Assembly: GCF_001039275.2 (NCBI RefSeq) | Contig: NZ_CP030117.1 | Coordinates: 5,187,501 to 5,251,500 of the forward strand | Length of the DNA: 64,000 nt | From: Brevibacillus brevis | GTDB taxonomy: Bacteria > Bacillota > Bacilli > Brevibacillales > Brevibacillaceae | Reading direction: 5' to 3' | Part shown: positions 1 through 64,000 of the stretch, piece after piece | Numbering within the stretch: the stretch's first letter is position 1 | How the letters are laid out: each line of letters opens with the position of its first letter | The notes under the pieces: generated by a model | Databases searched by the model: none | Seen by the model: the letters and a program-made list of their open reading frames with translations, nothing else | What the model was told of the DNA's origin: nothing | Position numbers and translations under genes: made by a program

Positions 1-986
1 CGGCGAAAAGCCTGCACGATCGTCATGTTCTGGATCATTTCATTGATCGTTGTGTTCATATCACCGAGCTTCGCGCGAATCACCGCATAGTAGCGAGAAC
101 TGTACTTTTGATACACGTAGACTAGCAGTACGAGCACTGGCACAGTCAAAAAGCAGAAGAGAGCGAGCTCAGGCTGCAAGATGTAGAGCGCGATCAAGAT
201 TCCAATCAAATAAAGACCGTTTTGTACAAATGTGGCGAGTACACTTACATACAGCTCACGGATGGCTTCTGTATCATTGCTCACACGGGAGACGAGCGCC
301 CCTACTGGCGTTTTGTCAAAAAAGGCAACCGGGAGCTTTTGCAAATGGATAAACAGCTTCATCCGCATTTGCTGAATGATGCGCTGAGCGATCTTTTGCA
401 GCCACAAAATCTGGACGTAATTGAATCCAGCAGAGAGCAAGATCAGTGCTCCATAACCTACGGACAGCCAGACAATGGGCAGGACATCCCCCTGATACAT
501 CGCCTTGACTTCCTCTGCGGTCAGCCGAATGCCTGTAGAGGTCATCTTTTGACCTGATTGATCCTTCGTTGTTACCTCGAAGCGCTCCCTGCCGTTTTCT
601 GGCGCAATCGGAGTGAATTGCTTCTGCGTGTTTGGATTCACTTTGCCAGAAACCAAGTAATAGGTCGTGCCTTCTGTCAGCACGCTTACTTCCTTTTGCT
701 TGATACTGTCCAAAGCAAGACCCATCTTTGCTGCAACATCTTCACGAATATAGTTCGTACCGTTCAGTGAGGCGACTTGCTCCGCTGCTTGTGGTGGCAC
801 TTCGTCCAGTTGATACCAAGGCTTTTGGATCGCCAGGATGTGATTATCAATCATGACCTTGGCTAAAAAAGGACCTGCCAACTCTGCACTCGTTCCCAGC
901 AAGAGCAGAAACAACGCGCCTAGTATTTGCTTTTGAAATGGCCTGGCGTACTCGGTCAAACGCCCCCATACATTTTCTTTGCTCAT
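1..986 (-). CDS. bmrD: ABC exporter half-transporter, BmrD/YheH type (3' part outside window)
   Basis: N-terminal 328 residues of a type IV ABC exporter subunit; the nucleotide-binding domain lies beyond the window edge. The ATG at 986 follows a GGGGGAAGG ribosome site, 19 bases after the bmrC stop, so the two genes form one operon. A first membrane helix (about residues 18-38) is followed by a hydrophilic insertion of roughly 110 residues before the next helix. Such an extracellular domain is known for BmrD of the B. subtilis BmrCD multidrug exporter. The rest shows the usual helices and coupling regions, with FFDKTPVGAL near the second intracellular loop. The BmrD assignment rests on this insertion and on the neighbour; exported substrates cannot be read from sequence. 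Confidence 0.85.
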   Translation of the reverse strand, partial: MSKENVWGRLTEYARPFQKQILGALFLLLLGTSAELAGPFLAKVMIDNHILAIQKPWYQLDEVPPQAAEQVASLNGTNYIREDVAAKMGLALDSIKQKEVSVLTEGTTYYLVSGKVNPNTQKQFTPIAPENGRERFEVTTKDQSGQKMTSTGIRLTAEEVKAMYQGDVLPIVWLSVGYGALILLSAGFNYVQILWLQKIAQRIIQQMRMKLFIHLQKLPVAFFDKTPVGALVSRVSNDTEAIRELYVSVLATFVQNGLYLIGILIALYILQPELALFCFLTVPVLVLLVYVYQKYSSRYYAVIRAKLGDMNTTINEMIQNMTIVQAFR

Positions 987-1005
987 GAAACGCCTTCCCC
1001 CTCTC

Positions 1006-2748
1006 TCAACCAGCCACATCCTGTTCCATCTGCTGACGACGGTACTGCTCTGCATACCAGCCGTTGCGCTGCATCAGCTCGTCATGTGTCCCCCGTTCGA
1101 CGATCTGCCCCTCATCCAGTACGAGAATCAGTTGGGCATGCTGGACGGCAGACAGACGATGAGCGGTAATAATCGTCGTTTTATCCGCGCGTTCCTGTCT
1201 CAGATGACGAAGGATGCTCTCCTCAGTCCGGGCGTCCACAGCCGATAATGAATCATCGAGAATCAGGATTCCCGCATCCATCAAAAGAGCGCGTGCAATG
1301 GAAATGCGCTGTTTTTGCCCCCCGGAGAGGGTGACCCCCTTCTCTCCAACCATGGTTTGCAATCCATCTCTGAATTGCTCCAGATCTCTCTTCATCTCCG
1401 CAAGCTCCAACGCATGCATCACTTCCTCGGTCGTCGCTTGTGGTTTCCCGAATGCAACATTTTCGACAATCGTCCGTGAGAACAGCAGATGCTCCTGAGG
1501 CACGTAGCCGATTTTTTCCCGCAGCGTATCGAATGCGAGTCCTTCGATCGGGATGCCCCCGATAAACAAAGCTTGTTCCTTCATCTGATATTGATGCAAT
1601 AAGGCACGACATAGCGTCGACTTGCCGCTTCCTGTCCGTCCGACAATCCCAAGCGTCTCTCCTTCACCCAAACGAAACGAGATGTCGGTGAGTGCCGGCT
1701 TGTCAGTGCCCGGATACGTAAAAGAAAAATGGCGTGCTTCTACAGTATTGGCGATTTGGCTCGTGACCGGATTCGCTGCCTCCGTCACATCTGGCTGCTC
1801 CACCATTAGTTCTGTGAAACGCTTGTGGGAAGCACCACCGCGTTGCAACACATTGACAAGCCAACCAAAGGCGAACATCGGCCAAATTAAAAGACCCAAG
1901 TATAAATTGAACGCAACCAAATCCCCTAAGGAGATGGCGCTGGTGAACACCAAATACGTCCCATAGCCCAGCCCGATCAAAAAGCTGAAGCCAATAATAA
2001 TCGCGATCGTCGGCTCGAACAGGGCGTCGATCCGCGAAACGCTCACATTTCGCTCCAACGTTTTTTCACTGACCCGGCGATACGCCTCGATATCGGCCTT
2101 TTCCTGTACAAACGCTCTCAATACCCGAACGCCTGACACAGATTGTTGGACATGATCATTCATCTCTCCGAATGCTTCCTGCGCCAAGTAAAAGCGCTCA
2201 TGCAGCAACCTTCCATAGTACGCCGTTGACCAAGCCAAAAACGGCATCGGGATCAGTGCCGCCAGCGTCAGCTTCCAATCAATCGCGGTCACCATGACGC
2301 CCAGCGTTAACACGGTCATGAACAGCGCATCGACAAGCGTAAGCACCCCTGTACTGGCCGTTTGTTCAATGGCAGGAATGTCGTTGGTAGCGACGGCCAT
2401 CAGATCGCCACTGCGTTTGCGATGAAAAAACGACGGAGTCATTCTCGTCAAATGGGCAAACAGTCGCTCACGCAACGTCCTCTCCAGTATCAAAGCTCCT
2501 CCATTTAACAAATACCGCCAGAGAAACCGCAATCCATACAAGCTAACACCCAAAATGAGCAAGATGACCACTGTTTGCGTCAAGTCAGCGTCCGTCAGGG
2601 AACTGTTGCGAATCGAATCCACCGTGTCGCCAATTAATTTCGGCGGCCAAAGCATGAGCACATCGATAATAAACAACACAGAGATCCCAATGACGTACCG
2701 TTTCCAATAGGCACGAAAAAACCAAGATAATTGCCGAAGTGTCTGCAT
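1006..2748 (-). CDS. bmrC: ABC exporter half-transporter, BmrC/YheI type
   Basis: A 580-residue ABC exporter subunit: a six-helix membrane domain (about residues 15-310), then a nucleotide-binding domain with Walker A GRTGSGKST, signature LSGGQKQR, Walker B ILILDD and H-loop TAHR. The residue after Walker B is Asp instead of the catalytic Glu, as in the degenerate site of heterodimeric exporters such as BmrC. It is expected to pair with the adjacent bmrD product and pump drugs or peptides outward. I prefer the ATG at 2748 (AGAGGTG seven bases upstream) over the in-frame GTG at 2757. Expression probably depends on reading through the terminator at 2788-2818. Confidence 0.9.
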   Translation of the reverse strand: MQTLRQLSWFFRAYWKRYVIGISVLFIIDVLMLWPPKLIGDTVDSIRNSSLTDADLTQTVVILLILGVSLYGLRFLWRYLLNGGALILERTLRERLFAHLTRMTPSFFHRKRSGDLMAVATNDIPAIEQTASTGVLTLVDALFMTVLTLGVMVTAIDWKLTLAALIPMPFLAWSTAYYGRLLHERFYLAQEAFGEMNDHVQQSVSGVRVLRAFVQEKADIEAYRRVSEKTLERNVSVSRIDALFEPTIAIIIGFSFLIGLGYGTYLVFTSAISLGDLVAFNLYLGLLIWPMFAFGWLVNVLQRGGASHKRFTELMVEQPDVTEAANPVTSQIANTVEARHFSFTYPGTDKPALTDISFRLGEGETLGIVGRTGSGKSTLCRALLHQYQMKEQALFIGGIPIEGLAFDTLREKIGYVPQEHLLFSRTIVENVAFGKPQATTEEVMHALELAEMKRDLEQFRDGLQTMVGEKGVTLSGGQKQRISIARALLMDAGILILDDSLSAVDARTEESILRHLRQERADKTTIITAHRLSAVQHAQLILVLDEGQIVERGTHDELMQRNGWYAEQYRRQQMEQDVAG

Positions 2749-2787
2749 ATAAATCACCTCTATTTATTCAAACCTAACAGCACGACT

Positions 2788-2818
2788 AAAAAAGGGCTTG
2801 CGAATCACACGCAGCCCT
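2788..2818 (-). terminator. Intrinsic terminator/attenuator in the bmrC leader
   Basis: On the minus strand an AGGGCTGCG arm pairs with CGCAAGCCCT (one bulge), followed by six T. It lies downstream of the GNAT gene but also between the predicted bmrC promoter and bmrC, so bmrCD transcripts from that promoter must read through it. Confidence 0.8.
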
Positions 2819-2835
2819 CTTGATCTGTCTTCACC

Positions 2836-2864
2836 ATCGTAATTTACAGAATTTTCATTGTCAA
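2836..2864 (-). promoter_or_regulatory. Sigma-A-type promoter for bmrCD
   Basis: On the minus strand a perfect TTGACA (2859-2864) is followed after 17 bases by TACGAT (2836-2841). The predicted start near 2829 gives a leader of about 80 bases containing the terminator at 2788-2818. Confidence 0.65.
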
Positions 2865-2883
2865 TCGAAGCATACAGTTCGAT

Positions 2884-3459
2884 CTAAGATTTTTTATCGG
2901 TTTTCCAGTCGAGCCATTCTTCTTTTAGCAGGCTGTAAGTGGCATGATCCACGTAATGATCGTAAAGGAATTCATTCCGGCGTAGTATCCCTTCCAGTTG
3001 AAACCCTAATCGTTCGGGGATCGATCTGCTCTTGAAGTTTTCCGTAGCAGCCTGAATCGTTACTTTTTCCAAATCCCACGACCCGAAGATCAATACGTCC
3101 AAGTAGGTCGCCACTGCTTCTGTCATCAGGCCCTTGCCCTGAAATTGCGCACCCAGCCAATAGCCAATGGACGTCTTTTTGTTAATCCAATCCACCGTAT
3201 GTACACCGACTGTACCAGCCAGACGTCCTTGGTACCAAATACCGTAGTTGATGCCGCGATTATCGTTGTACTGGTTGATCGTCGCTTGGATGAATTGGCG
3301 CGAATCCTCTACCTTCTTCGTATAATTCAGCCACGGCAGCCATTCCATAAGATTCTCCCGGTTCGAATCCGTAAGCAAAAATAACTCCTCAGCATCAGCT
3401 AATTCTAATTGTTTCAAGTACGTATCTTCATTGATGGCTATCCGTTGAATCGGTTGCAT
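2884..3459 (-). CDS. GNAT N-acetyltransferase, RimL/YdaF type
   Basis: A 191-residue single-domain GNAT protein. The acetyl-CoA binding segment reads LGAQFQGKGLMTEA (about residues 102-115). It is preceded by the strand with SIGYW and followed by NFKSRSIPERLGF, the Asn/Arg-rich helix typical of RimJ/RimL-type ribosomal-protein acetyltransferases and of B. subtilis YdaF. The ATG at 3459 has a GGGGAG ribosome site. It probably acetylates an alpha-amino group or a small molecule; the substrate is unknown. It stands alone, with bmrC downstream under its own promoter. Confidence 0.85.
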   Translation of the reverse strand: MQPIQRIAINEDTYLKQLELADAEELFLLTDSNRENLMEWLPWLNYTKKVEDSRQFIQATINQYNDNRGINYGIWYQGRLAGTVGVHTVDWINKKTSIGYWLGAQFQGKGLMTEAVATYLDVLIFGSWDLEKVTIQAATENFKSRSIPERLGFQLEGILRRNEFLYDHYVDHATYSLLKEEWLDWKTDKKS

Positions 3460-3508
3460 ACGAATCTCCCCTTTTCTTGGCTATTTTACTGGAAAACACC
3501 AAAATGAG

Positions 3509-3544
3509 CAAAAAGCGCCCGCCAGTAACAACAGGGCGAACGCT
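3509..3544 (-). terminator. Terminator of the mtnK-mtnA operon
   Basis: Minus-strand stem AGCG(tt)CGCC pairing with GGCG(gg)CGCT, followed by TTTTTG, just downstream of the mtnA stop. Confidence 0.75.
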
Positions 3545-3557
3545 TAAAATAGTTCTG

Positions 3558-4598
3558 TTATTTTTTGCTATTGCCGATCTCTTCTGGCTTGAAAATGCCT
3601 GTCTCCGTAACGATTGCTGTAATGTACTTCGCAGGCGTTACATCGAACGCAGGATTGTACACCTTGATATCGTCTGGAGCTACCTGTTTGCCCAAGCCAT
3701 GGGTAATTTCCTCGGCTGGACGCTCTTCAATCGGAATATCTGCGCCTGTCGGTGTCTCCAGATCAACAGAGGACAAGGGAGCGGCCACGTAAAAAGGAAT
3801 GCCGTGAGCTTTTGCCAATACCGCTACCCCATACGTACCGATCTTGTTGGCGACATCGCCATTCGCTGCTACGCGGTCTGTACCCACAATGACAGCCTCT
3901 ACTTTCCCTTGGGACATTACCATCGCGGCCATGTTGTCGCAGATCAGCGTCACATCAATCCCTGCCTGCTGCAATTCAAATGCAGTAAGTCGAGCGCCTT
4001 GCAGGACAGGACGGGTTTCGTCCGCGTACACCTTCAGGTTCCAGCCGCGTTCCTTTGCCAAATAAAAGGGAGCGGTAGCCGTACCGTACGCTGCTGTAGC
4101 CAATGCCCCTGGATTACAGTGCGTGAGAATTCCCATACCGTCATGCAACAGTGTGAGCAGATGTTCTCCGATGGTCCGGCATACTTCAGCGTCTTCCTTT
4201 TGAATCGCCAGTGCTTCATCAAGCACTGCCGCCTTTAACTTGGCAATCGACGCTCCGCTTTCTTTTTCAACACGAGCTTTGATGCGATCCAATGCCCAGA
4301 ACAGATTCACGGCTGTCGGACGGGAAGAGCCCAGGTAGTCTGCCTGCTGGTTCAGTTCCTGCCAAAACTCGTCGTAGTTACTCGCTTCACTGCCACGAAT
4401 CCCAAGGTAGAGTCCGTAAGCCGCCGCCATGCCAATCGCTGGTGCGCCACGCACCTCCAAACGACGGATAGAACCCCATACTTGCTCGGAGGTAGTCAAG
4501 TTCAAATAGATCGTTTCTACTGGCAGACGCGTCTGGTCAAGCAAGACCAATGCGTCATTCTCCCACTTAACAGGTGCCAATTGGGTGCTGGTTGTCAT
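3558..4598 (-). CDS. mtnA: Methylthioribose-1-phosphate isomerase
   Basis: A 346-residue protein of the eIF2B alpha/beta/delta-like fold that converts 5-methylthioribose-1-phosphate to 5-methylthioribulose-1-phosphate in methionine salvage. Visible hallmarks are [13 protein letters not shown] (about residue 50), the catalytic Cys in [10 protein letters not shown] (Cys161) and the catalytic Asp in [10 protein letters not shown] (Asp241). The ATG at 4598 has an AGGAGG nine bases upstream and overlaps the mtnK stop as ATGA, so translation is probably coupled. The reading frame stays open upstream inside mtnK, but that extension is not part of the gene. Confidence 0.96.
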
Positions 4599-5824
4599 AC
4601 TGTCGTTGCCTCCTGATAGTAACGTTCGGTCACAGTGCGTACGATGTCCGTGATATCTGTCGATTCGTCTATGCTGCCGCGACCGAGAATCAGCGCTTCT
4701 CCAATCGAGAGAGCCAGACGCTCTGCTTCTGCGCGAGTCTGGTCGTCTTCGATGGCATTCAGGTCCGCTACGCCTGCCAAGCCGATGACACGGCGCAAGA
4801 TTTTGCATCCGGCATAGCCTGCTGTATCCTGAATCAGGCGCTTCACGTAGCTTTGCCAAAGTCCCTCGACATGGGCACTGCGCTCTTTGGCGTGCTTGTG
4901 CCAGAGCTGAACGAATTGCGAAACGAATTCATTCCAGACATCCTCGACCGTTTCCAGTAAGTATTCGCGGTACGCTTCCCGTTCTCCTTGATCTTTTTGC
5001 AAACCGTGCTGTCCTGCGTAGTTGAGCAACAGATTGGCAATGACCGCCCCGATATCAAAACCGATTGGACCGTAGTAAGCGAATTCTGGATCTATTGCCT
5101 TCAGGCTGTTTTCCGTGATGAAAATACTTCCGGTATGCAAGTCACCATGCAGCAGCGCTTCTGCGCGCGTAAGGAAATCGTATTTCAGCTTGGCGATTTC
5201 CAGCTTCAGCGGCCTGTTGTTCCAGATCACCTCGACTTCCCGGCGAATCAACGGATTGAAGTCGTTGGTAGGCGCATTTTCATACGGATCAGTAAAAACG
5301 AGGTCTTCTGTGATTTTGCATAATTCTGGATTTATGAATGTTCCGACTAGCGCTTTTTTATCGTACGGATGCGCGCCCAGATCGGATGTAAAGAACAAGG
5401 TTTGCGCGAGAAAACGACCAATTTGCTTCGCAAATAGCGGGTACCGCTTTCCTTCGATCAGACCTTTGCGCATGATGATGTGGTCCCCGACGTTTTCCAT
5501 GACAGTCAACGCAAGCTCCCCGTCGAAATGATACACCTGCGGCACCAAGTCTGGAACGTATTTGTGCTGAATGCGGAGTGCCTCGCTCTCGATACGAGCC
5601 CGATCAATCGTAAGCGGCCAAGATTCTCCCACGACGCGGGCAAAAGGCAGTGCTTGCTTAACAATGACGCTCTTACCAGTTGATGGCTCTTGAATGTCAA
5701 AAACCAGATTGAGGTTGCCATCCCCGATTTCTCGGCTGGTCAGCTCTGCTCCTTCGCTAAAAAGACCCGGTATTCCTTTTACGTACTCCACTGCTTCCTG
5801 TTCAGTCAATGCGCGATATGCCAT
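4595..5824 (-). CDS. mtnK: S-methyl-5-thioribose kinase
   Basis: A 409-residue kinase of the aminoglycoside-phosphotransferase/choline kinase fold. It phosphorylates 5-methylthioribose at C1, the step before MtnA. The Brenner-type catalytic loop HGDLHTGS and the metal-binding segment [11 protein letters not shown] are present, and length and N-terminus match the MtnK family. It is the first gene of mtnK-mtnA and sits behind a SAM riboswitch (5894-6169), so it should be made when S-adenosylmethionine is low. Confidence 0.96.
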
Positions 5825-5893
5825 GATTCCAAAACTCCCCTCTACGTATTTTCCCTCTATCTCTACTTGTTTTGTTTGTGTCCCTGGAGCAAT

Positions 5894-5925
5894 AAAAAGA
5901 CCTCTTTTCCCGAAGAAAAGAGGTC
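5894..5925 (-). terminator. Riboswitch-controlled terminator before mtnK
   Basis: Minus-strand perfect stem GACCTCTTTTC/GAAAAGAGGTC with a CGG-type loop, then TTTTTAT. This is the expression platform of the SAM riboswitch. Confidence 0.9.
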
Positions 5926-5959
5926 GCTGTCGTCACGTGTAAGAACCGTGTTGATGTCC

Positions 5960-6106
5960 CCCTTATCTTCCAGACCACTTTTGTTTCTGCAGGAATTAGC
6001 ACCGTGCATGTCGCCTGTCAATCAGTCGCTTCCTCGCGTCTGAATGGCGTCATGTCGGTTGCCGGGTATCATCGGGCCAGTCCCTCCACCTTCTCTGGAT
6101 AAGGTA
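5960..6106 (-). promoter_or_regulatory. SAM-I (S-box) riboswitch aptamer upstream of mtnKA
   Basis: The minus strand carries the S-box signature elements in order: P1 5' arm CTTATCCAGAG, GGTGGAGGGACTGGCCC, GATGATACCCGGCAACC, GGTGCTAATTCC, then the P1 3' arm GATAAG. SAM binding should favour the terminator at 5894-5925 and shut off mtnKA. Confidence 0.95.
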
Positions 6107-6139
6107 TCCAAAACGTATTCGGTTTTTGATTTAGTTTGA

Positions 6140-6169
6140 ATCATACAACCAACGCTTCCACGATGTCAA
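6140..6169 (-). promoter_or_regulatory. Sigma-A promoter of the mtnKA S-box transcript
   Basis: Minus-strand TTGACA (6164-6169), an 18-base spacer, and TATGAT (6140-6145), about 35 bases upstream of the aptamer. Confidence 0.8.
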
Positions 6170-6201
6170 CACCCTTTTGTGCAAAAATTCGCACCTTGTT
6201 A

Positions 6202-7380
6202 CTAGTAAGTGTAATGTGCTCCCGATGCCGCAGGCTGCTCCCAATTCCACCAGTCTACCTTGCCTAGAAGCGCTGCTGTTATCGACTTTTCGGCCTTGAG
6301 CTTTAACAGTTCTTTCGTAGGTCCGGTTAGGACAGCGCCGTAGATACGAACTCCGTTTTGCTGCATGTAGTTGTATCGTTCTGTAATTTGCGGATCGCTA
6401 CGAAATAACAAGGATCTGCCGATATCGCGAGTCAAACCTTCTTGCTCGGACAAGTACTTCATTTCGTTCAGATAAGTCGCCATCCGCCTATCCCCTTCCC
6501 CGTTTACAAGAATAGGTCCACCATAATCCAGCTCCCGTTCTGCAAAACCCCATACTTTTCCGGGACCTACCATCAACTGTCCCTCTTCACTCTCTTTGGT
6601 CTCGACCCCTGTGTCTACTGCAAACCAAACCGTATCTTGTCCCGAAGAGGCAACATGGCGGGAAACCAGTTCATAGTACTCCTCGTACGTCAGGAAGTGA
6701 TCGAAGGAAATCGCAAGCTGTGAAACCGTTCCCTCGGGCAGCTTCTCCATCGTTGTCCAGGCAGGTGAAGTGCGAAAGTCCGTATTCTCCATTGCCCCCT
6801 CTGTCGGATAACGGAAATACAGCTTCTGTTCCCTGACCCCATTCGGCCATTTCGGCCCAGCGTTTACGTTCCACAGCACATTTGTGCTTTCAAAGCGGCC
6901 AGCGTTCTTTTCTTCCGCTCCAACCCTTTCACGCAACTCCATGCTGATATTGCCGTAAAACAATCCCACCTGCGAGCCACTACCGCCTACACTAACACCT
7001 GGTTGAGTAAAATTGACCATCGACTTCGCAACGCGAAACAGATCTTCATGCATCAGAGACCCAACCCAGCCATTCAGAATCAGCAACACAACTCCGGCCA
7101 AAAAGGGAAGCCCTATGGTGAATCCAGCGTTGGACAACCGATTTTTCCATTTCCCCCGGCGAACAATGGCACGCTGTTTTTCAGCGGACAGTGTTTCAGG
7201 CTGTTTTGTTTTCACGTTGTCCTCTCTCGTTTCTTCCCCCAACAAAAGCCTCTCCAATCGCTGTGCGTATTCCTCGTCAGCGGCTATTTCGTCCTCGAAT
7301 TGTTTTGAATCTTCTTCCGCCATTTCCCCACGCAAATAAGCAAGCAGCCTCTGCTCGCGTTTATTCTCATCTGTGTTCAT
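6202..7380 (-). CDS. Anti-sigma factor, YhdL-type (sigma-regulator N and C domains)
   Basis: A 392-residue single-pass membrane protein. A short acidic cytoplasmic N-terminus (about 1-75; LLAYLRGEMAEEDSKQFEDE) resembles a zinc-free anti-sigma domain. One helix follows (about 90-110) and then a large outside domain. Its C-terminal segment TGPTKELLKLK...WNW is very like the end of B. subtilis YhdL, the membrane anti-sigma factor of SigM. The ATG at 7380 overlaps the sigma stop (TGATG) and has GGAGGGAGG upstream; an in-frame GTG exists at 7401. It most likely holds the co-transcribed sigma factor until envelope stress. No terminator was seen before the mtnK promoter. Confidence 0.8.
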   Translation of the reverse strand: MNTDENKREQRLLAYLRGEMAEEDSKQFEDEIAADEEYAQRLERLLLGEETREDNVKTKQPETLSAEKQRAIVRRGKWKNRLSNAGFTIGLPFLAGVVLLILNGWVGSLMHEDLFRVAKSMVNFTQPGVSVGGSGSQVGLFYGNISMELRERVGAEEKNAGRFESTNVLWNVNAGPKWPNGVREQKLYFRYPTEGAMENTDFRTSPAWTTMEKLPEGTVSQLAISFDHFLTYEEYYELVSRHVASSGQDTVWFAVDTGVETKESEEGQLMVGPGKVWGFAERELDYGGPILVNGEGDRRMATYLNEMKYLSEQEGLTRDIGRSLLFRSDPQITERYNYMQQNGVRIYGAVLTGPTKELLKLKAEKSITAALLGKVDWWNWEQPAASGAHYTY

Positions 7381-7856
7381 CACCGGCTTTCCTCCCTCCA
7401 CAACTGCCGCATCTTTTGTCGTCCCCGAAACAAGGAACGCTTGACGTCTGCCAGCTCGATTCCGAGTACCTCTGCCATTTCCGCGTAGGAAAACTGCATG
7501 GCAGACAACAAAATGACCTGTCTCTGCTTTTCCGGAAGTTGCTCCAAATAGTCATGGGCCACTTCCCACAGCTCCTTGTTCACGACATGCTCTGCCGGAT
7601 CAACCACCGAATGATCACGTCGCTCTGGCAAGGCTTCCACAAACGCAAATCGTTGTTTCGTCTTCTTGCGATAACCGTCCACGAAAGCGTGATAGGCCAC
7701 CTTGAACAGCCAGGGCCGTACTTTTTCCCCACGGTAGTCATCCAAGGAAGAGAAGGCGCGACAAAAGGTTTCCTGTGTCAGATCCTCTGCCAGTCTCTCA
7801 TCTCGTGTCAGCCGGAAAAGATAGCGGTAAATATCGTTTACATGTAGCTGGTACAC
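7380..7856 (-). CDS. sigM: ECF RNA polymerase sigma factor, SigM-like
   Basis: A 158-residue group IV sigma factor with region 2 (about residues 5-65; LAEDLTQETFCRAF, WLFKVAYHAFVDGYR) and region 4 (about 100-150; LPEKQRQVILL, SYAEMAEVLGI). It resembles SigM more than other Bacillus ECF factors, and its partner resembles the SigM anti-sigma YhdL. The GTG used here (7856) is doubtful: GGAGG is only two bases away, and frame-open upstream codons (GLED before VYQLHVNDIY) also match SigM, yet no ATG, GTG or TTG lies in frame above. The start is therefore unresolved. An ECF-type promoter at 7905-7931 suggests autoregulation. Confidence 0.85.
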   Translation of the reverse strand: MYQLHVNDIYRYLFRLTRDERLAEDLTQETFCRAFSSLDDYRGEKVRPWLFKVAYHAFVDGYRKKTKQRFAFVEALPERRDHSVVDPAEHVVNKELWEVAHDYLEQLPEKQRQVILLSAMQFSYAEMAEVLGIELADVKRSLFRGRQKMRQLWREESR

Positions 7857-7904
7857 ATCCTCCAGACCTACTTTCCCAAGCCGTTCACACCCCTTCCTCC
7901 CTTA

Positions 7905-7931
7905 CCACGAAAGAATTGCCAAAAAGTTTCA
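7905..7931 (-). promoter_or_regulatory. ECF-type promoter of the sigM-like operon
   Basis: Minus-strand TGAAAC (7926-7931) followed after 16 bases by CGTGG (7905-7909), the classic ECF layout. It lies about 50 bases before the sigma gene. Confidence 0.65.
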
Positions 7932-7984
7932 CCTTCGTCTTATTTTTCTAATAATCCACTGCACATTCTCTGCAAAAACAAAGA

Positions 7985-8013
7985 TTGACTCCTGACAATG
8001 AACGTCATATCAT
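7985..8013 (+). promoter_or_regulatory. Sigma-A promoter of the mtnWXBD S-box transcript
   Basis: TTGACT (7985-7990), a 17-base spacer, and TATCAT (8008-8013), just upstream of the aptamer. Confidence 0.75.
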
Positions 8014-8028
8014 GGGGGAAACGAATAA

Positions 8029-8155
8029 CTCTTATCGCGAGCTGGCTGAGGGACTGGCCCTATGATGCCCGGCAACCGGCGCTATACCATGAATCGTACG
8101 CTGATGATGCGTACCTTGGATAGCGAAACGGTGCTAATTCCAACGGATAAGAGTC
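8029..8155 (+). promoter_or_regulatory. SAM-I (S-box) riboswitch aptamer upstream of mtnWXBD
   Basis: S-box elements in order: CTCTTATCGCGAGC, GCTGAGGGACTGGCCC, TATGATGCCCGGCAACC, GGTGCTAATTCC and the closing GGATAAGAG. A terminator follows at 8235-8264, with GAGATGAG-type alternative pairing segments between. Confidence 0.95.
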
Positions 8156-8234
8156 GAGATCGAGCTTTTTTTGGCTCATCTCGGCTACTGACCCGAGAGA
8201 TGAGAGGAGACGAGACGCTTTCCTAGTCGACAAC

Positions 8235-8264
8235 CGCCTCCCCGCTCAATGGGGGGGCTTTTTT
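8235..8264 (+). terminator. Riboswitch-controlled terminator before mtnW
   Basis: GCCTCCCC pairs with GGGGGGGC across a 7-base loop, followed by six T; it lies 28 bases before the mtnW start. Confidence 0.85.
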
Positions 8265-8291
8265 AATTTATCAAGGAGGATTAGACGTACC

Positions 8292-9506
8292 ATGAGTGAA
8301 CAACGTATCCTCGTCACCTATCTCACACAAGCAAAAGACTTGAACAAAAAGGCACAAGCCATAGCTGTCGGCATGACAGTCGGTTCCTGGACGGACCTAC
8401 CGCTTGCCAAGCAAGCTGAGCTAGCGCCGTATCTTGGTGAAGCCGTGAGCGCGACACCACTTGAGACACTGGAAAACGGAGAAACACGCGGTTTGATTAC
8501 CGTCAGCTATCCGACTCGTAATTTTACAGCAGACATTCCATCCTTGTTGACCGGAATATTCGGCAAACTATCGATGGATGGCAAAATCAAGCTCGTCGAC
8601 ATCGTTTTTCCTGACTCGTTCCTTCAGGCTTTTCCTGGACCGAAGTTCGGCATTGACGGTCTGCGCGAACGTTTAGCAGCACATAACCGACCGCTCTTGA
8701 TGAGCATTTTCAAATCGTGCCTGGGCCTTCCTTTCGACGACCTGAAAACGCAATTCCGGGCACAAGCCTTGGGCGGAGTCGATCTGGTGAAAGATGACGA
8801 AATCTTCTTTGCAGATGACCGCGCTCCTTTTATCGAAAGGATCAAAGCGTTCAAGCAGATCGCTCAGGAGACCGAAGCCGAAACAGGCAAGCCCGTCCTC
8901 TATGCAGCCAACCTGACTGGACCTGTACATGAACTGAACGAAAAAGCGAAACGTGCAGTAGATGCGGGTGCTGACTGCCTCTTGTTCAATGTGCTGGCCT
9001 TTGGCTTTGATGCCCTGCACCGTTTGGCAGCCGATCCTGATGTACATGTACCGATCATGGCGCATCCAGCATTGGCAGGCGCTTACTATCCATCACCCGA
9101 CTACGGTATCGCCACCCCGCTTCTGCTCGGAACGTTGATGCGCGTAGCTGGTGCAGATTTGGTGCTCTTCCCATCTCCATATGGTAACGTCGCCCTGGAC
9201 AAGACAGAAGCGTTGCAGCTCGCCAAGCATTTGACTGACCCGCTGAATGGTGTACGCCGTTCCTTCCCGGTTCCCTCTGCTGGCATTCATCCGGGACTGG
9301 TTCCACAGCTTTATAAAGACTTCGGTCTGGATCAAATCGTCAATGCAGGAGGCGGAATCCACGGTCATCCTGGTGGAGCAACCGCAGGAGCAAAAGCATT
9401 CGTTGCCGCGATTGAGGCTGTCACAGCAGGCCGAACACTGGAAGAGGCTGCCGCTGATTCACAAGAACTGGCGATCGCCTTGGAAAAGTGGGGTGGCGCA
9501 CGATGA
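8292..9506 (+). CDS. mtnW: 2,3-diketo-5-methylthiopentyl-1-phosphate enolase (RuBisCO-like protein)
   Basis: A 404-residue RuBisCO-like protein of the methionine salvage pathway. It enolises 2,3-diketo-5-methylthiopentyl-1-phosphate. The motif GGVDLVKDDE (about residue 155) carries the carbamylatable Lys and the metal-binding Asp/Glu of the RuBisCO fold. C-terminal GGGIHGHPGGATAGAKA binds phosphate. It is the first gene of mtnW-X-B-D behind an S-box riboswitch; AAGGAGG lies upstream of the ATG. Using the MtnW plus MtnX route rather than a fused MtnC enzyme is characteristic of Bacillus-type organisms. Confidence 0.96.
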   Translation: MSEQRILVTYLTQAKDLNKKAQAIAVGMTVGSWTDLPLAKQAELAPYLGEAVSATPLETLENGETRGLITVSYPTRNFTADIPSLLTGIFGKLSMDGKIKLVDIVFPDSFLQAFPGPKFGIDGLRERLAAHNRPLLMSIFKSCLGLPFDDLKTQFRAQALGGVDLVKDDEIFFADDRAPFIERIKAFKQIAQETEAETGKPVLYAANLTGPVHELNEKAKRAVDAGADCLLFNVLAFGFDALHRLAADPDVHVPIMAHPALAGAYYPSPDYGIATPLLLGTLMRVAGADLVLFPSPYGNVALDKTEALQLAKHLTDPLNGVRRSFPVPSAGIHPGLVPQLYKDFGLDQIVNAGGGIHGHPGGATAGAKAFVAAIEAVTAGRTLEEAAADSQELAIALEKWGGAR

Positions 9507-10171
9507 GCAAGAAGCTCGTCCTGTTCTGCGATTTCGACGGAACGATTACCGAAAAAGACAACATTGTAGCGATTGTCCGCAAGTTTGCTCCCCCTGAGTG
9601 GGAAGCCCTGACGGAGCAAATCCTTTCCCAAAAAATAAGCGTTCAGGAAGGGGTAGGCAAGCTGTTTCAACTCTTGCCCTCCTCCTTGCGCCAGGACATT
9701 ATCGATTTTATTGTCCATGAAGCGACGATTCGCCCGGGATTTGCTGAATTCGTGAGCTATTGTCGCGAAGAAGGCATCGAGCTGTTGATCACGAGTGGCG
9801 GCATCGACTTTTTCCTGGAGCCTATCCTGGCCCCTTTTGATCTCTCCGATGTTCCGATCTACTGCAACGGCAGTGATTTTAGCGGAGAGCGGATCACCAT
9901 TACATGGCCCAACGCTTGCGATAAACATTGCACGAACGGCTGCGGTATGTGCAAGACGACAATCATCCGCCGTTACGATCCAGCGACCCATTTCCGCATC
10001 GTCATCGGCGACTCTATCACGGATTTGGCTGGAGCCAAAATCGCTGACTATGTGATTGCCCGTCACTTCCTCGCTGACAAAGCGGAAGAGCTGCAATTGC
10101 CGCATAGCAAGTTTGCCACATTCCACGACGTGATTCGCACTTTACAGCAAGTCCAACAGGAGGTTGTCTAA
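9503..10171 (+). CDS. mtnX: 2-hydroxy-3-keto-5-methylthiopentenyl-1-phosphate phosphatase
   Basis: A 222-residue HAD-superfamily phosphatase with the nucleophile motif DFDGTITEKDN at the N-terminus and GDSITDLAGA as the C-terminal acidic motif. It dephosphorylates the MtnW product to the acireductone used by MtnD. The ATG at 9503 overlaps the mtnW stop (ATGA). Cysteine-rich CDKHCTNGCGMCK (about residues 151-163) is a possible metal-binding insert, as seen in family members. Confidence 0.95.
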   Translation: MSKKLVLFCDFDGTITEKDNIVAIVRKFAPPEWEALTEQILSQKISVQEGVGKLFQLLPSSLRQDIIDFIVHEATIRPGFAEFVSYCREEGIELLITSGGIDFFLEPILAPFDLSDVPIYCNGSDFSGERITITWPNACDKHCTNGCGMCKTTIIRRYDPATHFRIVIGDSITDLAGAKIADYVIARHFLADKAEELQLPHSKFATFHDVIRTLQQVQQEVV

Positions 10172-10174
10172 TTC

Positions 10175-10831
10175 ATGACCGCAACACTTGAACAACGTCT
10201 GGATGCCTTTCGCCGTCTGGATGACGCCAAGCTAACATTTGCCCGCCGGGACTGGTTTCCCGGCACTAGTGGCAATCTCTCGATTAAAATACAAAACGAT
10301 CCCTTGCAATTTGCTGTAACGGCAAGCGGCAAAGACAAAACCAAGCTGTCTCCCGAAGATTATCTGGTCGTGGATCAAGACTCGCGTCCGGTGGATGAAA
10401 CTACGCTCAAGCCTTCCGCGGAAACCCTCATCCACGCCGTCGTCTACAAATCGTTCCCGAAGGCCGGTGCTTGCTTCCACGTCCATACCGTATGGAACAA
10501 CCTCATTTCCGAGCTGTACTTTGGACAACGCGCTTTCTCCATTCAAGGACAAGAGCTAATCAAGGGACTCGGAATCTGGGAAGAAAACGCACGCATTACT
10601 GTTCCGATTGTTGAGAACTTTGCCGATATTCCGACCTTGGCCGCCGAAATTGAAAAAGTGATCACACCAGAGGTTCCCGGCGTACTCATCCGTAACCACG
10701 GGATCTACACGTGGGGCGGCAATGACTTCGAGGCCAAGCGCCACCTGGAGGCTTTTGAATTCCTATTCGAGTATCACGCCCGCTGGCTGCAATTGCGCCA
10801 AGCAGTCGTGTCCACTACAACCACCAATTAA
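10175..10831 (+). CDS. mtnB: Methylthioribulose-1-phosphate dehydratase
   Basis: A 218-residue class II aldolase/adducin-fold enzyme that dehydrates methylthioribulose-1-phosphate. Zinc ligands are visible in CFHVHTVW and RNHGIYTWG, and the phosphate-binding GTSGNLS lies near residue 30. AGGAGG precedes the ATG and only three bases separate it from mtnX, so it is in the same operon. Although it acts before MtnW in the pathway, it is third in the operon. Confidence 0.95.
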   Translation: MTATLEQRLDAFRRLDDAKLTFARRDWFPGTSGNLSIKIQNDPLQFAVTASGKDKTKLSPEDYLVVDQDSRPVDETTLKPSAETLIHAVVYKSFPKAGACFHVHTVWNNLISELYFGQRAFSIQGQELIKGLGIWEENARITVPIVENFADIPTLAAEIEKVITPEVPGVLIRNHGIYTWGGNDFEAKRHLEAFEFLFEYHARWLQLRQAVVSTTTTN

Positions 10832-10844
10832 GGAGGAATAAACG

Positions 10845-11357
10845 ATGGCACAAATTCGTTTTCACGACAACAATGAGTACATCTCAGCACCCGAGGAAGT
10901 TGTCTCCTTCCTGGACACTCAAGAGATCATTTACGAAAAATGGGGCGTGGATCGCCTTGATCCGAAGCACCGTGATAACTACAGCCCGACTGACGAGGAA
11001 AAACAAGAGATTCTCGACACCTTCAAGTCCGAAATCGATGCGATCAGCCAACGTCGCGGTTATTTGACAGCAGACATTATCGTCCTCTCTGACAAAACGC
11101 CTAACCTCGATGAGCTGCTGGTGAAATTCAAGGGCGAGCATCACCACACCGACGATGAGTGCCGCTTCTGCGTCGATGGTCACGGCATTTTCGCCATCAA
11201 AGGCAAAGATGGTCGCTACTTCGACGTCGAGCTGGAGCCAGGCGATCTGATCTCCGTACCACCGAACTACCGCCACTACTTCACTCTGATGGACGACCGC
11301 AAAATCAAGGCGATTCGCCTGTTCGTCACTCCTGCAGGCTGGGAAGCGATCTATTAA
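10845..11357 (+). CDS. mtnD: Acireductone dioxygenase
   Basis: A 170-residue cupin that oxidises the acireductone 1,2-dihydroxy-5-methylthiopent-1-en-3-one to the methionine precursor 2-keto-4-methylthiobutyrate (or, with nickel, to an off-pathway product). The metal set is present: HHHTDDE (two His and Glu) and the later His in NYRHYF. AGGAGG lies six bases before the ATG. It is the last gene of the operon. The final transaminase gene is not in this window. Confidence 0.95.
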   Translation: MAQIRFHDNNEYISAPEEVVSFLDTQEIIYEKWGVDRLDPKHRDNYSPTDEEKQEILDTFKSEIDAISQRRGYLTADIIVLSDKTPNLDELLVKFKGEHHHTDDECRFCVDGHGIFAIKGKDGRYFDVELEPGDLISVPPNYRHYFTLMDDRKIKAIRLFVTPAGWEAIY

Positions 11358-11363
11358 TAACGA

Positions 11364-11397
11364 ACCCCTTGGCATTTACTGATTGCCAGGGGGTTTT
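11364..11397 (+). terminator. Terminator after mtnD
   Basis: CCCCTTGGCA pairs with TGCCAGGGGG, followed by TTTTG. Confidence 0.85.
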
Positions 11398-11409
11398 GTC
11401 TTTCTGTCT

Positions 11410-12528
11410 TCACTTTACGACACCATTTCCCTTGATCGATACGTCTGACTTGATTTCAACTTTGGCATTGGAAAAAGCCTTCGTCCAATCATTCTCTACC
11501 TTTTTGTACTCTTTATATTCATAGGCACGCGCATAGAGACCAAACCCAAATGGGTCTGCACCTATTTCCTGGCATTTCTTGATTAACTTCATGTAATCCT
11601 TCTGTAACTCGTCACTGATCATTCTCTCCATCTTTTTGTGGTCCTTTTCCATGTCGAACGGAAACATTCGCTCTGATATGGACACTCGCAAGTTGAAATG
11701 AACGTCAAAATGAAACCGACCGTTCTGATAGGTTGTTTTTACTTTTTTTTTGACTCCCTTGATAAAAAAACTGATCCTGTCTTTCGATATTTGTTTTTGA
11801 TCGTTCGGCTCTTTAATCGGGATGGTGACGGACAGTTCCCCTTGCTTTTCATGGAGCAGCGTTTGCAAAAGAATCGTATCCCGCGGTTCTATCAGGCTTG
11901 CGTACGTCCCATTTTGTTTTAACAAAGCCGTCCCTGTTACCTTGACCGCCCGCTTTTCTTTTTTCAACTCAGTCATGGTAGGCGTCATCCCTTTTTCATA
12001 CATTTGCCGATGGAGCTCCTGCGCCCTCGTCTTTACCGTCAGATTTCGGTTATTGGCTGTATCTATCAGCGTTGTTACATGAATGGCTAGACGAGGCTTG
12101 TCCTTTGGTTTAAAATCAAACAACTCATGCAATGGACCGTCAAGCACAGCCATGCGGGCGTTGACACTGAATTTTGCATCCCGAAAAACGACATCCAGCA
12201 GCCGAAACCAGTCCGGGTGAGCCAGCAGCTTTTTCCCCATCACAAGCACCTGAATTTTGCCTGCTTGGGTCAAGCCTGTCACTCGCTCATCAAAACCCAT
12301 TCTCGACTCTCTAATGGTAGATGACCGGATACCGTATTCCTCAGATTTTTCCTTCGCCTCCCGATTGAACACCGGGCTTGAGATATAAAAGAGAAGCTCA
12401 TTTTTTTCGTTCAAATCAATTCCGACCATCAGTGATAAAGTGGTATCCTCCAAATTGATCTGATCCCTGCAACCTGTCAACATCGTTACCAGCAAGCTCA
12501 ATAACAGAATCTGAGCAAATGCCCTCAC
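11410..12528 (-). CDS. Spore germination receptor lipoprotein, GerC family (cluster 1)
   Basis: A 372-residue Ger(x)C-family lipoprotein and the third gene of germinant receptor cluster 1. The signal peptide ends in the lipobox MLTGC (about residue 20), so it should be anchored to the outer leaflet of the spore inner membrane. LMVGIDLNEKNEL is the family's conserved first strand. The GTG start at 12528 has a GGGGGG-type ribosome site and overlaps the gerB stop by four bases (GTGA). In GerA-type receptors this subunit is needed for receptor function; the germinant is unknown. Confidence 0.9.
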   Translation of the reverse strand: MRAFAQILLLSLLVTMLTGCRDQINLEDTTLSLMVGIDLNEKNELLFYISSPVFNREAKEKSEEYGIRSSTIRESRMGFDERVTGLTQAGKIQVLVMGKKLLAHPDWFRLLDVVFRDAKFSVNARMAVLDGPLHELFDFKPKDKPRLAIHVTTLIDTANNRNLTVKTRAQELHRQMYEKGMTPTMTELKKEKRAVKVTGTALLKQNGTYASLIEPRDTILLQTLLHEKQGELSVTIPIKEPNDQKQISKDRISFFIKGVKKKVKTTYQNGRFHFDVHFNLRVSISERMFPFDMEKDHKKMERMISDELQKDYMKLIKKCQEIGADPFGFGLYARAYEYKEYKKVENDWTKAFSNAKVEIKSDVSIKGNGVVK

Positions 12529-13628
12529 GCTTTTTCCCCCCTTTCTGCTCGTTTCGATAGCCTGATCGGCCCCCAAGCCAGTAGAGGAAGCGCATAAGCA
12601 AAGCCCAAGCCTGCAAAGCTCCAAATTTGTATCGATTTCTTCAGATCAATAAAGGATGGCGTATAAAACAATAGCGCCACTGGAACCAGAAGAAGGAACA
12701 GGCGCAAATGCTTGCGGTGATCCTTCATGCCGAATAACTGACTGGATGAAAAGACACAGAAATAGATGTACGGCAATGCAGTCGTTGACAATATAAACAT
12801 ATAAGTAGAGAGAAAAAGAATATCGACACGTTCTAAAAAGCGGAACTCAATGGCTTTCCATAAATTGAGCGTAGGCCATGTATACTGCGTAATTTCATCG
12901 GGGCTAAAGTATGCAAAGCAAACGACAACGACAGACAGATACACAAACAACGTCAATGTATTCGCAATGACAATGCCAAGAGGCGCATATTGCTTTTTTT
13001 GAAGAAAAGGGTAGGCAAAATAACCAAACTCAAATCCAAGAAAGGAGAGTACGGTGGATTTGCTCGCTTCCCATATCGGGTGCCAGCCGTCCTTGATCAA
13101 TGGCAGCAAGTTTAACCAATGAACCTCTCGATAAGCCGTCGTGAGAACAAAAGGTATCCAAAGCGTAAGATAGAATACGAGCTCGGCGTACCTTCCTATG
13201 GCGCGAACCCCTCCCTGGAGAACAAAATAAGTCGGCAGCGTAAAAAGGAACACGACAACATAGGCGGGTGTCTGAGACAGGAGCCAAACATTAATGATTC
13301 CCGTGGCATTTATCAGCAAAACGAACGCTGCAACCCCGCAATAAATGAACATGAAAACAATAGCGATACGACCGAGCCACTTGCCCAGGATCAATGGGAA
13401 TATATCGATGATCGTCTTCTCCGGATACTGCTTCATCATGTTCGTGATGACGAGACTGACTAGCGTTGCCGCAAGCCATCCGATCAAAAGCGATATCCAT
13501 CCGTCGGTGCTCGCCTTCTCCGCCAATTCTCTGGGAATCGTCAATACGCCGATCCCTACTTGTGCCCCATGAATGAGGAGAATGTACTGAAGGACGCTCA
13601 ATTGGTTGTACGTATATTTTTTCATCAC
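12525..13628 (-). CDS. Spore germination receptor permease, GerB family (cluster 1)
   Basis: A 367-residue integral membrane protein of the GerAB/endospore amino-acid permease family, with about ten predicted helices and the N-terminal GVLTIPRELAEKA helix. GerB subunits are APC-type transporters thought to bind the germinant. It overlaps gerA by four bases (ATGA) and gerC by four bases, so the three genes are tightly coupled in A-B-C order. Confidence 0.92.
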   Translation of the reverse strand: MMKKYTYNQLSVLQYILLIHGAQVGIGVLTIPRELAEKASTDGWISLLIGWLAATLVSLVITNMMKQYPEKTIIDIFPLILGKWLGRIAIVFMFIYCGVAAFVLLINATGIINVWLLSQTPAYVVVFLFTLPTYFVLQGGVRAIGRYAELVFYLTLWIPFVLTTAYREVHWLNLLPLIKDGWHPIWEASKSTVLSFLGFEFGYFAYPFLQKKQYAPLGIVIANTLTLFVYLSVVVVCFAYFSPDEITQYTWPTLNLWKAIEFRFLERVDILFLSTYMFILSTTALPYIYFCVFSSSQLFGMKDHRKHLRLFLLLVPVALLFYTPSFIDLKKSIQIWSFAGLGFAYALPLLAWGPIRLSKRAERGEKA

Positions 13629-15163
13629 CCGTCCTCCCTTGGCCGATTATCGCCTTGTCTTTCCTCTTCAATCGTATAGGCTGACAGGGGACGCTCTTTC
13701 ATTTTCCATAGTGGCAGGCGGATAAACAAATCTTTCCAATCGCCGAAGCGCACAGGAGCAAGAGGGCCTCCATAAGGAACACCTAATGATTCCAGCGTAA
13801 TCAAATGGCCAATCAGTGCCATTAATCCCACAATAATTCCAACGAACCCAAACATCGCAGCGAGGATCATCATCAAAAAACGAATAAGCCTGACTGCCGA
13901 GGCCATATCGTAGTTCGGAATAATAAAGGATGAGATCGCTGTAAATGCAACGACGATCACCATAATATTGCTCACAATCCCTGCTTGCACAACCGCTTGA
14001 CCAATCACGATACCTCCCACAATACCCACAGTTTGTCCAATAGGAGCCGGCAAGCGAATACCCGATTCCCGGAGCATTTCCAGTGTGAGCTCCATAATAA
14101 ATGCCTCTAACAAGGGTGGGAATGGAACCCTTTCGCGGGACTCTCCGACTGACAAAATCAAATCGAGTGGGATCACCTCATAATTGAAAGAAATCAACGC
14201 AATATAAATCGCGGGTAAAAAAGTAGCAATCAAAAAAGCTAAATATCGAAGCAAGCGAATAAACGTGGCGACAGGCCAACGTGTACCGTAATCGTCAACG
14301 CTTTGAAAAAAGGAAGCGAAAGTAGCCGGTCCGATTAATACGCTTGGAGAGCGATCGACAACGACAGCAATCTTCCCTTGCAAGATGTGAGAGGCAACTG
14401 TGTCGGGCCGCTCTGAGGTCAAAAACTGCGGAAACAGCGAATAAGGATTATCCTCGATATACTCCTCCAGTTCAGACGCATTGAGAATCGTGTCAACCTT
14501 GATCATCTTGAGCCGATCTTCCATCTCCTGTAATATTTCCGGATTCGCCACATCAGCCAAGTACATGATCGATAGCTTTGTAAGGCCTCGTTCTCCCAGC
14601 CACATTTCTTTTATTTTTAATTCACGGTTGGGAATATAGCGGCGAATGAGGGCAATGTTCTGGGCGTCCGTTTCGACAAACCCTTGGTGTCCTCCCTTAA
14701 GCGCAGCCTCCAACTGCGGGTCTTCTATTGCCCGCTGCGGCCATCCATTCGTTTCGATCACAAGCACTTCTTTTCGACCCTCGATAAATAAAAGACTGCT
14801 CCCAAGCAAAATCTCGGTTTCTACTTTCCGAAAGTCGTAGGCAACGGATACCTTCCCGACAGATAACAGGTCAAAAAGACTCGATTTCTCACCCTCTGGG
14901 TGTGACAAAAGTGGACGAAGCACATTATTATTAATCGAATTTTTGTCAACCAAGCTATTCAGGTAGACGAGTGTAACCATGCCATCTATATGCTGGCACG
15001 CAAACGTCCGAATGACCAAATCGGGTGTAAGCGTAAATATCGCATTCAGCTCCGCAAGGTTATCACTTAATCGCTCACTGATTTCCCGGACACGGATAGG
15101 CTCACTCGAGTGGCTCATCCTGTCTTTGACAGATGTCTTTTTTCTTCTCAGCCACCCTCTCAT
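13625..15163 (-). CDS. Spore germination receptor subunit, GerA family (cluster 1)
   Basis: A 512-residue GerAA-type subunit: a soluble N-terminal region (about 1-280), then five or six helices with the conserved LPAPIGQTVGIVGG and GVPYGGPLAP segments. The second ATG (15163) is preferred because GGAG lies six bases upstream; an in-frame ATG at 15169 abuts the ribosome site. It is the first gene of leftward cluster 1, divergent from cluster 2 across a 167-base gap. No convincing forespore (sigma-G) promoter could be fixed by eye. Confidence 0.93.
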   Translation of the reverse strand: MRGWLRRKKTSVKDRMSHSSEPIRVREISERLSDNLAELNAIFTLTPDLVIRTFACQHIDGMVTLVYLNSLVDKNSINNNVLRPLLSHPEGEKSSLFDLLSVGKVSVAYDFRKVETEILLGSSLLFIEGRKEVLVIETNGWPQRAIEDPQLEAALKGGHQGFVETDAQNIALIRRYIPNRELKIKEMWLGERGLTKLSIMYLADVANPEILQEMEDRLKMIKVDTILNASELEEYIEDNPYSLFPQFLTSERPDTVASHILQGKIAVVVDRSPSVLIGPATFASFFQSVDDYGTRWPVATFIRLLRYLAFLIATFLPAIYIALISFNYEVIPLDLILSVGESRERVPFPPLLEAFIMELTLEMLRESGIRLPAPIGQTVGIVGGIVIGQAVVQAGIVSNIMVIVVAFTAISSFIIPNYDMASAVRLIRFLMMILAAMFGFVGIIVGLMALIGHLITLESLGVPYGGPLAPVRFGDWKDLFIRLPLWKMKERPLSAYTIEEERQGDNRPREDG

Positions 15164-15276
15164 CGCCATCTCCTACAGCTCCCGCCCTTTTACGAAGTAT
15201 GTTTCCATTAGCGTTCGTGAGAGCTTCCCAAAATATGCATGCGACTTGGCACATTCTGCCGCTGAATCGAATAAAT

Positions 15277-15302
15277 CCCAACACCCTGCAAATACTGTTG
15301 GG
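15277..15302 (+). repeat. Inverted repeat in the leader of germination cluster 2
   Basis: Perfect 7-bp arms CCCAACA (15277-15283) and TGTTGGG (15296-15302) with a 12-base loop, 28 bases before the gerB start and inside the 167-base divergent gap. It has no T-run, so it is not a classical terminator; it could be an operator or an mRNA hairpin. Confidence 0.6.
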
Positions 15303-15330
15303 AGTACGAGATTACTTTGGCGGGGAAATC

Positions 15331-16419
15331 ATGAAAAACGGATTATCTTTTACACAAATCGTCGTCATGCTGCTTTTAACCAACGGATTGATGAACCATG
15401 TCATCGTCATTCCGATGATGCTAGATTCGGCAAAAAGAGACTCCTGGATCTCGGTTTTGTTAGCTGGGCTGCTTTACTTGTTGTGGACTGGTTTGCTCTA
15501 TTCGGTCTATAAACAAACTGAGAATAAGCATCTGTTCCAGTGGATGAAACAGACTTACGGCTTCCCTCTGTATTTTGTTTTGGCGCTGCTGACATGTATC
15601 TACTGCTTCGCAATCGCCACCATGACGATGACTGATACGATTACCTGGATCAATTTATCGTTTGCTCCAGAAACACCTCTGGGGGTAAATACGATTTTGT
15701 TTGCAGTCCTGTGTCTCGTAAATGCCCTGTTTGGAATCCGCTCTATCGCCATTACCTCATCTGTCCTTTTGCCATTCGTCGTGCTCTTAGGATTTTTCGT
15801 CATGTCTACCAACTTTCCAAACAAGGATTACAGTCTTCTCCTCCCCATCATGGAAAATGGGATGCCCCCTGTGTTAAAAGGAATGATGTATGCGGGCACT
15901 GGCTTTGTCGAGCTGCTCCTCTTTTTATTTTTGAAACACCATCTACAATCCAAAGTGCCGTACTATCAACTATTCATCCTGGCGTTTGTCATGATTGGCC
16001 TTACATTCGGGCCAACCCTAGGGGCGATCGTAGAATTCGGTCCTGATAAAGCCGGAAAATTGCGCTATCCTGCCTATGAAGAATGGCGACTTGCCAATAT
16101 CGGCCTGTATATCGAGCATCTCGATTTCCTGAGCATATACCAATGGTTTAGCGGTGCCTTTACGCGAATTTCTCTATCGCTTTTGCTCATTGTAGAGATC
16201 CTGATGATTCCTTATGGCAAGAAGCGGACTTGGTGGTTGATCGGGCTCTTTTTCTTCTCTTCTGCCCTCTCCCTCTACCCGATGAGTGCGATTCAATATT
16301 ACAGCCTTTTATCGAAACAGATTATGCCTAGTCTGTTGGTATTGGCCCTGTCTCTTTCCGTCGTTTTCGCTCTCTTGACAGCCTTCGCCCCTAGGAGGAA
16401 ACAACATGAAGAATCGTAG
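15331..16419 (+). CDS. Spore germination receptor permease, GerB family (cluster 2)
   Basis: A 362-residue multi-helix GerAB-type permease. It starts the rightward operon, so this cluster runs B-A-C. The N-terminus MKNGLSFTQ and the motif NHVIVIPMML resemble the cluster 3 GerB at 58532 (NHVTVIPLLL) more than the cluster 1 GerB. The ATG at 15331 has only a modest GGGG site. It overlaps the following gerA by 14 bases. Confidence 0.9.
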   Translation: MKNGLSFTQIVVMLLLTNGLMNHVIVIPMMLDSAKRDSWISVLLAGLLYLLWTGLLYSVYKQTENKHLFQWMKQTYGFPLYFVLALLTCIYCFAIATMTMTDTITWINLSFAPETPLGVNTILFAVLCLVNALFGIRSIAITSSVLLPFVVLLGFFVMSTNFPNKDYSLLLPIMENGMPPVLKGMMYAGTGFVELLLFLFLKHHLQSKVPYYQLFILAFVMIGLTFGPTLGAIVEFGPDKAGKLRYPAYEEWRLANIGLYIEHLDFLSIYQWFSGAFTRISLSLLLIVEILMIPYGKKRTWWLIGLFFFSSALSLYPMSAIQYYSLLSKQIMPSLLVLALSLSVVFALLTAFAPRRKQHEES

Positions 16420-17914
16420 GTTTGCCAAGGTCAAAGGGTATACGCCAGCATCAGCTGTTAAAGAATTACCCTCGATTTCTGTACAAGCGTTTCAAGATTT
16501 GTTTGAAGACTGTAATGACGTATGCATAGATACACACACGCTGATCCCAGGACGCTCTCCCACTCGTGTGCATTTTATCTACGCCGACTGTATTTGCGAT
16601 TTAGATCACATCAGTGAGTACTTGATGCCGCAGCTCATTCAACTTTTTGTCAACGAAGACATTCTCCATGCAGAAGAGTTATTTGAGAAACGGCTCTTTT
16701 TCATGAATGAGCTGGCGCAGCCGACGAATGTCGATTGGATATGCAGGCACGTTTTTTCCGGAAATTTATTGCTGGTGTTTGAAGACTTTCAAGCAGTCTA
16801 TTATGTGGAGACTGGCAATCCTCCCAGGCGCGAACCCGAGGAAACGAATACAGACGCCTCGATTAGCGGCCCCCGAGATGGCTTTACAGAAGAAATGAAT
16901 ACGAATCTGGGACTCATCCGCAAAAGGCTGCGGACGCATCAATTAAAATTCGTCCCGTATATCATCGGCAGCCACACGCATACGCGTGTTGGTTTGTTGT
17001 ATTTGCAGGACCAAATCGATCCGCCGTTGTTGAAAGAAATTCAAGACAGAATGAACGCTCTTGATAGCAAAGGCATCATTAGCGGTATGCAAGTAGAAGA
17101 AAGATTATCTCGATCACCCTTTACTCTTTTGCCAGAGTTTCAATACACGGGAAGACCCGATTATGTGGTAAATGCCCTGTTAAAGGGACGATTTGCCGTT
17201 TTGGTCGATGGCTCTCCCATTTCGCTTATTGGTCCTGTAAACTTTTTCATGCTGCTAAACGCTGCTGAAGATAGCAGCTCCTCTGTTTTTTCCGTCGTAT
17301 TTGTTCGGATTCTACGACTCGCCTGTGTCATCATCGCCCTTTTTTTACCCGGCTTTTGGGTAGGACTCATTACATATCATCAGGAACAGCTTCCCTATAC
17401 ACTCATTGCTACCATCGTCAAATCGAGACAAGGTGTTCCATTGCCGGCTGCCTTGGAGGTTTTGCTCATGGTGCTCTTGTTTGATCTATTCAAGGAGGCT
17501 GGTTTGCGCCTTCCTCTGTCCATCGGTCAAACACTATCTGTTGTAGGAGGCCTGATCGTCGGACAGGCAGCGATATCGGCTGGTTTAACCTCCACAGGGA
17601 GTCTTGTCATTGTCGCGCTTTCCGTAATGGCTACCTTTACGTTATCCAATCAGCATATCGTCTCGTCAGTCACACTGTTTCGGTTCGGGATATTGCTCTT
17701 ATGCTCGCTTCTCGGGATGTTTGGCTTCATGATGTCGCTTCTCGCAATGGTTCTGTTCTTTTCCAACATGCGCTCTTTTGGCGTGTACTATTTGTCTCCA
17801 CTTGCCCCGACCTCATGGCCTGATTTGTATAAAACGCTGCTCCGCACACCATGGCGCAAAGTGGAGAAAAGTCCTGAGTTCCTGCATAATCCTGAAAAAA
17901 GGAAGGGCTCCTGA
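16406..17914 (+). CDS. Spore germination receptor subunit, GerA family (cluster 2)
   Basis: A 502-residue GerAA-type subunit. The soluble N-terminal half contains ISGPRDGFTEEMNTNLGLIRKRL, cut here as the family-typical GPRDGF...NLxLIRKR region near residues 155-175. The C-terminal helices include LPLSIGQTLSVVGG. AGGAGG lies eight bases before the ATG, inside the end of gerB. It is the second gene of a B-A-C operon. Confidence 0.93.
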   Translation: MKNRRFAKVKGYTPASAVKELPSISVQAFQDLFEDCNDVCIDTHTLIPGRSPTRVHFIYADCICDLDHISEYLMPQLIQLFVNEDILHAEELFEKRLFFMNELAQPTNVDWICRHVFSGNLLLVFEDFQAVYYVETGNPPRREPEETNTDASISGPRDGFTEEMNTNLGLIRKRLRTHQLKFVPYIIGSHTHTRVGLLYLQDQIDPPLLKEIQDRMNALDSKGIISGMQVEERLSRSPFTLLPEFQYTGRPDYVVNALLKGRFAVLVDGSPISLIGPVNFFMLLNAAEDSSSSVFSVVFVRILRLACVIIALFLPGFWVGLITYHQEQLPYTLIATIVKSRQGVPLPAALEVLLMVLLFDLFKEAGLRLPLSIGQTLSVVGGLIVGQAAISAGLTSTGSLVIVALSVMATFTLSNQHIVSSVTLFRFGILLLCSLLGMFGFMMSLLAMVLFFSNMRSFGVYYLSPLAPTSWPDLYKTLLRTPWRKVEKSPEFLHNPEKRKGS

Positions 17915-17915
17915 C

Positions 17916-19067
17916 ATGGCTCACATCCGAGCAATAGCTGTCCTCCTCCTCCTTCCACTCCTGCTAAGTGGCTGCTGGAACGCGCGTGAAATTGAGAATC
18001 TGCTTTATGTCAATGCGCTTGGGGTCGATTATGTGGACAATAAGTTCGAGGTATACGCCCAAATATTGAGCTTCTCTACCATCGCCAAACAAGAAGCGGG
18101 AGGAGAACGGTCTGCGAGTGGGGTCGCCATTGCAAAAGGGGTCGGCGATTCTTTTGTGAGCGCCCTCTTTAGTCTCTATCCCACGAATCAGGAGCAAATG
18201 ACTTGGAGTCATATTCGCTCTCTGGTTCTCAGTGAACAAGTACTGAAACACCAGCATCTCGATCAGGTCATCGATGAGCTTGATCGGTTTTACGAATTTC
18301 GCTACACAATCTGGACGTATGCGACCAAAGATCCACTGATGGATATTCTTACGCCCAAGCAAGTATTCAACCAGCCTGTCATTTACTCGCAATTGTCCAA
18401 TCCACAGGATCTTCACAAGCAAAACTCCGTGATATACCCGATGAAGCTATTTCAATTTGTCAGTAAAAGAGATGAGCCCAACAAGGTCGTCTATTTGCCA
18501 ATGCTCTCTATTAACAGGAAGACCTGGACAGAGGACAACAAACCTTTACCCCAGCTTAAAACAACGGGTGCCTGCATGCTGCAAAACAAGGAGGTCAAGG
18601 GATGCTGGCCGCGCTCTGAACTGCTCGGATTGCGCTGGTTAGACGAACATACCAACCGATCGTTACTGACCGTAAAAAAAGGCAAGCAACCTCTCGCAAA
18701 CCTTGTCCTGCAAAAACCAAAAGTAAAGATACAGCCGCTGTTGCGAGACAATCAAGTCGCGTTTCAGATTGATGTGGAGCTGCTAGGTTTCATACCACAA
18801 TATCAGCACATAAGCCCCGTTCGGGAAATCGAAAAAGAAGCCGCGAAAAAAATTGAAGAGGAGATTCGGGGGCTGTACGAAAAAGGTCGGAAGCAGCAGA
18901 TGGACACGCTTCAGCTCGGTCACACCCTTTATCGGAAATATCCGCAAGAATGGAAACGAATGCAGCAAAATGGAGCACTACCGCTTCAGCCTTCTTCTCT
19001 GGGAGCGGTGAACGTCAAAGTGACAATTCACGATGGCGGGATTTCGAAGGTGAAGCAAGTGCGTTAA
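17916..19067 (+). CDS. Spore germination receptor lipoprotein, GerC family (cluster 2)
   Basis: A 383-residue Ger(x)C lipoprotein with signal peptide and lipobox LLSGC (about residue 20), then WNAREIENL and the conserved ALGVDYVDN segment. The ATG at 17916 lies one base after the gerA stop, with GGAAGGG upstream. It ends cluster 2 and is followed by a strong hairpin terminator. Confidence 0.92.
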   Translation: MAHIRAIAVLLLLPLLLSGCWNAREIENLLYVNALGVDYVDNKFEVYAQILSFSTIAKQEAGGERSASGVAIAKGVGDSFVSALFSLYPTNQEQMTWSHIRSLVLSEQVLKHQHLDQVIDELDRFYEFRYTIWTYATKDPLMDILTPKQVFNQPVIYSQLSNPQDLHKQNSVIYPMKLFQFVSKRDEPNKVVYLPMLSINRKTWTEDNKPLPQLKTTGACMLQNKEVKGCWPRSELLGLRWLDEHTNRSLLTVKKGKQPLANLVLQKPKVKIQPLLRDNQVAFQIDVELLGFIPQYQHISPVREIEKEAAKKIEEEIRGLYEKGRKQQMDTLQLGHTLYRKYPQEWKRMQQNGALPLQPSSLGAVNVKVTIHDGGISKVKQVR

Positions 19068-19073
19068 ATACGA

Positions 19074-19110
19074 AAGGAGCAAAGCGTTGAGCTTTGCTCC
19101 TTTTTCCTTT
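19074..19110 (+). terminator. Terminator after germination cluster 2
   Basis: GGAGCAAAG pairs with CTTTGCTCC, followed by TTTTTCCTTTT. The stem is symmetric and could also serve the convergent fadE end. Confidence 0.85.
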
Positions 19111-19122
19111 TACTATTTCGAA

Positions 19123-20901
19123 CTACACCACATACGCTCCCGCTTCGATCACGCGGTCTGCAATTGAACGTTTCAGTGCTACCGTGTTGATCGGCGTGCG
19201 GCGGGTCAGCTTTTTCAGGATCGAGAGGCGCAGACGAAGCTCGTCGCCCTCTTCCATTGCCGCCAATGCTTCTTTTGCCCAGCCTTCGATACGGTCGAAT
19301 GCCTCATGTACATAGACAGCGGTCATTTCCAGCTTTTGCTGCTCGGCTTCGAGGCCATTTGCCGCCATTGCTTTCTCTGTCCGCTTCACGATGCTGTCCA
19401 TTGCATACAGCTCGATTAGCATGTCAGCCGCGAATGCCAAGAGTTCCTGTTCTTTGGACATCGCTTGTTGGTATTTCATCATCGCAGAACCAGCCACCAT
19501 CAAAATGATTTTGCGCGTGATGTTGATCAGATGCTTTTCCATAGCCAAAGGTGCATCTTCAATTTCTTCTGGATAATAGCTCATCAGATCTGCTTGCAGG
19601 CTGCTTGCTGCTTGCAGGAGCGGCAGTTCGCCTTTCATCGCCTTTTTCACGAGCGTATCCGGGATGAGCATGCGGTTGATTTCGTTCGTTCCTTCGAAAA
19701 TGCGGTTAATCCGCGAGTCACGGTACATGTTCTCGATCTCATACTCGGACATAAAGCCGTATCCACCGTGGATTTGCACACCTTCGTCCACGCAGTAATC
19801 CAGAACCTCAGTGGCAAATACTTTATTGATCGAGCATTCGATTGCATAATCAGCAATCGCTTTCGCAACTTCCGCGCCATCATCCGCTTTTTCACCCAAA
19901 CGAGTCAGCGCTGTATCGAACAGACCCACTGTCCGATAGACGGAGCTTTCAGCCGCATACGTTTTCACTGCCATGTTCGCCAGTTTGTTTTTGATTAAGG
20001 TAAAGTTGGCAATTGGCGTTTTGAACTGCTTGCGCTCTTTTGCGTAGTTCGTCGCGAGTTCCACCGCTTTTTTCGCGGAGCCGACTGCGCCTACCGCGAG
20101 CTTGTAACGACCCACGTTCAAAATGTTGAACGCGATCACGTGACCTCTTCCAGGCTCACCGAGCAAATTGTCTACCGGCACAGGTACATCTTGCAAAATG
20201 ACCGTGCGTGTCGAGGAGCATTTGATCCCCATCTTCTTCTCTTCCGGTCCAAACGAAACACCTGGGAATGTACGCTCGACGATAAAGGCAGTAAATTTCT
20301 CGCCATCAATTTTCGCGTATACGATAAATACATCAGCAAAGCCAGCGTTTGTGATCCATTGCTTCTCTCCATTGAGAATATAGTGCGTGCCATCTGCGGA
20401 GAGAGTCGCTGTCGTTTTCGCACCCAGCGCATCTGAGCCAGAGCCTGGCTCTGTCAGGCAGTAGGCAGCGATTCGTTTTCCAGACGCCAGATCAGGCAGG
20501 TAGCGCTGTTTTTGCTCCTCGTTTCCAAAGTACACGATCGGCAGTGAACCGATCCCGACATGGGCGCCGTAGCTGAGCGCAAAGCCGCGAGCCAGCGAGA
20601 ACTTCTCTGTTACGAGTGCCGTGCTGACTTTATCCAGCCCTAGTCCCTCGTATTTCTCCGGAACGTCTCCAGCCAATAGACCGAGCTCCCCTGCTTCCTT
20701 CAGCAGACGAACCGAAATATCAAATTGGTGGTTTTCAAGCTCTTCCAAATGAGGACGAACTTCATTGTTGACGAAATCCTCCGTCGTTTTGGCAATCATC
20801 TTTTGCTCTTCGGTGTATTCTTCTGGCACGAATACATCATCAGCTGAACCTGCATCGATCAAAAAGCTTCCACCGCGGATCAAATCTTTTGTTTCTGCCA
20901 T
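19123..20901 (-). CDS. fadE: Acyl-CoA dehydrogenase, FadE type
   Basis: A 592-residue acyl-CoA dehydrogenase, longer than the usual 380 residues because of a C-terminal extension, as in B. subtilis FadE (YusJ). The FAD/substrate segments YCLTEPGSGSDA and QWITNAGFADV and the catalytic-base region IFEGTNEINRM are present. It catalyses the first oxidation of beta-oxidation. It is third in fadN-fadA-fadE (25-base gap to fadA), presumably under the FadR box upstream of fadN. Confidence 0.95.
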   Translation of the reverse strand: MAETKDLIRGGSFLIDAGSADDVFVPEEYTEEQKMIAKTTEDFVNNEVRPHLEELENHQFDISVRLLKEAGELGLLAGDVPEKYEGLGLDKVSTALVTEKFSLARGFALSYGAHVGIGSLPIVYFGNEEQKQRYLPDLASGKRIAAYCLTEPGSGSDALGAKTTATLSADGTHYILNGEKQWITNAGFADVFIVYAKIDGEKFTAFIVERTFPGVSFGPEEKKMGIKCSSTRTVILQDVPVPVDNLLGEPGRGHVIAFNILNVGRYKLAVGAVGSAKKAVELATNYAKERKQFKTPIANFTLIKNKLANMAVKTYAAESSVYRTVGLFDTALTRLGEKADDGAEVAKAIADYAIECSINKVFATEVLDYCVDEGVQIHGGYGFMSEYEIENMYRDSRINRIFEGTNEINRMLIPDTLVKKAMKGELPLLQAASSLQADLMSYYPEEIEDAPLAMEKHLINITRKIILMVAGSAMMKYQQAMSKEQELLAFAADMLIELYAMDSIVKRTEKAMAANGLEAEQQKLEMTAVYVHEAFDRIEGWAKEALAAMEEGDELRLRLSILKKLTRRTPINTVALKRSIADRVIEAGAYVV

Positions 20902-20926
20902 TACTATCCCTCTCCTTATATGAAAA

Positions 20927-22105
20927 TTAGATCATTTCAAAAACGCCAGCGGCTCCCATTCCACCACCGATACACATCGTAACGACTCCGTATTTGCCGC
21001 CTCTGCGCTTCATTTCATTCAAAAGCTGGACGGTCAGCTTGGCACCACTGCAACCGAGTGGATGCCCTAATGCGATTGCCCCACCATTTACATTGACCTT
21101 TTCAGGATCGAGTCCCAGCTCGCGAATGACGGCAATCGATTGAGAAGCGAACGCTTCGTTTAACTCAAACAGATCGACATCCTCCAAGCTGATTCCCGCC
21201 AGCTTCAATGCTTTTGGAATCGCGACAACCGGACCAATCCCCATGACATCAGGGTCTACGCCACCAACCGTAAAGGAACGGAACTTGGCAATCGGCTCGA
21301 CACCCAGCTCGGCTGCTTTTTCGGCAGACATCACGAGAACTGCCGCCGCGCCATCGCTCGTTTGCGAGGAGTTTCCTGCTGTTACGCTACCTTGCACATG
21401 AAAGACCGGCCTGAGCTTCGCGAGTGCCTCCATCGTGGTGTCCGAGCGCGCTCCTTCATCCTTGTCGAAAACACGTTCCTGAACGTGAACCTTGCCAGCT
21501 TCATCGACAAAATGCTGCTTGACTGTCAAAGGTACGATTTCATCCTGGAATTTCCCTGAAGCAATCGCAGCCGTCGCACGCTGATGGCTTTGCAGAGCAA
21601 AAGCATCCTGATCCTCACGAGAAATGTTGTACCTCTTCGCTACTTCTTCAGCCGTATGGCCCATACTCATGTACGCTTCCGGCTTCGTTTCTACCAGAGT
21701 CGGATTGAGTGCGATTTTGTGACCGAGCATTGGTACCAGACTCATGCTCTCCACCCCGCCAGCGACAACCACATCGGAGCTGCCAACCATGATCTGCTGA
21801 GCAGCGTAAGCAATCGTCTGCAAACCGGAGGAGCAAAAGCGATTGATCGTGATTCCCGATACATTTGTCGGCAATCCGGCACGCAGTCCGATCAGGCGAG
21901 CCATATTCATGCCTTGCTCAGCTTCCGGTACAGCCGTCCCCATGATGATATCCTCGATATCAGCCGGATCGAGCTGTGGCACGCGGCGCAACAGGTCGCT
22001 GACAACTGCGGCTCCCATATCGACTGGGTGAAAATCCTTGAGACTTCCTTTTTTCGATTTACCGATAGCGGTGCGGGCACCCGCGACAATAACTGCTTCT
22101 CTCAT
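20927..22105 (-). CDS. fadA: Acetyl-CoA acyltransferase (3-ketoacyl-CoA thiolase)
   Basis: A 392-residue thiolase performing the last step of beta-oxidation. The nucleophilic Cys is in NRFCSSGLQ (about residue 90). The catalytic His is in [15 protein letters not shown] and the second Cys in [12 protein letters not shown] near the C-terminus. It lies 18 bases from fadN in the fadNAE operon. Confidence 0.96.
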
Positions 22106-22123
22106 CGTTATCCCTCCCTCTCC

Positions 22124-24538
22124 CTAGTTACGCAAAGGCTTGTTTTTGGTCAGCATGTGCTGCATCCGTTGCTGGCTTTTCGGCGTCTTGATCAGTTCGA
22201 GGAACGCTTGCTTTTCCAGCTCCAGAATGTAGCTCTCTGTCACTTCTGTACCCGCTGGCACGTTACCACCGGACATGACATAGGCAACTTTGCTTGCGAT
22301 CAGCTCATCATGCTCGGAAATATATCCACTCTTCTTCATGGCGTAAATATTTTGGCGCAGGTTCGCATAACCCGTTTCTCCGATGACGCGAATTTTGCGT
22401 GGCGCTGGCGGCGTGTAGCCCTCTTTATCCATCTTGAGCACTAGCTGCTTCGCATCGTACAACAAATGATCAGCATTCACGCTGATGCGGTCGGTCGGTC
22501 GCAGGTACCCCAGATTGATGGCTTCCTGACCGCTCGTAGATACCTTTGCCATGGCAATGGCTTCAAACGCCTTCGCAACGAATGGGAACGGATCAACTGG
22601 CATGCTGCCTCCCTCTGGAACGTTTTCCATTGCTCGGAACAGCATCTCCTTCGTTCCTCCGCCACCTGGCAGAAGCCCTACTCCCACCTCAACCAGTCCA
22701 AGGTACGTCTCTGCCGAAACCTGTACACGATCCGCGAGATAGACCACCTCAACACCGCCGCCCAGCGTCATGCCAAACGGTGCTGCGACGACTGGACGAT
22801 GCATGTAGCGCAGTGCCCGTGCTGTTTTGTGGAAGTTCGTGACGAGCATGTCGAGCTCCAGCCAATTCTCATCCTGTGCTTCCATCAATGCCATTGCGAG
22901 ATTCATCCCGACGCAGAAGTTTTTGCCTTGATTACCGATAACCAGACCGGCGAAATTCTTCTGCACTTCCTCTGCGGCCTGACTTGCCATCTGCAAGACA
23001 TCCATCCCAAGTGCATTGTGCGGGGAGGTAAATTCCAGACATGCAACTCCATCGCCCAAATCGACCAAGGCGGCACCCGCATTTTTCTTGATCAGCTTGC
23101 CTTGTTCCTTAAGTGCAGCCAAGTTGATGTTTTCTTTACTCTCTTCAACGTCCTTGTAGGTGCCTCCGATGGAAAACACGCTGCGCTTCCCTTGCTCTTT
23201 TTGATAAAAGGAGGTTTTCCCACTCGCGAGCAGCTCTTCGACAAGTGCCGGAATCTTCTCGTTTTCCTCACGCATTTTTGCCACTGACTTTTCGAGACCA
23301 ATGGCATCCCATGTTTCGAACGGCCCCATCTCCCAGCCGAAGCCCCACTTCATGGCCTGATCAACAGAGACGATATCGTCTGCGATCTCATGAGCTTTTT
23401 CAGCAGAGTACAGCAGTACCTTTTTGAAAACATTCCAGACAAACTCACTGCCCTTGTCCTTGCCGTATGCGAGCGCTCTCAACTTCTCAGGCAATGTCTT
23501 GGCTGTTTTGGCTGTTTCGAGGGAAGCGAACTTCGGCCTCACACTTGGACGATATTCCAGCGTGTCAACCGACAGTGCCATAATCTCTTTGCCTTTCTCT
23601 GTCTTCACCTGCTTGAAAAAGCCTTGACCAGCCTTTTGCCCGATCCATCTTTTCTCCACCATTTGCAGAACGAACTCCGGTACTTCGAAAACCGAGCGCT
23701 CCTGCTCATCCGTGCTTTTGTTCCTGACATTACCCGCCACATGCACGTACGTATCCAGTCCGACGACATCGAGTGTGCGGAACGTAGCGCTTTTCGGACG
23801 GCCGATGACCGGACCTGTCAACGCATCTACCTCATCTACCCCAAGCCCCAGTCGCACCATTTCGTGGATCGAAACCTGCAATCCATATGTACCGATGCGA
23901 TTGGCAATGAAGTTAGGTGTATCCTTGCAAACAACCATTCCTTTTCCGAGCACATGCTCACCAAAATGCTTCATGAAAGAGATGACTTGCGGATCTGTAT
24001 CTAGACCTGGGATCAGCTCCAACAGCTTCAAGTAGCGTGGTGGGTTAAAAAAGTGTGTGCCGAGGAAATGCTTGCGGAAGTCATCAGAGCGTCCCTCTGC
24101 CATTTCGTTTATGGAAACCCCAGACGTATTGGAAGACACGATTGTCCCTGGCTTGCGATGCGCTTCTACCATAGCGAAGACGCTTTTCTTCACCTCGATG
24201 TTCTCGACAACGACCTCAATAATCCAATCGACCTCGCTCAAGCAAGAGAGATGGTCTTCGAAGTTACCAACTGTAATCAGGTCGATGTTCTTTTTATCGT
24301 AGAGCGGCGCCGGCTTCTCCTTCAAAAGTCGGTCACGGCCCGCTTGTGCGATCCGGTTTTTCACCACGCTATCAGACAAAGAAAGCCCTTTTGTACTCTC
24401 ATCTGCTGTCAATTCACGCGGCACGATGTCCAGTAAATAAGTGGGAATACCGACGTTGGCTAAATGTGCTGCGATCCCGGCGCCCATAACGCCTGAACCG
24501 AGAACTGCCGCCTTGCGAATTTTGCGTTCCATCTCCAA
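22124..24538 (-). CDS. fadN: 3-hydroxyacyl-CoA dehydrogenase / enoyl-CoA hydratase
   Basis: An 804-residue bifunctional beta-oxidation enzyme. The N-terminal NAD-binding domain starts with AVLGSGVMGAGIAAHLAN, followed by the dehydrogenase C-terminal domains (about 190-470). An enoyl-CoA hydratase/isomerase region occupies about 500-700 (MTLGGGVEVVYLADRV). This dehydrogenase-first order matches B. subtilis FadN (YusL). AAGGAGG precedes the ATG. It is first of fadNAE; a FadR-type operator lies about 150 bases upstream. Confidence 0.96.
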   Translation of the reverse strand: MEMERKIRKAAVLGSGVMGAGIAAHLANVGIPTYLLDIVPRELTADESTKGLSLSDSVVKNRIAQAGRDRLLKEKPAPLYDKKNIDLITVGNFEDHLSCLSEVDWIIEVVVENIEVKKSVFAMVEAHRKPGTIVSSNTSGVSINEMAEGRSDDFRKHFLGTHFFNPPRYLKLLELIPGLDTDPQVISFMKHFGEHVLGKGMVVCKDTPNFIANRIGTYGLQVSIHEMVRLGLGVDEVDALTGPVIGRPKSATFRTLDVVGLDTYVHVAGNVRNKSTDEQERSVFEVPEFVLQMVEKRWIGQKAGQGFFKQVKTEKGKEIMALSVDTLEYRPSVRPKFASLETAKTAKTLPEKLRALAYGKDKGSEFVWNVFKKVLLYSAEKAHEIADDIVSVDQAMKWGFGWEMGPFETWDAIGLEKSVAKMREENEKIPALVEELLASGKTSFYQKEQGKRSVFSIGGTYKDVEESKENINLAALKEQGKLIKKNAGAALVDLGDGVACLEFTSPHNALGMDVLQMASQAAEEVQKNFAGLVIGNQGKNFCVGMNLAMALMEAQDENWLELDMLVTNFHKTARALRYMHRPVVAAPFGMTLGGGVEVVYLADRVQVSAETYLGLVEVGVGLLPGGGGTKEMLFRAMENVPEGGSMPVDPFPFVAKAFEAIAMAKVSTSGQEAINLGYLRPTDRISVNADHLLYDAKQLVLKMDKEGYTPPAPRKIRVIGETGYANLRQNIYAMKKSGYISEHDELIASKVAYVMSGGNVPAGTEVTESYILELEKQAFLELIKTPKSQQRMQHMLTKNKPLRN

Positions 24539-24690
24539 ATCCTCCTTTTAAAAAACCTAGTCATGGCTTATTCATGGTCAAAAGAATGGCCTCGCAACAG
24601 TGAATACCTAATTTTCAGACTAGAAGATCATTTTTAAAACTTCTACTTTCTCTATAGATATTCCTGTGTACGTCAGCACATGTCTTAAGT

Positions 24691-24708
24691 TGAATGAATG
24701 CTCATTCA
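24691..24708. promoter_or_regulatory. FadR operator of fadNAE
   Basis: TGAATGA-ATGC-TCATTCA has perfect 7-bp arms and matches the B. subtilis FadR consensus TGAATGAnTAnTCATTCA. FadR represses beta-oxidation genes until long-chain acyl-CoA is present. Confidence 0.85.
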
Positions 24709-24778
24709 GTGTGTGGGTTAAAAAATGACATCCCACGTTTTGGCTGTCTTACATGCCCGGAGATGTTACGCTCCCACC

Positions 24779-24798
24779 AACTGAATCACCGTTCAGTT
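24779..24798. repeat. Second palindrome in the fadN / SLH-gene gap
   Basis: AACTGAA and TTCAGTT form perfect arms around TCACCG. It is followed on the plus strand by TTTATTG. It may be a weak terminator or a diverged FadR-like site. The remainder of the 352-base gap (24539-24890) shows only the FadR box, the fadN leader and the SLH-gene terminator. Confidence 0.4.
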
Positions 24799-24853
24799 TT
24801 TATTGTAATCGAAAATTCTGTCAGTTGCAATCGTCACTTCGCGAAAGAAAAGA

Positions 24854-24885
24854 AAAGGGGCGTCAATTGTCCAGTGCCCCTTTTT
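24854..24885 (-). terminator. Terminator of the SLH-domain gene
   Basis: Minus-strand stem AAAGGGGC/GCCCCTTTT, followed by TCTTTTCTTT, starting six bases after the stop. Confidence 0.8.
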
Positions 24886-24890
24886 CTGTG

Positions 24891-26012
24891 CTATTTTTGC
24901 GAGTAAATCAGCGTGGTGATCTTGCGTCCATAAGCGTTGGATGCGTCTTCTTCCAATCGGTATTCAATCTGGAAGTCTCCGTTTTTCGGGTCTACATAAT
25001 GAGCAATCACCCAGAGGGTTTTCGAATTGTTTTCGTCAGCCTTGACCGATACTTTTACCGGTCCGTTGTACGTGGGCACTTGCTCCAGCTTTGCCATACT
25101 TTTGAGCGCATCGTCTGTAAAGAGCGCAGACAACTGCTTCTGATTTTTGGTTTCGTACGCCAAATTCACTGCTCGTAAATACACCTGCGCGATGTGCTGC
25201 TGATTCGCAGATGAACCACGGAACTGCGAAGCTACATCCATCCGGTAATAATCAATCAGTCGATCCATCACAACGATGTATTCTGCACGCGTCAGAATCT
25301 TGTTCGGAGAAAAGGTCTTGTCCGTGAGAAACAGATTGAATTCCCGGATCGCCAGCGGGTACGGTGAATATGTATCCCGATAGAAGCGGTCGCGCTTCCA
25401 TTCGTAATGGCTGTTAAAGAAAGAGACTGTATCTTGTGGTTTAATATTAGCTGTACGGTATTTTTGTGGTGCCAGCATATGAAATAGCATCAAGCTGGCT
25501 TCTTCTCTCGTCAATGGCCACTGCATCCCGGCACTGGACATCCACCAGTCCGGATTTTCCTTCTCTTGCTTTTTCATCAGGTGCCCGGTTTCAGCCAAAT
25601 ATAGATAGTACAGCATCCGGTCTCCTGGATCAAACTTACCCAAATCGTCCGTTTCGATTTTCATCATGGTCTTTAGATTGCTCAGCAGTTGATCTACTTC
25701 CCCCCGGAGTAGATAGCGGTGATCCAGGTTTGGCTTGCGTTCTGGCTTTTCAATCGGTCCATATATCGTCTCAAAAACGCGATTGAGCATAGCCAAAGCT
25801 TCGCCTCGAGTAACTGGCTTGTTTGGGTAAAAAGGCTGATATCCCTTCCTCTTTACGATGCCCAGATCCGCCATTTCGTTGATTTGCTCACGCGCCCAAT
25901 GTCCCTGTATGTCTGTATACATGCCAGGTGCAGCCGCATTCGCACTCCCTGAAAAAACGCTTTGCACCACTAGCAGTGCCAAGAGAAAAACGATAGCAAA
26001 ACGCTTTACCAT
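24891..26012 (-). CDS. Secreted SLH-domain protein
   Basis: A 373-residue exported protein with a signal peptide (about 1-27, cut near ANAAA). An S-layer homology domain reads YTDIQGHWAREQINEMADLG (about 32-52) with FYPNKPVTRGEALAML. Two further weaker SLH-like stretches contain WPLTREEASLML and LTRAEYIVVMDRL. The C-terminal 120 residues look like a small globular domain. SLH domains bind pyruvylated secondary cell-wall polymers, so the protein is probably wall-attached. It is monocistronic; the function beyond anchoring is not known. Confidence 0.85.
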   Translation of the reverse strand: MVKRFAIVFLLALLVVQSVFSGSANAAAPGMYTDIQGHWAREQINEMADLGIVKRKGYQPFYPNKPVTRGEALAMLNRVFETIYGPIEKPERKPNLDHRYLLRGEVDQLLSNLKTMMKIETDDLGKFDPGDRMLYYLYLAETGHLMKKQEKENPDWWMSSAGMQWPLTREEASLMLFHMLAPQKYRTANIKPQDTVSFFNSHYEWKRDRFYRDTYSPYPLAIREFNLFLTDKTFSPNKILTRAEYIVVMDRLIDYYRMDVASQFRGSSANQQHIAQVYLRAVNLAYETKNQKQLSALFTDDALKSMAKLEQVPTYNGPVKVSVKADENNSKTLWVIAHYVDPKNGDFQIEYRLEEDASNAYGRKITTLIYSQK

Positions 26013-26182
26013 GACTTACGATAACTCCTTTCTTTCCATGATCGTTGCCTTACTCCCTTTTTTTGGAATTCGTCCCCAGTAGCATCCATTCCTGCCATAT
26101 TGGTCTATTTTCCTGGGTCTGATCTCTCTCTTTCTTGTATCGGGATGAAAACGGAACTTTGTTATACTTTTTCAAAACAAAT

Positions 26183-26213
26183 GAAAAAGAACCGCACTTT
26201 GTATGAGCGGCCC
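26183..26213 (-). terminator. Terminator downstream of a decayed membrane gene
   Basis: Minus-strand GGCCGC pairs with GCGGTT (loop TCATACAAAGT), followed by CTTTTTC. Confidence 0.55.
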
Positions 26214-26423
26214 AATTATATCCTTTTTCTCTATACGCTGACTATCCTTCAATCTGCTCTAACCAGCCTGGTCCCTTGGTCACAAGCAGCCGATATAAGA
26301 AAATGTTGATGAGAGTGAACAGGACGAAAATCCCAAGAGCGGTCCCTCACACGGATATACTAGCGAAAAACTGGCGAGGACGACTAAGCCTCCTGCCATA
26401 AGGCCTATGTCCAACGGGAAATG
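26214..26423 (-). pseudogene. Remnant of an integral membrane protein gene
   Basis: Between two leftward terminators there is no intact gene. Minus-strand translation gives LDIGLMAGGLVVLASFSLVYP, then after a frame change GIFVLFTLINIFLYRLLV and a C-terminal KGPGWLEQIEG followed by a stop. These look like two membrane helices and the tail of a small membrane protein whose 5' part and frame are lost. The family was not recognised. The rest of the 26013-26465 gap holds only the two terminators and the SLH-gene leader. Confidence 0.4.
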
Positions 26424-26458
26424 AAAAAGAGCCGTCGGTTATCCCAACGGCCCTCGTT
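26424..26458 (-). terminator. Terminator of the 26466-26882 gene
   Basis: Minus-strand GAGGGCCGTTGG pairs with CCGACGGCTC, followed by TTTTTC. Confidence 0.8.
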
Positions 26459-26465
26459 ATTAATC

Positions 26466-26882
26466 TTAGTCTTGTGGTACAAAGCTACCATCACGCAGCA
26501 TAGTCAATTCGCCCATGAGGAACGCTAAATCTTCGTTTTCGCCGAACTTGCCACTCTCTTCCAAAGCTTCCAAACGACGCAGAAGAATGTTGGAAAAATC
26601 TTGAATCTGTATCGGATGTGCCTCCATATCCGCCTCATCCAAAATTTCAAAACCAGTCAAGGCTTCCAAGTGGGTCACGATACGGAAACCGCCAATTTCC
26701 CCTAGGAACTCTTGCTTGTTCATTTTTGATTTCTCCAATTTTTGCAGCATGGACAAAATATCATTCGCTACCACACTCGGAAAAGCAACCTGATAAAAGT
26801 TGCGGTTTTTCGCTTCATCGGTTTTGATAATCAAAACATCAATACCGTCCGGCTTTTTTGCTTTTTTGCCAAACCCAAACAT
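26466..26882 (-). CDS. Conserved hypothetical cytoplasmic protein
   Basis: A 138-residue acidic soluble protein without signal peptide or membrane helix; no family was recognised. It starts MFGFGKKAKKPDG, with a GAGGTGG ribosome site before the ATG at 26882 (a GTG three codons upstream is also in frame). The pattern of strands and helices (VLIIKTDE, LLRRLEAL, LAFLMGELTMLRDG) suggests a small alpha/beta fold. It is monocistronic, with its own terminator. Confidence 0.7.
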   Translation of the reverse strand: MFGFGKKAKKPDGIDVLIIKTDEAKNRNFYQVAFPSVVANDILSMLQKLEKSKMNKQEFLGEIGGFRIVTHLEALTGFEILDEADMEAHPIQIQDFSNILLRRLEALEESGKFGENEDLAFLMGELTMLRDGSFVPQD

Positions 26883-27034
26883 ATATTCCACCTCAATCGT
26901 TCGATCTGTCCAACTCTCTCCATGATAGTCATAATCCGAGAGTCAGACAACCCCTATCCATATATTAACTGGGCTATTTGTCTTTTTTCACACACACGCT
27001 AACATAAAACGACTGCTCCCAAGTGAGGTGCACC

Positions 27035-27652
27035 ATGAAAGTCAATTGGAAAAACTGGATGTTTATTCTCGTTCTCTCTTTGCTCGTCACAGGATGCCTG
27101 ACGCAAGTAAAGCAGGAGCAGGCAAAAACCAAGGCCAAAACACAGAGTAAGCCTGTCAAGCAGTCTGCCATCCAAAAGCTTGGCGATAACAAAATGGATG
27201 TCGTCCTCTTTTTGAAGCAAGCCGAGCATCAGCTAGAAAATGTGTATTATGCTGCTGCGGACAACGCGAAGGGCAAATCTGTGATTGAGGATGGTCTCGT
27301 CTTTCGTGAATTGCCTAAACGCTTCGATAGTAAAGACAAGATAACGGGGTACTTCGGGCGTTTTTGGAGCCGTCCACTGGCAGAAGCCATGTACGACAAC
27401 ATGACAACCAAGCTGGTGAAGGAAAAAGTATACGTAGCAATCCCACGCGTCGACTATCCGACTTTGATCTCGGTACGAAACACGACTGTCCAAAAAAACA
27501 ATGGAGAACTCAATGTGACTGTAGAAGATGTAACCGATTCTTCTTTTGCTTCTGACCGCACGCTGCGCTACCGACTCGTGCGCGATCAAAAGACCAAGCG
27601 CTTCGAAATCAAATCACGAATGGGCGCTTATGGGAATGAACAATTTCAATAA
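27035..27652 (+). CDS. Hypothetical lipoprotein
   Basis: A 205-residue lipoprotein: signal peptide with lipobox LVTGC (about residue 24), a Lys/Gln-rich linker (about 25-55), then a globular domain. The ATG at 27035 follows GAGGTG. No enzyme motif was recognised. The proBA promoter -35 begins five bases after its stop and no terminator intervenes, so its transcripts would enter the T-box leader. Confidence 0.7.
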   Translation: MKVNWKNWMFILVLSLLVTGCLTQVKQEQAKTKAKTQSKPVKQSAIQKLGDNKMDVVLFLKQAEHQLENVYYAAADNAKGKSVIEDGLVFRELPKRFDSKDKITGYFGRFWSRPLAEAMYDNMTTKLVKEKVYVAIPRVDYPTLISVRNTTVQKNNGELNVTVEDVTDSSFASDRTLRYRLVRDQKTKRFEIKSRMGAYGNEQFQ

Positions 27653-27657
27653 GCCTC

Positions 27658-27687
27658 TTGACATTTCTTGTGGATCAAGCGAATAAT
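27658..27687 (+). promoter_or_regulatory. Sigma-A promoter of the proBAC T-box transcript
   Basis: TTGACA (27658-27663), an 18-base spacer, and AATAAT (27682-27687). Confidence 0.75.
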
Positions 27688-27693
27688 AGTGAA

Positions 27694-27980
27694 TTAATAA
27701 GCACATAGTGAGCGGCAATGACGGGGAATAGTAAAACCGCCCTTCAGGTCCAGAGAGCGAAATCCACCGGCTGAGAGGTTTCGTCCTTGAATCGGTTTGA
27801 ACCCACCCCAGAGCATCCAGGGAAAACCTGGACAGGTTTCTTTCACCTGTTATCAAAGAAAGAGAGCCGGGCGTTTCTTGGCTGAAGTATGCCTTCAGTC
27901 CAAAACGTCAAATAAGGTGGTACCGCGTGAGGTTATCAAGCCCTTTCGTCCTTATCAAAGAGACGAGAGGGCTTTTTTGT
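27694..27980 (+). promoter_or_regulatory. T-box riboswitch (predicted tRNA-Pro sensing) upstream of proB
   Basis: A leader of about 290 bases with T-box hallmarks: a GACGGGGAATAGTA start of stem I, AGAGAGCGAAATCC, GGCTGAGAGG, and the T-box core AAGGTGGTACCGCG (about 27914-27927). A terminator stem follows (AGCCCTTTCGTC with GACGAGAGGGCT, then TTTTTT, 27939-27978). The specifier loop appears to read GAA-CCC-A, giving Pro codon CCC and fitting the downstream genes. Uncharged tRNA-Pro should stabilise the antiterminator and switch on proline synthesis. Confidence 0.92.
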
Positions 27981-28002
27981 ATGCAAGAAGGGGGTTTTAC
28001 GC

Positions 28003-29103
28003 ATGAAAAAGGGTAAGTTGCGTTTGGTAGTAAAGGTGGGGAGCAGTTCAATTGCAGCAGCTACAGGCGGTGTTGATCCGGCGAAAATGTCGCTGCTCGT
28101 CTCGGCTATCAGCCAATTGCGCGAAGCGGGGCACCAGGTTGTCTTAGTCTCCTCGGGAGCTGTCGCCAGCGGCTATCAAAGTCTCGGCTATCAGCAGCGA
28201 CCGCGATCCTTGGCAGCCAAGCAAGCAGCCGCGGCCATTGGGCAAAGCTTGTTGATGCAAACCTATACGCAGATGTTCGGCGCCCATAACTTCAGCGTGG
28301 CGCAAATCTTGCTGACACGCGGTGACTTTTCTCACAAGGAACGGTATCAGCACGCATTTTCCACGTTGTCACTGCTTTTGGATAAAAACATTTTGCCAAT
28401 CATCAATGAAAACGACACGGTATCCGTAGCGGAATTGACCTTCGGAGACAATGATATGCTTGGTGCTCTCGTCGCTGGTCTCATCCATGCCGATTTGTAC
28501 ATGATCCTGACTGATACGAATGGTTTGTACGACAAAGACCCACGTTATCATGCTGATGCCAAACACATGGGCTGGCTCGAATGTGTAACGGACGAAATCG
28601 AGGCACTTGCAGGCGGAGCTTCCCAACTAGGAACTGGAGGTATGCGCTCCAAGCTGATCGCAGCAAAAACCGCCCAATCATTAGGAATTCCCGGCTTTAT
28701 CGGAAAATTGACGAATCCCACTGATTTACTGGATGTCCTTACTGGCAACGGGAATGGCACCTACGTCAACTATCATCCAGAAGCGCCTGCAACGAACGGC
28801 GTTCCTACACGCAAACAATGGATTGCGCTTCACTCCCCTACCCGCGGAAAAATCACGGTTGATAACGGTGCAGCGGAAGCGATTTTGGAAAACAGCAAAA
28901 GCTTGCTCTTGGCAGGTGTCCGCGATGTATCCGGCATGTTCGAGCAAGGTGAAGTTATCGAGGTTTACTGTGAGGGTACGCTGATCGGTCGCGGTATCAG
29001 CAGATTTACTTCAACACAGTTAAGTGATTTTCTTTCCCCTGATAACGTAACGCGACACAGCGGTACCGTTATACATCGGGATGAATGGACGCCTGTCATC
29101 TAA
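28003..29103 (+). CDS. proB: Glutamate 5-kinase
   Basis: A 366-residue enzyme phosphorylating glutamate in the first step of proline synthesis. It has an amino-acid kinase domain (about 1-260; VVKVGSSSIA, INENDTVS, GTGGMRSKL) and a C-terminal PUA domain (about 275-360; GKITVDNGAAEAI), the full-length architecture. It is first of proB-A-C and controlled by the proline-type T-box directly upstream. Confidence 0.97.
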   Translation: MKKGKLRLVVKVGSSSIAAATGGVDPAKMSLLVSAISQLREAGHQVVLVSSGAVASGYQSLGYQQRPRSLAAKQAAAAIGQSLLMQTYTQMFGAHNFSVAQILLTRGDFSHKERYQHAFSTLSLLLDKNILPIINENDTVSVAELTFGDNDMLGALVAGLIHADLYMILTDTNGLYDKDPRYHADAKHMGWLECVTDEIEALAGGASQLGTGGMRSKLIAAKTAQSLGIPGFIGKLTNPTDLLDVLTGNGNGTYVNYHPEAPATNGVPTRKQWIALHSPTRGKITVDNGAAEAILENSKSLLLAGVRDVSGMFEQGEVIEVYCEGTLIGRGISRFTSTQLSDFLSPDNVTRHSGTVIHRDEWTPVI

Positions 29104-29142
29104 ACGAATCCATGTAAATAGAAAGAAGGAGTTGGAGAAACC

Positions 29143-30411
29143 ATGGAAAGCTTGAAAGAAAAAGTGCATACACAAGTAAGCCTGGCCAAACAGGCTTCAC
29201 GAAAAATGGCCATACTCTCTCGCAAACAAAAAGACCAGGTGCTCGTCGCAATCGGCAACCAGCTACTGGCAGATGAGGCTGTCATTCTCTCAGCAAACGC
29301 CAAGGACATCGCCCTCGCGGAAGCAGACGGTCAGCCTCCTTCCTATCTGGATCGTCTCCTGCTGACGCCAGAGCGAATTACCCAGCTCGTGGATAGCCTG
29401 GCGCAGCTGGTATCCCTCGATGATCCGGTCGGGGAACGAATCGACTCGTGGACACGACCAAACGGACTTTTCATCGAACAAATCCGCGTCCCACTCGGTG
29501 TTATTGGAATGGTGTACGAAGCCAGACCGAACGTCACCGTTGACGCTGCAGCTATCGCCATCAAAACGGGCAATGCGATCGTCTTGCGCGGCAGCCACAG
29601 CGCTGTTCACAGCAACCTCGCGTTGGTGACTAGCATTCGTCAAGCGCTCACTGCAACCGGACTTGACGCAGAAGCGGTACAGTACTTGCCTTTTGCCGAA
29701 CATACCTCTGTCGATTACTTGTGCACCGCCAATGGACTCGTCGATGTCATCATCCCTCGGGGTGGGGCAGGACTGATCCAGCGGGTTCTGCAAATCGCAA
29801 GCGTTCCTGTACTCGAAACAGGCGTCGGCAATTGCCACATTTATGTGGATGAAGCCGCTCAGTACGACATGGCTGAAAGTATCGTGATCAATGCCAAAAC
29901 AAGTCGACCTGCCGTTTGCAATGCTGCCGAAACACTGCTCATGCATCGCAATTGGCCACTGGAAAATCAACGAGCCTTGCTCCAAAAGCTACTGGCGAAG
30001 GGTGTCGAGCTCCGTGCTTGTGAGCGTACGATAGAGCTGCATTCCGACCTCGCCGCTCAACTGCACCATGCAACGGCAGAAGACTGGGATACGGAATACT
30101 CTGCGCTAATTCTCGCGGTTCGCACAGTCGATAGCCTGAGCGAGGCCATTGACCATATTACAGCGCATACTTCCGGTCATTCCGAGGCAATCGTAACGGA
30201 AGATGAAGTCGCTGCCCGTCAGTTTTTGACTGCGATCGATGCTACAGCGGTTTATCATAACGCCTCTACCCGCTTTACAGATGGTGGAGAATTCGGCTTC
30301 GGTGCCGAGATCGGCATCAGCACGCAAAAGCTCCACGCTCGTGGGCCAATGGGCTTGCCAGCGCTCACTTCTTACAAGTATGTCGTACGCGGAAACGGCC
30401 AAATCCGATAG
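29143..30411 (+). CDS. proA: Gamma-glutamyl phosphate reductase
   Basis: A 422-residue aldehyde-dehydrogenase-fold enzyme reducing glutamyl-5-phosphate to the semialdehyde with NADPH. The catalytic Cys is in SRPAVCNAAETLL (about residue 260), and GVIGMVYEARPNVTVD and FGFGAEIGISTQKLHARGP are family signatures. GAAGGAG precedes the ATG; the gap to proB is 39 bases. Confidence 0.97.
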   Translation: MESLKEKVHTQVSLAKQASRKMAILSRKQKDQVLVAIGNQLLADEAVILSANAKDIALAEADGQPPSYLDRLLLTPERITQLVDSLAQLVSLDDPVGERIDSWTRPNGLFIEQIRVPLGVIGMVYEARPNVTVDAAAIAIKTGNAIVLRGSHSAVHSNLALVTSIRQALTATGLDAEAVQYLPFAEHTSVDYLCTANGLVDVIIPRGGAGLIQRVLQIASVPVLETGVGNCHIYVDEAAQYDMAESIVINAKTSRPAVCNAAETLLMHRNWPLENQRALLQKLLAKGVELRACERTIELHSDLAAQLHHATAEDWDTEYSALILAVRTVDSLSEAIDHITAHTSGHSEAIVTEDEVAARQFLTAIDATAVYHNASTRFTDGGEFGFGAEIGISTQKLHARGPMGLPALTSYKYVVRGNGQIR

Positions 30412-30431
30412 TCCAAAGGGAGGGAATCACC

Positions 30432-31274
30432 ATGAGTAACCAAGCAACAGCGATTACAGAAGGGCGGATCGGTTTTCTCGGTGCAGGCTCGATCGTGGAG
30501 GCCATGCTTTCCGGTATCGTAAAGAAAGGCTTACTCCCTTCTGAGCGTATTTCCGTCACGAACCGCAACAATATGGAGCGTTTGGAAGAGTTGGCAAATG
30601 ACTACGGGGTAACTGCTACTCAGGACAAATTTGAGGTTGTCCGTTCTTCCGATATTTTGATTTTGGCCATCAAGCCGAAGGATGCCGCAGAGGCTTTGCA
30701 GGATTTGCGCGGGGTCGTTCGTTCCGACCAGTTAATCATTTCGGTGATTGCTGGCGTCTCTACCAGCTTGATCGGAGAGTGGCTCGGTGCAGAATGCCCG
30801 ATCATCCGCACGATGCCCAATACTTCGTCTGCCGTTGGTTTGTCTGCTACAGGACTGTGCGCGAATCCATTTGTCCAGGAAGAGCACCGCGAGCTGGCTA
30901 CCAAACTTTTCGAAGCAATTGGCACCGTATATGAAGTCGCCGAAGAAGAGCTGGACATCATTACTGGATTGTCTGGAAGTGGTCCTGCTTATATTTACTA
31001 TTTGGTAGAAGCCATGATGGGGGCAGGTGCCACCGCGGGGCTGGATCGGGAAATGGCACGCCAATTAACACTGCAAACCGTAATCGGCGCAGCACATATG
31101 CTGCTCGACACACGCGAAGAGCCTTCGATTCTCCGCAAAAAAGTAACGAGTCCGGGTGGAACGACCCAGGCAGGACTGGAAGTATTGGAAGCCTATCAAT
31201 TCCAGGAGGCCGTCACTGCAGCCATTCTGCGTGCTGCGGAAAGATCGCGGGAGATGGGGGCACAATACCAGTAA
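30432..31274 (+). CDS. proC: Pyrroline-5-carboxylate reductase
   Basis: A 280-residue enzyme making proline from pyrroline-5-carboxylate. The N-terminal dinucleotide motif is GFLGAGSIVEAML. The conserved RTMPNTSSAVG and C-terminal substrate region ALSGSGPAYIY-like (LSGSGPAYIYYLVEAM) and KVTSPGGTTQAGL are visible. It is the last gene of the proBAC operon. A good -10 (TATAAT, 31303-31308) lies just after its stop and may serve the next gene. Confidence 0.96.
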   Translation: MSNQATAITEGRIGFLGAGSIVEAMLSGIVKKGLLPSERISVTNRNNMERLEELANDYGVTATQDKFEVVRSSDILILAIKPKDAAEALQDLRGVVRSDQLIISVIAGVSTSLIGEWLGAECPIIRTMPNTSSAVGLSATGLCANPFVQEEHRELATKLFEAIGTVYEVAEEELDIITGLSGSGPAYIYYLVEAMMGAGATAGLDREMARQLTLQTVIGAAHMLLDTREEPSILRKKVTSPGGTTQAGLEVLEAYQFQEAVTAAILRAAERSREMGAQYQ

Positions 31275-31351
31275 AGTCGTTTTGTCCCCCCTCCTTGTCA
31301 TGTATAATAAAAAAGATCAAGCATAGTCGAGAAAAATGACGAGGAGGTCCC

Positions 31352-32158
31352 ATGGAAATTTACGCCTTGTACGGCACCAGTGGAACAGGAAAAAGCACCA
31401 GTGCATTAGAACTTGCTCACCGAATGAACATCGACGCCATCATTGATGATGGCATCCTGATTTACCAGGGACGCAAGGTGGCCGGAACCTCTGCCAAATA
31501 TGAGAAGACAAAAATTCAGGCGGTAAAACGAGCTATTTTTCATTATAAGGAGCACGCGGAAGAAGTACGGCGCAGTCTTGGCGAGATTCAACCAAACCGA
31601 CTACTCGTGTTAGGAACTTCGCAGCGGATGATTGGTCGTATCGTCGAAGCGCTGCATTTGCCTTTTCAGGTGGACTTCATCCCGATTGAATCCATCAAGC
31701 CGCCGCAGGAAATCGAGGCTGCCCGCTACGTGCGGGAAACAATGGGCAAGCACACGATACCGATTCCGCGTGTGGAGGTAGAAAAAGATTTCCTCCAGCG
31801 CCTCATCTCCTCTGCCCAACAAATTTTCAGCTCAAAAAAAGAAGTCATCGGGGAAACAACCGTGGTTCATCCTCCGTTTTCCGGTGGACGCATCATGATT
31901 CATCCTCAGGTGTTGCGAAAAATCGTGGAAGCGACTTGCGACCAGTTTGACGAGGTCCATCATGTGGTCAAAATCGTCTCCAGCTTTGAGGATTTGCCTC
32001 GTTTCCAGATTTCAATTGCTCTTCAACTGCCTTACATGACAAATATTCCAGCACTTATCCATGCACTTCAAACTACGTTGTACAAAGAAGCTCAATATTG
32101 TCTCAATATCGCTCCCGCCAGCATCGACATCGTCGTTTCTTCGCTGGAGCTAACCTGA
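31352..32158 (+). CDS. P-loop NTPase fused to an Asp23-like domain
   Basis: A 268-residue protein. Walker A GTSGTGKST (residues 8-16) opens an NTPase-like N-terminal half containing LVLGTSQRM. The C-terminal 100 residues (IMIHPQVLRKIVEATC through IDIVVSSLEL) resemble the alkaline-shock Asp23/YloU fold. Neither half predicts a substrate. GAGGAGG precedes the ATG, and a terminator follows the stop. The gene is probably transcribed from its own promoter (TATAAT near 31305) or by read-through from proC. The Asp23 assignment is by pattern only. Confidence 0.7.
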   Translation: MEIYALYGTSGTGKSTSALELAHRMNIDAIIDDGILIYQGRKVAGTSAKYEKTKIQAVKRAIFHYKEHAEEVRRSLGEIQPNRLLVLGTSQRMIGRIVEALHLPFQVDFIPIESIKPPQEIEAARYVRETMGKHTIPIPRVEVEKDFLQRLISSAQQIFSSKKEVIGETTVVHPPFSGGRIMIHPQVLRKIVEATCDQFDEVHHVVKIVSSFEDLPRFQISIALQLPYMTNIPALIHALQTTLYKEAQYCLNIAPASIDIVVSSLELT

Positions 32159-32186
32159 TCCGGTCCTTTGCGACCGGATTTTTTTT
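32158..32186 (+). terminator. Terminator after the P-loop/Asp23-like gene
   Basis: ATCCGGTC pairs with GACCGGAT around CTTTGC, followed by seven T. The first stem base is the last base of the stop codon. Confidence 0.9.
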
Positions 32187-32261
32187 GGTTGTAATCCTCA
32201 GGGGTTACATCCTGGCTTGTTGCTCATCCTATACATGATTCCATCTGAAAGGAGCAACCCG

Positions 32262-32582
32262 ATGCCATCCATCCTGTCTTCCAAGCCCTTTACACAAGCT
32301 CCGATTCCCGAACCGCCCAAGGTCATTACGACAAAGGATTTGAGCTATCTCAAGGATGCTTTGTCATGGGAACTGATCGCTTTCAAAAAGCTGCATGCTT
32401 TCGCACAGCAAGCAACTGATCCCCAGGTCAAGCAATGTCTGGAACAGCAAGGACAAATGCACCAGCGTCACTACCAAAAACTGCTGAGTCACCTGCAAAA
32501 CAACAACACCGCAGTGATGGCGACCATTCCGCAGACACAGTCCCAGCAACAACAATCCCAACCACAACATCAAATGCAATAA
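32262..32582 (+). CDS. Small ferritin-like/coat-associated protein
   Basis: A 106-residue protein with a Pro-rich N-terminus (about 1-25). Two amphipathic helices follow (KDLSYLKDALSWELIAFKK; CLEQQGQMHQRHYQKLL). The last 18 residues are Gln-rich. The helical pair resembles small spore coat-associated proteins found next to CotF genes. The ATG at 32262 follows AAAGGAG. It lies 13 bases before a CotF-family gene, forming a two-gene operon likely expressed in the mother cell. The role is inferred from context. Confidence 0.7.
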   Translation: MPSILSSKPFTQAPIPEPPKVITTKDLSYLKDALSWELIAFKKLHAFAQQATDPQVKQCLEQQGQMHQRHYQKLLSHLQNNNTAVMATIPQTQSQQQQSQPQHQMQ

Positions 32583-32595
32583 GGGAGGAATCGGG

Positions 32596-32928
32596 ATGCC
32601 AAACCAAAACCAGATCGCCAATCCGCAATCCGGTCAGTTGCCACAAGTAAAAGGTCCGCAAATGAACGATCGTGACTACCTCAACGACTGTCTGGCTACG
32701 TGCAAGTATTTAACGGATAACTTTAACATCGCCGTTCGTGAAGCCAGCCACCAGCAGCTTTATGATGACATGGTACAAATTTTGAATGAAACCCATCAGT
32801 CAGCACGCGATGCTTTCAATCTCATGTTCCAAAAGGGATGGTACAAGCTGGAAGCTGCCGAACAGCAACAACTACAGCAAGCTTATCAGCAGTTTAGCGG
32901 GTACTCCACGCAGTTCCCTTATCATTGA
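32596..32928 (+). CDS. CotF-family spore coat protein
   Basis: A 110-residue protein. After a Gln/Asn-rich lead (about 1-24) comes a CotF-type helical domain, MNDRDYLNDCLATCKYL (from about residue 23), then a helix with ILNETHQSARDAF, a mobile-looking MFQKGWYKLEAA and a Gln-rich tail. CotF proteins are components of the Bacillus spore coat. GGGAGG precedes the ATG. A symmetric terminator separates it from the convergent MocR gene. Confidence 0.85.
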   Translation: MPNQNQIANPQSGQLPQVKGPQMNDRDYLNDCLATCKYLTDNFNIAVREASHQQLYDDMVQILNETHQSARDAFNLMFQKGWYKLEAAEQQQLQQAYQQFSGYSTQFPYH

Positions 32929-32934
32929 TATAGC

Positions 32935-32969
32935 AGAAGACACCTGAGCCAAGCAGGTGTCTTCTTTCC
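32935..32969. terminator. Bidirectional terminator between cotF-like and mocR-like genes
   Basis: Perfect 12-bp stem AGAAGACACCTG/CAGGTGTCTTCT with a 7-base loop; T-rich on the plus strand after the stem. Confidence 0.85.
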
Positions 32970-32970
32970 A

Positions 32971-34425
32971 TTACCCCCTGCCACGCAGGAGCTGCGATAA
33001 GACAAATAACGCCTTTTCCATGTCGACTTCCTCTGCGTACACGTAGGACAAGCGAAGATGATGACTATCCGTCTGATCATATACAAAGCCGGGATTTAAC
33101 AGTACACCTTTTGCCAATGCTTCCGTAAAAAGCTTGCGCATGGAAACAGCCTGATGCAGACGAAGCCAAATATAAAAACCGCCATGTGGCGTACGCCAAT
33201 CTGCCAGATCGTCAAACCAGCGACTTAGCCATTCACACATCCTGTCCCTTCGCTGTCGCAGTGCCGCTCTTAGCTGATCCAAATGCCGGGAATATCTCTC
33301 GCTTGTGAGCCATTCTGTCGCCACCCATTGGGAAATGGCACTCGCTCCGTAGTCCGTCTGCATTTTCACATCTGCGAGGCGTTCAATGACAGGCTCAGGC
33401 CCTACAATCCAGCCAATCCGCAGTCCCGGACTAAGTGTTTTGGACAAGCTGCCCAAATACAAGACCAGCCCGCTCTGATCCCTCGCCTTTAACGGTAATG
33501 GCCCCGGTTCGTCTAACCACAATTCTCCATAAACATCGTCTTCCAACACAGGCAGTCTCTCCCGCTCGCATGCAGCCAGCACTTGCTCCCTTCGATTCTC
33601 TGATAGGCTAATCCCCGTCGGATTGTGGTAAGCCGAAATCGTATAGAGTAGGGCAGCGTTATGCGCCTGTTTTTGTCTCGTAAGCACTTGGGGAGAAATT
33701 CCTTCTGCATCCATCGGTACACCAACCAGACGCATTCCCGATGATTGAAACAAAGGCAGCGAGAATAAATACGAAGGTTGTTCGAGCAAGATGGCAGATC
33801 CACGGTGAAGGATGCCAATCGATATCAACTGCAAGGCTTGAAGGGCCCCCGAAACGACCAAAATAGATGATGGAGAAGCTTCAATCCCCCTGCCCCGCAA
33901 ATGGTTGCTGATCGCCTGGCGCAAAGGCAACAGCCCTTTTGGCTCCGAATATCCGAGATGTGTCATTTTGCCTTGCAAGCTAGCCATGACCTCTTCCATC
34001 TCCGCAACAGGAATCAAGCCGGGTGACAGCTCACCTGTCCCCAAACGAATGTACATCGGGTCTGGCTCATAACGATTGATATCCTGAATCGTCGGCGAGT
34101 TGGGTAGATGCGCCCCTGCCTGAACGTATCCCAGCCAATTCGGGGGAGGGGCGGTTGTCAGCAAGGACCATGTGTTGTTGCTAACGACGGAGCCACTGCC
34201 TACCGTTGCTTCAATGAAGCCATCCGCTTTTAGCTCTTCCAACGCCGTCACTACCGTGCTGCGGTTTACATCTAAGGCTTGCGCTAACGCTCTTTGTGTA
34301 GGCAATTTACTATTGATCGGCCACTCTCCGCCTGCGATTTTCCCCTTGATATAAGCCACGATCTGCGCGTAGATCGGTATGTCAGATGATTTGTCAGGCT
34401 TCCAGTCTATCGTCAGCACAGGCAC
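32971..34425 (-). CDS. MocR-type transcriptional regulator (GntR HTH + aminotransferase-like domain)
   Basis: About 484 residues. A GntR-type winged helix occupies about 10-75 (IYAQIVAYIKGKIAGGEW, LPTQRALAQALDVNRSTV). A fold-type I aminotransferase-like domain follows, with the PLP Lys region LGSLSKTLSPGLRIGW. Such regulators sense amino-type effectors through PLP and usually control a neighbour. The divergent gene here is a LysE-type exporter. The GTG at 34425 has GAGGAGG close by; an in-frame GTG at 34419 has better spacing. A palindrome with extra TTGG repeats lies in the divergent gap. Confidence 0.88.
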   Translation of the reverse strand: MPVLTIDWKPDKSSDIPIYAQIVAYIKGKIAGGEWPINSKLPTQRALAQALDVNRSTVVTALEELKADGFIEATVGSGSVVSNNTWSLLTTAPPPNWLGYVQAGAHLPNSPTIQDINRYEPDPMYIRLGTGELSPGLIPVAEMEEVMASLQGKMTHLGYSEPKGLLPLRQAISNHLRGRGIEASPSSILVVSGALQALQLISIGILHRGSAILLEQPSYLFSLPLFQSSGMRLVGVPMDAEGISPQVLTRQKQAHNAALLYTISAYHNPTGISLSENRREQVLAACERERLPVLEDDVYGELWLDEPGPLPLKARDQSGLVLYLGSLSKTLSPGLRIGWIVGPEPVIERLADVKMQTDYGASAISQWVATEWLTSERYSRHLDQLRAALRQRRDRMCEWLSRWFDDLADWRTPHGGFYIWLRLHQAVSMRKLFTEALAKGVLLNPGFVYDQTDSHHLRLSYVYAEEVDMEKALFVLSQLLRGRG

Positions 34426-34451
34426 ATTCCTCCTCGTCTTATCATTGTACA

Positions 34452-34479
34452 AATTGGTTGGTTTGGATGTAAACCAATT
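34452..34479. promoter_or_regulatory. Candidate MocR operator between mocR-like and lysE-like genes
   Basis: AATTGGTT (34452-34459) and AACCAATT (34472-34479) form an inverted repeat with a 12-base spacer. The TTGG unit also recurs as direct repeats in TTGGTTGGTTTGG. Location in the divergent gap fits control of both genes. Confidence 0.5.
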
Positions 34480-34566
34480 GGCTGGAGACAACAGGTACTC
34501 AACCGTGAATAATGACAGTAATGCAAATAGCCTTTGCATCCAGAGAGAAACGGGGAGGAAATGATC

Positions 34567-35181
34567 ATGCTGGAAGCGATTTTGCACGGTTTTGTGCTTG
34601 CTTTTGGACTTATTTTACCGCTCGGCGCACAAAATGTTTTCGTTTTTAATCAAGGGGCTCTACAACCTACATTACTTCGCGCCATGCCCGTCGTACTGAC
34701 TGCGGCACTCTGCGATACCCTGCTCATTTTATTGGCGGTATTCGGAGTCTCTTTGGTCGTATTGACAGTCACATGGCTGAAAACCGTTCTGTATGTCGTC
34801 GGCTTCTTCTTTTTAGTGTATATGGGATATTTAACGTGGCGTAGCCGTCCCAATACGGAGGATGGAGAGAAAGAACGCTTTTCGGCCAAAAAACAAATCA
34901 TGTTTGCTGCCTCTGTCTCTTTGTTGAACCCGCATGCGATTCTCGATACGATCGGCGTGATCGGCACCAGCTCACTCAGCTATACCGGAACAGAGAAATG
35001 GGGTTTTACGATAGCCAGCATCCTCGTATCCTGCCTCTGGTTTTTCGGCCTTTCCGTAGCTGGTCGTACGGCAGGACGATTAGATCGGTCTGGAAAATTG
35101 CAGCGTGGCCTGAATATGGTTTCAGCGGTAATTATGTGGGGAGTGGCCGTCTATATGGCAGCCCAATTACTCACGACATAA
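34567..35181 (+). CDS. LysE/ArgO-family amino acid exporter
   Basis: A 204-residue membrane protein with about six helices. It carries the LysE-family N-terminus GFVLAFGLILPLGAQNVFVFNQG and the conserved SLLNPHAILDTIGVIG segment. It probably exports a basic amino acid such as lysine or arginine. The ATG at 34567 is preferred (GGGGAGG eight bases upstream); an in-frame ATG lies at 34561. It is divergent from a MocR regulator, which probably controls it in response to the amino acid. Confidence 0.88.
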   Translation: MLEAILHGFVLAFGLILPLGAQNVFVFNQGALQPTLLRAMPVVLTAALCDTLLILLAVFGVSLVVLTVTWLKTVLYVVGFFFLVYMGYLTWRSRPNTEDGEKERFSAKKQIMFAASVSLLNPHAILDTIGVIGTSSLSYTGTEKWGFTIASILVSCLWFFGLSVAGRTAGRLDRSGKLQRGLNMVSAVIMWGVAVYMAAQLLTT

Positions 35182-35213
35182 AGAGTTAGTGAAAAAGTGC
35201 ATAATCCCTACCT

Positions 35214-35255
35214 CCTCCACTCAAAATACTCCTATTCGGGTTTTGGAAGTGGAGG
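35214..35255 (+). promoter_or_regulatory. Hairpin masking the ribosome site of the DUF47 gene
   Basis: CCTCCACT (35214-35221) pairs perfectly with AGTGGAGG (35248-35255), extended inside by CAAAA/TTTTG. The 3' arm contains the GGAGG ribosome site of the gene starting at 35263. There is no T-run, so translational control or autogenous masking is more likely than termination. Confidence 0.6.
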
Positions 35256-35262
35256 TTTGTTT

Positions 35263-35880
35263 ATGCTTTTTACCAAATCGGACGCACTCTTGGATGACTT
35301 GTATGAGATTGCGAAAAATGTGCATCAAACAGCGATCTATTTTAATGAATACAAGATTACTTCATTGGAGACTGTCAAAACCTTTTCTACAGAAATGAAA
35401 GAGTACGAAACAAAAGGCGACAAGCTCATCCATGAAATCATCGTGCAAATCAACAAGACATTTATTACCGCCATCGAGCGAGAGGACGTCCTGGACCTTG
35501 CCGTCAAGCTGGATGATGTGCTGGACGGATTGGAGTTTTGCGCTTCGAGGCTCTATATGTACGACATTATGGAACCAGATGAAACGATGGTGAGATTCGG
35601 GCAACTCATCGAAGAAGCTACCAAACAAATTCTTCTGGCCATCGAACTGCTCCAAAAGCAAAAGCTATCCGATATGAAGGAGTACATCATCCGTATTAAC
35701 GATTTGGAAAGTGAAGGGGATGAATTAGTCAGGGGGAGCATCCGGCAATTGTTCAAAACCTCGAGCGATCCGATTCACATCATGCAGCTCAAAGAGGTGT
35801 ACGAAGTGCTCGAAGATGTCATGGATCATTGCGAGGATGTCGCCGATGCGATGGAATCTGTGATCATGGGCAACTCTTAA
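35263..35880 (+). CDS. DUF47 / PhoU-like phosphate transport accessory protein (YkaA type)
   Basis: A 205-residue all-helical protein of the DUF47 (PhoU-like) family. It contains acidic pairs typical of PhoU-type metal sites (EYETKGDKLIHEI near residue 45; DLESEGDELV near residue 147). It precedes a Pit-type phosphate permease by 19 bases, as ykaA-pit do in B. subtilis. It probably gates or regulates the permease. The ATG at 35263 has GTGGAGG seven bases upstream, buried in the hairpin at 35214-35255. Confidence 0.9.
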   Translation: MLFTKSDALLDDLYEIAKNVHQTAIYFNEYKITSLETVKTFSTEMKEYETKGDKLIHEIIVQINKTFITAIEREDVLDLAVKLDDVLDGLEFCASRLYMYDIMEPDETMVRFGQLIEEATKQILLAIELLQKQKLSDMKEYIIRINDLESEGDELVRGSIRQLFKTSSDPIHIMQLKEVYEVLEDVMDHCEDVADAMESVIMGNS

Positions 35881-35899
35881 ACCAAGGAGACCTACTTTC

Positions 35900-36907
35900 A
35901 TGTATACGAGCCTTCCTCTTGTTATTGCAGTAATTATCCTGGCTGTTTCCTTTGACTTTATCAACGGATTTCATGATACAGCCAATGCTATCGCAACCAC
36001 CGTATCCACCAAAGCTCTCCCGCCAAAGATTGCCATTGGCCTGGCGGCTATCATGAATTTTATCGGTGCCCTGACATTTACCGGGGTCGCCAAAACAATT
36101 GGTGGAGATATCGCCGATCCCGCCAAGCTGGAATTCGGAGTGCTTGTGGTCATGGCTGCTCTCTTGTCTGCGATCCTTTGGAATTTGATTACGTGGTGGT
36201 ACGGTATCCCGAGCAGTTCGTCTCACGCCCTCATCGGCTCACTCGTAGGTGCAGTCCTCGCTTCCGCCGGGAGCACGCAAATCAACTGGGCTGGTTTTTT
36301 GAAAATCTTCCAGGCGCTTATTGTGTCACCGGTTATCGCACTGGTTGCCGCTTACCTCATGATGAATCTGGTTTATTTCATTTTCAGTCGGATCATGATA
36401 CCCCCTACCAAGGTCAATCGGGGATTTCGCCTCTTTCAGATTTTCACGGCGGCCCTGCAATCCTTTACACATGGAACGAATGACGCACAAAAAGCGATGG
36501 GCATTATCGTGTTCGCTCTTGTAGCCGCTGACCTGCATGCAGATACGAGTACGATTCCTTTCTGGGTGCAGTTTATTTGTGCGCTCGCGATGGGCTTGGG
36601 AACCTCTGTCGGAGGCTGGAAAATCATCAAGACGGTCGGGGGCAAAATCACCAAGATTGAACCAATTAATGGAGCCACGGCCGACCTCACCTCGTCCTCG
36701 ATCATTTTTACCTTTACGCAGCTAGGATTGCCTGTCAGCTCTACCCATGTCATCTCTTCCGGGATTATGGGGGTAGGTGCTGCCAAACGGCTGAAGAGCG
36801 TCAATTGGGGCGTCGCCAAACGAATCGTGATCACCTGGTTTATTACGCTGCCGATTTCTGCCTTGCTCGCTGCTGCTACGTATTTGTTGCTACATGTATT
36901 TATCTAA
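35900..36907 (+). CDS. pit: Low-affinity inorganic phosphate transporter, Pit family
   Basis: A 335-residue membrane protein with about ten helices and the duplicated Pit signature: FDFINGFHDTANAIA near residue 15 and SFTHGTNDAQKAMGI near residue 190. The family moves metal-phosphate complexes in symport with protons. It shares an operon with the DUF47 gene and is followed by a terminator. Confidence 0.93.
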   Translation: MYTSLPLVIAVIILAVSFDFINGFHDTANAIATTVSTKALPPKIAIGLAAIMNFIGALTFTGVAKTIGGDIADPAKLEFGVLVVMAALLSAILWNLITWWYGIPSSSSHALIGSLVGAVLASAGSTQINWAGFLKIFQALIVSPVIALVAAYLMMNLVYFIFSRIMIPPTKVNRGFRLFQIFTAALQSFTHGTNDAQKAMGIIVFALVAADLHADTSTIPFWVQFICALAMGLGTSVGGWKIIKTVGGKITKIEPINGATADLTSSSIIFTFTQLGLPVSSTHVISSGIMGVGAAKRLKSVNWGVAKRIVITWFITLPISALLAAATYLLLHVFI

Positions 36908-36911
36908 AAAC

Positions 36912-36945
36912 AAAAGGGACGAGTAACAGGCTCGCCCCTTTTTTC
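36912..36945 (+). terminator. Terminator after pit
   Basis: AAGGGACGAG pairs with CTCGCCCCTT (one mismatch), followed by TTTTTT. Confidence 0.85.
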
Positions 36946-36946
36946 T

Positions 36947-37200
36947 ATGATCTTAATTGAAAGCCTAAGTAAGACTCTCCATTCTGTAAAGATAATCGCA
37001 TATCGTCCAAATACTTGCGAGGGATTACCAATGGTATTCGCTGTCTCCAAAATCGAGAAGGGTCAACTCGACCTCTTTTCGTAAAAAATTGTGGTGATGC
37101 AGATCTCCATGGATCAAACCAAAATGATTTTTGGTGATGGGAAGGCTTTTGAACGCGTGAGTTTGGCTTCCGATGACTGACAACCGAGTTGGGTAAATAC
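36947..37200 (-). pseudogene. Remnant of an aminoglycoside-phosphotransferase-fold kinase gene
   Basis: Minus-strand translation across this gene-free stretch gives HFGLIHGDLHHHNFL and, further on, LTLLDFGDSEYHW followed by a stop. These are the catalytic loop and metal-binding motif of APH/choline-kinase-fold enzymes. After a frame change the C-terminal-looking YLDDMRLSLQNGESYLGF runs to a stop at about 36947. The N-terminal lobe and the middle of the C-lobe are missing. The remnant is about 80 codons; the original substrate is unknown. Confidence 0.65.
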
Positions 37201-37230
37201 CTGGCTTTTCACACTCTCTGTTATCATCGC

Positions 37231-37800
37231 TTACTTTTTAATTAGCTTTTTCATACCCTCTTCAACAAATTGGTCATCCCGCAACTTGTCCTGCACACCT
37301 GTCCGCCACTTTTCTTTTGTCAACAGCGCTCCCAAATCCTCACCGAAGAGACCTTGAATAACTACACGTGTGGCAACAAGCGTAGTATCCGAAAAACGAT
37401 ATTCGATTGTTTGCAAATTGTCTACCAGCGCAAAGGCTGCCACGGAGTTATATAGCATCGCTTGTTTAAATAATTTCGCCTCGACGTCGGTCGTCTTATC
37501 CTCGTAATGGATCTCAATCGTAAACTTCTCCGGACGTAGCTGAAAGGTTCGCTTGAGCTGATCCAACGGCAGATGATTGAACATGACCAGATTCGAAGTA
37601 GCGCCCATATACTTGTTTTTGTATGGCAAAATGGATTCCAAATCGTGAGTCAGCGGGCTTTGCTGAGCCAATTGATATTGCTCGGATTGCGCTTCGTTTT
37701 CCGGAAGAATCACGATCTGAATGACCATGAACAGGACAACCCCGACGAGAACCAAAGCAAGTATGATTTTATTTCGCAATGACGTCACCTTCCCCTGCAT
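37231..37800 (-). CDS. Membrane-anchored DUF4825-like protein
   Basis: Up to 189 residues: one N-terminal membrane helix (about 12-30; IILALVLVGVVLF), then an outside domain. Its YKNKYMGATSNLVMFNHLP segment is typical of DUF4825 proteins. It overlaps the upstream gene by 32 bases. The ATG at 37800 lacks a ribosome site; the internal TTG near 37779, preceded by GGGGAAGG, is an alternative start that removes the overlap. It is the third gene of a PadR-led operon. Confidence 0.65.
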   Translation of the reverse strand: MQGKVTSLRNKIILALVLVGVVLFMVIQIVILPENEAQSEQYQLAQQSPLTHDLESILPYKNKYMGATSNLVMFNHLPLDQLKRTFQLRPEKFTIEIHYEDKTTDVEAKLFKQAMLYNSVAAFALVDNLQTIEYRFSDTTLVATRVVIQGLFGEDLGALLTKEKWRTGVQDKLRDDQFVEEGMKKLIKK

Positions 37801-38461
37801 CGTATTTCAAAATAAACCGCGGAATGGCGTGGAGCCATAATGGTATGAGGATTGAGAGAAAAGGCAGCGTATATGATACCGCAACGTTTGCGAATTGATA
37901 CGGTCCAGAAAGATTCACTGGCCTTGAAAACCATAGATTGCTGCCAAAGTGAAGCGCAGTCGTAAAAACGAGTGTCCCGACAATATAAAGCGCCCACAGC
38001 ATCCAGCCTGTTTTTCGCAGCATAAAAGCAGACCGCACATTCATGCTGGTCAAATGATGTGAGGAACCCGGTCGGTTGATCCCTAACAAGATCAAATAGA
38101 CGATTCCGATAAGGATGCTAATAGCAAACAGACTATAATTCAAAAAGATACCCATACCCCATATTCGCAAAGGCATTGTCACAATCCAGGCCATAAGTCC
38201 GTACAGCAATCCGAGCTGCAACAATTCTTGGAGGAGTGGACGTATGTAGACTTTTCGGTGTTCTCCGACAATCGAGTCAATCGAAGGGAGATTGGCCTTT
38301 GCTTTTTTCACGGCTTCATCCAGTGATAGCCCATCTCCAACCAGGTCGGCCACCTTTGCCTCCAAATTGCTCAATACTTCCCATTTGAGCTCCTCGATTT
38401 GTTTACTTCCTCTATATTTTTGAAACAATTGATCGACATAGTGCTTCAAACTCTCCATCAC
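37769..38461 (-). CDS. HAAS/DUF1700-like membrane protein of a PadR operon
   Basis: A 230-residue protein. The soluble N-terminal helical domain (about 1-72; IEELKWEVLSNLEAKVADLV, LSLDEAVKKAKANL) resembles the permease-prefix/HAAS domain commonly encoded next to PadR regulators. Four membrane helices follow (about 75-215). It overlaps padR by four bases (ATGA). It probably works with the PadR regulator in a membrane-stress or peptide-related response; the actual function is unknown. Confidence 0.75.
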   Translation of the reverse strand: MMESLKHYVDQLFQKYRGSKQIEELKWEVLSNLEAKVADLVGDGLSLDEAVKKAKANLPSIDSIVGEHRKVYIRPLLQELLQLGLLYGLMAWIVTMPLRIWGMGIFLNYSLFAISILIGIVYLILLGINRPGSSHHLTSMNVRSAFMLRKTGWMLWALYIVGTLVFTTALHFGSNLWFSRPVNLSGPYQFANVAVSYTLPFLSILIPLWLHAIPRFILKYDAGEGDVIAK

Positions 38462-38805
38462 ACTTCCTCCCGCCTTTCGATGAGCTGGTCAATCAATTCT
38501 TTGGCGACTCTCCAGGATGCTAGCGCTTTTTCGTACGCCTCTCTCCCTGCTTCTGTCACCTGATAATATTTGCGTCTGCCCCCCTTGCTCTCATCTCCCC
38601 AGTACGAAGCGATCAGCTTTTGTGACTCTAATCTTTTCAGACTGGTATACAAGGAAGGCTCTTTCAGTTCGTAACGTCCGCCGCTATTTTTGAAAATGGC
38701 TTTAATGATTTCATATCCATAGTTATCGCCGTCACACAGGACACGGAGAATAATCGTATCGATATGACCGCGAATGATGTCACTGCTGATACTGCTGTCA
38801 CTCAT
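38458..38805 (-). CDS. PadR-family transcriptional regulator
   Basis: A 115-residue winged-helix repressor of the PadR family. HIDTIILRVLCDGDNYGYEIIK is followed by SLYTSLKRLESQKLIASYW and GRRKYYQVTEAGREA. The ATG at 38805 has GAGGTG six bases upstream. It is first of a three-gene operon with HAAS-like and DUF4825-like proteins. An inverted repeat in its own promoter suggests autorepression. Confidence 0.92.
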   Translation of the reverse strand: MSDSSISSDIIRGHIDTIILRVLCDGDNYGYEIIKAIFKNSGGRYELKEPSLYTSLKRLESQKLIASYWGDESKGGRRKYYQVTEAGREAYEKALASWRVAKELIDQLIERREEV

Positions 38806-38837
38806 CTCGTTCACCTCGCAGCTATAACATAACACAC

Positions 38838-38869
38838 ATTACTATGTATGACAAAGTAATATGTATCAA
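38838..38869 (-). promoter_or_regulatory. Promoter and candidate PadR operator
   Basis: Minus-strand TTGATA (38864-38869), a 17-base spacer and CATAGT (38841-38846). ATTACT (38838-38843) and AGTAAT (38855-38860) form an inverted repeat over the -10, and ATGTAT occurs twice (38844, 38861). This resembles the AT-rich palindromes bound by PadR proteins. Confidence 0.5.
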
Positions 38870-38884
38870 GTTGCTTCTACACAC

Positions 38885-38922
38885 AAAAAAACAAGACCAC
38901 TCAAAAAGTTGAGATGGTCTTG
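38885..38922 (-). terminator. Terminator of the sigma/anti-sigma operon
   Basis: Minus-strand CAAGACCA pairs with TGGTCTTG, with further pairing in the loop, followed by seven T. Confidence 0.9.
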
Positions 38923-38945
38923 AACAAATAGGCAGCCCGGTCGTT

Positions 38946-40421
38946 TTATTGTTTCACCTGGTACACCAGATAAGGTGCTGGCGTCCGTTTTCCGTTTAAT
39001 TCCGGCCAAACATAAAGCAGTTCCAGTGAGGGACTATTCTCCTTGTTAGGTTCTGTAGATGACTCGCCTATCTCTGAAAAATTCCCTTCCATGCCTACTA
39101 CCTGTCTGCTGGTGCTATCCACCCACACCTTATACTTGTGACTCTCCGCTCTTGCTCCTTGTGTAATGGCAATGAAGTCTAGCCTGATTGCTGAGTCTTC
39201 CACCGCCGCGCCCTCCATTGCAAGCTGTGTGATTTGTCTTGGCAAATAGTACGCCAGTTTTTTGGCACCGATTTGGGCTGCTTCTGCTTGGGACAGCTCA
39301 GGGGAAGTATGTGACTCCGTATTTGATTTCATCCGATACGCCAGCAATTGACCAGATTTCTTGGCAAACCTCACAGTGAGATAAGTAGCATCTGTCATTT
39401 TCCACGTATATTCCATGTACGATTCGTGTTCTTCTGTTGATAATGGACGGTTAACCTCTCCGATACGTACACCGAACTCTTTTTGGATCAGAGAGGCTAT
39501 CTCCTCATCTGAGTTGGCCATGAGTAGCTTACCTTGTGCCTGAATCGGGATGAGGCTATAGCTACCAGTTGCTCCCACGCTCTGAAAGCGACGATCGAGG
39601 ACTTCCCCGTTCAATGCGTTGATATAGCCTGCAAAAGTCGCTACTTCTTCTTGCTTCAAACTGGCTGTCAGCCTTTGCACTGCTTCCTCTTTGGAAATTG
39701 CTTTTTCTGGATTGGGAAATAGCGAGAGATCCACTTCTGCATCGAGATTCTCCTCAATGACCATACCCGCTGGTGATCCATCTGACTCCAAGGGAACCTT
39801 CACGACACTGTCGGCGAACGGTATACCGTTAATGACGCGTTGAAAAACAGCCGTATCTTTTTCCAGATGGTTAGAAGCGAGTTGATATTGCTTACTCTTA
39901 TCGCCTAATTTCTGCTTCATATATTGCTCGACAGACAGCGTTGGCGTATTGCTTGCCGTCGTTGCCGTTTTTGGAAGTGCTTGGCTTTTTGGGAGCGATT
40001 GTGATTGCGTAATGACACTCTGTTCTTTCTGTTTGGGCTGTTCTTTCTGTTTGGGCTGTTCTTTCACCTGGCTTATTTTCCGCTGCTCGGCAACAGGAGG
40101 AATATTCCTTTGCTCCGGTATGTCCTTCTCTTTTGCCAGTGAAGGCGCATTCTCTGCACGCTGCTCCGTACGTACACTGCTGATCCCATCTGGTGCTTCT
40201 TTTCCGTCAGGCACAGCTACCAAGAGAGCCAGTACGATAGTTGCTGCTAAACCTCCTGTCATCGACAAGATACGTCCCACTTTTTTCCTTTGCTTCATCT
40301 GCCTTGCCTGTTTAAGCAGCGTCTGATCCAAATAGGTGACAAATTCCTGACGAGGGGGTGGTTCTTGCCTTCTTAACCCTCGCAGTTGGACCGTCAGCTT
40401 CTCATCCTCTAGCCCACTCAT
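38946..40421 (-). CDS. Membrane anti-sigma factor with YcdB-like extracytoplasmic domain
   Basis: A 491-residue protein. A short cytoplasmic segment (about 1-48; KLTVQLRGLRRQEPPPRQEF) is followed by one membrane helix (about 50-70). A low-complexity linker (about 75-160) contains tandem KEQPKQ units, and an outside domain occupies about 165-490. That domain contains PNPEKAISKEEA and AGYINALNGEV, clearly like ADPKEAISKDQA and FIDAKTGKEV of the neighbouring secreted YcdB-like proteins. Its start overlaps the sigma gene by 20 bases. The sigma-binding role is inferred from topology and position; the outside domain is the likely sensor. Confidence 0.75.
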   Translation of the reverse strand: MSGLEDEKLTVQLRGLRRQEPPPRQEFVTYLDQTLLKQARQMKQRKKVGRILSMTGGLAATIVLALLVAVPDGKEAPDGISSVRTEQRAENAPSLAKEKDIPEQRNIPPVAEQRKISQVKEQPKQKEQPKQKEQSVITQSQSLPKSQALPKTATTASNTPTLSVEQYMKQKLGDKSKQYQLASNHLEKDTAVFQRVINGIPFADSVVKVPLESDGSPAGMVIEENLDAEVDLSLFPNPEKAISKEEAVQRLTASLKQEEVATFAGYINALNGEVLDRRFQSVGATGSYSLIPIQAQGKLLMANSDEEIASLIQKEFGVRIGEVNRPLSTEEHESYMEYTWKMTDATYLTVRFAKKSGQLLAYRMKSNTESHTSPELSQAEAAQIGAKKLAYYLPRQITQLAMEGAAVEDSAIRLDFIAITQGARAESHKYKVWVDSTSRQVVGMEGNFSEIGESSTEPNKENSPSLELLYVWPELNGKRTPAPYLVYQVKQ

Positions 40422-40944
40422 TTAGGAAGCCCCCTTCCTCCGTATCATCCATCATTTCTTTGACCAGCTTTAATGCCCGATGGGTGTTTACTTTCACCTT
40501 GGATTCCGATACACCCAGGATTTCTGCCGTCTCCTTGACACTGTATTCCTCGATGCAGCGCAAAATCAGAACCAGACGATAATGGGGCGCTAGCTTTTGG
40601 ATCGCTTGCTTCAGCTCACGAACGTTTTCCCTCTTGGTCAGGACGTTTTCCGGACTCCCTTCCTTGGTCGCCAGCTTCATCAGCCAGTTTTCTGAGAAAA
40701 AGGACTTGACCTTCTGCTTGCGATGCTGGTCGATCGCCGCATGCTTGGCAATGGAGAAGAGCCATGTTTTCAGAGTGACTCTACCATCAAATCCGGCGAG
40801 CCCTTTTAACACTCTCGTAAAAACCTCCTGCGTCAAATCCTCGGCATCATTCTGGTTGCCGGTAAAATGGAGCAGAAAGTAGTAAACGTCCTGATAGTGA
40901 GCATGATAGATCGCGCTAATCCGCTGCTCGATATCCTCCTGCAC
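40402..40944 (-). CDS. ECF RNA polymerase sigma factor
   Basis: A 180-residue group IV sigma factor with region 2 (about 10-75; DVYYFLLHFTGNQNDAEDLTQEVFTRVL, split by family motif DAEDLTQEVF; WLFSIAKHAAIDQHR) and region 4 (about 115-165; LAPHYRLVLILR, SVKETAEILGVSESKVK). It starts 16 bases after ycdB1 and overlaps the anti-sigma gene, so order is ycdB1-sigma-anti-sigma. No separate promoter fits the 16-base gap. It is probably transcribed from the ECF-type promoter upstream of ycdB1, making it self-activating. Confidence 0.93.
   Translation of the reverse strand: MQEDIEQRISAIYHAHYQDVYYFLLHFTGNQNDAEDLTQEVFTRVLKGLAGFDGRVTLKTWLFSIAKHAAIDQHRKQKVKSFFSENWLMKLATKEGSPENVLTKRENVRELKQAIQKLAPHYRLVLILRCIEEYSVKETAEILGVSESKVKVNTHRALKLVKEMMDDTEEGGFLNEWARG
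40608..40724 (-). repeat. 117-bp segment of the sigma gene duplicated at 42704-42820
   Basis: Codons of about residues 74-112 of the sigma factor. By eye the 117 bases are identical, in the same orientation, to 42704-42820. Confidence 0.85.
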
Positions 40945-40960
40945 GGGTTAGCCTCCTGTC

Positions 40961-42580
40961 TTAGTACGGATTGTAATGAATTTCACCTGTAGTAGTAAAT
41001 TTGCCGGTTAGGGCATCAATTTCTCGGTGGTCTAGGGATATGGCTGTTCTGTACGCCAGAATGGGTTGATAGTTTGGGTTATCCGACACAATATCGGCAT
41101 CCGGTGTGAAATATTGCAGCTCCAGTGGACGCACTTTCAAGTATTCCTTTAGCGCCTGCTCATGTGATACAGCCTTTTTGGGGTCAGGCAGAATGAGTGG
41201 TTCCCAAGATACATCCACCATACGCAGACTTATCACCTCTCCCGTGATACGGTCTATTCTGATATAAATCTCATCATCCAGAACGGGAATCCCTTCGTGC
41301 ACATTTACAAACTTGAAGCCCTGCTCAGCGCCTCTCTGTCGAAACTCTGCTGTCCCAATCGGCATCACTTCTTTTAAATGCTTTGGTCCGTACTTTTCCA
41401 GCGCAGCAATAGCTAGTTTCATCGATTCTTCTGGCGTTAGCCATTTCTTTCCGTTTGGGTCTTCTTTAGGGTATTCTCTTTCTTTCTTTTTCTTGTCAAC
41501 CATACCGTAGCTCATGAATCGTCCTGTTTCTTCCTCCGTTATAATGATAGCCTCAAAGTCTTTATTGATTTCATGTGTATATTCCTTACCTTTCGTATCT
41601 TCAGAAATGCCTTCTTTTATTTTTTCAGCTTTGCTCTCGATCCCAAAAGCAGCGAGCAAAGCTGCTGCTTCCTCTGTCGTCTTTACGGTTACTTCCTTAC
41701 CGACAGGATTCACTCTGACAATGGGGTTATATTCACTCCCCGAACCATCATAATCAGGAACTTCCTTGCCTGTTTTGGCATCGATAAATTGCGAGAATTC
41801 CGATTTGTAGCGTAAGGTAGGAGAGCCATACAAGTATTCCTTCGTTTTCTCGTCCCATCTCTCTACTGGCTGTTTCAAATAAAAGAGCTTCAGGTGGTTG
41901 GCGAAAGCTTTTTCCGCCTGATCCTTGGATATGGCTTCCTTAGGATCAGCAAACTTCAAATCTTCGAGGGCTGGTGCATCATCGCCCCCGAGATCATATA
42001 AGCCTGACCCTTTCGATATGACTTCCCCCTTGCTGTTTACGGTTAGATTAACATTCACATTCAAATATGGAAGACCGTTTACCTGTTTCGTAAACAAAGC
42101 TTCATTTTGATCCGAATAATTAGGGTTATATTTGAAGTCACCCATATCTGCTCCGTACCATTGCTTCATAAAATCTGTTGCTTTGCTGACTACCTTGTCA
42201 TGCTCAATCTTCGGCCTTCCTTCTTCGGGAAATTCCTCGTTGTAGCTAAACCAATCGGGATTCCCTTGTTTATCCAAACCGAATTCAAAAGACGGTTCCT
42301 TCTTCTCCTTGGACGTTTGCAAGATGATGGTTATACGATTCGTTCCATCATTTTTTTCTTTAATCTCAAGCGTACTGTAAGAAAAATCGGCTAAATACGG
42401 CAGCCTTTCCTTTACCTTTTGGATTGCAAGCTCTACCTTCCCTTTCCATTCAGGTGTAAGCTCCTTTGCCTTGCTCTCCTCCGCCAGCACTTGACCATTA
42501 TTCGTCAGATGGATTGGCGTAGTAGCAAGTAGCGTTGCAGTTGTTACCAAAAAAATCACTTTATTCAGCTTTTTCATCAT
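40961..42580 (-). CDS. Secreted YcdB-like (DUF4901-type) protein, copy 1
   Basis: A 539-residue exported protein with a signal peptide (about 1-33, cut near VLAEE) and no other membrane helix. Repeated units (KIEHDKVVSKATDFMKQWYG; ADPKEAISKDQAEKAF; LPDPKKAVSHEQALKEYL) are PepSY/YcdB-like. GGGAGG lies six bases before the ATG. It is first of the operon with the sigma and anti-sigma genes, and its domain shares motifs with the anti-sigma outside domain. Copy 2 at 42822 is about 90% identical by eye. No enzymatic motif was seen; it may be a ligand, chaperone or inhibitor in the signalling circuit. Confidence 0.8.
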   Translation of the reverse strand: MMKKLNKVIFLVTTATLLATTPIHLTNNGQVLAEESKAKELTPEWKGKVELAIQKVKERLPYLADFSYSTLEIKEKNDGTNRITIILQTSKEKKEPSFEFGLDKQGNPDWFSYNEEFPEEGRPKIEHDKVVSKATDFMKQWYGADMGDFKYNPNYSDQNEALFTKQVNGLPYLNVNVNLTVNSKGEVISKGSGLYDLGGDDAPALEDLKFADPKEAISKDQAEKAFANHLKLFYLKQPVERWDEKTKEYLYGSPTLRYKSEFSQFIDAKTGKEVPDYDGSGSEYNPIVRVNPVGKEVTVKTTEEAAALLAAFGIESKAEKIKEGISEDTKGKEYTHEINKDFEAIIITEEETGRFMSYGMVDKKKKEREYPKEDPNGKKWLTPEESMKLAIAALEKYGPKHLKEVMPIGTAEFRQRGAEQGFKFVNVHEGIPVLDDEIYIRIDRITGEVISLRMVDVSWEPLILPDPKKAVSHEQALKEYLKVRPLELQYFTPDADIVSDNPNYQPILAYRTAISLDHREIDALTGKFTTTGEIHYNPY

Positions 42581-42615
42581 TTACATCCTCCCGTATTTTT
42601 TTCAACGTTAATTAA

Positions 42616-42640
42616 TCGTAAGAAATAGCAAAAGGTTACA
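42616..42640 (-). promoter_or_regulatory. ECF-type promoter of ycdB1-sigma-anti-sigma
   Basis: Minus-strand TGTAACC (42634-42640), then CGA (42616-42618); the spacing from AAC is 16 bases, the standard ECF layout. It is about 36 bases before the ycdB1 start and the same elements precede ycdB2. Confidence 0.6.
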
Positions 42641-42654
42641 AAAAATACAAAATA

Positions 42655-42690
42655 AAAAAGGCTGTTGAATCAATCAACAGTCTTTTTTAT
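42655..42690. terminator. Bidirectional terminator between the duplicated units
   Basis: GCTGTTGA pairs with TCAACAGT over a 5-base loop, flanked by AAAAAAG and TTTTTTA, so it works on both strands. It would end the ycdB2/sigma-fragment transcript. Confidence 0.8.
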
Positions 42691-42703
42691 TTTGCATGAC
42701 AGG

Positions 42704-42820
42704 GCTTCAGCTCACGAACGTTTTCCCTCTTGGTCAGGACGTTTTCCGGACTCCCTTCCTTGGTCGCCAGCTTCATCAGCCAGTTTTCTGAGAAAAAGGA
42801 CTTGACCTTCTGCTTGCGAT
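42704..42820 (-). pseudogene. Stranded internal fragment of the ECF sigma gene
   Basis: 117 bases identical by eye to 40608-40724 encode residues about 74-112 of the sigma factor (KVKSFFSENWLMKLATKEG and onward) without start, region 2 or region 4. The junction is one base after the ycdB2 stop codon, showing deletion of the first 220 bases of a duplicated sigma gene. It is non-functional as a sigma factor. Confidence 0.85.
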
Positions 42821-42821
42821 C

Positions 42822-44453
42822 TTAGTACGGACTGTAATGAAATTCAGCTGTAGTAGTAAATTTACCGGTTAGGGCATCAATTTCTCGGTGGTCTAGAGAT
42901 ATAGCTGTTCTGTACACCAGAATGGGTTGATAGTTTCGGTTATCCGACTCAATATCGACATCTGATGTGAAATATTGCAGCTCCAGTGGACGCACTTTCA
43001 AGTATTCCTTTAGCGCCTGCTCATGTGATACAGCCTTTTTGGGGTCAGGCAGAATGAGTGGTTCCCAAGATACATCCTCCATATGCAGACCTATCACCTC
43101 TCCCGTGATACGGTCTATTCTGATAAAAATCTCATCATCCAGAACGGGAATCCCTTCGTGCACATTTACAAACCTGAAGCCCTGCACAGCGCCTCTCTGT
43201 TGAAACTCTGCTTTCCCAATCGGCATCACTTCTTTTAAATGCTTTGGTCCGTACTTTTCCAGCGCAGCAATAGCTAGTTTCATCGATTCTTCTGGCGTTA
43301 GCCATTTCTTTCCGTTTGGATCTTCTTTAGGGAATTTTATTTCTTTCTTTCTCTTGTCAACCACACGGTAGCTCATGAATCGTCCTGTTTCTTCCTCCGT
43401 TTCAATTTCAGCATCAAAGTCTTTATTGATTTCATGTGTATATTTCTTACCTTTTGTATCTTCAGAAATGCCTTCTTTTATTTTTTCAGCTTTGCTCTCG
43501 ATCCCAAAAGCAGCGAACATAACTGCTGCTTCCTCTGTCGTCTTTACGGTTACTTCCTTACCGACAGGATTCACTCTGACAATGGGATTATATGCACTCC
43601 CCGAACCGTTCGCCGAACCGACATAAGGAGGAACTTCCTCGCCTGTTTTGGCATCGATAAATTCCGAGAATTCCGATTTGTATCGTAATGTAGGAGAGCC
43701 ATACAAGTATTTCTTCGTTTTCTCGTCCCATCTCTCTACTGGCTGTTTCAAATAAAAGAGCTTCAGGTGTTTGGCGAAGGCTTTTTCAGCCTGATCCTTG
43801 GATATGGCTTCCTTTGGATCAGCAAACTTCATATTTTCCAAGGCGGGTGCATCGTCTCCAAGATTATATTTATGTAAACCTGATCCTTTCGAAATAATTT
43901 CTCCTTTGCTGTTTACGGTTAGACGAACATTGATATTCAGATACGGAAGTCCGTTTACCAATTTTGTAAAATGGGCCTCGTTGTCCCTTGAATAGTTAGG
44001 GTTATAGGCAAAGCCGCCCATATCTGGACCATACCATTGTTTCATAAAATCTGTTGCTTTGCTGACTACCTTGTCATGCTCAATCTTCGGCCTTCCTTCT
44101 TTGGGAAATTCCTCGTCGTAGCTAAACCAATCGGGATTCCCTTGTTCATCCAAACCGAATTCAAAAGACGGCTTCTTCTTCTCCTTGGACGTTTGCAAGA
44201 TGATGGTTATATCATTCGTTCCATCATCTTTTTCTAAAATCTTAAGCGTACTGTAAGAGAAATCGGCTAAATATGGCAGCCTTTCCTTTACCTTTTGGAT
44301 TGCAAGCTCTACCTTCACTTTCCATTCAGGTGCAAGCTCCTTTGCCTTGCTCTCCTCCGCCAGCACTTGACCATTATTCGTCAGATGGATTGGCGTAGTA
44401 GCAAGTAGAGTTGCAGTTGTTACCGAAAAAATCACTTTATTCAGCTTTTTCAT
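42822..44453 (-). CDS. Secreted YcdB-like (DUF4901-type) protein, copy 2
   Basis: A 543-residue paralogue of the 40961-42580 product with the same signal peptide and repeat plan. By eye about two dozen substitutions fall in the first 230 residues, often changing charge (E to K, D to R), and there are small indels (SANGSG for SGSE-type loop near residue 280). It carries its own copy of the ECF promoter and leader, and is followed by a sigma-gene fragment and terminator. It is thus a monocistronic member of the regulon, exported like copy 1. Function is unknown. Confidence 0.8.
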   Translation of the reverse strand: MKKLNKVIFSVTTATLLATTPIHLTNNGQVLAEESKAKELAPEWKVKVELAIQKVKERLPYLADFSYSTLKILEKDDGTNDITIILQTSKEKKKPSFEFGLDEQGNPDWFSYDEEFPKEGRPKIEHDKVVSKATDFMKQWYGPDMGGFAYNPNYSRDNEAHFTKLVNGLPYLNINVRLTVNSKGEIISKGSGLHKYNLGDDAPALENMKFADPKEAISKDQAEKAFAKHLKLFYLKQPVERWDEKTKKYLYGSPTLRYKSEFSEFIDAKTGEEVPPYVGSANGSGSAYNPIVRVNPVGKEVTVKTTEEAAVMFAAFGIESKAEKIKEGISEDTKGKKYTHEINKDFDAEIETEEETGRFMSYRVVDKRKKEIKFPKEDPNGKKWLTPEESMKLAIAALEKYGPKHLKEVMPIGKAEFQQRGAVQGFRFVNVHEGIPVLDDEIFIRIDRITGEVIGLHMEDVSWEPLILPDPKKAVSHEQALKEYLKVRPLELQYFTSDVDIESDNRNYQPILVYRTAISLDHREIDALTGKFTTTAEFHYSPY

Positions 44454-44491
44454 CCTTTACATCCTCCCGTATTTTTTTCCATGTTAATTAA

Positions 44492-44516
44492 TCGTAAGAG
44501 ATAGCAAAAGGTTACA
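44492..44516 (-). promoter_or_regulatory. ECF-type promoter of ycdB2
   Basis: Minus-strand TGTAACC (44510-44516) with CGA (44492-44494), 16-base spacing, a duplicate of the element before ycdB1. Confidence 0.6.
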
Positions 44517-44673
44517 AAAAATACAAAATACAAAAGGCTGTTGAATACAGGGGGAGATACGTTTTTCCACCCCTTCTTCAATCGAATAGGGAAAAAGTGT
44601 TTATCCCCCTCACTCCGGGGACAGGATAATAGTAACTTCCCATGCTATGGTCCTCAAAGGAGTTGAAAGCAAA

Positions 44674-45063
44674 ATGTCTCGTCACTGGTATCGGCAGCTT
44701 CGTTATCCAATCATCGCTCTGGCTGTGACATTAACGCTACTTTGGACACATCATCACCATCGTCTGCCCGCTTCGTACGCTGTTGCGACGCGGACACATA
44801 CCGTTACGATTTCTAGCGCTGGCTTTTTGCCCAATCAATTGACTGCACACGAAGGAGAGCGCGTCTCGTTGATGATCGTCAACACCGATACGCGCCCTCA
44901 CAATCTATCCATTCGTGATCTAAACCTTACATCCACAGAGCTGAAGCCGACCCAATCGACATTTTTACAGTTTTCAGCAGCGAAACGCGGTCGGTATCAT
45001 TTCGTATCAGACGCACCTGGCTATCCGGAAACAGGCTTCCAAGGCATGCTCGTCATTGACTAG
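44674..45063 (+). CDS. Membrane-anchored cupredoxin-like protein lacking copper ligands
   Basis: A 129-residue protein: an N-terminal helix (about 9-26; YPIIALAVTLTLLW), then a cupredoxin-like beta domain (HTVTISSAGFLPNQLTAHEG; RPHNLSI; YHFVSDAPGYPETGFQGML). The first His ligand (RPHN) is kept, but the usual C-x-P-G-H loop reads S-D-A-P-G-Y, so the Cys and second His are absent. A type-1 copper site is therefore unlikely. The ATG at 44674 follows AAAGGAG at a long distance. Its end overlaps the convergent MFS gene by 11 bases. Confidence 0.75.
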   Translation: MSRHWYRQLRYPIIALAVTLTLLWTHHHHRLPASYAVATRTHTVTISSAGFLPNQLTAHEGERVSLMIVNTDTRPHNLSIRDLNLTSTELKPTQSTFLQFSAAKRGRYHFVSDAPGYPETGFQGMLVID

Positions 45064-46273
45064 TCTGTACTTCTTCGTCTGGTGAGATTTGCTTCCACCG
45101 TCCGAATTTTATCATGAGCAGAGGAATGATCCCGATTGTGGTGATGATTCCAAAAAACAAATAAATGGCTAGCACCGAAAACGAATCTTTGATCCACCCT
45201 GCTACCAAATTGCAAAACATTGCACCAAGCCCGCCTCCCACTGAAAAGAAGATGGCCAACGCCGTCACCTGAAGGGATGCGGGCGTATTTTCGCGCACAA
45301 ATTGAGCTGCTGTTGCCAAATAAAAGCCTACTGAGACCCCCTGCACAAAGAACATGGCAATTACCGCAGTGGTACTCGGAGCAGAGCTATACCAGAACCA
45401 GCGCATCGCGCAAAAAATCGCCGACAACAACAACGTCAGCTCCAGTCCCCACCTGCGGACAATATAACCCGCTAGCTTCATAAAAGGAGCCTCGCTGCCT
45501 GCAAACAACAAGAAGGCAAGGCCAATTCCGGCAACGGTCCCTCCGATATTCTGATAAAACAGGGAAAACCAAATATTATTGGCGTTCACAGAGCCCATCA
45601 TGCAGAACGATGAAATCAAAAACAGCGCAAATCGCGGAATCCGCGCCAAATCCCTGATCCCTGCAAGCATACTGACACGAAACCGCGAAGCCTCTGTCAC
45701 CTCTTCCGGAACCTTCTGAAGAAACAGAATGGCAATCAGAAACGCCAAGCAAAACGAGTAAAAAAGTACATGTGGCCCCCACTGCTCAACGAGAAGACCT
45801 GTGATGAATGCAGCTAGTGCAAAGCCGATCGCTCCCCACAAGCGAATATCGCCGAACTGCATGCCATGCCCCTTGGCATAACCAAGAGCCAAGCTATCGG
45901 AGATGGGAACGACGGCACTTTGAAAAAATGAAAGCAGTATGTAGAGCAAAAATACGTAAACAAAGGTGGAGACACCCGTAAAGAGAAGTCCGACTAAGCC
46001 GGTGATGATCAATGTCAGAATCAGCACAGTTTTGCGAATTTGATAACGATCACAAATCATACCCCACATCGGCTGCGCCACAATGGAAACAATCGGCGCG
46101 ACTGCACTGATGAGACCGATTTGAGTCCCCGTTAAATGAATGGATTCGTAATATTGCGTAATGAGCGGGGCAAAAGCACCAAACCCGTAGTAAATAAAAA
46201 GATAAAGGGCGCAAAGACTTACGTATCTGCCTTTTGCGCCCCCCAGCCCTAAACCGGAAAGTGATTCTGGCAT
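45053..46273 (-). CDS. MFS transporter (HcaT/LacY-like MFS_1-like family)
   Basis: A 406-residue major facilitator protein with 12 predicted helices. The N-terminal YLFIYYGFGAFAPLITQYYE and the loop MWGMICDRYQIRKTV (loop 2-3, MFS signature) are visible. FGDIRLWGAIGFA in helix 5 is characteristic of the phenylpropionate/nucleoside-type MFS_1-like group. The substrate cannot be assigned. It follows ispH after 67 bases without a visible terminator, so it may be read from the same transcript. Confidence 0.85.
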   Translation of the reverse strand: MPESLSGLGLGGAKGRYVSLCALYLFIYYGFGAFAPLITQYYESIHLTGTQIGLISAVAPIVSIVAQPMWGMICDRYQIRKTVLILTLIITGLVGLLFTGVSTFVYVFLLYILLSFFQSAVVPISDSLALGYAKGHGMQFGDIRLWGAIGFALAAFITGLLVEQWGPHVLFYSFCLAFLIAILFLQKVPEEVTEASRFRVSMLAGIRDLARIPRFALFLISSFCMMGSVNANNIWFSLFYQNIGGTVAGIGLAFLLFAGSEAPFMKLAGYIVRRWGLELTLLLSAIFCAMRWFWYSSAPSTTAVIAMFFVQGVSVGFYLATAAQFVRENTPASLQVTALAIFFSVGGGLGAMFCNLVAGWIKDSFSVLAIYLFFGIITTIGIIPLLMIKFGRWKQISPDEEVQTSQ

Positions 46274-46340
46274 ATTACTCTCCTATTTTGAGGTTCATTA
46301 ACCGTGTAAGAAAACATAACGCAGGGCATGCCTTCCTTAT

Positions 46341-47276
46341 TTATTTTACCGTTGGCAATATTTTCGCCATGTTGACGGTGCGTTTTTTCTCCCATGTAGC
46401 CGGGTTGAACTCATCGAACTGCTCCAGGAAAGAGATGACTTCCTTCGTCAATGGTGTCGGCGTCGAAGCACCAGAAGTAACCGCCACATTTTTCTTTCCT
46501 CGCAGCCATTCAATGTCCAGCTCAGACAAATCAGCGATTCGATACGATGGTACATTCGCGATTTCTTCTGAGACCTGTGCCAAACGATTGGAGTTGTTGC
46601 TGCGCGGATCGCCTACGACGAGGCACAAATCTGCCTCTCCAACTTGCTCCGCTACAGCTTCCTGACGAACCTGTGTAGCGAGACAAATTTCATTATGCAC
46701 TTCCACGCCTGGAAAACGCTGAAGAATGGCGTCCATCAGATGTTTGACATCCCATTGGCTCATGGTCGTCTGGTTCGTTACGATCAGCTTGTCTGTCGGC
46801 AGATCGAGCGCATCCAGCTCTTCCAGCTTTTGAACCAGATGTACGTGATCCGGCGCAATCCCCATCGCACCCTCTGGCTCTGGATGTCCTTTTTTGCCGA
46901 TGTAGAGCACATGGTAGCCTTCTGCGACTTTTTCACGGATCAAATCATGTGTCTTCGTTACATCCGGGCAAGTCGCGTCGACGACGGTCAAGCCTTTATC
47001 GCGCGCTTTTTTGCGCACCTCAGGAGACACCCCATGGGCAGTGAAGATTACCGTTCCTTCGTGGACCTGATCCAAAAGAGCCAGTCGATCCTCTCCATCC
47101 AATGTTTTTATCCCTTGTTTTTCAAACGCCTCGACGACGTGAGCATTGTGTACGATCATGCCCAAGATATGAATTGGGCGGGGCAAGTCAAAGTTTTGCG
47201 CTGTTCGCAGTGCCAGCACCATGGCATCCACTACACCGTAACAATATCCACGGGGGGAAATCTTGATGACTTCCAT
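46341..47276 (-). CDS. ispH: 4-hydroxy-3-methylbut-2-enyl diphosphate reductase
   Basis: A 311-residue [4Fe-4S] enzyme for the last step of the MEP isoprenoid pathway, making IPP and DMAPP. The three cluster cysteines are Cys12 (PRGYCYG), Cys103 (DATCPDV) and Cys198 (NEICLATQ), and the catalytic Glu/His regions IVHNAHVVE and [10 protein letters not shown] are intact. It lies 60 bases downstream of panE, in the same direction. Confidence 0.97.
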
Positions 47277-47336
47277 CTTTACCCCTCCTACTTTTTATAA
47301 TGCGTGAGCGAAAGACATTTCACCCCGTATTATACC

Positions 47337-48266
47337 TTATTTGTCTCCTGCACGCTTCTGTTCGTAAACCTTCAGATTATTGTAGACAACTTTTAAAAGG
47401 GGAGTAGACAAGCCTTTTTGTTCCGCTCTCTCCAAAAGATAGCCTTGAAGATGATCCGCTTCCACTGGAAGGCCTTTTTCCATATCACGCAGCATCGAAG
47501 ATTTCGTTTGTGGACGCTGATTCTGGAAAGTCTCCATCTGCTTGTCGACGATATCTGGCTTGATCGGTGCCTCCAAAGCGTTCATGACAGATGCGATTTC
47601 GTCTGCGAGCTGACGTGTCAGCTCTACACCCCAAGCCGATTCCCGAATAGGTCCAACCGCGGAATTCATCAGCGTGGTAATACCGGAAAACGTCGCAATA
47701 AACAAGTATTTGTGCCAGGCTTCCCGTTGAATATTTGCGCTTGCACGCATCGTTCCCTTTATCTTGGAAAAGGCTTGCTCGATTCGCTCTACTCGTTCGC
47801 TTTTTCCGCCATCCCACTCACCGAAAACCGTATCATGGATCGGACTTGTCTGCACGACATCTCCGTCAGCATTCAGCGTCGTCTCAATGAAACAAAGACC
47901 TCCGAGCACGCGCTCCCGGCCAAACCGATCCCACAGTAGTTCCATATGTGCAATTCCGTTCAACAGCGGAATGACGACCGTGTCCTCGCCTACGTACGGA
48001 ACGATGGCATCGACGCTATCTTCCAGTGTGTAAGCTTTATTGGACAAAAGCACAACATCAAAAGGTCCTGCTTCCTCCCCTGCTTGAATCAGTTGTGGCT
48101 GTTCCAAAAGCAAATCCCCATGAATGCTCTGTATGCGCAAGCCTCGCTCCTGCAACTGTTTGTATCTACGTGCGCGCACAAGAAACGTTACATCTACCCC
48201 AGATTCAACCAGCCTGCCACCAAAATAACCGCCAATGCCCCCCGCTCCCAGTACGAGAACCTTCAT
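47337..48266 (-). CDS. panE: 2-dehydropantoate 2-reductase
   Basis: A 309-residue NADPH-dependent reductase of pantothenate synthesis. The N-terminal Rossmann motif is VLGAGGIGGYFGGRL. The catalytic-Lys region reads AWHKYLFIATFSGITTL, and the C-terminal helical domain has the family segment TKSSMLRDMEKGLPVEADHLQG. PanE/ApbA paralogues are common, so ketopantoate reduction is likely but not certain. It is divergent from glnA. Confidence 0.88.
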   Translation of the reverse strand: MKVLVLGAGGIGGYFGGRLVESGVDVTFLVRARRYKQLQERGLRIQSIHGDLLLEQPQLIQAGEEAGPFDVVLLSNKAYTLEDSVDAIVPYVGEDTVVIPLLNGIAHMELLWDRFGRERVLGGLCFIETTLNADGDVVQTSPIHDTVFGEWDGGKSERVERIEQAFSKIKGTMRASANIQREAWHKYLFIATFSGITTLMNSAVGPIRESAWGVELTRQLADEIASVMNALEAPIKPDIVDKQMETFQNQRPQTKSSMLRDMEKGLPVEADHLQGYLLERAEQKGLSTPLLKVVYNNLKVYEQKRAGDK

Positions 48267-48347
48267 CTATACCGCCTCCGCGTTTATAAGTCATGGTTTG
48301 TCTTCATTTTATTAAAAAGTAACCATTTTCTAAACCCCACAATATAA

Positions 48348-48364
48348 TGTTAGAAATTCTGACA
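48348..48364. promoter_or_regulatory. GlnR/TnrA box upstream of glnA
   Basis: TGTTA-GAAATTC-TGACA matches the GlnR/TnrA consensus TGTNA-N7-TNACA exactly. It lies 20 bases upstream of the glnA -35 element. Confidence 0.8.
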
Positions 48365-48383
48365 TCCAACGTAAGAAAACCTC

Positions 48384-48413
48384 TTGACGAACAATGAGAA
48401 TTGTCGATATAAT
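48384..48413 (+). promoter_or_regulatory. Sigma-A promoter of glnA
   Basis: TTGACG (48384-48389), an 18-base spacer and a perfect TATAAT (48408-48413). Within the spacer an ACAAT-GAGA-ATTGT inverted repeat could be a second operator. Confidence 0.8.
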
Positions 48414-48488
48414 TCGGAATATAGAAATCAAGGAAAAACCGAACATTGATAATGAATTCATAACTTTAATTCGTGAATGGAGTGAATC

Positions 48489-49910
48489 ATGTTGGATATG
48501 AAAACAGTCTTGTCCACAATTGACGCAGAAAAAGTGGAATATGTCGATTTTCGCATCGTTGACCTGCTCGGGCGCCAACACCATGTCACAGTTCCTGCCT
48601 ACGCGGTAGATGAAGGAACATTCCGGAATGGCGTTGCATTTGACGGCTCCAGTCTAACTGGCTACAAGTCCATTGAAGAAAGCGACATGGTAGCTATGCC
48701 CGATCCAGCAACCGCCTTCATCGATCCATTCGTAGAAGCCAAAACCATGAATATCATCTGCAACATCGTCAATCCAGACAACACCGTCTACACACGCGAT
48801 CCTCGCGGCATTGCCCTCAAGGCCGAAGCCTATTTGCAACAATCCGGCCTCGCTACCGCTGCTTACTTTGGTCCAGAATCCGAGTTCTTCCTCTTTGACA
48901 GCGTGCGCTATGCCTCCGGTCCGTCTGGCTCCTTCTTCCACATCGATTCAGAAGAAGCTTTCTGGAACACAGGAAAAGAAGGACAAAACCTCGGCTACAA
49001 AGTACGCAACAAGGGCGGATACTTCCCTGTTCAACCAACCGACTCCCAAATGGATATCCGCAATGAAATGTGCACGTTGATGACGAAATGCGGCATGCAT
49101 GTAGAGCGTCATCACCATGAGGTGGCGACAGCCGGTCAAGGTGAGATTAATTTCCGCTTCGATACACTGACTCGTACAGCAGACAATTTATTGCTGTTCA
49201 AATACATTGTGCGTAATGTAGCTGCCAAACACGGCAAAACTGCTACCTTCATGCCAAAACCAATCGTTGGAGACAACGGATCTGGCATGCACGTTCACCA
49301 AAGCTTGTTTAACGGCGATACCCCGTTGTTCTATGAGCAAGGTGGTTACGCAAATCTAAGTGAGACTGCCCTGCACTACATTGGCGGTATTTTGCAACAC
49401 GCCCCTGCACTGATCGCCTTGACGAACCCAAGCACCAACTCGTTCAAGCGTCTGGTTCCCGGCTACGAAGCACCCGTGAATTTGGTCTTCTCCAAAGGAA
49501 ATCGCTCTGCTGCCGTTCGGATTCCGATTGCTGCCGTTACCCCAAAAGCGTCCCGCATTGAGTTCCGCACGCCGGACTCTACTGCTAACCCGTACTTGGC
49601 TTTTGCTGCCATGCTGATGGCTGGCCTCGATGGCATCAAGCGCAAGCTCGACCCGCGTGAACTTGGCTTCGGCCCAATGGATAAAAACATCTACGACTTG
49701 TCCGATGCGGAAAAACATGAAATCAAGAGCGCTCCCGCCTCTCTCGCGGAAGCACTTGTCGCACTTGAACAAGACCATGACTTCTTGCTCGAAGGGGATG
49801 TCTTCACAAAAGAAGTAATTGAAGGCTGGATTGCACAAAAACGCGGTGAGATCGAGCAAGTTGAGCGGACTGTGAATCCGAAAGAATATGAGCTGTATTA
49901 CGACCTATAA
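48489..49910 (+). CDS. glnA: Glutamine synthetase type I, beta-subgroup-like
   Basis: A 473-residue glutamine synthetase I. Metal and ATP sites are intact (FDGSSLTGYK, GPESEFFLFD, VERHHHEVATAGQGE, GDNGSGMHVHQSL, NRSAAVRIP). It is about 30 residues longer than the 444-residue GSI-alpha enzymes of most Firmicutes and follows E. coli GlnA throughout. It includes KNIYDLSDAE with Tyr402 at the position of the adenylylated Tyr397. A GlnR/TnrA box upstream suggests Bacillus-type nitrogen control. Whether an adenylyltransferase exists in this genome cannot be seen here; the Tyr may be a relic. Confidence 0.93.
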   Translation: MLDMKTVLSTIDAEKVEYVDFRIVDLLGRQHHVTVPAYAVDEGTFRNGVAFDGSSLTGYKSIEESDMVAMPDPATAFIDPFVEAKTMNIICNIVNPDNTVYTRDPRGIALKAEAYLQQSGLATAAYFGPESEFFLFDSVRYASGPSGSFFHIDSEEAFWNTGKEGQNLGYKVRNKGGYFPVQPTDSQMDIRNEMCTLMTKCGMHVERHHHEVATAGQGEINFRFDTLTRTADNLLLFKYIVRNVAAKHGKTATFMPKPIVGDNGSGMHVHQSLFNGDTPLFYEQGGYANLSETALHYIGGILQHAPALIALTNPSTNSFKRLVPGYEAPVNLVFSKGNRSAAVRIPIAAVTPKASRIEFRTPDSTANPYLAFAAMLMAGLDGIKRKLDPRELGFGPMDKNIYDLSDAEKHEIKSAPASLAEALVALEQDHDFLLEGDVFTKEVIEGWIAQKRGEIEQVERTVNPKEYELYYDL

Positions 49911-49920
49911 GCAAAGAAAC

Positions 49921-49946
49921 AGCCCTTCTCTGATGAGGAGGGCTTT
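49921..49946 (+). terminator. Terminator after glnA
   Basis: AGCCCTTCTC pairs with GAGGAGGGCT around a short loop, followed by TTTC. Confidence 0.75.
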
Positions 49947-50030
49947 CACATGCTCCCGAATAAAATGCTGTTTCCATTCACAAATTAAAGTTGTACTGCG
50001 AAAAAACAGATGATCGGATGAACATTTACA

Positions 50031-50744
50031 ATGGTGAATCGAACGATATCTCGCTTGCTCATTTGTTTTGCGGCAATCCTTCTCCTAACCGTAAGCTTTC
50101 CAGTAGAAATCAAAATCGGTCAAAAAATCGTTTACGCTGAGCATTCGTTACCAATCATAAGCGACCAAGGGATTATTACGATTGAGGTTTATCCCAGAAA
50201 ACACAAGTTAATCGTCAAAAAGCATGGAAAAACAATAAAAACGTATCCGGTCGCAGTTGGTAATCCTTCTACACCTACACCAGTTGGAGAATACAAAATC
50301 ATATCCAAAGGAAAAGATTGGGGACCCTCATTCGGTCCACGATGGTTAGGTTTAAACGTCCCTTGGGGAATTTATGGCATCCACGGCACAAACAAGCCAC
50401 ACTCCATCGGACAGCATTTGAGCCATGGTTGTATCCGCATGCGAAACAACGATGTCATCGAACTGTTCAAGATGATTCCACTCGGAACAAAAGTAACGAT
50501 TTATGGTCATGTATTGGGGGACCCGAGCCACGATCCTAGAGATTTAGCCGAAGGCGATGTTGGTGGAGATGTACAGCTCATCCAATCTCGATTGAAGAGC
50601 GCTGGTTATTATCATGGGGTATGCAATGGCAAGTTTCGATCCTCGACTACTGCAGCTCTAAAGAAATTTCAATATGATCGAAAATTAATACCAAACGGTG
50701 TCGTGTCCAAGAAGGTATACGAAGAGCTGGGATTGCTGGAATAG
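50031..50744 (+). CDS. L,D-transpeptidase (YkuD) with peptidoglycan-binding domain
   Basis: A 237-residue exported protein: signal peptide (about 1-36), YkuD domain (about 48-165) and a C-terminal PG_binding_1 domain (about 180-235; DVQLIQSRLKSAGYYHG). The catalytic motif HGTNKPHSIG then SHGCIRM (catalytic Cys about 138) is complete. Such enzymes form 3-3 peptidoglycan cross-links, often in spores. The gene is monocistronic. The upstream 120 bases hold no obvious promoter that I can fix. Confidence 0.9.
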   Translation: MVNRTISRLLICFAAILLLTVSFPVEIKIGQKIVYAEHSLPIISDQGIITIEVYPRKHKLIVKKHGKTIKTYPVAVGNPSTPTPVGEYKIISKGKDWGPSFGPRWLGLNVPWGIYGIHGTNKPHSIGQHLSHGCIRMRNNDVIELFKMIPLGTKVTIYGHVLGDPSHDPRDLAEGDVGGDVQLIQSRLKSAGYYHGVCNGKFRSSTTAALKKFQYDRKLIPNGVVSKKVYEELGLLE

Positions 50745-50767
50745 CTCCCGACAAGATTCGTGATCGA

Positions 50768-51052
50768 CTACATGAACCTTCTAAACATGCTTCCTATCCC
50801 ATTTGTTCCTTGGAACGTTCTGAACACCTCGTTTGCTATGCGAACACCATTTAAAAGGGTATCCATATCAAGGTTTAAATTGGAAACCCTTGGCGCTCGA
50901 GGCTCTTTTCTCGTCCTACGGCTTGTTTTTGCCCACTCTTGATAATACTGACCAAGGGATTCAGGATTTTTTTGCAGCTTTCTGACCGAGACCTTATTCG
51001 ACTTGAGCCAGTCAGAAAACTCAGGGGTAAAACCATGAATTTTTCTAGCCAC
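50768..51052 (-). CDS. Small basic hypothetical protein
   Basis: A 94-residue Arg/Lys-rich soluble protein; no family was recognised. A GTG start at 51052 follows GGAGGGTGAAAA. The first 55 residues look helical (GFTPEFSDWLKSNKVSVRKL), and the last 40 (LDMDTLLNGVRIANEVFRTF) form an amphipathic helix. Its position next to a YjcZ-type mini-gene and an L,D-transpeptidase suggests a sporulation setting, which is inference only. Confidence 0.65.
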   Translation of the reverse strand: MARKIHGFTPEFSDWLKSNKVSVRKLQKNPESLGQYYQEWAKTSRRTRKEPRAPRVSNLNLDMDTLLNGVRIANEVFRTFQGTNGIGSMFRRFM

Positions 51053-51085
51053 TTTTCACCCTCCCCTCCATTCATAAATGAATAA

Positions 51086-51120
51086 TGCAAAGGGATTGTA
51101 TGTCCCTTTGCATTACTCTT
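51086..51120. terminator. Strong hairpin between two leftward small genes
   Basis: AATGCAAAGGGA and TCCCTTTGCATT form a perfect 12-bp stem with a 7-base loop. ACTCTTTT follows on the plus strand and ATTCATTT on the minus strand. It probably ends the 51137-51223 transcript. Confidence 0.65.
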
Positions 51121-51136
51121 TTGCTAAACCCGTTTC

Positions 51137-51223
51137 CTAATCACAATCACATCCGACAATGACAAGCAAAACAAACAGAACCAGGATCAGAGCAAAGTCA
51201 TCAAAGCCATTAAAGAAACCCAT
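51137..51223 (-). CDS. YjcZ-family small spore membrane protein
   Basis: A 28-residue protein: MGFFNGFDDFALIL, then a hydrophobic helix VLFVLLVIVGC and the tail DCD. The Gly/Phe lead followed by ALIxVLFxLLxIVGC is characteristic of the YjcZ family of tiny sporulation proteins in Bacillales. AAGGAGGAGG lies a few bases before the ATG. The function of the family is poorly known; members are expressed in sporulation and found in spores. Confidence 0.8.
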   Translation of the reverse strand: MGFFNGFDDFALILVLFVLLVIVGCDCD

Positions 51224-51300
51224 TCTGCCTCCTCCTTTCCTTAGACACAGTACTGTATGCGTTTCGCGGAAGTTTTGCCTGTACCATGACCTACTAAGCA

Positions 51301-51333
51301 AAAAGGACGCAAGCATTTGCCTGCGCCCTTTTT
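51301..51333 (-). terminator. Terminator after the DUF3862-like gene fragment
   Basis: Minus-strand AAAGGGCGCA pairs with TGCGTCCTTT (one mismatch), followed by TTGC. Confidence 0.75.
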
Positions 51334-51337
51334 CATC

Positions 51338-51625
51338 CTATTGCAGTCCGATTTGGGATTTTACTTGCAGAATTCCGCCTCGGAAAGAAAAATTTGCATT
51401 TGCTCCAATCGTCCCTTCTCCCTCATACATGTAGACGATCGTGTGTCCTTCCTCTCCTGCTTTACGAACCTCAGCGAGCAGTTCGCCTTCCCCGCCCACT
51501 ATTTTTTTTACTTCCTCAAAGCTCATCCCATTTTCAATCTGTTCAAATTCACTCTTCGTGATCGTCGCTTTCTCTGTTGCCGCAGGCGTAGTCGCTTCAG
51601 GTGCTGATGTAGCTGGGGTAGACAA
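51338..51625 (-). pseudogene. 5'-truncated DUF3862/BLIP-like protein gene
   Basis: About 95 codons: a Thr/Ala/Pro linker (STPATSAPEATTPAA), then a domain with ITKSEFEQIENGMSFEEVKKIVGG and FSFRGGILQVKSQIGLQ at the C-terminus. These are typical of the SmpA/BLIP-like DUF3862 fold, where NGMSxEEV is the signature. Relatives begin with a membrane helix or lipobox. Here the frame above the linker runs into the terminator of the upstream gene (51665-51692), and the only in-frame starts (TTG 51625, ATG 51679) lack ribosome sites. It has therefore probably lost its export signal. Confidence 0.5.
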
Positions 51626-51664
51626 AGATGAATGATAACCTAAGACTTTTCGGGCAGAAGAATA

Positions 51665-51692
51665 CAAAAAGAGCCTCATACAAGGCTCTCTT
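51665..51692 (-). terminator. Terminator after the caspase-like gene
   Basis: Minus-strand AGAGCCT pairs with AGGCTCT, followed by TTTTTGT. Confidence 0.8.
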
Positions 51693-51702
51693 TGCGTTGC
51701 AA

Positions 51703-52257
51703 TTACTCTTTTACATAGAGCTGATACATCTCGGTTTCTTCATCCGTTGCTTTTGCGATTCGAAAAGCTTCTTCCACGCTTTTCTTGTTTTGAATTACCT
51801 CGTAGAAAAAGCGCAGTGCGAACATCAGCGCAGAATTTCCATCCGGGTAATCATCTGGCCCGATATACGTGTGGCAACCACTGTCCAGAAAGGCCTTCGC
51901 TAATTCGGGATCACCAAGCGAGCATCCGTTACCTAACACGATTTTTCCATCCAGCTTGGCAAAACGTCTAACCTCGTCAGGACCAAAATCACCCTTTGGT
52001 TCTCCTTCCTCGTAAACGTCCTCGCCCAGCTCTGGCATGATGAGGCTTCCCTCATCGCCATGGAAATTCAGAACAATCATGTCGGTATTTGGGTAAAGGT
52101 CGGTGCCATTCAATACATCAATTAAATCGCTTGGTCGACCAATCCAGTACGTAAAGACTCGAGCTCCAAAATACTCAAGTGTATTCCGGATTGCTTGGCT
52201 ATCCAGGTCCGTATCCGGACCAACTACTAGGGCAACATTCATTTCTGGTTTACTCAT
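51703..52257 (-). CDS. Caspase-fold-like (clan CD) small protein, putative
   Basis: A 184-residue soluble protein. The layout suggests a stand-alone caspase/CHAT-type fold: a first strand MNVALVVGPD, a central strand ending in the His-Gly pair IVLNFHGDEG (His66), and a strand followed by Cys112 in KIVLGNGCSLGD. A C-terminal helix then reads NSALMFALRFFYEV. His-Gly and a Cys about 45 residues later, each after a hydrophobic strand, form the clan CD dyad pattern. GGAGG precedes the ATG. Proteolytic activity is not shown, and a non-enzymatic relative is possible. Confidence 0.6.
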   Translation of the reverse strand: MSKPEMNVALVVGPDTDLDSQAIRNTLEYFGARVFTYWIGRPSDLIDVLNGTDLYPNTDMIVLNFHGDEGSLIMPELGEDVYEEGEPKGDFGPDEVRRFAKLDGKIVLGNGCSLGDPELAKAFLDSGCHTYIGPDDYPDGNSALMFALRFFYEVIQNKKSVEEAFRIAKATDEETEMYQLYVKE

Positions 52258-52472
52258 CGTGATATTCCTCCATTTTGTTGTAAGTGGATTTTATTTGTGG
52301 GTAACAAAACCATTTACATGGAGGGGGTCGGGCCAACTGGTGAATGGCAAGACGTTACTTCTTGGTCATCATGAATAGGTAAACTCCTCTTCAATTGGAA
52401 ATTTTTAAAATTTAAAGCAGTATATCACTCAAAATCCGGAATGTAAAGCTTTTCCACCTCGTTTTGCAGTAA

Positions 52473-52967
52473 TTACGCAAACCCTTTTTTGATTTTGGAC
52501 TTCATGTCACGATACAGCTCTCCGTATGTAATCGCATGCTCGATATGCGAATAGGAAAGCACGGAATCGCCATCCTTGCTCTCGCAGCACGCAAAGAACA
52601 AGCTTTCCATCAAATTGTGATTTTCGATGGAATTGGTAATATGGACGCAATCCTCAATCGAATCATGAGCGTCATGCTTGTACAAAAGAAATGTCCCTTC
52701 TTTGAACGCTCCTTTTTTGTTGGCATCTTTCCAAATGAGCATGCCCAAGGTAATAAAGTACCCTTCCTGGAAGCGGATGACCCCTGTAATGACAGAATTA
52801 ATCGTGGTCGGAATGATCGCAATCGAGTCATTGAGCTGATTGACGTATTCATACAACGCTTTATTGGATTCTCGAAGATCAGCGATTGGTACATGAAGAA
52901 GCTGCTTGTCTCTTAATTTTTCTACGAGTTGCTGAACGCATAGCGTCTTATTCAAAGTTGAAATCAC
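52473..52967 (-). CDS. Hypothetical protein
   Basis: A 164-residue soluble protein; no family was recognised. It shows hydrophobic strands (SIAIIPTTINSVITGVIRF, FITLGMLIW) and a charged helical C-terminus ending KSKIKKGFA. The GTG start at 52967 has GAGG too close (two bases), so the true start may differ slightly. The 215-base gap between this gene and the caspase-like gene holds AT-rich sequence and that gene's leader only. Confidence 0.55.
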   Translation of the reverse strand: MISTLNKTLCVQQLVEKLRDKQLLHVPIADLRESNKALYEYVNQLNDSIAIIPTTINSVITGVIRFQEGYFITLGMLIWKDANKKGAFKEGTFLLYKHDAHDSIEDCVHITNSIENHNLMESLFFACCESKDGDSVLSYSHIEHAITYGELYRDMKSKIKKGFA

Positions 52968-53165
52968 AACCTCATCACTTCTCCCATTGTAAGTAAGTGC
53001 CTTCTTTACGTTATTCGTGATGAATGGACATATCCCTACAAAATTCGCACAAATCTTCTTACCTTTTCAGCAAAAATCAAATTTTACCATATTTTATTTT
53101 TTTCACCACAACCAATCAAACAAACAAGCGTATAAACAATCAGATTGGTATAGGGGGGTACAGTT

Positions 53166-53627
53166 GTGAAACTCGCGGAAGCGTTAATCATTCGTGCCGA
53201 TTATCAAAAACGGATCGAACAGTTGGGGCACCGTTTGCATAACAGCGCAAAGGTTCAGGAAGGCGAGCTTCCTCCTGAAAATCCTAACGATCTCTTATCT
53301 GAGCTGTATCAGTTGTTTGACCAGCTCGAACGTATTGTTCAGCAAATCAATCGAACCAATGCGTCTTGCCGCTTTAACGAGACAATGACGCTCTCCGATG
53401 CGTTAACCAAACGTGATGTTCTCGGTTCAAAACGCAATGAGCTGGCCGACCTGATCAAAGCAGCTACAGTCAAGCATGATCGCTACAGCCGTTCGGAGGT
53501 CAAGATTTGCTCGACTGTTAATATTGCCCAGTTGCAAAAGCAAGTCGACGAGCTGTCCAAGCAGTACCGGGAACTGGATGCAAGCATTCAACAATTCAAC
53601 TGGTTAACGGAGCTGCAAGAAACCTGA
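53166..53627 (+). CDS. DIP1984-family protein (DUF6847)
   Basis: A 153-residue all-helical protein of the DIP1984 family, formerly annotated as septicolysin-like. Family segments are clear: KLAEALIIRADYQKRIEQL, INRTNASCRF, LSDALTKRDVL, RYSRSEVK and a C-terminal QQFNWLTEL. Heptad patterns suggest coiled coils. The GTG start has a GGGGGG-rich site. One base after its stop begins a tRNA-like RNA (53629-53754), so both are probably one transcript ending at 53900. The molecular role is not established. Confidence 0.85.
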   Translation: MKLAEALIIRADYQKRIEQLGHRLHNSAKVQEGELPPENPNDLLSELYQLFDQLERIVQQINRTNASCRFNETMTLSDALTKRDVLGSKRNELADLIKAATVKHDRYSRSEVKICSTVNIAQLQKQVDELSKQYRELDASIQQFNWLTELQET

Positions 53628-53628
53628 C

Positions 53629-53754
53629 GTAAGAGACATGGAAGTCGGTAGTCTGTCTGCAAAAGGCGAACACGTCCCCATTCAACAGGGTTAATGTTGA
53701 AAACTCATTGGTCGGGTCGAGGGGCAACCCTGAGGGTTCAAATCCCTCTCTTAC
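53629..53754 (+). ncRNA. tRNA-like RNA directly downstream of the DIP1984 gene
   Basis: GTAAGAG (53629-53635) can pair with CTCTTAC (53748-53754) as a 7-bp acceptor-like stem. The 3' side has a tRNA T-arm, GAGGG-TTCAAAT-CCCTC. The 5' side has a D-arm-like TGGAAGTCGGTAG with GG and AA at D-loop positions. GGGT/ACCC around GTCGAGGGGCA-type sequence resembles a long variable arm. Where a tRNA has its anticodon arm there is about 70 bases with a TTCAACA/TGTTGAA hairpin and no clear anticodon stem. It is 126 nt, too long for a tRNA, and lacks an encoded CCA (TTACATAA follows). Confidence 0.65.
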
Positions 53755-53859
53755 ATAAAACGCCCAGTAATGTGACATGAGTAATGCGTACAAGGTATTG
53801 TAACTACCGTGTGTTGATTTTGTCTGACAGACGAGGGTGGGTACGGGGATCATTCCATG

Positions 53860-53900
53860 AAAAAGCCCTTCACGCCTTTATGTGGCGAGAAGGGCTTTTT
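53860..53900. terminator. Bidirectional terminator after the DIP1984/tRNA-like unit
   Basis: AAAAAGCCCTTC-CGCC pairs with GGCG-GAAGGGCTTTTT around a short AT loop; it works on both strands. The stretch 53755-53859 before it has no gene; it includes a GTCTGACAGAC palindrome whose GACAGAC is complementary to GTCTGTC in the tRNA-like RNA. Confidence 0.9.
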
Positions 53901-53909
53901 GGCGCAATT

Positions 53910-54077
53910 TTACGCCTTTCCTTTTAAATAATCATCTTTTAGCTTTTTTTCCTGCTCGACGGTAGTCATATCTTTCTCCAAAACTTGATACAACAGTTCA
54001 TCCTTCACGCGGCGGGAAATTCCTTTTTCCTGATGATTCGGGACAGATGAACTCCCGACAGAATCTTCTTGTTCCAT
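53910..54077 (-). CDS. Small hydrophilic hypothetical protein
   Basis: A 55-residue, highly charged protein; no family was recognised. It starts MEQEDSVGSSSV and continues as one predicted amphipathic helix (SRRVKDELLYQVLEKDMTTVEQEKKLKDDYLKG). The ATG at 54077 has GGAGG eight bases upstream, better than an in-frame GTG or ATG further up. It shares the terminator at 53860-53900. The ribosome site and codon pattern support a real gene; function is unknown. Confidence 0.6.
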   Translation of the reverse strand: MEQEDSVGSSSVPNHQEKGISRRVKDELLYQVLEKDMTTVEQEKKLKDDYLKGKA

Positions 54078-54132
54078 ACTGCATACCTCCATGGCTTTTT
54101 GGGGTTAGCTTACCCGAAAGCGGCCACTCCAT

Positions 54133-54981
54133 TCACCACACTCGCTGAACACTGAGCATTTTTCGCAGCTCGTCGACCGAACGTGGAATATTTCCGCCAA
54201 GTTCCCGCTTCCACTGCTCAGGGAGTGCCTCCCACACATCAACGAGCAACGGCATACCCAGATGAAGACTCTCCAGCATAGTTCTATTTTCCAATGCCTC
54301 CTGCGGATCTCCCGCAAACACAAGCCTGCCTTCATCCATGATGCAAATCCACTCTGCCCATTCAAAGGCAATATCCATATCATGTGTCGCCATCAAAACA
54401 GTCGTTCCTTGCCGGTGAATGGCATCGAGCTCCCGCAGTAAATTTTTCGTCTGATAGCGATCCAGATACGCAGTAGGCTCGTCCAACAGCAATAGCTCGG
54501 GCTCCATGACCATGACCCCTGCGAGTGCGAGACGCCGTTTTTGTCCCAGGCTCAAATGATGAATCGGAGCTTCTGCCAGCTCTCTCAACCCGAATGCATC
54601 CAGCACCTTTTCTACCTTTGCCCGGATTACGTCCACAGGCAGCTTTTGATTACATAAACCGTAGGATATATCTTCCGCGACCGTGCTTGCGATCAGCTGA
54701 TGCTCGGGATCTTGAAAGACCAAACCTACCTTTTGCGTCATTTCTTGCAGGGCGGCTCGCTTGTAGACCAGCGGTTTCCCCTTCCACAGCACCTGTCCCT
54801 GCTGTGGCTCGATGATCCCGTTTCCATGCAAGAACAAGGTCGACTTCCCACAGCCATTTCGTCCCAAAAGGACACATTTTTTCCCCTCTGGAATCCATAA
54901 GGATAACCCAGACAGGACGGGTCCCCGCCCTCCCGGATACGTGTACTGCAAATCGATGAACTCTAACAACCGTGATGTCAT
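54133..54981 (-). CDS. cbiO: Cobalt ECF/CbiMNQO transporter ATPase
   Basis: A 282-residue ABC ATPase with Walker A LLGRNGCGKST, Q-loop VGLVFQDPEHQLIA (the CbiO/EcfA signature), LSLGQKRRLALAG and Walker B LLLLDEPTAYLD. It energises cobalt uptake with CbiM, CbiN and CbiQ. The ATG at 54981 overlaps the cbiQ stop (ATGA). The family-typical PEHQ motif and gene order make the assignment firm; nickel remains possible, but the B12 riboswitch favours cobalt. Confidence 0.94.
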   Translation of the reverse strand: MTSRLLEFIDLQYTYPGGRGPVLSGLSLWIPEGKKCVLLGRNGCGKSTLFLHGNGIIEPQQGQVLWKGKPLVYKRAALQEMTQKVGLVFQDPEHQLIASTVAEDISYGLCNQKLPVDVIRAKVEKVLDAFGLRELAEAPIHHLSLGQKRRLALAGVMVMEPELLLLDEPTAYLDRYQTKNLLRELDAIHRQGTTVLMATHDMDIAFEWAEWICIMDEGRLVFAGDPQEALENRTMLESLHLGMPLLVDVWEALPEQWKRELGGNIPRSVDELRKMLSVQRVW

Positions 54982-55775
54982 AACCGCCAACCTCCTGTCC
55001 ACCACTCAAGCAGTACCAGCAGCATACAACCTGCGATTGACTCCCATTCATAGCGTCGCGAGCGAGCGTGGGTATGAAACGCGAGCACCTGCATGCTCTC
55101 CCCGAAGCCTCTAGCCGCCATCCCTTTGTGCAAGGCTTCATATTTGCGCATCGCTCTGACAAACAATTGCGCAACGAGAACTCCTGCATCTCGAAGCGTC
55201 GCGCGGAAGCCGCGATGACCTCCACGAGAACGTTGGGCAATCCAGAGCTGGTGAGAAATCGTTACCAACACAAAAATAAACCGATACATGATCATTAATA
55301 AGTCAGTCACAATGACAGGCATACGGAGCCAGCGAAGCACCTGCAAGATTTCGGCAAACGGCACGGTAAACAAAATGAAGGCAAAGCAAGATAAGCTCCC
55401 CATGGTACGCCAAAATAAGATCCAAACTTTACTGAAGGAAGACATCGGCACATAGAGAACATACGAACCCAGTTCCCATACTGCCGCGACCTGGACCTGT
55501 ACTTCTCCTGCCCTCGCTCCTTCTACCAAGAGGGCAGGGAGCCCCGCCATGAAAAACGAGAGCGACACGATCATAAAGGCACAGTAGATACGGACAGGAA
55601 TACGGGCATACACTACTACCCATACCGTCATCCAGACAACGACCGCCATCTGCATCCATACATGTCCCACCAGGACGAGCAGTAACAATGCACTCGCCAG
55701 CAATAGCTTATGTGCTGGAGGCAGACGTTTCAGCCTGTTTTGATAAGAGAGAGAATCAAGTTGGAGCCCGTTCAT
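54978..55775 (-). CDS. cbiQ: Cobalt transporter transmembrane subunit
   Basis: A 265-residue EcfT/CbiQ-family membrane protein with about five helices. The cytoplasmic coupling motifs FRATLRDAGVLVAQLFVRAM and YEALHKGMAARGF carry the Ala-Arg-Gly signature contacting CbiO. It overlaps cbiN and cbiO by four bases each. Confidence 0.92.
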   Translation of the reverse strand: MNGLQLDSLSYQNRLKRLPPAHKLLLASALLLLVLVGHVWMQMAVVVWMTVWVVVYARIPVRIYCAFMIVSLSFFMAGLPALLVEGARAGEVQVQVAAVWELGSYVLYVPMSSFSKVWILFWRTMGSLSCFAFILFTVPFAEILQVLRWLRMPVIVTDLLMIMYRFIFVLVTISHQLWIAQRSRGGHRGFRATLRDAGVLVAQLFVRAMRKYEALHKGMAARGFGESMQVLAFHTHARSRRYEWESIAGCMLLVLLEWWTGGWRL

Positions 55776-56056
55776 TTTTTCCGCTTATCCAACCGACCTT
55801 TGTACAAACCCACAGCGTAGCCAACCACTCCCGCTCCCAACGCCGCCTGCACCGCAAACAATAGACTCTCCGTCTCTCCTCCTGGCGGTTCTATCAGCGG
55901 CTGGAACCACGGTTCGTAGTTCGGGGCAATTTCCTTGATCGCTTCCTCCGCCACGCCGTCTGCGCCGCCAAATTCCGAATCCTGCACCAGCAACAACGGG
56001 ACAATCGCCAGTACGATTACCCCCAAGAGCAATAGCCAGTTCCATCCTTTTTTCAC
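55772..56056 (-). CDS. cbiN: Cobalt transporter accessory protein
   Basis: A 94-residue protein with two membrane helices (about 5-24 and 67-85) and a short outside loop with [23 protein letters not shown] and [13 protein letters not shown], the CbiN family core. A GTG start at 56056 follows GGAGG and overlaps the cbiM stop by four bases. CbiN is needed with CbiM for cobalt loading. Confidence 0.88.
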
Positions 56057-56817
56057 AGCGATTCCTCCCGTTTGAGCAAACGAAGCTGTGTAAGCTCTTT
56101 TGCGTTGTAAGATAACAACCAGTTCCAAACAAGAACGGTCAACAGCCCTTCACTGATTGCGAGCGGCACTTGCGTGAATGCAAAAATTCCTGCAAATTTG
56201 GCAAACGAGGCCAACACTCCACCAGATTCAGCCGGGAATGCGAGCGCCAGTTGAATGGAAGTCACCACATACGTAGCGAGGTCAGCCAAAGCAGCCGCCG
56301 CAAAAACAGCCAGACGCTGGCTTCCGCCCACTTTCATGATCATTCGATAGATTCCGTATGCCACCAGTGGTCCTACTACCGCCATGGATACAGCATTTGC
56401 TCCTAGCGTAGTCAAGCCTCCATGTGCCAAGAGCAAGGCTTGAAACAAGAGCACCATACTCCCTAACACAGACATCGCAAAAGGCCCAAACATAATGGCG
56501 CCAAGGCCTGTTCCAGTCGGGTGAGAGCTGCTGCCTGTAACCGAAGGGATTTTCAGTGCAGATAAAACAAACGCAAACGCTCCAGCAACGCCAATAAGGA
56601 GCTTCATTTCGGGATGTTCTTTTACAATCTTGTTAATCGAGCGAATCCCAAGTATAAAAAACGGCAAGAAGACAGCCCACCAAAATAAGGCCCAGGATAA
56701 TGGCAAATACCCTTCCATGATGTGCATCGCATGTCCTGTCTCTGGTTCATTGAGCAAAAAATACAGGACAAACCCCGCGATCATCAGACCAGTAGATACC
56801 AGACGAGATCGATTCAT
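56053..56817 (-). CDS. cbiM: Cobalt-binding substrate subunit
   Basis: A 254-residue S-component. A signal-like first helix ends before [17 protein letters not shown], whose His and Met at the processed N-terminus bind cobalt in CbiM proteins. The conserved [18 protein letters not shown] segment is present. It is first of cbiM-N-Q-O, behind a cobalamin riboswitch and its terminator. The ATG at 56817 has GGGGGAAGG upstream. Confidence 0.94.
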
Positions 56818-56860
56818 GTTCCTTCCCCCTTCACTGACTTTCGTTCTATTCCTACAAACA

Positions 56861-56892
56861 AAAAAATCCCATCCATCACTGGACGAGATTGT
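56861..56892 (-). terminator. Riboswitch-controlled terminator before cbiM
   Basis: Minus-strand AATC-TCGTCCA pairs with TGGATGG-GATT around GTGA, followed by seven T. Confidence 0.75.
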
Positions 56893-56969
56893 GCACACAA
56901 AACAACAGACTGACTATACAGCCTCATTGCCCGTATTCACCGCTCCTTTCCGCGAAGGTTCTGTGGGTG

Positions 56970-57140
56970 TGGCTTATAGGTAGGTCTCCTGGCTTCCAGA
57001 TCCATGCGCTCTTTGTCCTTCCCCATACGAAAATGAGTGGTTTCCTTCTCAAAGAGAGCTCCCTGGTTACAGTGGCGGGACCGCTCGGGACTTTCACCCG
57101 ATTCCCTGTTACCCTTTATGCTTCACATAAAGGCACCTAA
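56970..57140 (-). promoter_or_regulatory. Cobalamin (B12) riboswitch upstream of cbiMNQO
   Basis: On the minus strand GGTGCC...TAAAGGGTAACAGGGAA is followed by CGGGTGAAAGTCCCGAGCGG, cut here as the family core GTGAAAGTCCC and GCGGTCCCGCCACTGT. The B12 box AAGCCAGGAGACCTACC lies at about 56978-56994. Adenosylcobalamin binding should switch off cobalt uptake by termination at 56861-56892. Confidence 0.95.
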
Positions 57141-57186
57141 CGCCGACAATATACAATTGACAGATAATTCATGTTTGTCCCACATC

Positions 57187-57215
57187 ATTATACCGGATCA
57201 CTACATAAATCGGAA
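57187..57215 (-). promoter_or_regulatory. Possible promoter of the cbiMNQO transcript
   Basis: A perfect minus-strand TATAAT (57187-57192) lies about 50 bases upstream of the riboswitch; the -35 (TTCCGA, 17-base spacing) is weak. Confidence 0.4.
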
Positions 57216-57224
57216 GAATATAAG

Positions 57225-57277
57225 CGAAAACGCATAAGTCGATGCCCCACTACAAACGGAGCCATCGACCTATGCGT
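57225..57277 (-). terminator. Terminator after pyrD
   Basis: Minus-strand ACGCATAGGTCGATG pairs with CATCGACTTATGCGT (one mismatch), followed by TTTTCGCTT. Confidence 0.85.
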
Positions 57278-57288
57278 ACTTGTTCTCT

Positions 57289-58380
57289 CTATTCTTTTGC
57301 GTCTACACCAATTACTTCACTAATATGTTTAAAACCATCCCGCTGCATGAGTTTGAGCAGCTTTTTGTTGATTTGCTTGGCAATACCTGGGCCCTGATAA
57401 ATCATCCCTGTATACACCTGAATGAGACTGGCTCCTGCTCGGATTTTCGCGTAGGCATCTTCGCCGTTATAAATGCCCCCGACACCGATGATTGGTACCT
57501 TGTCTCCTACTTCTTGATAAATCTCCTTCACCCAAGCAGTGGAACGCTCCGTAAGAGGTCTTCCGCTCAAGCCGCCCGCTTCCTCGGCAAATCGATGTCC
57601 GGAAACCGCCTCGCGTGACAAGGTCGTATTGGTAGCGATAATTCCGGAAATGCCTTCTTCCACAGCAGCGTGAACAACATCGCGCATGTGCTCATCCGAC
57701 ATGTCTGGTGCTACTTTCAGCAATATCGGTTTTTTCTTGATGGAACGTGCTTCCATTTCAGATGCCTTTTCCCTTACTGCACGCACCAAATGACGCAAGC
57801 TCTCTGTTTCCTGCAAGTCACGCAGATTCGGGGTATTCGGAGAGCTGATGTTAATGACGAAGTAGTGACCGTATGCATAGAGCATGTCCATACATTTGCT
57901 ATAGTCGATGGCCGCCTCTTCATTCGGCGTTACTTTGTTTTTTCCGATGTTAATCCCAATCGGAACATCTGAGTATGCGTAATCGACCAAATGCTGGGAA
58001 GCCAAATACGCACCGTGATTGTTGAAGCCCATCCGGTTAATGACAGCTTGATGTTCCGGCAAGCGGAACAAACGCGGCTTCGGATTGCCTGGCTGCCCCT
58101 GCGGCGTCAACGTCCCGATTTCCACAAACCCAAAACCAAGAGCACCTAACGCATGATAGACTTCTGCATTTTTATCAAAACCGGCTGCAAGTCCGACTGG
58201 ATTCGGAAACGTCATTCCCCACAGCTTATTCTCCAATCGCTGGTCTTTTACCTGATAGATCATCTTCAGGATGCTTTTGCCTGGAGCAGAATCCTCCACC
58301 AGCCTTAAGGCACCAATTGTCTTTTCATGAATCTCTTCCGCATCTTGCTGGAATAGATATTTTCTTATGAGCTGATACAT
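57289..58380 (-). CDS. pyrD: Dihydroorotate dehydrogenase (quinone), class 2
   Basis: A 363-residue FMN enzyme oxidising dihydroorotate to orotate in pyrimidine synthesis. The extra N-terminal helices (about 1-45), the PNPVGLAAGFDKNAEVYHAL motif, FGFVEIGTLTPQGQPGNP, the catalytic Ser region NISSPNTPNLRDLQ, and VGGIYNGEDAYAKIRAGASLIQVYT mark the membrane-associated class 2 enzyme. Most Bacilli use the class 1B enzyme inside the pyr operon, so a solitary class 2 gene is noteworthy. The ATG at 58380 has GGAG upstream; an in-frame GTG lies at 58389. Confidence 0.95.
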   Translation of the reverse strand: MYQLIRKYLFQQDAEEIHEKTIGALRLVEDSAPGKSILKMIYQVKDQRLENKLWGMTFPNPVGLAAGFDKNAEVYHALGALGFGFVEIGTLTPQGQPGNPKPRLFRLPEHQAVINRMGFNNHGAYLASQHLVDYAYSDVPIGINIGKNKVTPNEEAAIDYSKCMDMLYAYGHYFVINISSPNTPNLRDLQETESLRHLVRAVREKASEMEARSIKKKPILLKVAPDMSDEHMRDVVHAAVEEGISGIIATNTTLSREAVSGHRFAEEAGGLSGRPLTERSTAWVKEIYQEVGDKVPIIGVGGIYNGEDAYAKIRAGASLIQVYTGMIYQGPGIAKQINKKLLKLMQRDGFKHISEVIGVDAKE

Positions 58381-58531
58381 CGGCTGCACTCCTTACTCCG
58401 TTTCTACCTTTTTACCTCATAGTAGAATACCATACTTTTTCGGACGGATGTAACCTTTATACGTGATACATATTTCCAAGCAAGCAGGCAAATCCTAACA
58501 GCACCACCACGCACAGGGGGATAAGTCTTTC

Positions 58532-59632
58532 ATGAAAGTGGACGGAAAAATCGGGATTGGTCAAGCCATTATGGTGATGATGCTGACGATCGGCATTACG
58601 AACCACGTAACCGTCATCCCCCTCTTATTGAGTAAAGCCGGAAGAGATGCTTGGTTGAGCGTGTTACTTGCTGGTATCCCTTTTTCCTTCTGGGCGTATT
58701 TGCTGTTTGTGGTTAATCGAAGTTTGGATCAACAATCTTTGTATGAATGGATTTCACAACGGTCAGGAAAAATCGTCAGCAATCTCTTGCTCGTTCCAAT
58801 CATGATCTGCCTGTACCTAATGGCGCTGACGAATCTGATCGATACGCAAACTTGGACAACCGTAAACTACTTGCCTCGTACACCCGAGTGGGTGACCGCT
58901 TTAGCCTTGGTCGGGCTATGTGTACTCGCTTCTATTGGAGGTATGACCTCCGTTGGAATCACAGCAGGCGTCTTGCTCCCCGTAGTCGTGTTGCTCGGAT
59001 TTTTCGTCGCTTTTGGCAATATTCCCAAAAAGGATTATAGTTTTTTGCTCCCGCTTTTCCAAAACGGTTTTCGTCCGCTGCTACATGGGATGCTTTACGT
59101 TGGCGGCGGTTTCACCGAGCTGTTTCTGCTCCTTTTGCTCCAGCATCACGTTCGAAAGCCGTTTCGTCTCGTACACTTTTTTGTCATGCTCGGTATCACG
59201 CTGCTGTTGACACTCAGCCCACTGACAGGAGCAATTGCAGAATTTGGACCTGTGGAGTCCGCTCGTCAACGTTTTCCTGCATTTGAACAATGGCGGCTAC
59301 TCACAATCGGAAAAGACATCGAGAACATGGAGTTTTTCTCGATTTTTCAATGGCTTTCTGGTGCTTTTATTCGAATAACGCTTTGCCTGATTCTTTTAGG
59401 AGATTTGATCACGATACGAACTCGAAAGCAACGCAAATTCATGATGCTGTTTTTCGGCGGAAGCATGATCGCCTTCACCAGCCTCCCTTACAGCGACATG
59501 CAATTCGTAGCCTTCTTATCGCGTGTATACTACCCACTTTACTTCGTCACCATGATTGTTGTCTCACTCGCGCTCATCCTGCTATCCCTGCGCAAACCAT
59601 CCAGACAGGAGGAGGCCCCTTATGACCCTTGA
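58532..59632 (+). CDS. Spore germination receptor permease, GerB family (cluster 3)
   Basis: A 366-residue GerAB-type permease with about ten helices, starting the third receptor operon (B-A-C). Motifs IGQAIMVMMLTIGITNHVTVIP and FFVAFGNIPKKDYSFLLP-type text (KKDYSFLLPLFQNG) parallel cluster 2 (NKDYSLLLPIMENG), pointing to a common ancestor of the two B-A-C operons. It overlaps gerA by 11 bases. Confidence 0.9.
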   Translation: MKVDGKIGIGQAIMVMMLTIGITNHVTVIPLLLSKAGRDAWLSVLLAGIPFSFWAYLLFVVNRSLDQQSLYEWISQRSGKIVSNLLLVPIMICLYLMALTNLIDTQTWTTVNYLPRTPEWVTALALVGLCVLASIGGMTSVGITAGVLLPVVVLLGFFVAFGNIPKKDYSFLLPLFQNGFRPLLHGMLYVGGGFTELFLLLLLQHHVRKPFRLVHFFVMLGITLLLTLSPLTGAIAEFGPVESARQRFPAFEQWRLLTIGKDIENMEFFSIFQWLSGAFIRITLCLILLGDLITIRTRKQRKFMMLFFGGSMIAFTSLPYSDMQFVAFLSRVYYPLYFVTMIVVSLALILLSLRKPSRQEEAPYDP

Positions 59633-61004
59633 AGAGGAACTGCGGGAAAAACTCGCGCATTGTGCGGACGTCGTTTTTTTGCGCACGGTCACATCTGAGG
59701 ACCAGCCTGTATTGATGCTTTATTGCGAAGGACTTGCAGACATTCGTCAATTACAAGATACGGCGCTGCCGCAATTGGAGCGATTCCTGGCTATTGGTGA
59801 TTTGCGCTCCCTGCCTCTTTTCCCACTCTTCACGAACCCAGAGTTGTGGGTGGAGCGACTGTTTGCAGGAGATTTGCTGATTTTCATTGGAGACTCCCCT
59901 CCATTCGCTTGGGACATCTCCAATCGGCCGGAGCGTGGCCCTGAGGAAGCCAATACAGAGATATCGATCAAAGGTCCCCGCGACGGCTTCGTCGAGGATC
60001 TCTCCACAAACGTGGCTCTCATCCGCAAGCGTCTGCGAACAATTACCCTGGCCTACGAGCCTTTTATTCTCGGAACGCGCTCGCGTACAAGAGTTGCGAT
60101 GATGTATATCACAGATGGGGTATCTTCGGATCTCGTGGAGATGATGCGCGAGAGGCTCCTCAATTGTAGGTCAAAAAAAATCTTGAATAGCGCTATCCTG
60201 GAAAAATTACTCAGTGACAATACTCGTTCGCTGTTTCCGTTAGTTGATTATACGGGACGTCCTGACTTTGCGATTTACATGCTCTTGCAAGGTAAAGTGA
60301 TCGTGTTGATAGACGGCTCACCCTTGGCAATCGTGGCACCTGTTACCTTGCTCGAACTAATCAAATCTCCCGAAGATGATCAGTATCCTGTTACTTATGT
60401 ATGGCTGGAACGCATGCTGCGCCTGGGTGGATTTTGGATCGCAATCTTTCTGCCTGGCTTTTGGATTGCCCTGTCGGCCTATAATGTAGAGCAATATCCT
60501 TTTCAATTGCTCGCTACCGTTACACAAGGCCGAAAAGGACTGCCGTTTTCCGCGCCGATGGAGCTATTTATTATCTTGTTTATCTTTGAATTTCTGCGCG
60601 AGGCAGGTGCCCGTTTGCCCAAAAACGTCGGGCAGACACTAGCATTAGTCGGCGCACTGATTATCGGGGATGCTTCCATTCGTGCAGGACTGACATCGCC
60701 CTCCATGCTGTTTATCGGCTCCCTTACAGTCGTTGCCTCCTTCACACTGGTCAACCAGGCATTAAGCGGAGCCGTTACCGTGGCTCGTTTTGCTGTTTTC
60801 TTCCTTTCCGCAACCATCGGCATGTACGGCTTTATCCTCGGAAATATTGCCATCGTATACTATTTGTCTACCTTGACGTCCTTTGGCAGATCGTATATTT
60901 TGATGGGTTCATCCAACTCCTTGTCCACACTGCTCATAGTCTTGTTCAAATCCATGACCAGTTTTTTTCGAACGAGATCGGCTAAGGGTGGCGATCATAA
61001 ATGA
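59622..61004 (+). CDS. Spore germination receptor subunit, GerA family (cluster 3)
   Basis: A 460-residue GerAA-type subunit. The soluble N-terminal half has IKGPRDGFVEDLSTNVALIR; the C-terminal helices include LPKNVGQTLALVGALIIGDA. It is some 40-50 residues shorter at the N-terminus than the other two GerA proteins here. The ATG at 59622 has AGGAGGAGG six bases upstream, which fixes the start. Confidence 0.92.
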   Translation: MTLEEELREKLAHCADVVFLRTVTSEDQPVLMLYCEGLADIRQLQDTALPQLERFLAIGDLRSLPLFPLFTNPELWVERLFAGDLLIFIGDSPPFAWDISNRPERGPEEANTEISIKGPRDGFVEDLSTNVALIRKRLRTITLAYEPFILGTRSRTRVAMMYITDGVSSDLVEMMRERLLNCRSKKILNSAILEKLLSDNTRSLFPLVDYTGRPDFAIYMLLQGKVIVLIDGSPLAIVAPVTLLELIKSPEDDQYPVTYVWLERMLRLGGFWIAIFLPGFWIALSAYNVEQYPFQLLATVTQGRKGLPFSAPMELFIILFIFEFLREAGARLPKNVGQTLALVGALIIGDASIRAGLTSPSMLFIGSLTVVASFTLVNQALSGAVTVARFAVFFLSATIGMYGFILGNIAIVYYLSTLTSFGRSYILMGSSNSLSTLLIVLFKSMTSFFRTRSAKGGDHK

Positions 61005-62179
61005 AGGGCATGCGGATTGCTTCTGCTATGCTGCTGTTAGCAACGACTCTTCTTAGCGGCTGCTGGGACCAGAAATCGATTCAGGACCTTCGCTACTTAT
61101 CTGCTATTGGCATTGATTACGTCAACAATGAATATGTTTTATACGCCCAATCCACCGATCTGTCTACCGTCGCCAAGCAGGAGTCATCGACCACCCTTCA
61201 AGCACCACCTGCGACCATTTCGATCGGAAAAGGGAAAACACTTCAGTCTGCCTTTGATAACCTGCAAAAAAATGCGCAGGTACCCGTATTTCTAGGCTTT
61301 GTATCCTCCCTCGTCTTTCATGAGCGAATCTTGCAAAAGGGAGTGATCTCCACCCACGATATTATGAATCGATACGGACTGATTCGTTACACCAAATGGG
61401 TATTCGGAACGCGGGAGCCGATTGACAGAGTATTAAGCTCTCATTCTTTGGTTGGATTTTCTCCATTGGACTCTCTCTTGCATCAGCCAAAGGATGTTTA
61501 CGAGCAGCGTTCGTTTATCGAGCCGATCCAATTTTATCGGTTTATCTCGAACTTTTGGGAGCCGTCAAACACCGTGTTATTACCAAACATCACGCTGTAC
61601 GAGCGTTCCTGGAAAGAAAATAACCGTTTCATTTCTCGTCTATCCATCGATGGCATCCACGCCATTCATCGTGCAAATTGGCAGGGGTATTTCCCCAATC
61701 GTGATTTAATGGGGATTCGGTGGATGAATAGTAACACGAAATTTGCTGGGCTCATTGTGAGACAAAACAACACTCCCAAAGCAACAATGCGCATTGAGCA
61801 CGTCCAATTGGACATCACTCCGATTACCACCGGAGAGCATCCTCGTTATCAGGTCAATGTCCGACTTAATGGGTTCGTTCGCGAAATGATGAGTCCTGTT
61901 ACGCCTGCTTTCGTACGAAAAAACTCCGAAGAACAGATAGCCGAGCAAATTCGCGGGACGTTTCTAAAAGGAGTCAAAGCAGGGGTTGATCTCTATAGCT
62001 TGGAGGAAAGTTTGTTTAAAAAAGACTACCAAGCATGGCGAAAATACGAAATTCGCAAGCACAATAAGCTCACGCCTGATTCCCTGGCCCAAATTCAAGT
62101 CCACATGTTCTTAAGTGATTCTGGAAAAATGAAGATGGACTCGGTCAAATACCCTGACCCGCTTGGGCCGAATAAATAA
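61001..62179 (+). CDS. Spore germination receptor lipoprotein, GerC family (cluster 3)
   Basis: A 392-residue Ger(x)C lipoprotein with lipobox LLSGC (about residue 21), WDQKSIQDL and the conserved AIGIDYVNN segment. The ATG overlaps the gerA stop (ATGA); a second ATG three codons on is also possible. It ends cluster 3 and is followed by a terminator. Confidence 0.92.
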   Translation: MKGMRIASAMLLLATTLLSGCWDQKSIQDLRYLSAIGIDYVNNEYVLYAQSTDLSTVAKQESSTTLQAPPATISIGKGKTLQSAFDNLQKNAQVPVFLGFVSSLVFHERILQKGVISTHDIMNRYGLIRYTKWVFGTREPIDRVLSSHSLVGFSPLDSLLHQPKDVYEQRSFIEPIQFYRFISNFWEPSNTVLLPNITLYERSWKENNRFISRLSIDGIHAIHRANWQGYFPNRDLMGIRWMNSNTKFAGLIVRQNNTPKATMRIEHVQLDITPITTGEHPRYQVNVRLNGFVREMMSPVTPAFVRKNSEEQIAEQIRGTFLKGVKAGVDLYSLEESLFKKDYQAWRKYEIRKHNKLTPDSLAQIQVHMFLSDSGKMKMDSVKYPDPLGPNK

Positions 62180-62181
62180 AA

Positions 62182-62216
62182 AAACTGCTTGCCGAAGCTC
62201 GGACAAGCAGTTTCTT
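62182..62216 (+). terminator. Terminator after germination cluster 3
   Basis: AAACTGCTTG pairs with CAAGCAGTTT, with partial inner pairing, followed by CTTCTTT. It may also serve the convergent ald gene. Confidence 0.75.
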
Positions 62217-62236
62217 CTTTCTATTTACCGTTGAAG

Positions 62237-63361
62237 CTAGTTTTTCACCAGCAAAACTTCTTCAATAGAAGCATACGGCAGGTTATGCGCATCAGCGACA
62301 GCTTTGTAAGCGACTTTGCCGTCGATGACGTTTACGCCTTTTGCCAATGCTTTGTTGTCGCGAATTGCTTGTGCGTAGCCTTTGTTCGCCAATTGTACCG
62401 CGTAAGGAACGGTTACGTTGGTCAGGGCCAATGTAGATGTACGAGCGACTGCGCCAGGCATGTTGGCTACCGCGTAGTGAATCACACCGTGCTTCTCATA
62501 GGTTGGCTTGTCATGAGTAGTGATGCGGTCAACGGTTTCAATCGATCCGCCTTGGTCAATCGCAACGTCTACGATCACAGAACCAGGTGACATCTCTTTT
62601 ACCATGTCTTCTGTTACCAGACGTGGAGCACGAGCACCTGGAATGAGTACAGCGCCTACCAGCAAATCTGCTTTTTTCACAGCGTTTGCGATGTTGAAGG
62701 AATTGGACATCAGCGTCTGAACGCGACCTTGGAACAAGTCATCCAGTTGGCGCAGACGGTCTGCGTTTACATCGATGATCGTCACATTTGCACCCAGTCC
62801 AAGCGCCATTTTCGCTGCGTTCGTCCCTACGATCCCGCCGCCGATTACGACTACCTCGCCTTTTGGTACGCCTGGTACGCCACCGAGCAGAACACCTTTT
62901 CCACCGTATTGCTTTTCCAAGAATTGTGCGCCGATTTGAACGGACATGCGGCCTGCTACTTCAGACATCGGCATCAACAGAGGCAGAGCGCCATTGTCGA
63001 GCTGAATGGTTTCGTAAGCGATTGCAATCACTTTTTTGTCGATCAATTCACGAGTCAATTCAGGCTCTGGTGCGAGATGCAAATACGTAAACAGAATCAG
63101 ACCCTCGCGGAAATATCCGTATTCAGCAGGGAGTGGTTCTTTTACTTTCATTACCATGTCAGACGCCCATGCCTCTGCTGCTGTTTCTACGATCTCAGCG
63201 CCTACTGCCTTGTAATCTTCATTCGTAAAACCACTGCCTTGCCCTGCACTTGTTTCTACACGAACGGAATGTCCGTTTTGTACCAGAGCAGCTACACCTG
63301 CCGGGGTAATGGCTACGCGGTTCTCATTATTTTTAATTTCTTTTGGAATTCCAACGATCAT
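62237..63361 (-). CDS. ald: Alanine dehydrogenase
   Basis: A 374-residue NAD-dependent enzyme converting L-alanine to pyruvate and ammonia; in Bacillus it is needed for normal sporulation. The N-terminus [17 protein letters not shown], the NAD motif [21 protein letters not shown] and [16 protein letters not shown] are characteristic. The ATG at 63361 has AAGGAGG 11 bases upstream. The preceding PucR-type gene is the likely activator, and no strong -35 is visible upstream, as expected for an activated promoter. Confidence 0.96.
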
Positions 63362-63470
63362 GATAAGTATGTCCTCCTTGGAAACGCCAATTTCTTTGCG
63401 GTTACTATTATTGTACAGCGTATCTTCGGGCATACTCCTTGGAGATTCCTTTAATTTTAGCGTCTTTTCA

Positions 63471-63488
63471 TTTGTGAAAATTCACAAA
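63471..63488. promoter_or_regulatory. Palindrome between adeR-like gene and ald
   Basis: TTTGTGAA-AA-TTCACAAA has perfect 8-bp arms. It lies at the end of the regulator gene, about 110 bases upstream of ald, and could be the activator's binding site. Confidence 0.5.
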
Positions 63489-63492
63489 CAAA

Positions 63493-64000
63493 CTACTGTT
63501 CCCCATCTAATTTGGCTATTTTCAACTCTAAATATAAGGCAGCCCGCTGGTTCATATTGTCGAGATCGACACGCATGATCTCCTCAATTCTTCTCAGTCG
63601 GTAGCTCAACGTATTAATGTGGATATGCAGGCGCTCTGCTGTCTTGTTGACCTTGCCAGCGGCATCCAAAAAAGTCTCCAATGTCGTCAAGAGCGTGGTC
63701 TGGTTGTCGCGATCGTACTGTCTGAGCTTTTCCAGCCGTTCATTCTGGTAGCCCTGCTCCTCTTCCCACTGCTTCAGTTGTAGTAGATATCGATAAATCC
63801 CTAGCTCGTGATACCCGTGAATCCCCTCATTTTCCTGCGGAAACAGCTTTTTGATCTTGAGCGCATGCAGCGCTTCCCTGTAGCTTTTCACAATATCCGT
63901 ATAAGACTTGTAATCTCTCCCGTACCCAGCAATTACCTGGCGTCCTTCCGTGACATGTGCTTCGAGCTTGCCGAGCGAGTCGGCGAGGAACTGTTCCACC
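63493..64000 (-). CDS. adeR: PucR/CdaR-type regulator, probable AdeR (5' part outside window)
   Basis: The C-terminal 168 residues of a PucR-family activator; the frame continues beyond the window. The C-terminal helix-turn-helix domain is clear: TLETFLDAAGKVNKTAERL and HINTLSYRLRRIEEIMRVDL (the PucR HTH_30 signature). It sits immediately upstream of ald in the same direction, as B. subtilis AdeR (YukF), which activates ald, does. The AdeR assignment rests on this neighbourhood. Confidence 0.8.
   Translation of the reverse strand, partial: VEQFLADSLGKLEAHVTEGRQVIAGYGRDYKSYTDIVKSYREALHALKIKKLFPQENEGIHGYHELGIYRYLLQLKQWEEEQGYQNERLEKLRQYDRDNQTTLLTTLETFLDAAGKVNKTAERLHIHINTLSYRLRRIEEIMRVDLDNMNQRAALYLELKIAKLDGEQ

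Follow-up and report, generated by a model that had tools for sequence, protein, structure and literature searches.

A conserved double-pseudoknot RNA accompanies DIP1984-family genes in several bacterial phyla and may form a ribonucleoprotein with their product

DIP1984-family genes are followed, on the same strand, by a conserved folded RNA in Bacilli, Clostridia, Actinomycetota, Cyanobacteria, Chloroflexi and Proteobacteria. We characterized the pair at one locus of the window, a stretch of 64,000 nucleotides from the 6.44-Mb genome of Brevibacillus brevis, where the protein has its closest named relative in Brevibacillus fortis (99% protein identity). A protein-RNA pair had been proposed at this locus in an original prediction; as a conserved linkage it has strong support, and the two partners probably form a complex. 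We hold it evenly balanced whether they constitute one inherited ribonucleoprotein (RNP) working like the unrelated Ro60-Y RNA particle in the handling of RNA or tRNA damage. The RNA was undescribed in the literature searched, in Rfam 15 and in the annotation of the records opened. A 2016 survey by Burroughs and Aravind, which reportedly covers RNA-repair neighborhoods, may already have noted the gene context of DIP1984.

The DIP1984 gene itself was confirmed by two family models, its product scoring 192.4 bits against NF038048 (cut-off 70) and 187 bits against PF20935 (cut-off 27). The AlphaFold model has four helices and a mean pLDDT of 91, with less certainty at residues ~101 to 120, where the conserved RYSRxEIK motif falls. 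It superimposed on PDB 3kdq, a solved DIP1984-family structure from Corynebacterium diphtheriae, with a Z score of 16.8 and an rmsd of 1.8 over 151 residues. In the fold search 3kdq alone stood out among solved structures, the next best match (Z 7.8) being of a kind that the search tool rates as common for helical proteins. The window protein is thus a plain member of the DIP1984/DUF6847 family, whose proteins are annotated "septicolysin" in some Acinetobacter plasmid records. These proteins are mostly mildly acidic (pI 4.8 to 7.8, n = 20), so non-specific RNA binding is not suggested. Pfam and fold searches gave no convincing match to a nuclease family, and TROVE was unmatched up to E 1 in the Pfam search. 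A viral structure search returned nothing at E<=0.001, its best matches being unnamed phage proteins with TM ~0.5, and a PHROGs search with four DIP1984 proteins was uninformative. Literature searches on the family surfaced neither a function nor an associated RNA; the terms DUF6847, PF20935, 3KDQ and NF038048 gave matches only through "3KDQ", on unrelated subjects.

The RNA was delimited with a covariance model, R1, whose seed comprises 31 sequences (L067, L085, L065 and L040 were excluded as odd or divergent). The window RNA, itself one of the seed members, scored 152.8 bits (E 1e-41). The features of the locus are as follows.

53166-53627, plus strand: DIP1984-family (DUF6847) gene, 153 aa, GTG start, TGA stop
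53642-53849, plus strand: conserved structured RNA, 208 nt as modelled here; its true ends may differ
53647-53651, plus strand: GGTAG, possible tertiary helix with CTACC at 53804-53808
53652-53673, plus strand: 5' strand of P1, the long closing rod, pairing with 53811-53831
53677-53701, plus strand: P3 hairpin (stem 53681-53687 with 53695-53701) and pseudoknot PK1
53714-53730, plus strand: P4 hairpin with GGGC in its loop, covariation
53722-53765, plus strand: pseudoknot PK2, P4 loop GGGC (53722-53725) with GCCC (53762-53765)
53732-53748, plus strand: T-arm-like hairpin with loop TTCAAAT, T-loop pattern and stem covariation
53811-53831, plus strand: 3' strand of P1, covariation in the seed and model-fitted alignments
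53832-53849, plus strand: 3' block CGAGGGTGGGTACGGGGA, GAGGG.GG nearly invariant in the 31-sequence alignment
53860-53900, unstranded: inverted repeat AAAAAGCCCTTC...GAAGGGCTTTTT with T-run, terminator-like in both directions, read directly in the sequence

The element had been described as an RNA of 126 nt, which is too short: the conserved part continues past ~53754 to ~53849, some 95 nt further. The TTCAACA/TGTTGAA hairpin, taken earlier to replace an anticodon arm, is present and is the P3 stem of an H-type pseudoknot found throughout the family, in which CCC ahead of the stem pairs with GGG in the loop (PK1). The strong terminator-like repeat behind the element was likewise found again; a simple terminator scan called none at this position, probably because the stem is bulged. 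Consensus blocks follow each other in the order AGTnGGTAGC, AAAGGCGAGTAC, CCCGCCAACnGGGAAAGTTGGA, GGGG, the T-arm in some members, GCCCAGTAC, TAACTACCATGTACTGATTT and GTGAGGGTGGGnnnGGGG, and GGTAG, GGCGAG, ACTACC and GAGGGTGGG are nearly invariant in the 31-sequence alignment. Those Acinetobacter and Enterococcus members that were read lack the 3' block. An 85-aa open reading frame on the minus strand (53596-53853) spans the RNA; we take it as a chance occurrence.

The evidence for the RNA structure is comparative. In the seed alignment, 86.3% of the cells of the proposed structure are paired, compared with 74.2% (sd 0.7) in shuffles and 30 to 44% when the partners are slid, and none of 500 shuffles matched the observed pairing. 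Both-sided changes occur in 30 of the 39 pairs of this alignment. They affect all 14 counted pairs of P1, whose main helix has 96.8% of its cells paired, all five pairs of P3 (88.7% of cells), two of three in PK1 (75.9%), three of four in PK2 (87.1%) and two of four in the stem of the T-arm. P4 shows them in four of four pairs, but with just 63.7% of cells paired; this figure is 85.7% in the model-fitted alignment. The latter set, 74 distinct rows and biased towards the model, has 94.0% of cells paired versus 63.6% and both-sided changes in 26 of 27 pairs, a count equaled by 19 of 500 shuffles; on the other measures shuffles never equaled the observed values. When every pair of columns in 60 sequences was scanned without a structural guide, the six top-ranked pairs all fell within P1. 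From the first large alignment, L041, L072, L080, L082, L083 and L095 had been dropped as repeats of other loci and L030, L070, L071 and L077 as truncated or gapped; L068, L069, L092 and L094 were additionally dropped before the unguided scan.

A further tertiary helix between GGTAG and CTACC is possible. Its GGT/ACC part is nearly invariant, which makes covariation uninformative, and the other two pairs fail in 10 to 11 of the 31 rows; Acinetobacter members lack GGTAG and keep ACTACC or ATTACC. Folding of the single sequence 53629-53757 was not significant (z -1.63). Of the stretches compared between genomes of one genus, the RNA is the least changed: in two comparisons, 6 and 5 of its 208 positions differed, compared with 19 and 17 of 462 in the DIP1984 gene and 15 and 16 of 198 in the upstream stretch.

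The element is conserved beside DIP1984 genes in other genomes; the original prediction had named a lack of such conservation as refuting it, and this outcome was not observed. When the DNA 3' of DIP1984 was read in 25 relatives from named genomes, the element was present in all 24 with enough sequence, mostly within tens of bases of the stop codon (~195 nt in L013). The contig of L030, the 25th, ends at most 8 nt past the stop codon and, searched separately, gave no significant R1 match. At E<=0.01, 70 of the 74 sources searched gave an R1 match, L030 and L011 not being included in this search; a DIP1984 gene, intact or broken, lies ahead of the RNA in 69 of the 70, in L069 as a 32-nt fragment only. 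L006 is the one match without a DIP1984 gene. Outside the seed, 39 of 43 sources matched, some of them near-identical to seed members. R1 was weak in L052 (E 0.016) and L068 (E 0.083) and gave no significant match in L071, with an assembly gap inside the gene, or L077, whose contig ends ~220 nt downstream. Five further records (L106 to L110) also matched.

Whole-genome searches gave the same picture. R1 was positive in 9 of 151 Bacilli genomes, all nine with DIP1984; this draw is smaller than that used for the protein (250), so some DIP1984 genomes may fall outside it. Among 244 cyanobacterial genomes, the six strong matches were all in DIP1984 genomes, and the contig of the seventh DIP1984 genome ends ~220 nt behind the gene. 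Two weak partial cyanobacterial matches (G660 and G681; 17 to 18 bits) lacked DIP1984, with about two chance matches expected at E<=0.01 per genome over 244 genomes. The protein is sparse: in the class to which the window belongs, 14 of 250 genomes carry it (13 above the family cut-off), and we found it in 7 of 244 Cyanobacteria, 11 of 296 genomes of the phylum that includes the Corynebacterium locus (G270) and 17 of 299 of that of the Clostridium locus (G268). Apart from the misses given above, the motifs of the RNA were also read behind these genes.

Mobile DNA carries the pair as well. The protein occurs on 342 Acinetobacter and 17 Enterococcus plasmid records, and the RNA was found in all three searched sequences of that Acinetobacter plasmid type (L049, L050 and L054) and on one Enterococcus plasmid. 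Its motifs were read behind plasmid-borne DIP1984 in Acinetobacter, Enterococcus, Psychrobacter, Paracoccus, Mycolicibacterium, Streptomyces and Picosynechococcus, and on a phage contig; R1 gave 38 to 89 bits on the Psychrobacter, Paracoccus, Mycolicibacterium and Streptomyces plasmids. A scan of viral contigs yielded two relatives. In L054 two sites in the same orientation (L054:334 and L054:4752), which we take to be pdif half-sites, bracket DIP1984 and the RNA. In G820 and G906 two DIP1984-RNA units stand in tandem ~2 kb apart (L081/L094 and L082/L095), with diverged RNAs. The locus L006:1516-1607, from a Brevibacillus relative (G004), is a scar of the element in which the middle of the RNA is gone.

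The pair mostly stands without associated neighbors, and RtcB lies beside it in three lineages. In two Acinetobacter records, rtcR is divergent from a row made up of a gene for an MBL-fold protein (annotated ribonuclease BN), rtcB, a gene X, DIP1984, the RNA and rtcA. Gene X (L105:9463-9963) encodes 166 aa without a Pfam match, and the 259-nt gap behind DIP1984 holds the RNA, with rtcA next. A sigma-54-type sequence lies ahead of rtcB. R1 was weak on these two operons (14.2 bits, E 0.003 to 0.016), and Rfam 15 gave no match up to E 1 on the Acinetobacter rtc operon. This rtcBA-type gene order is absent in the window. The records (CAKLQF020000002.1 and CAKLQH020000004.1, our L105 and L106) are named "Acinetobacter phage MD-2021a"; because of their gene content, with rpoH, thiG, aroA and pheA in L105 and rtc genes together with aroA in both, they look like mislabelled bacterial, chromosomal DNA. 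Island G51 of Acinetobacter baumannii carries rtcA, rtcB, rtcR and rntZ (PMC3224125); the passages of that paper on G51 do not mention the DIP1984-RNA pair, and the word septicolysin is absent from it.

The second lineage is the phage contig L053 (IMG/VR), with the order tRNA-Thr, DIP1984, RNA, tRNA-Met, RtcB, two tRNA-Cys and an ATP-dependent ligase. Its stretch 3913-8261 is a tRNA/RNA-repair island, with seven tRNAs in 8.5 kb of the contig, and ~300 nt of other sequence separate DIP1984 from the RNA. In the third, L065, from the phylum of the Corynebacterium locus, the order is tRNA-Asp, DIP1984, RNA and RtcB. The link to RNA repair that had been tentatively suggested in the original prediction holds for these three lineages and is the exception overall: among 33 sampled genomes having both genes, RtcB adjoins DIP1984 in one, of the L065 lineage. 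The frequency of RtcB is only slightly higher among genomes with DIP1984 (33 of 49) than among the sampled ones without it (19 of 31), and TROVE, found in 5 of 47 versus 1 of 31, does not exclude DIP1984; the 31 comparison genomes were taken from among those listed and are not a random draw. TROVE was unmatched at E<=1e-10 in the window's genome (G000). tRNA or tmRNA genes occurred in 4 of 48 DIP1984 loci scanned.

These neighborhoods invite comparison with Ro60 and its Y RNAs. As described in the relevant passages of PMC7790460, Rsr (Ro60) and Y RNAs are encoded within the rtcBA operon of Salmonella. One of these RNAs, YrlA, contains a domain resembling tRNA, and the regulator of this rsr-yrlBA-rtcBA operon senses tRNA fragments. 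Like Ro60-Y RNA, the DIP1984 locus joins a protein gene to a structured RNA that has a tRNA-like element; like Rsr and the Y RNAs beside rtcBA (PMC7790460), the Acinetobacter pair sits inside an rtcB...rtcA row divergent from rtcR. In contrast, DIP1984 is a four-helix protein without a TROVE match, its RNA has a pseudoknotted core and lies below every Rfam 15 threshold, and RtcB seldom adjoins it, unlike in the Rsr-rtcBA linkage. None of the Y RNA models in Rfam 15 reached its gathering score, Deinococcus_Y_RNA giving 17.1 bits (E 1.6, threshold 80). The best sub-threshold Rfam candidate, Plastid-psbl-rps4, was rejected as well: it scored 29.9 bits against a threshold of 68, on the minus strand, and rested on the complement of the T-arm.

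The constant pairing, the fixed order and the joint presence on plasmids suggest that protein and RNA act as one RNP. The DIP1984 gene and the RNA would share one transcript, and the RNA would be cut out of, or protected in, the 3' part of the message. It would fold as the P1 rod bearing two pseudoknots, plus the T-arm in many lineages, and be held by DIP1984. If such a complex forms, a role in tRNA or RNA damage is fairly probable: the particle would be an accessory one that deals with RNA that is damaged or resembles tRNA, in some cases next to the RtcB ligase and RtcA cyclase and otherwise alone. Since the Acinetobacter pair holds the place that Rsr and the Y RNAs occupy in the Salmonella operon, binding or escorting damaged tRNA, or competing with tRNA nucleases, appears its most likely activity. 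More tentatively, and with somewhat less than even confidence, we propose an ancient RNP class consisting of DIP1984 and a dedicated ~210-nt double-pseudoknot RNA with a T-loop mimic in many lineages, which would replace Ro60-Y RNA in repair operons, act on its own in other settings to sense or carry damaged tRNA, and have spread by horizontal transfer, on chromosomes, plasmids and phages alike. It is unusual for a structured RNA of this size to be conserved in five phyla or more. Given a dedicated protein partner, its function can be tested directly: there is one gene, one RNA and one likely complex, in hosts that are culturable and harmless. If the proposal is correct, DUF6847, with a structure (3kdq) solved since 2009, would gain a role, and the place of Ro60-Y RNA in RNA-repair operons could be filled by an unrelated particle.

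The best-surviving alternative, which we nevertheless consider unlikely, is that the RNA is a cis-acting 3' element: DIP1984 would bind its own mRNA to control stability or translation, and no free RNA would exist. The same-strand position of the RNA would suit such a role, with a median of 16 nt between the stop codon and its start motif (quartiles 12 to 34, 63 loci), as would the confinement of strong R1 matches to DIP1984 genomes in the two whole-genome searches. In our judgement, however, a double-pseudoknot element of ~200 nt that is retained in several phyla goes beyond what autoregulation usually requires, and the RNA persists beside broken genes and when separated from the gene, as in L053.

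Type III toxin-antitoxin systems use a pseudoknotted antitoxin RNA that consists of short repeats in tandem and is encoded ahead of the toxin gene. A type III-like or defence role, with the RNA binding the protein to silence it or the pair acting against phages or the loss of plasmids, is doubtful and ranks behind the cis-acting element. What recalls ToxIN-like systems is a protein encoded beside a pseudoknotted RNA and found on plasmids, on a phage contig and on chromosomes in patchy fashion; the sparse scatter of DIP1984 over Bacilli, Cyanobacteria and other phyla, the Acinetobacter and Enterococcus plasmid records and the presumed pdif half-sites of L054 also speak for this possibility. The DIP1984 RNA, in contrast, is single, ~210 nt long and located downstream of the gene; one element stood behind each DIP1984 gene in the loci read, unlike the tandem-repeat arrangement of such antitoxins. 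In addition to the lack of a convincing nuclease match, PADLOC on four DIP1984 proteins returned just one weak partial match, for one of them (16.2 bits), and no ToxN-like fold was among the fold matches listed, an absence that is no proof. The rtc operon of Acinetobacter is, moreover, a repair setting rather than a toxin one.

Third, the RNA might be the active part, as a ribozyme or trans-acting RNA, with DIP1984 merely its chaperone, which we regard as rather improbable. The compact pseudoknotted fold and the nearly invariant blocks are compatible with activity, but these blocks could equally be protein-binding sites, and no target or reaction is known. Intact RNAs beside broken DIP1984 genes also favor this reading: where the frame is broken in G019, G117 and G147, the RNA still scores 83 to 150 bits, and it may outlive the protein. 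A broken frame with a downstream RNA that is intact by model score is seen at loci L005, L043 and L045. The RNP reading is hardest to reconcile with the intact RNAs of G019, G117 and G147 and with the lack of a T-arm in many members.

The RNA is not a tRNA. ARAGORN called no tRNA or tmRNA gene in the window, and Rfam scans of the element gave no tRNA match; on these grounds a tRNA, a decayed tRNA and a tmRNA were ruled out. The tRNA-like description of the element survives in its T-arm and fails, across the family, in its acceptor and anticodon parts. GTAAGAG does start at 53629, one base past the stop codon, and is able to pair with CTCTTAC (53748-53754); the T-arm with its TTCAAAT loop is where it had been located, and no CCA is encoded. 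The 7-bp acceptor and the 5-bp T-stem, however, cannot form together, as C 53748 is common to both. A conserved acceptor stem was ruled out, with a mismatch in B. fortis and pairing between the segments at 24 loci no better than across species (mean longest pairing 4.54 versus 4.53; 102 of 200 permutations as high). The T-loop pattern is present in 26 of 64 members, 23 of which have a stem of at least 3 bp; by pattern plus stem the T-arm is absent in 41. It recurs in Bacilli, Clostridia, Chloroflexi, Actinomycetota and Cyanobacteria, and many Sporosarcina, Acinetobacter and other members have a different hairpin, or none, in its place. The family therefore shares with tRNA and tmRNA a T-loop hairpin in those 23 members and differs from them in having no conserved acceptor stem, anticodon arm, CCA or ARAGORN call; tmRNA also contains pseudoknots. 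That the element is a decayed tRNA or a set of chance hairpins behind an ordinary gene, as the T-arm sequence, the fortuitous 7-base pairing and the non-significant single-sequence fold might suggest, is refuted by the covariation, with compensatory changes and conservation across phyla, and by the negative ARAGORN and Rfam results, and its probability is negligible.

The remainder of the window holds ordinary features. Minus-strand transporter genes at 54133-57155, recognized by eye only, are probably for cobalt (cbiMNQO); a cobalamin riboswitch lies at 56962-57155 on the minus strand (113.5 bits, Rfam), and two SAM riboswitches lie at 5960-6105 (minus strand) and 8029-8206 (plus strand).
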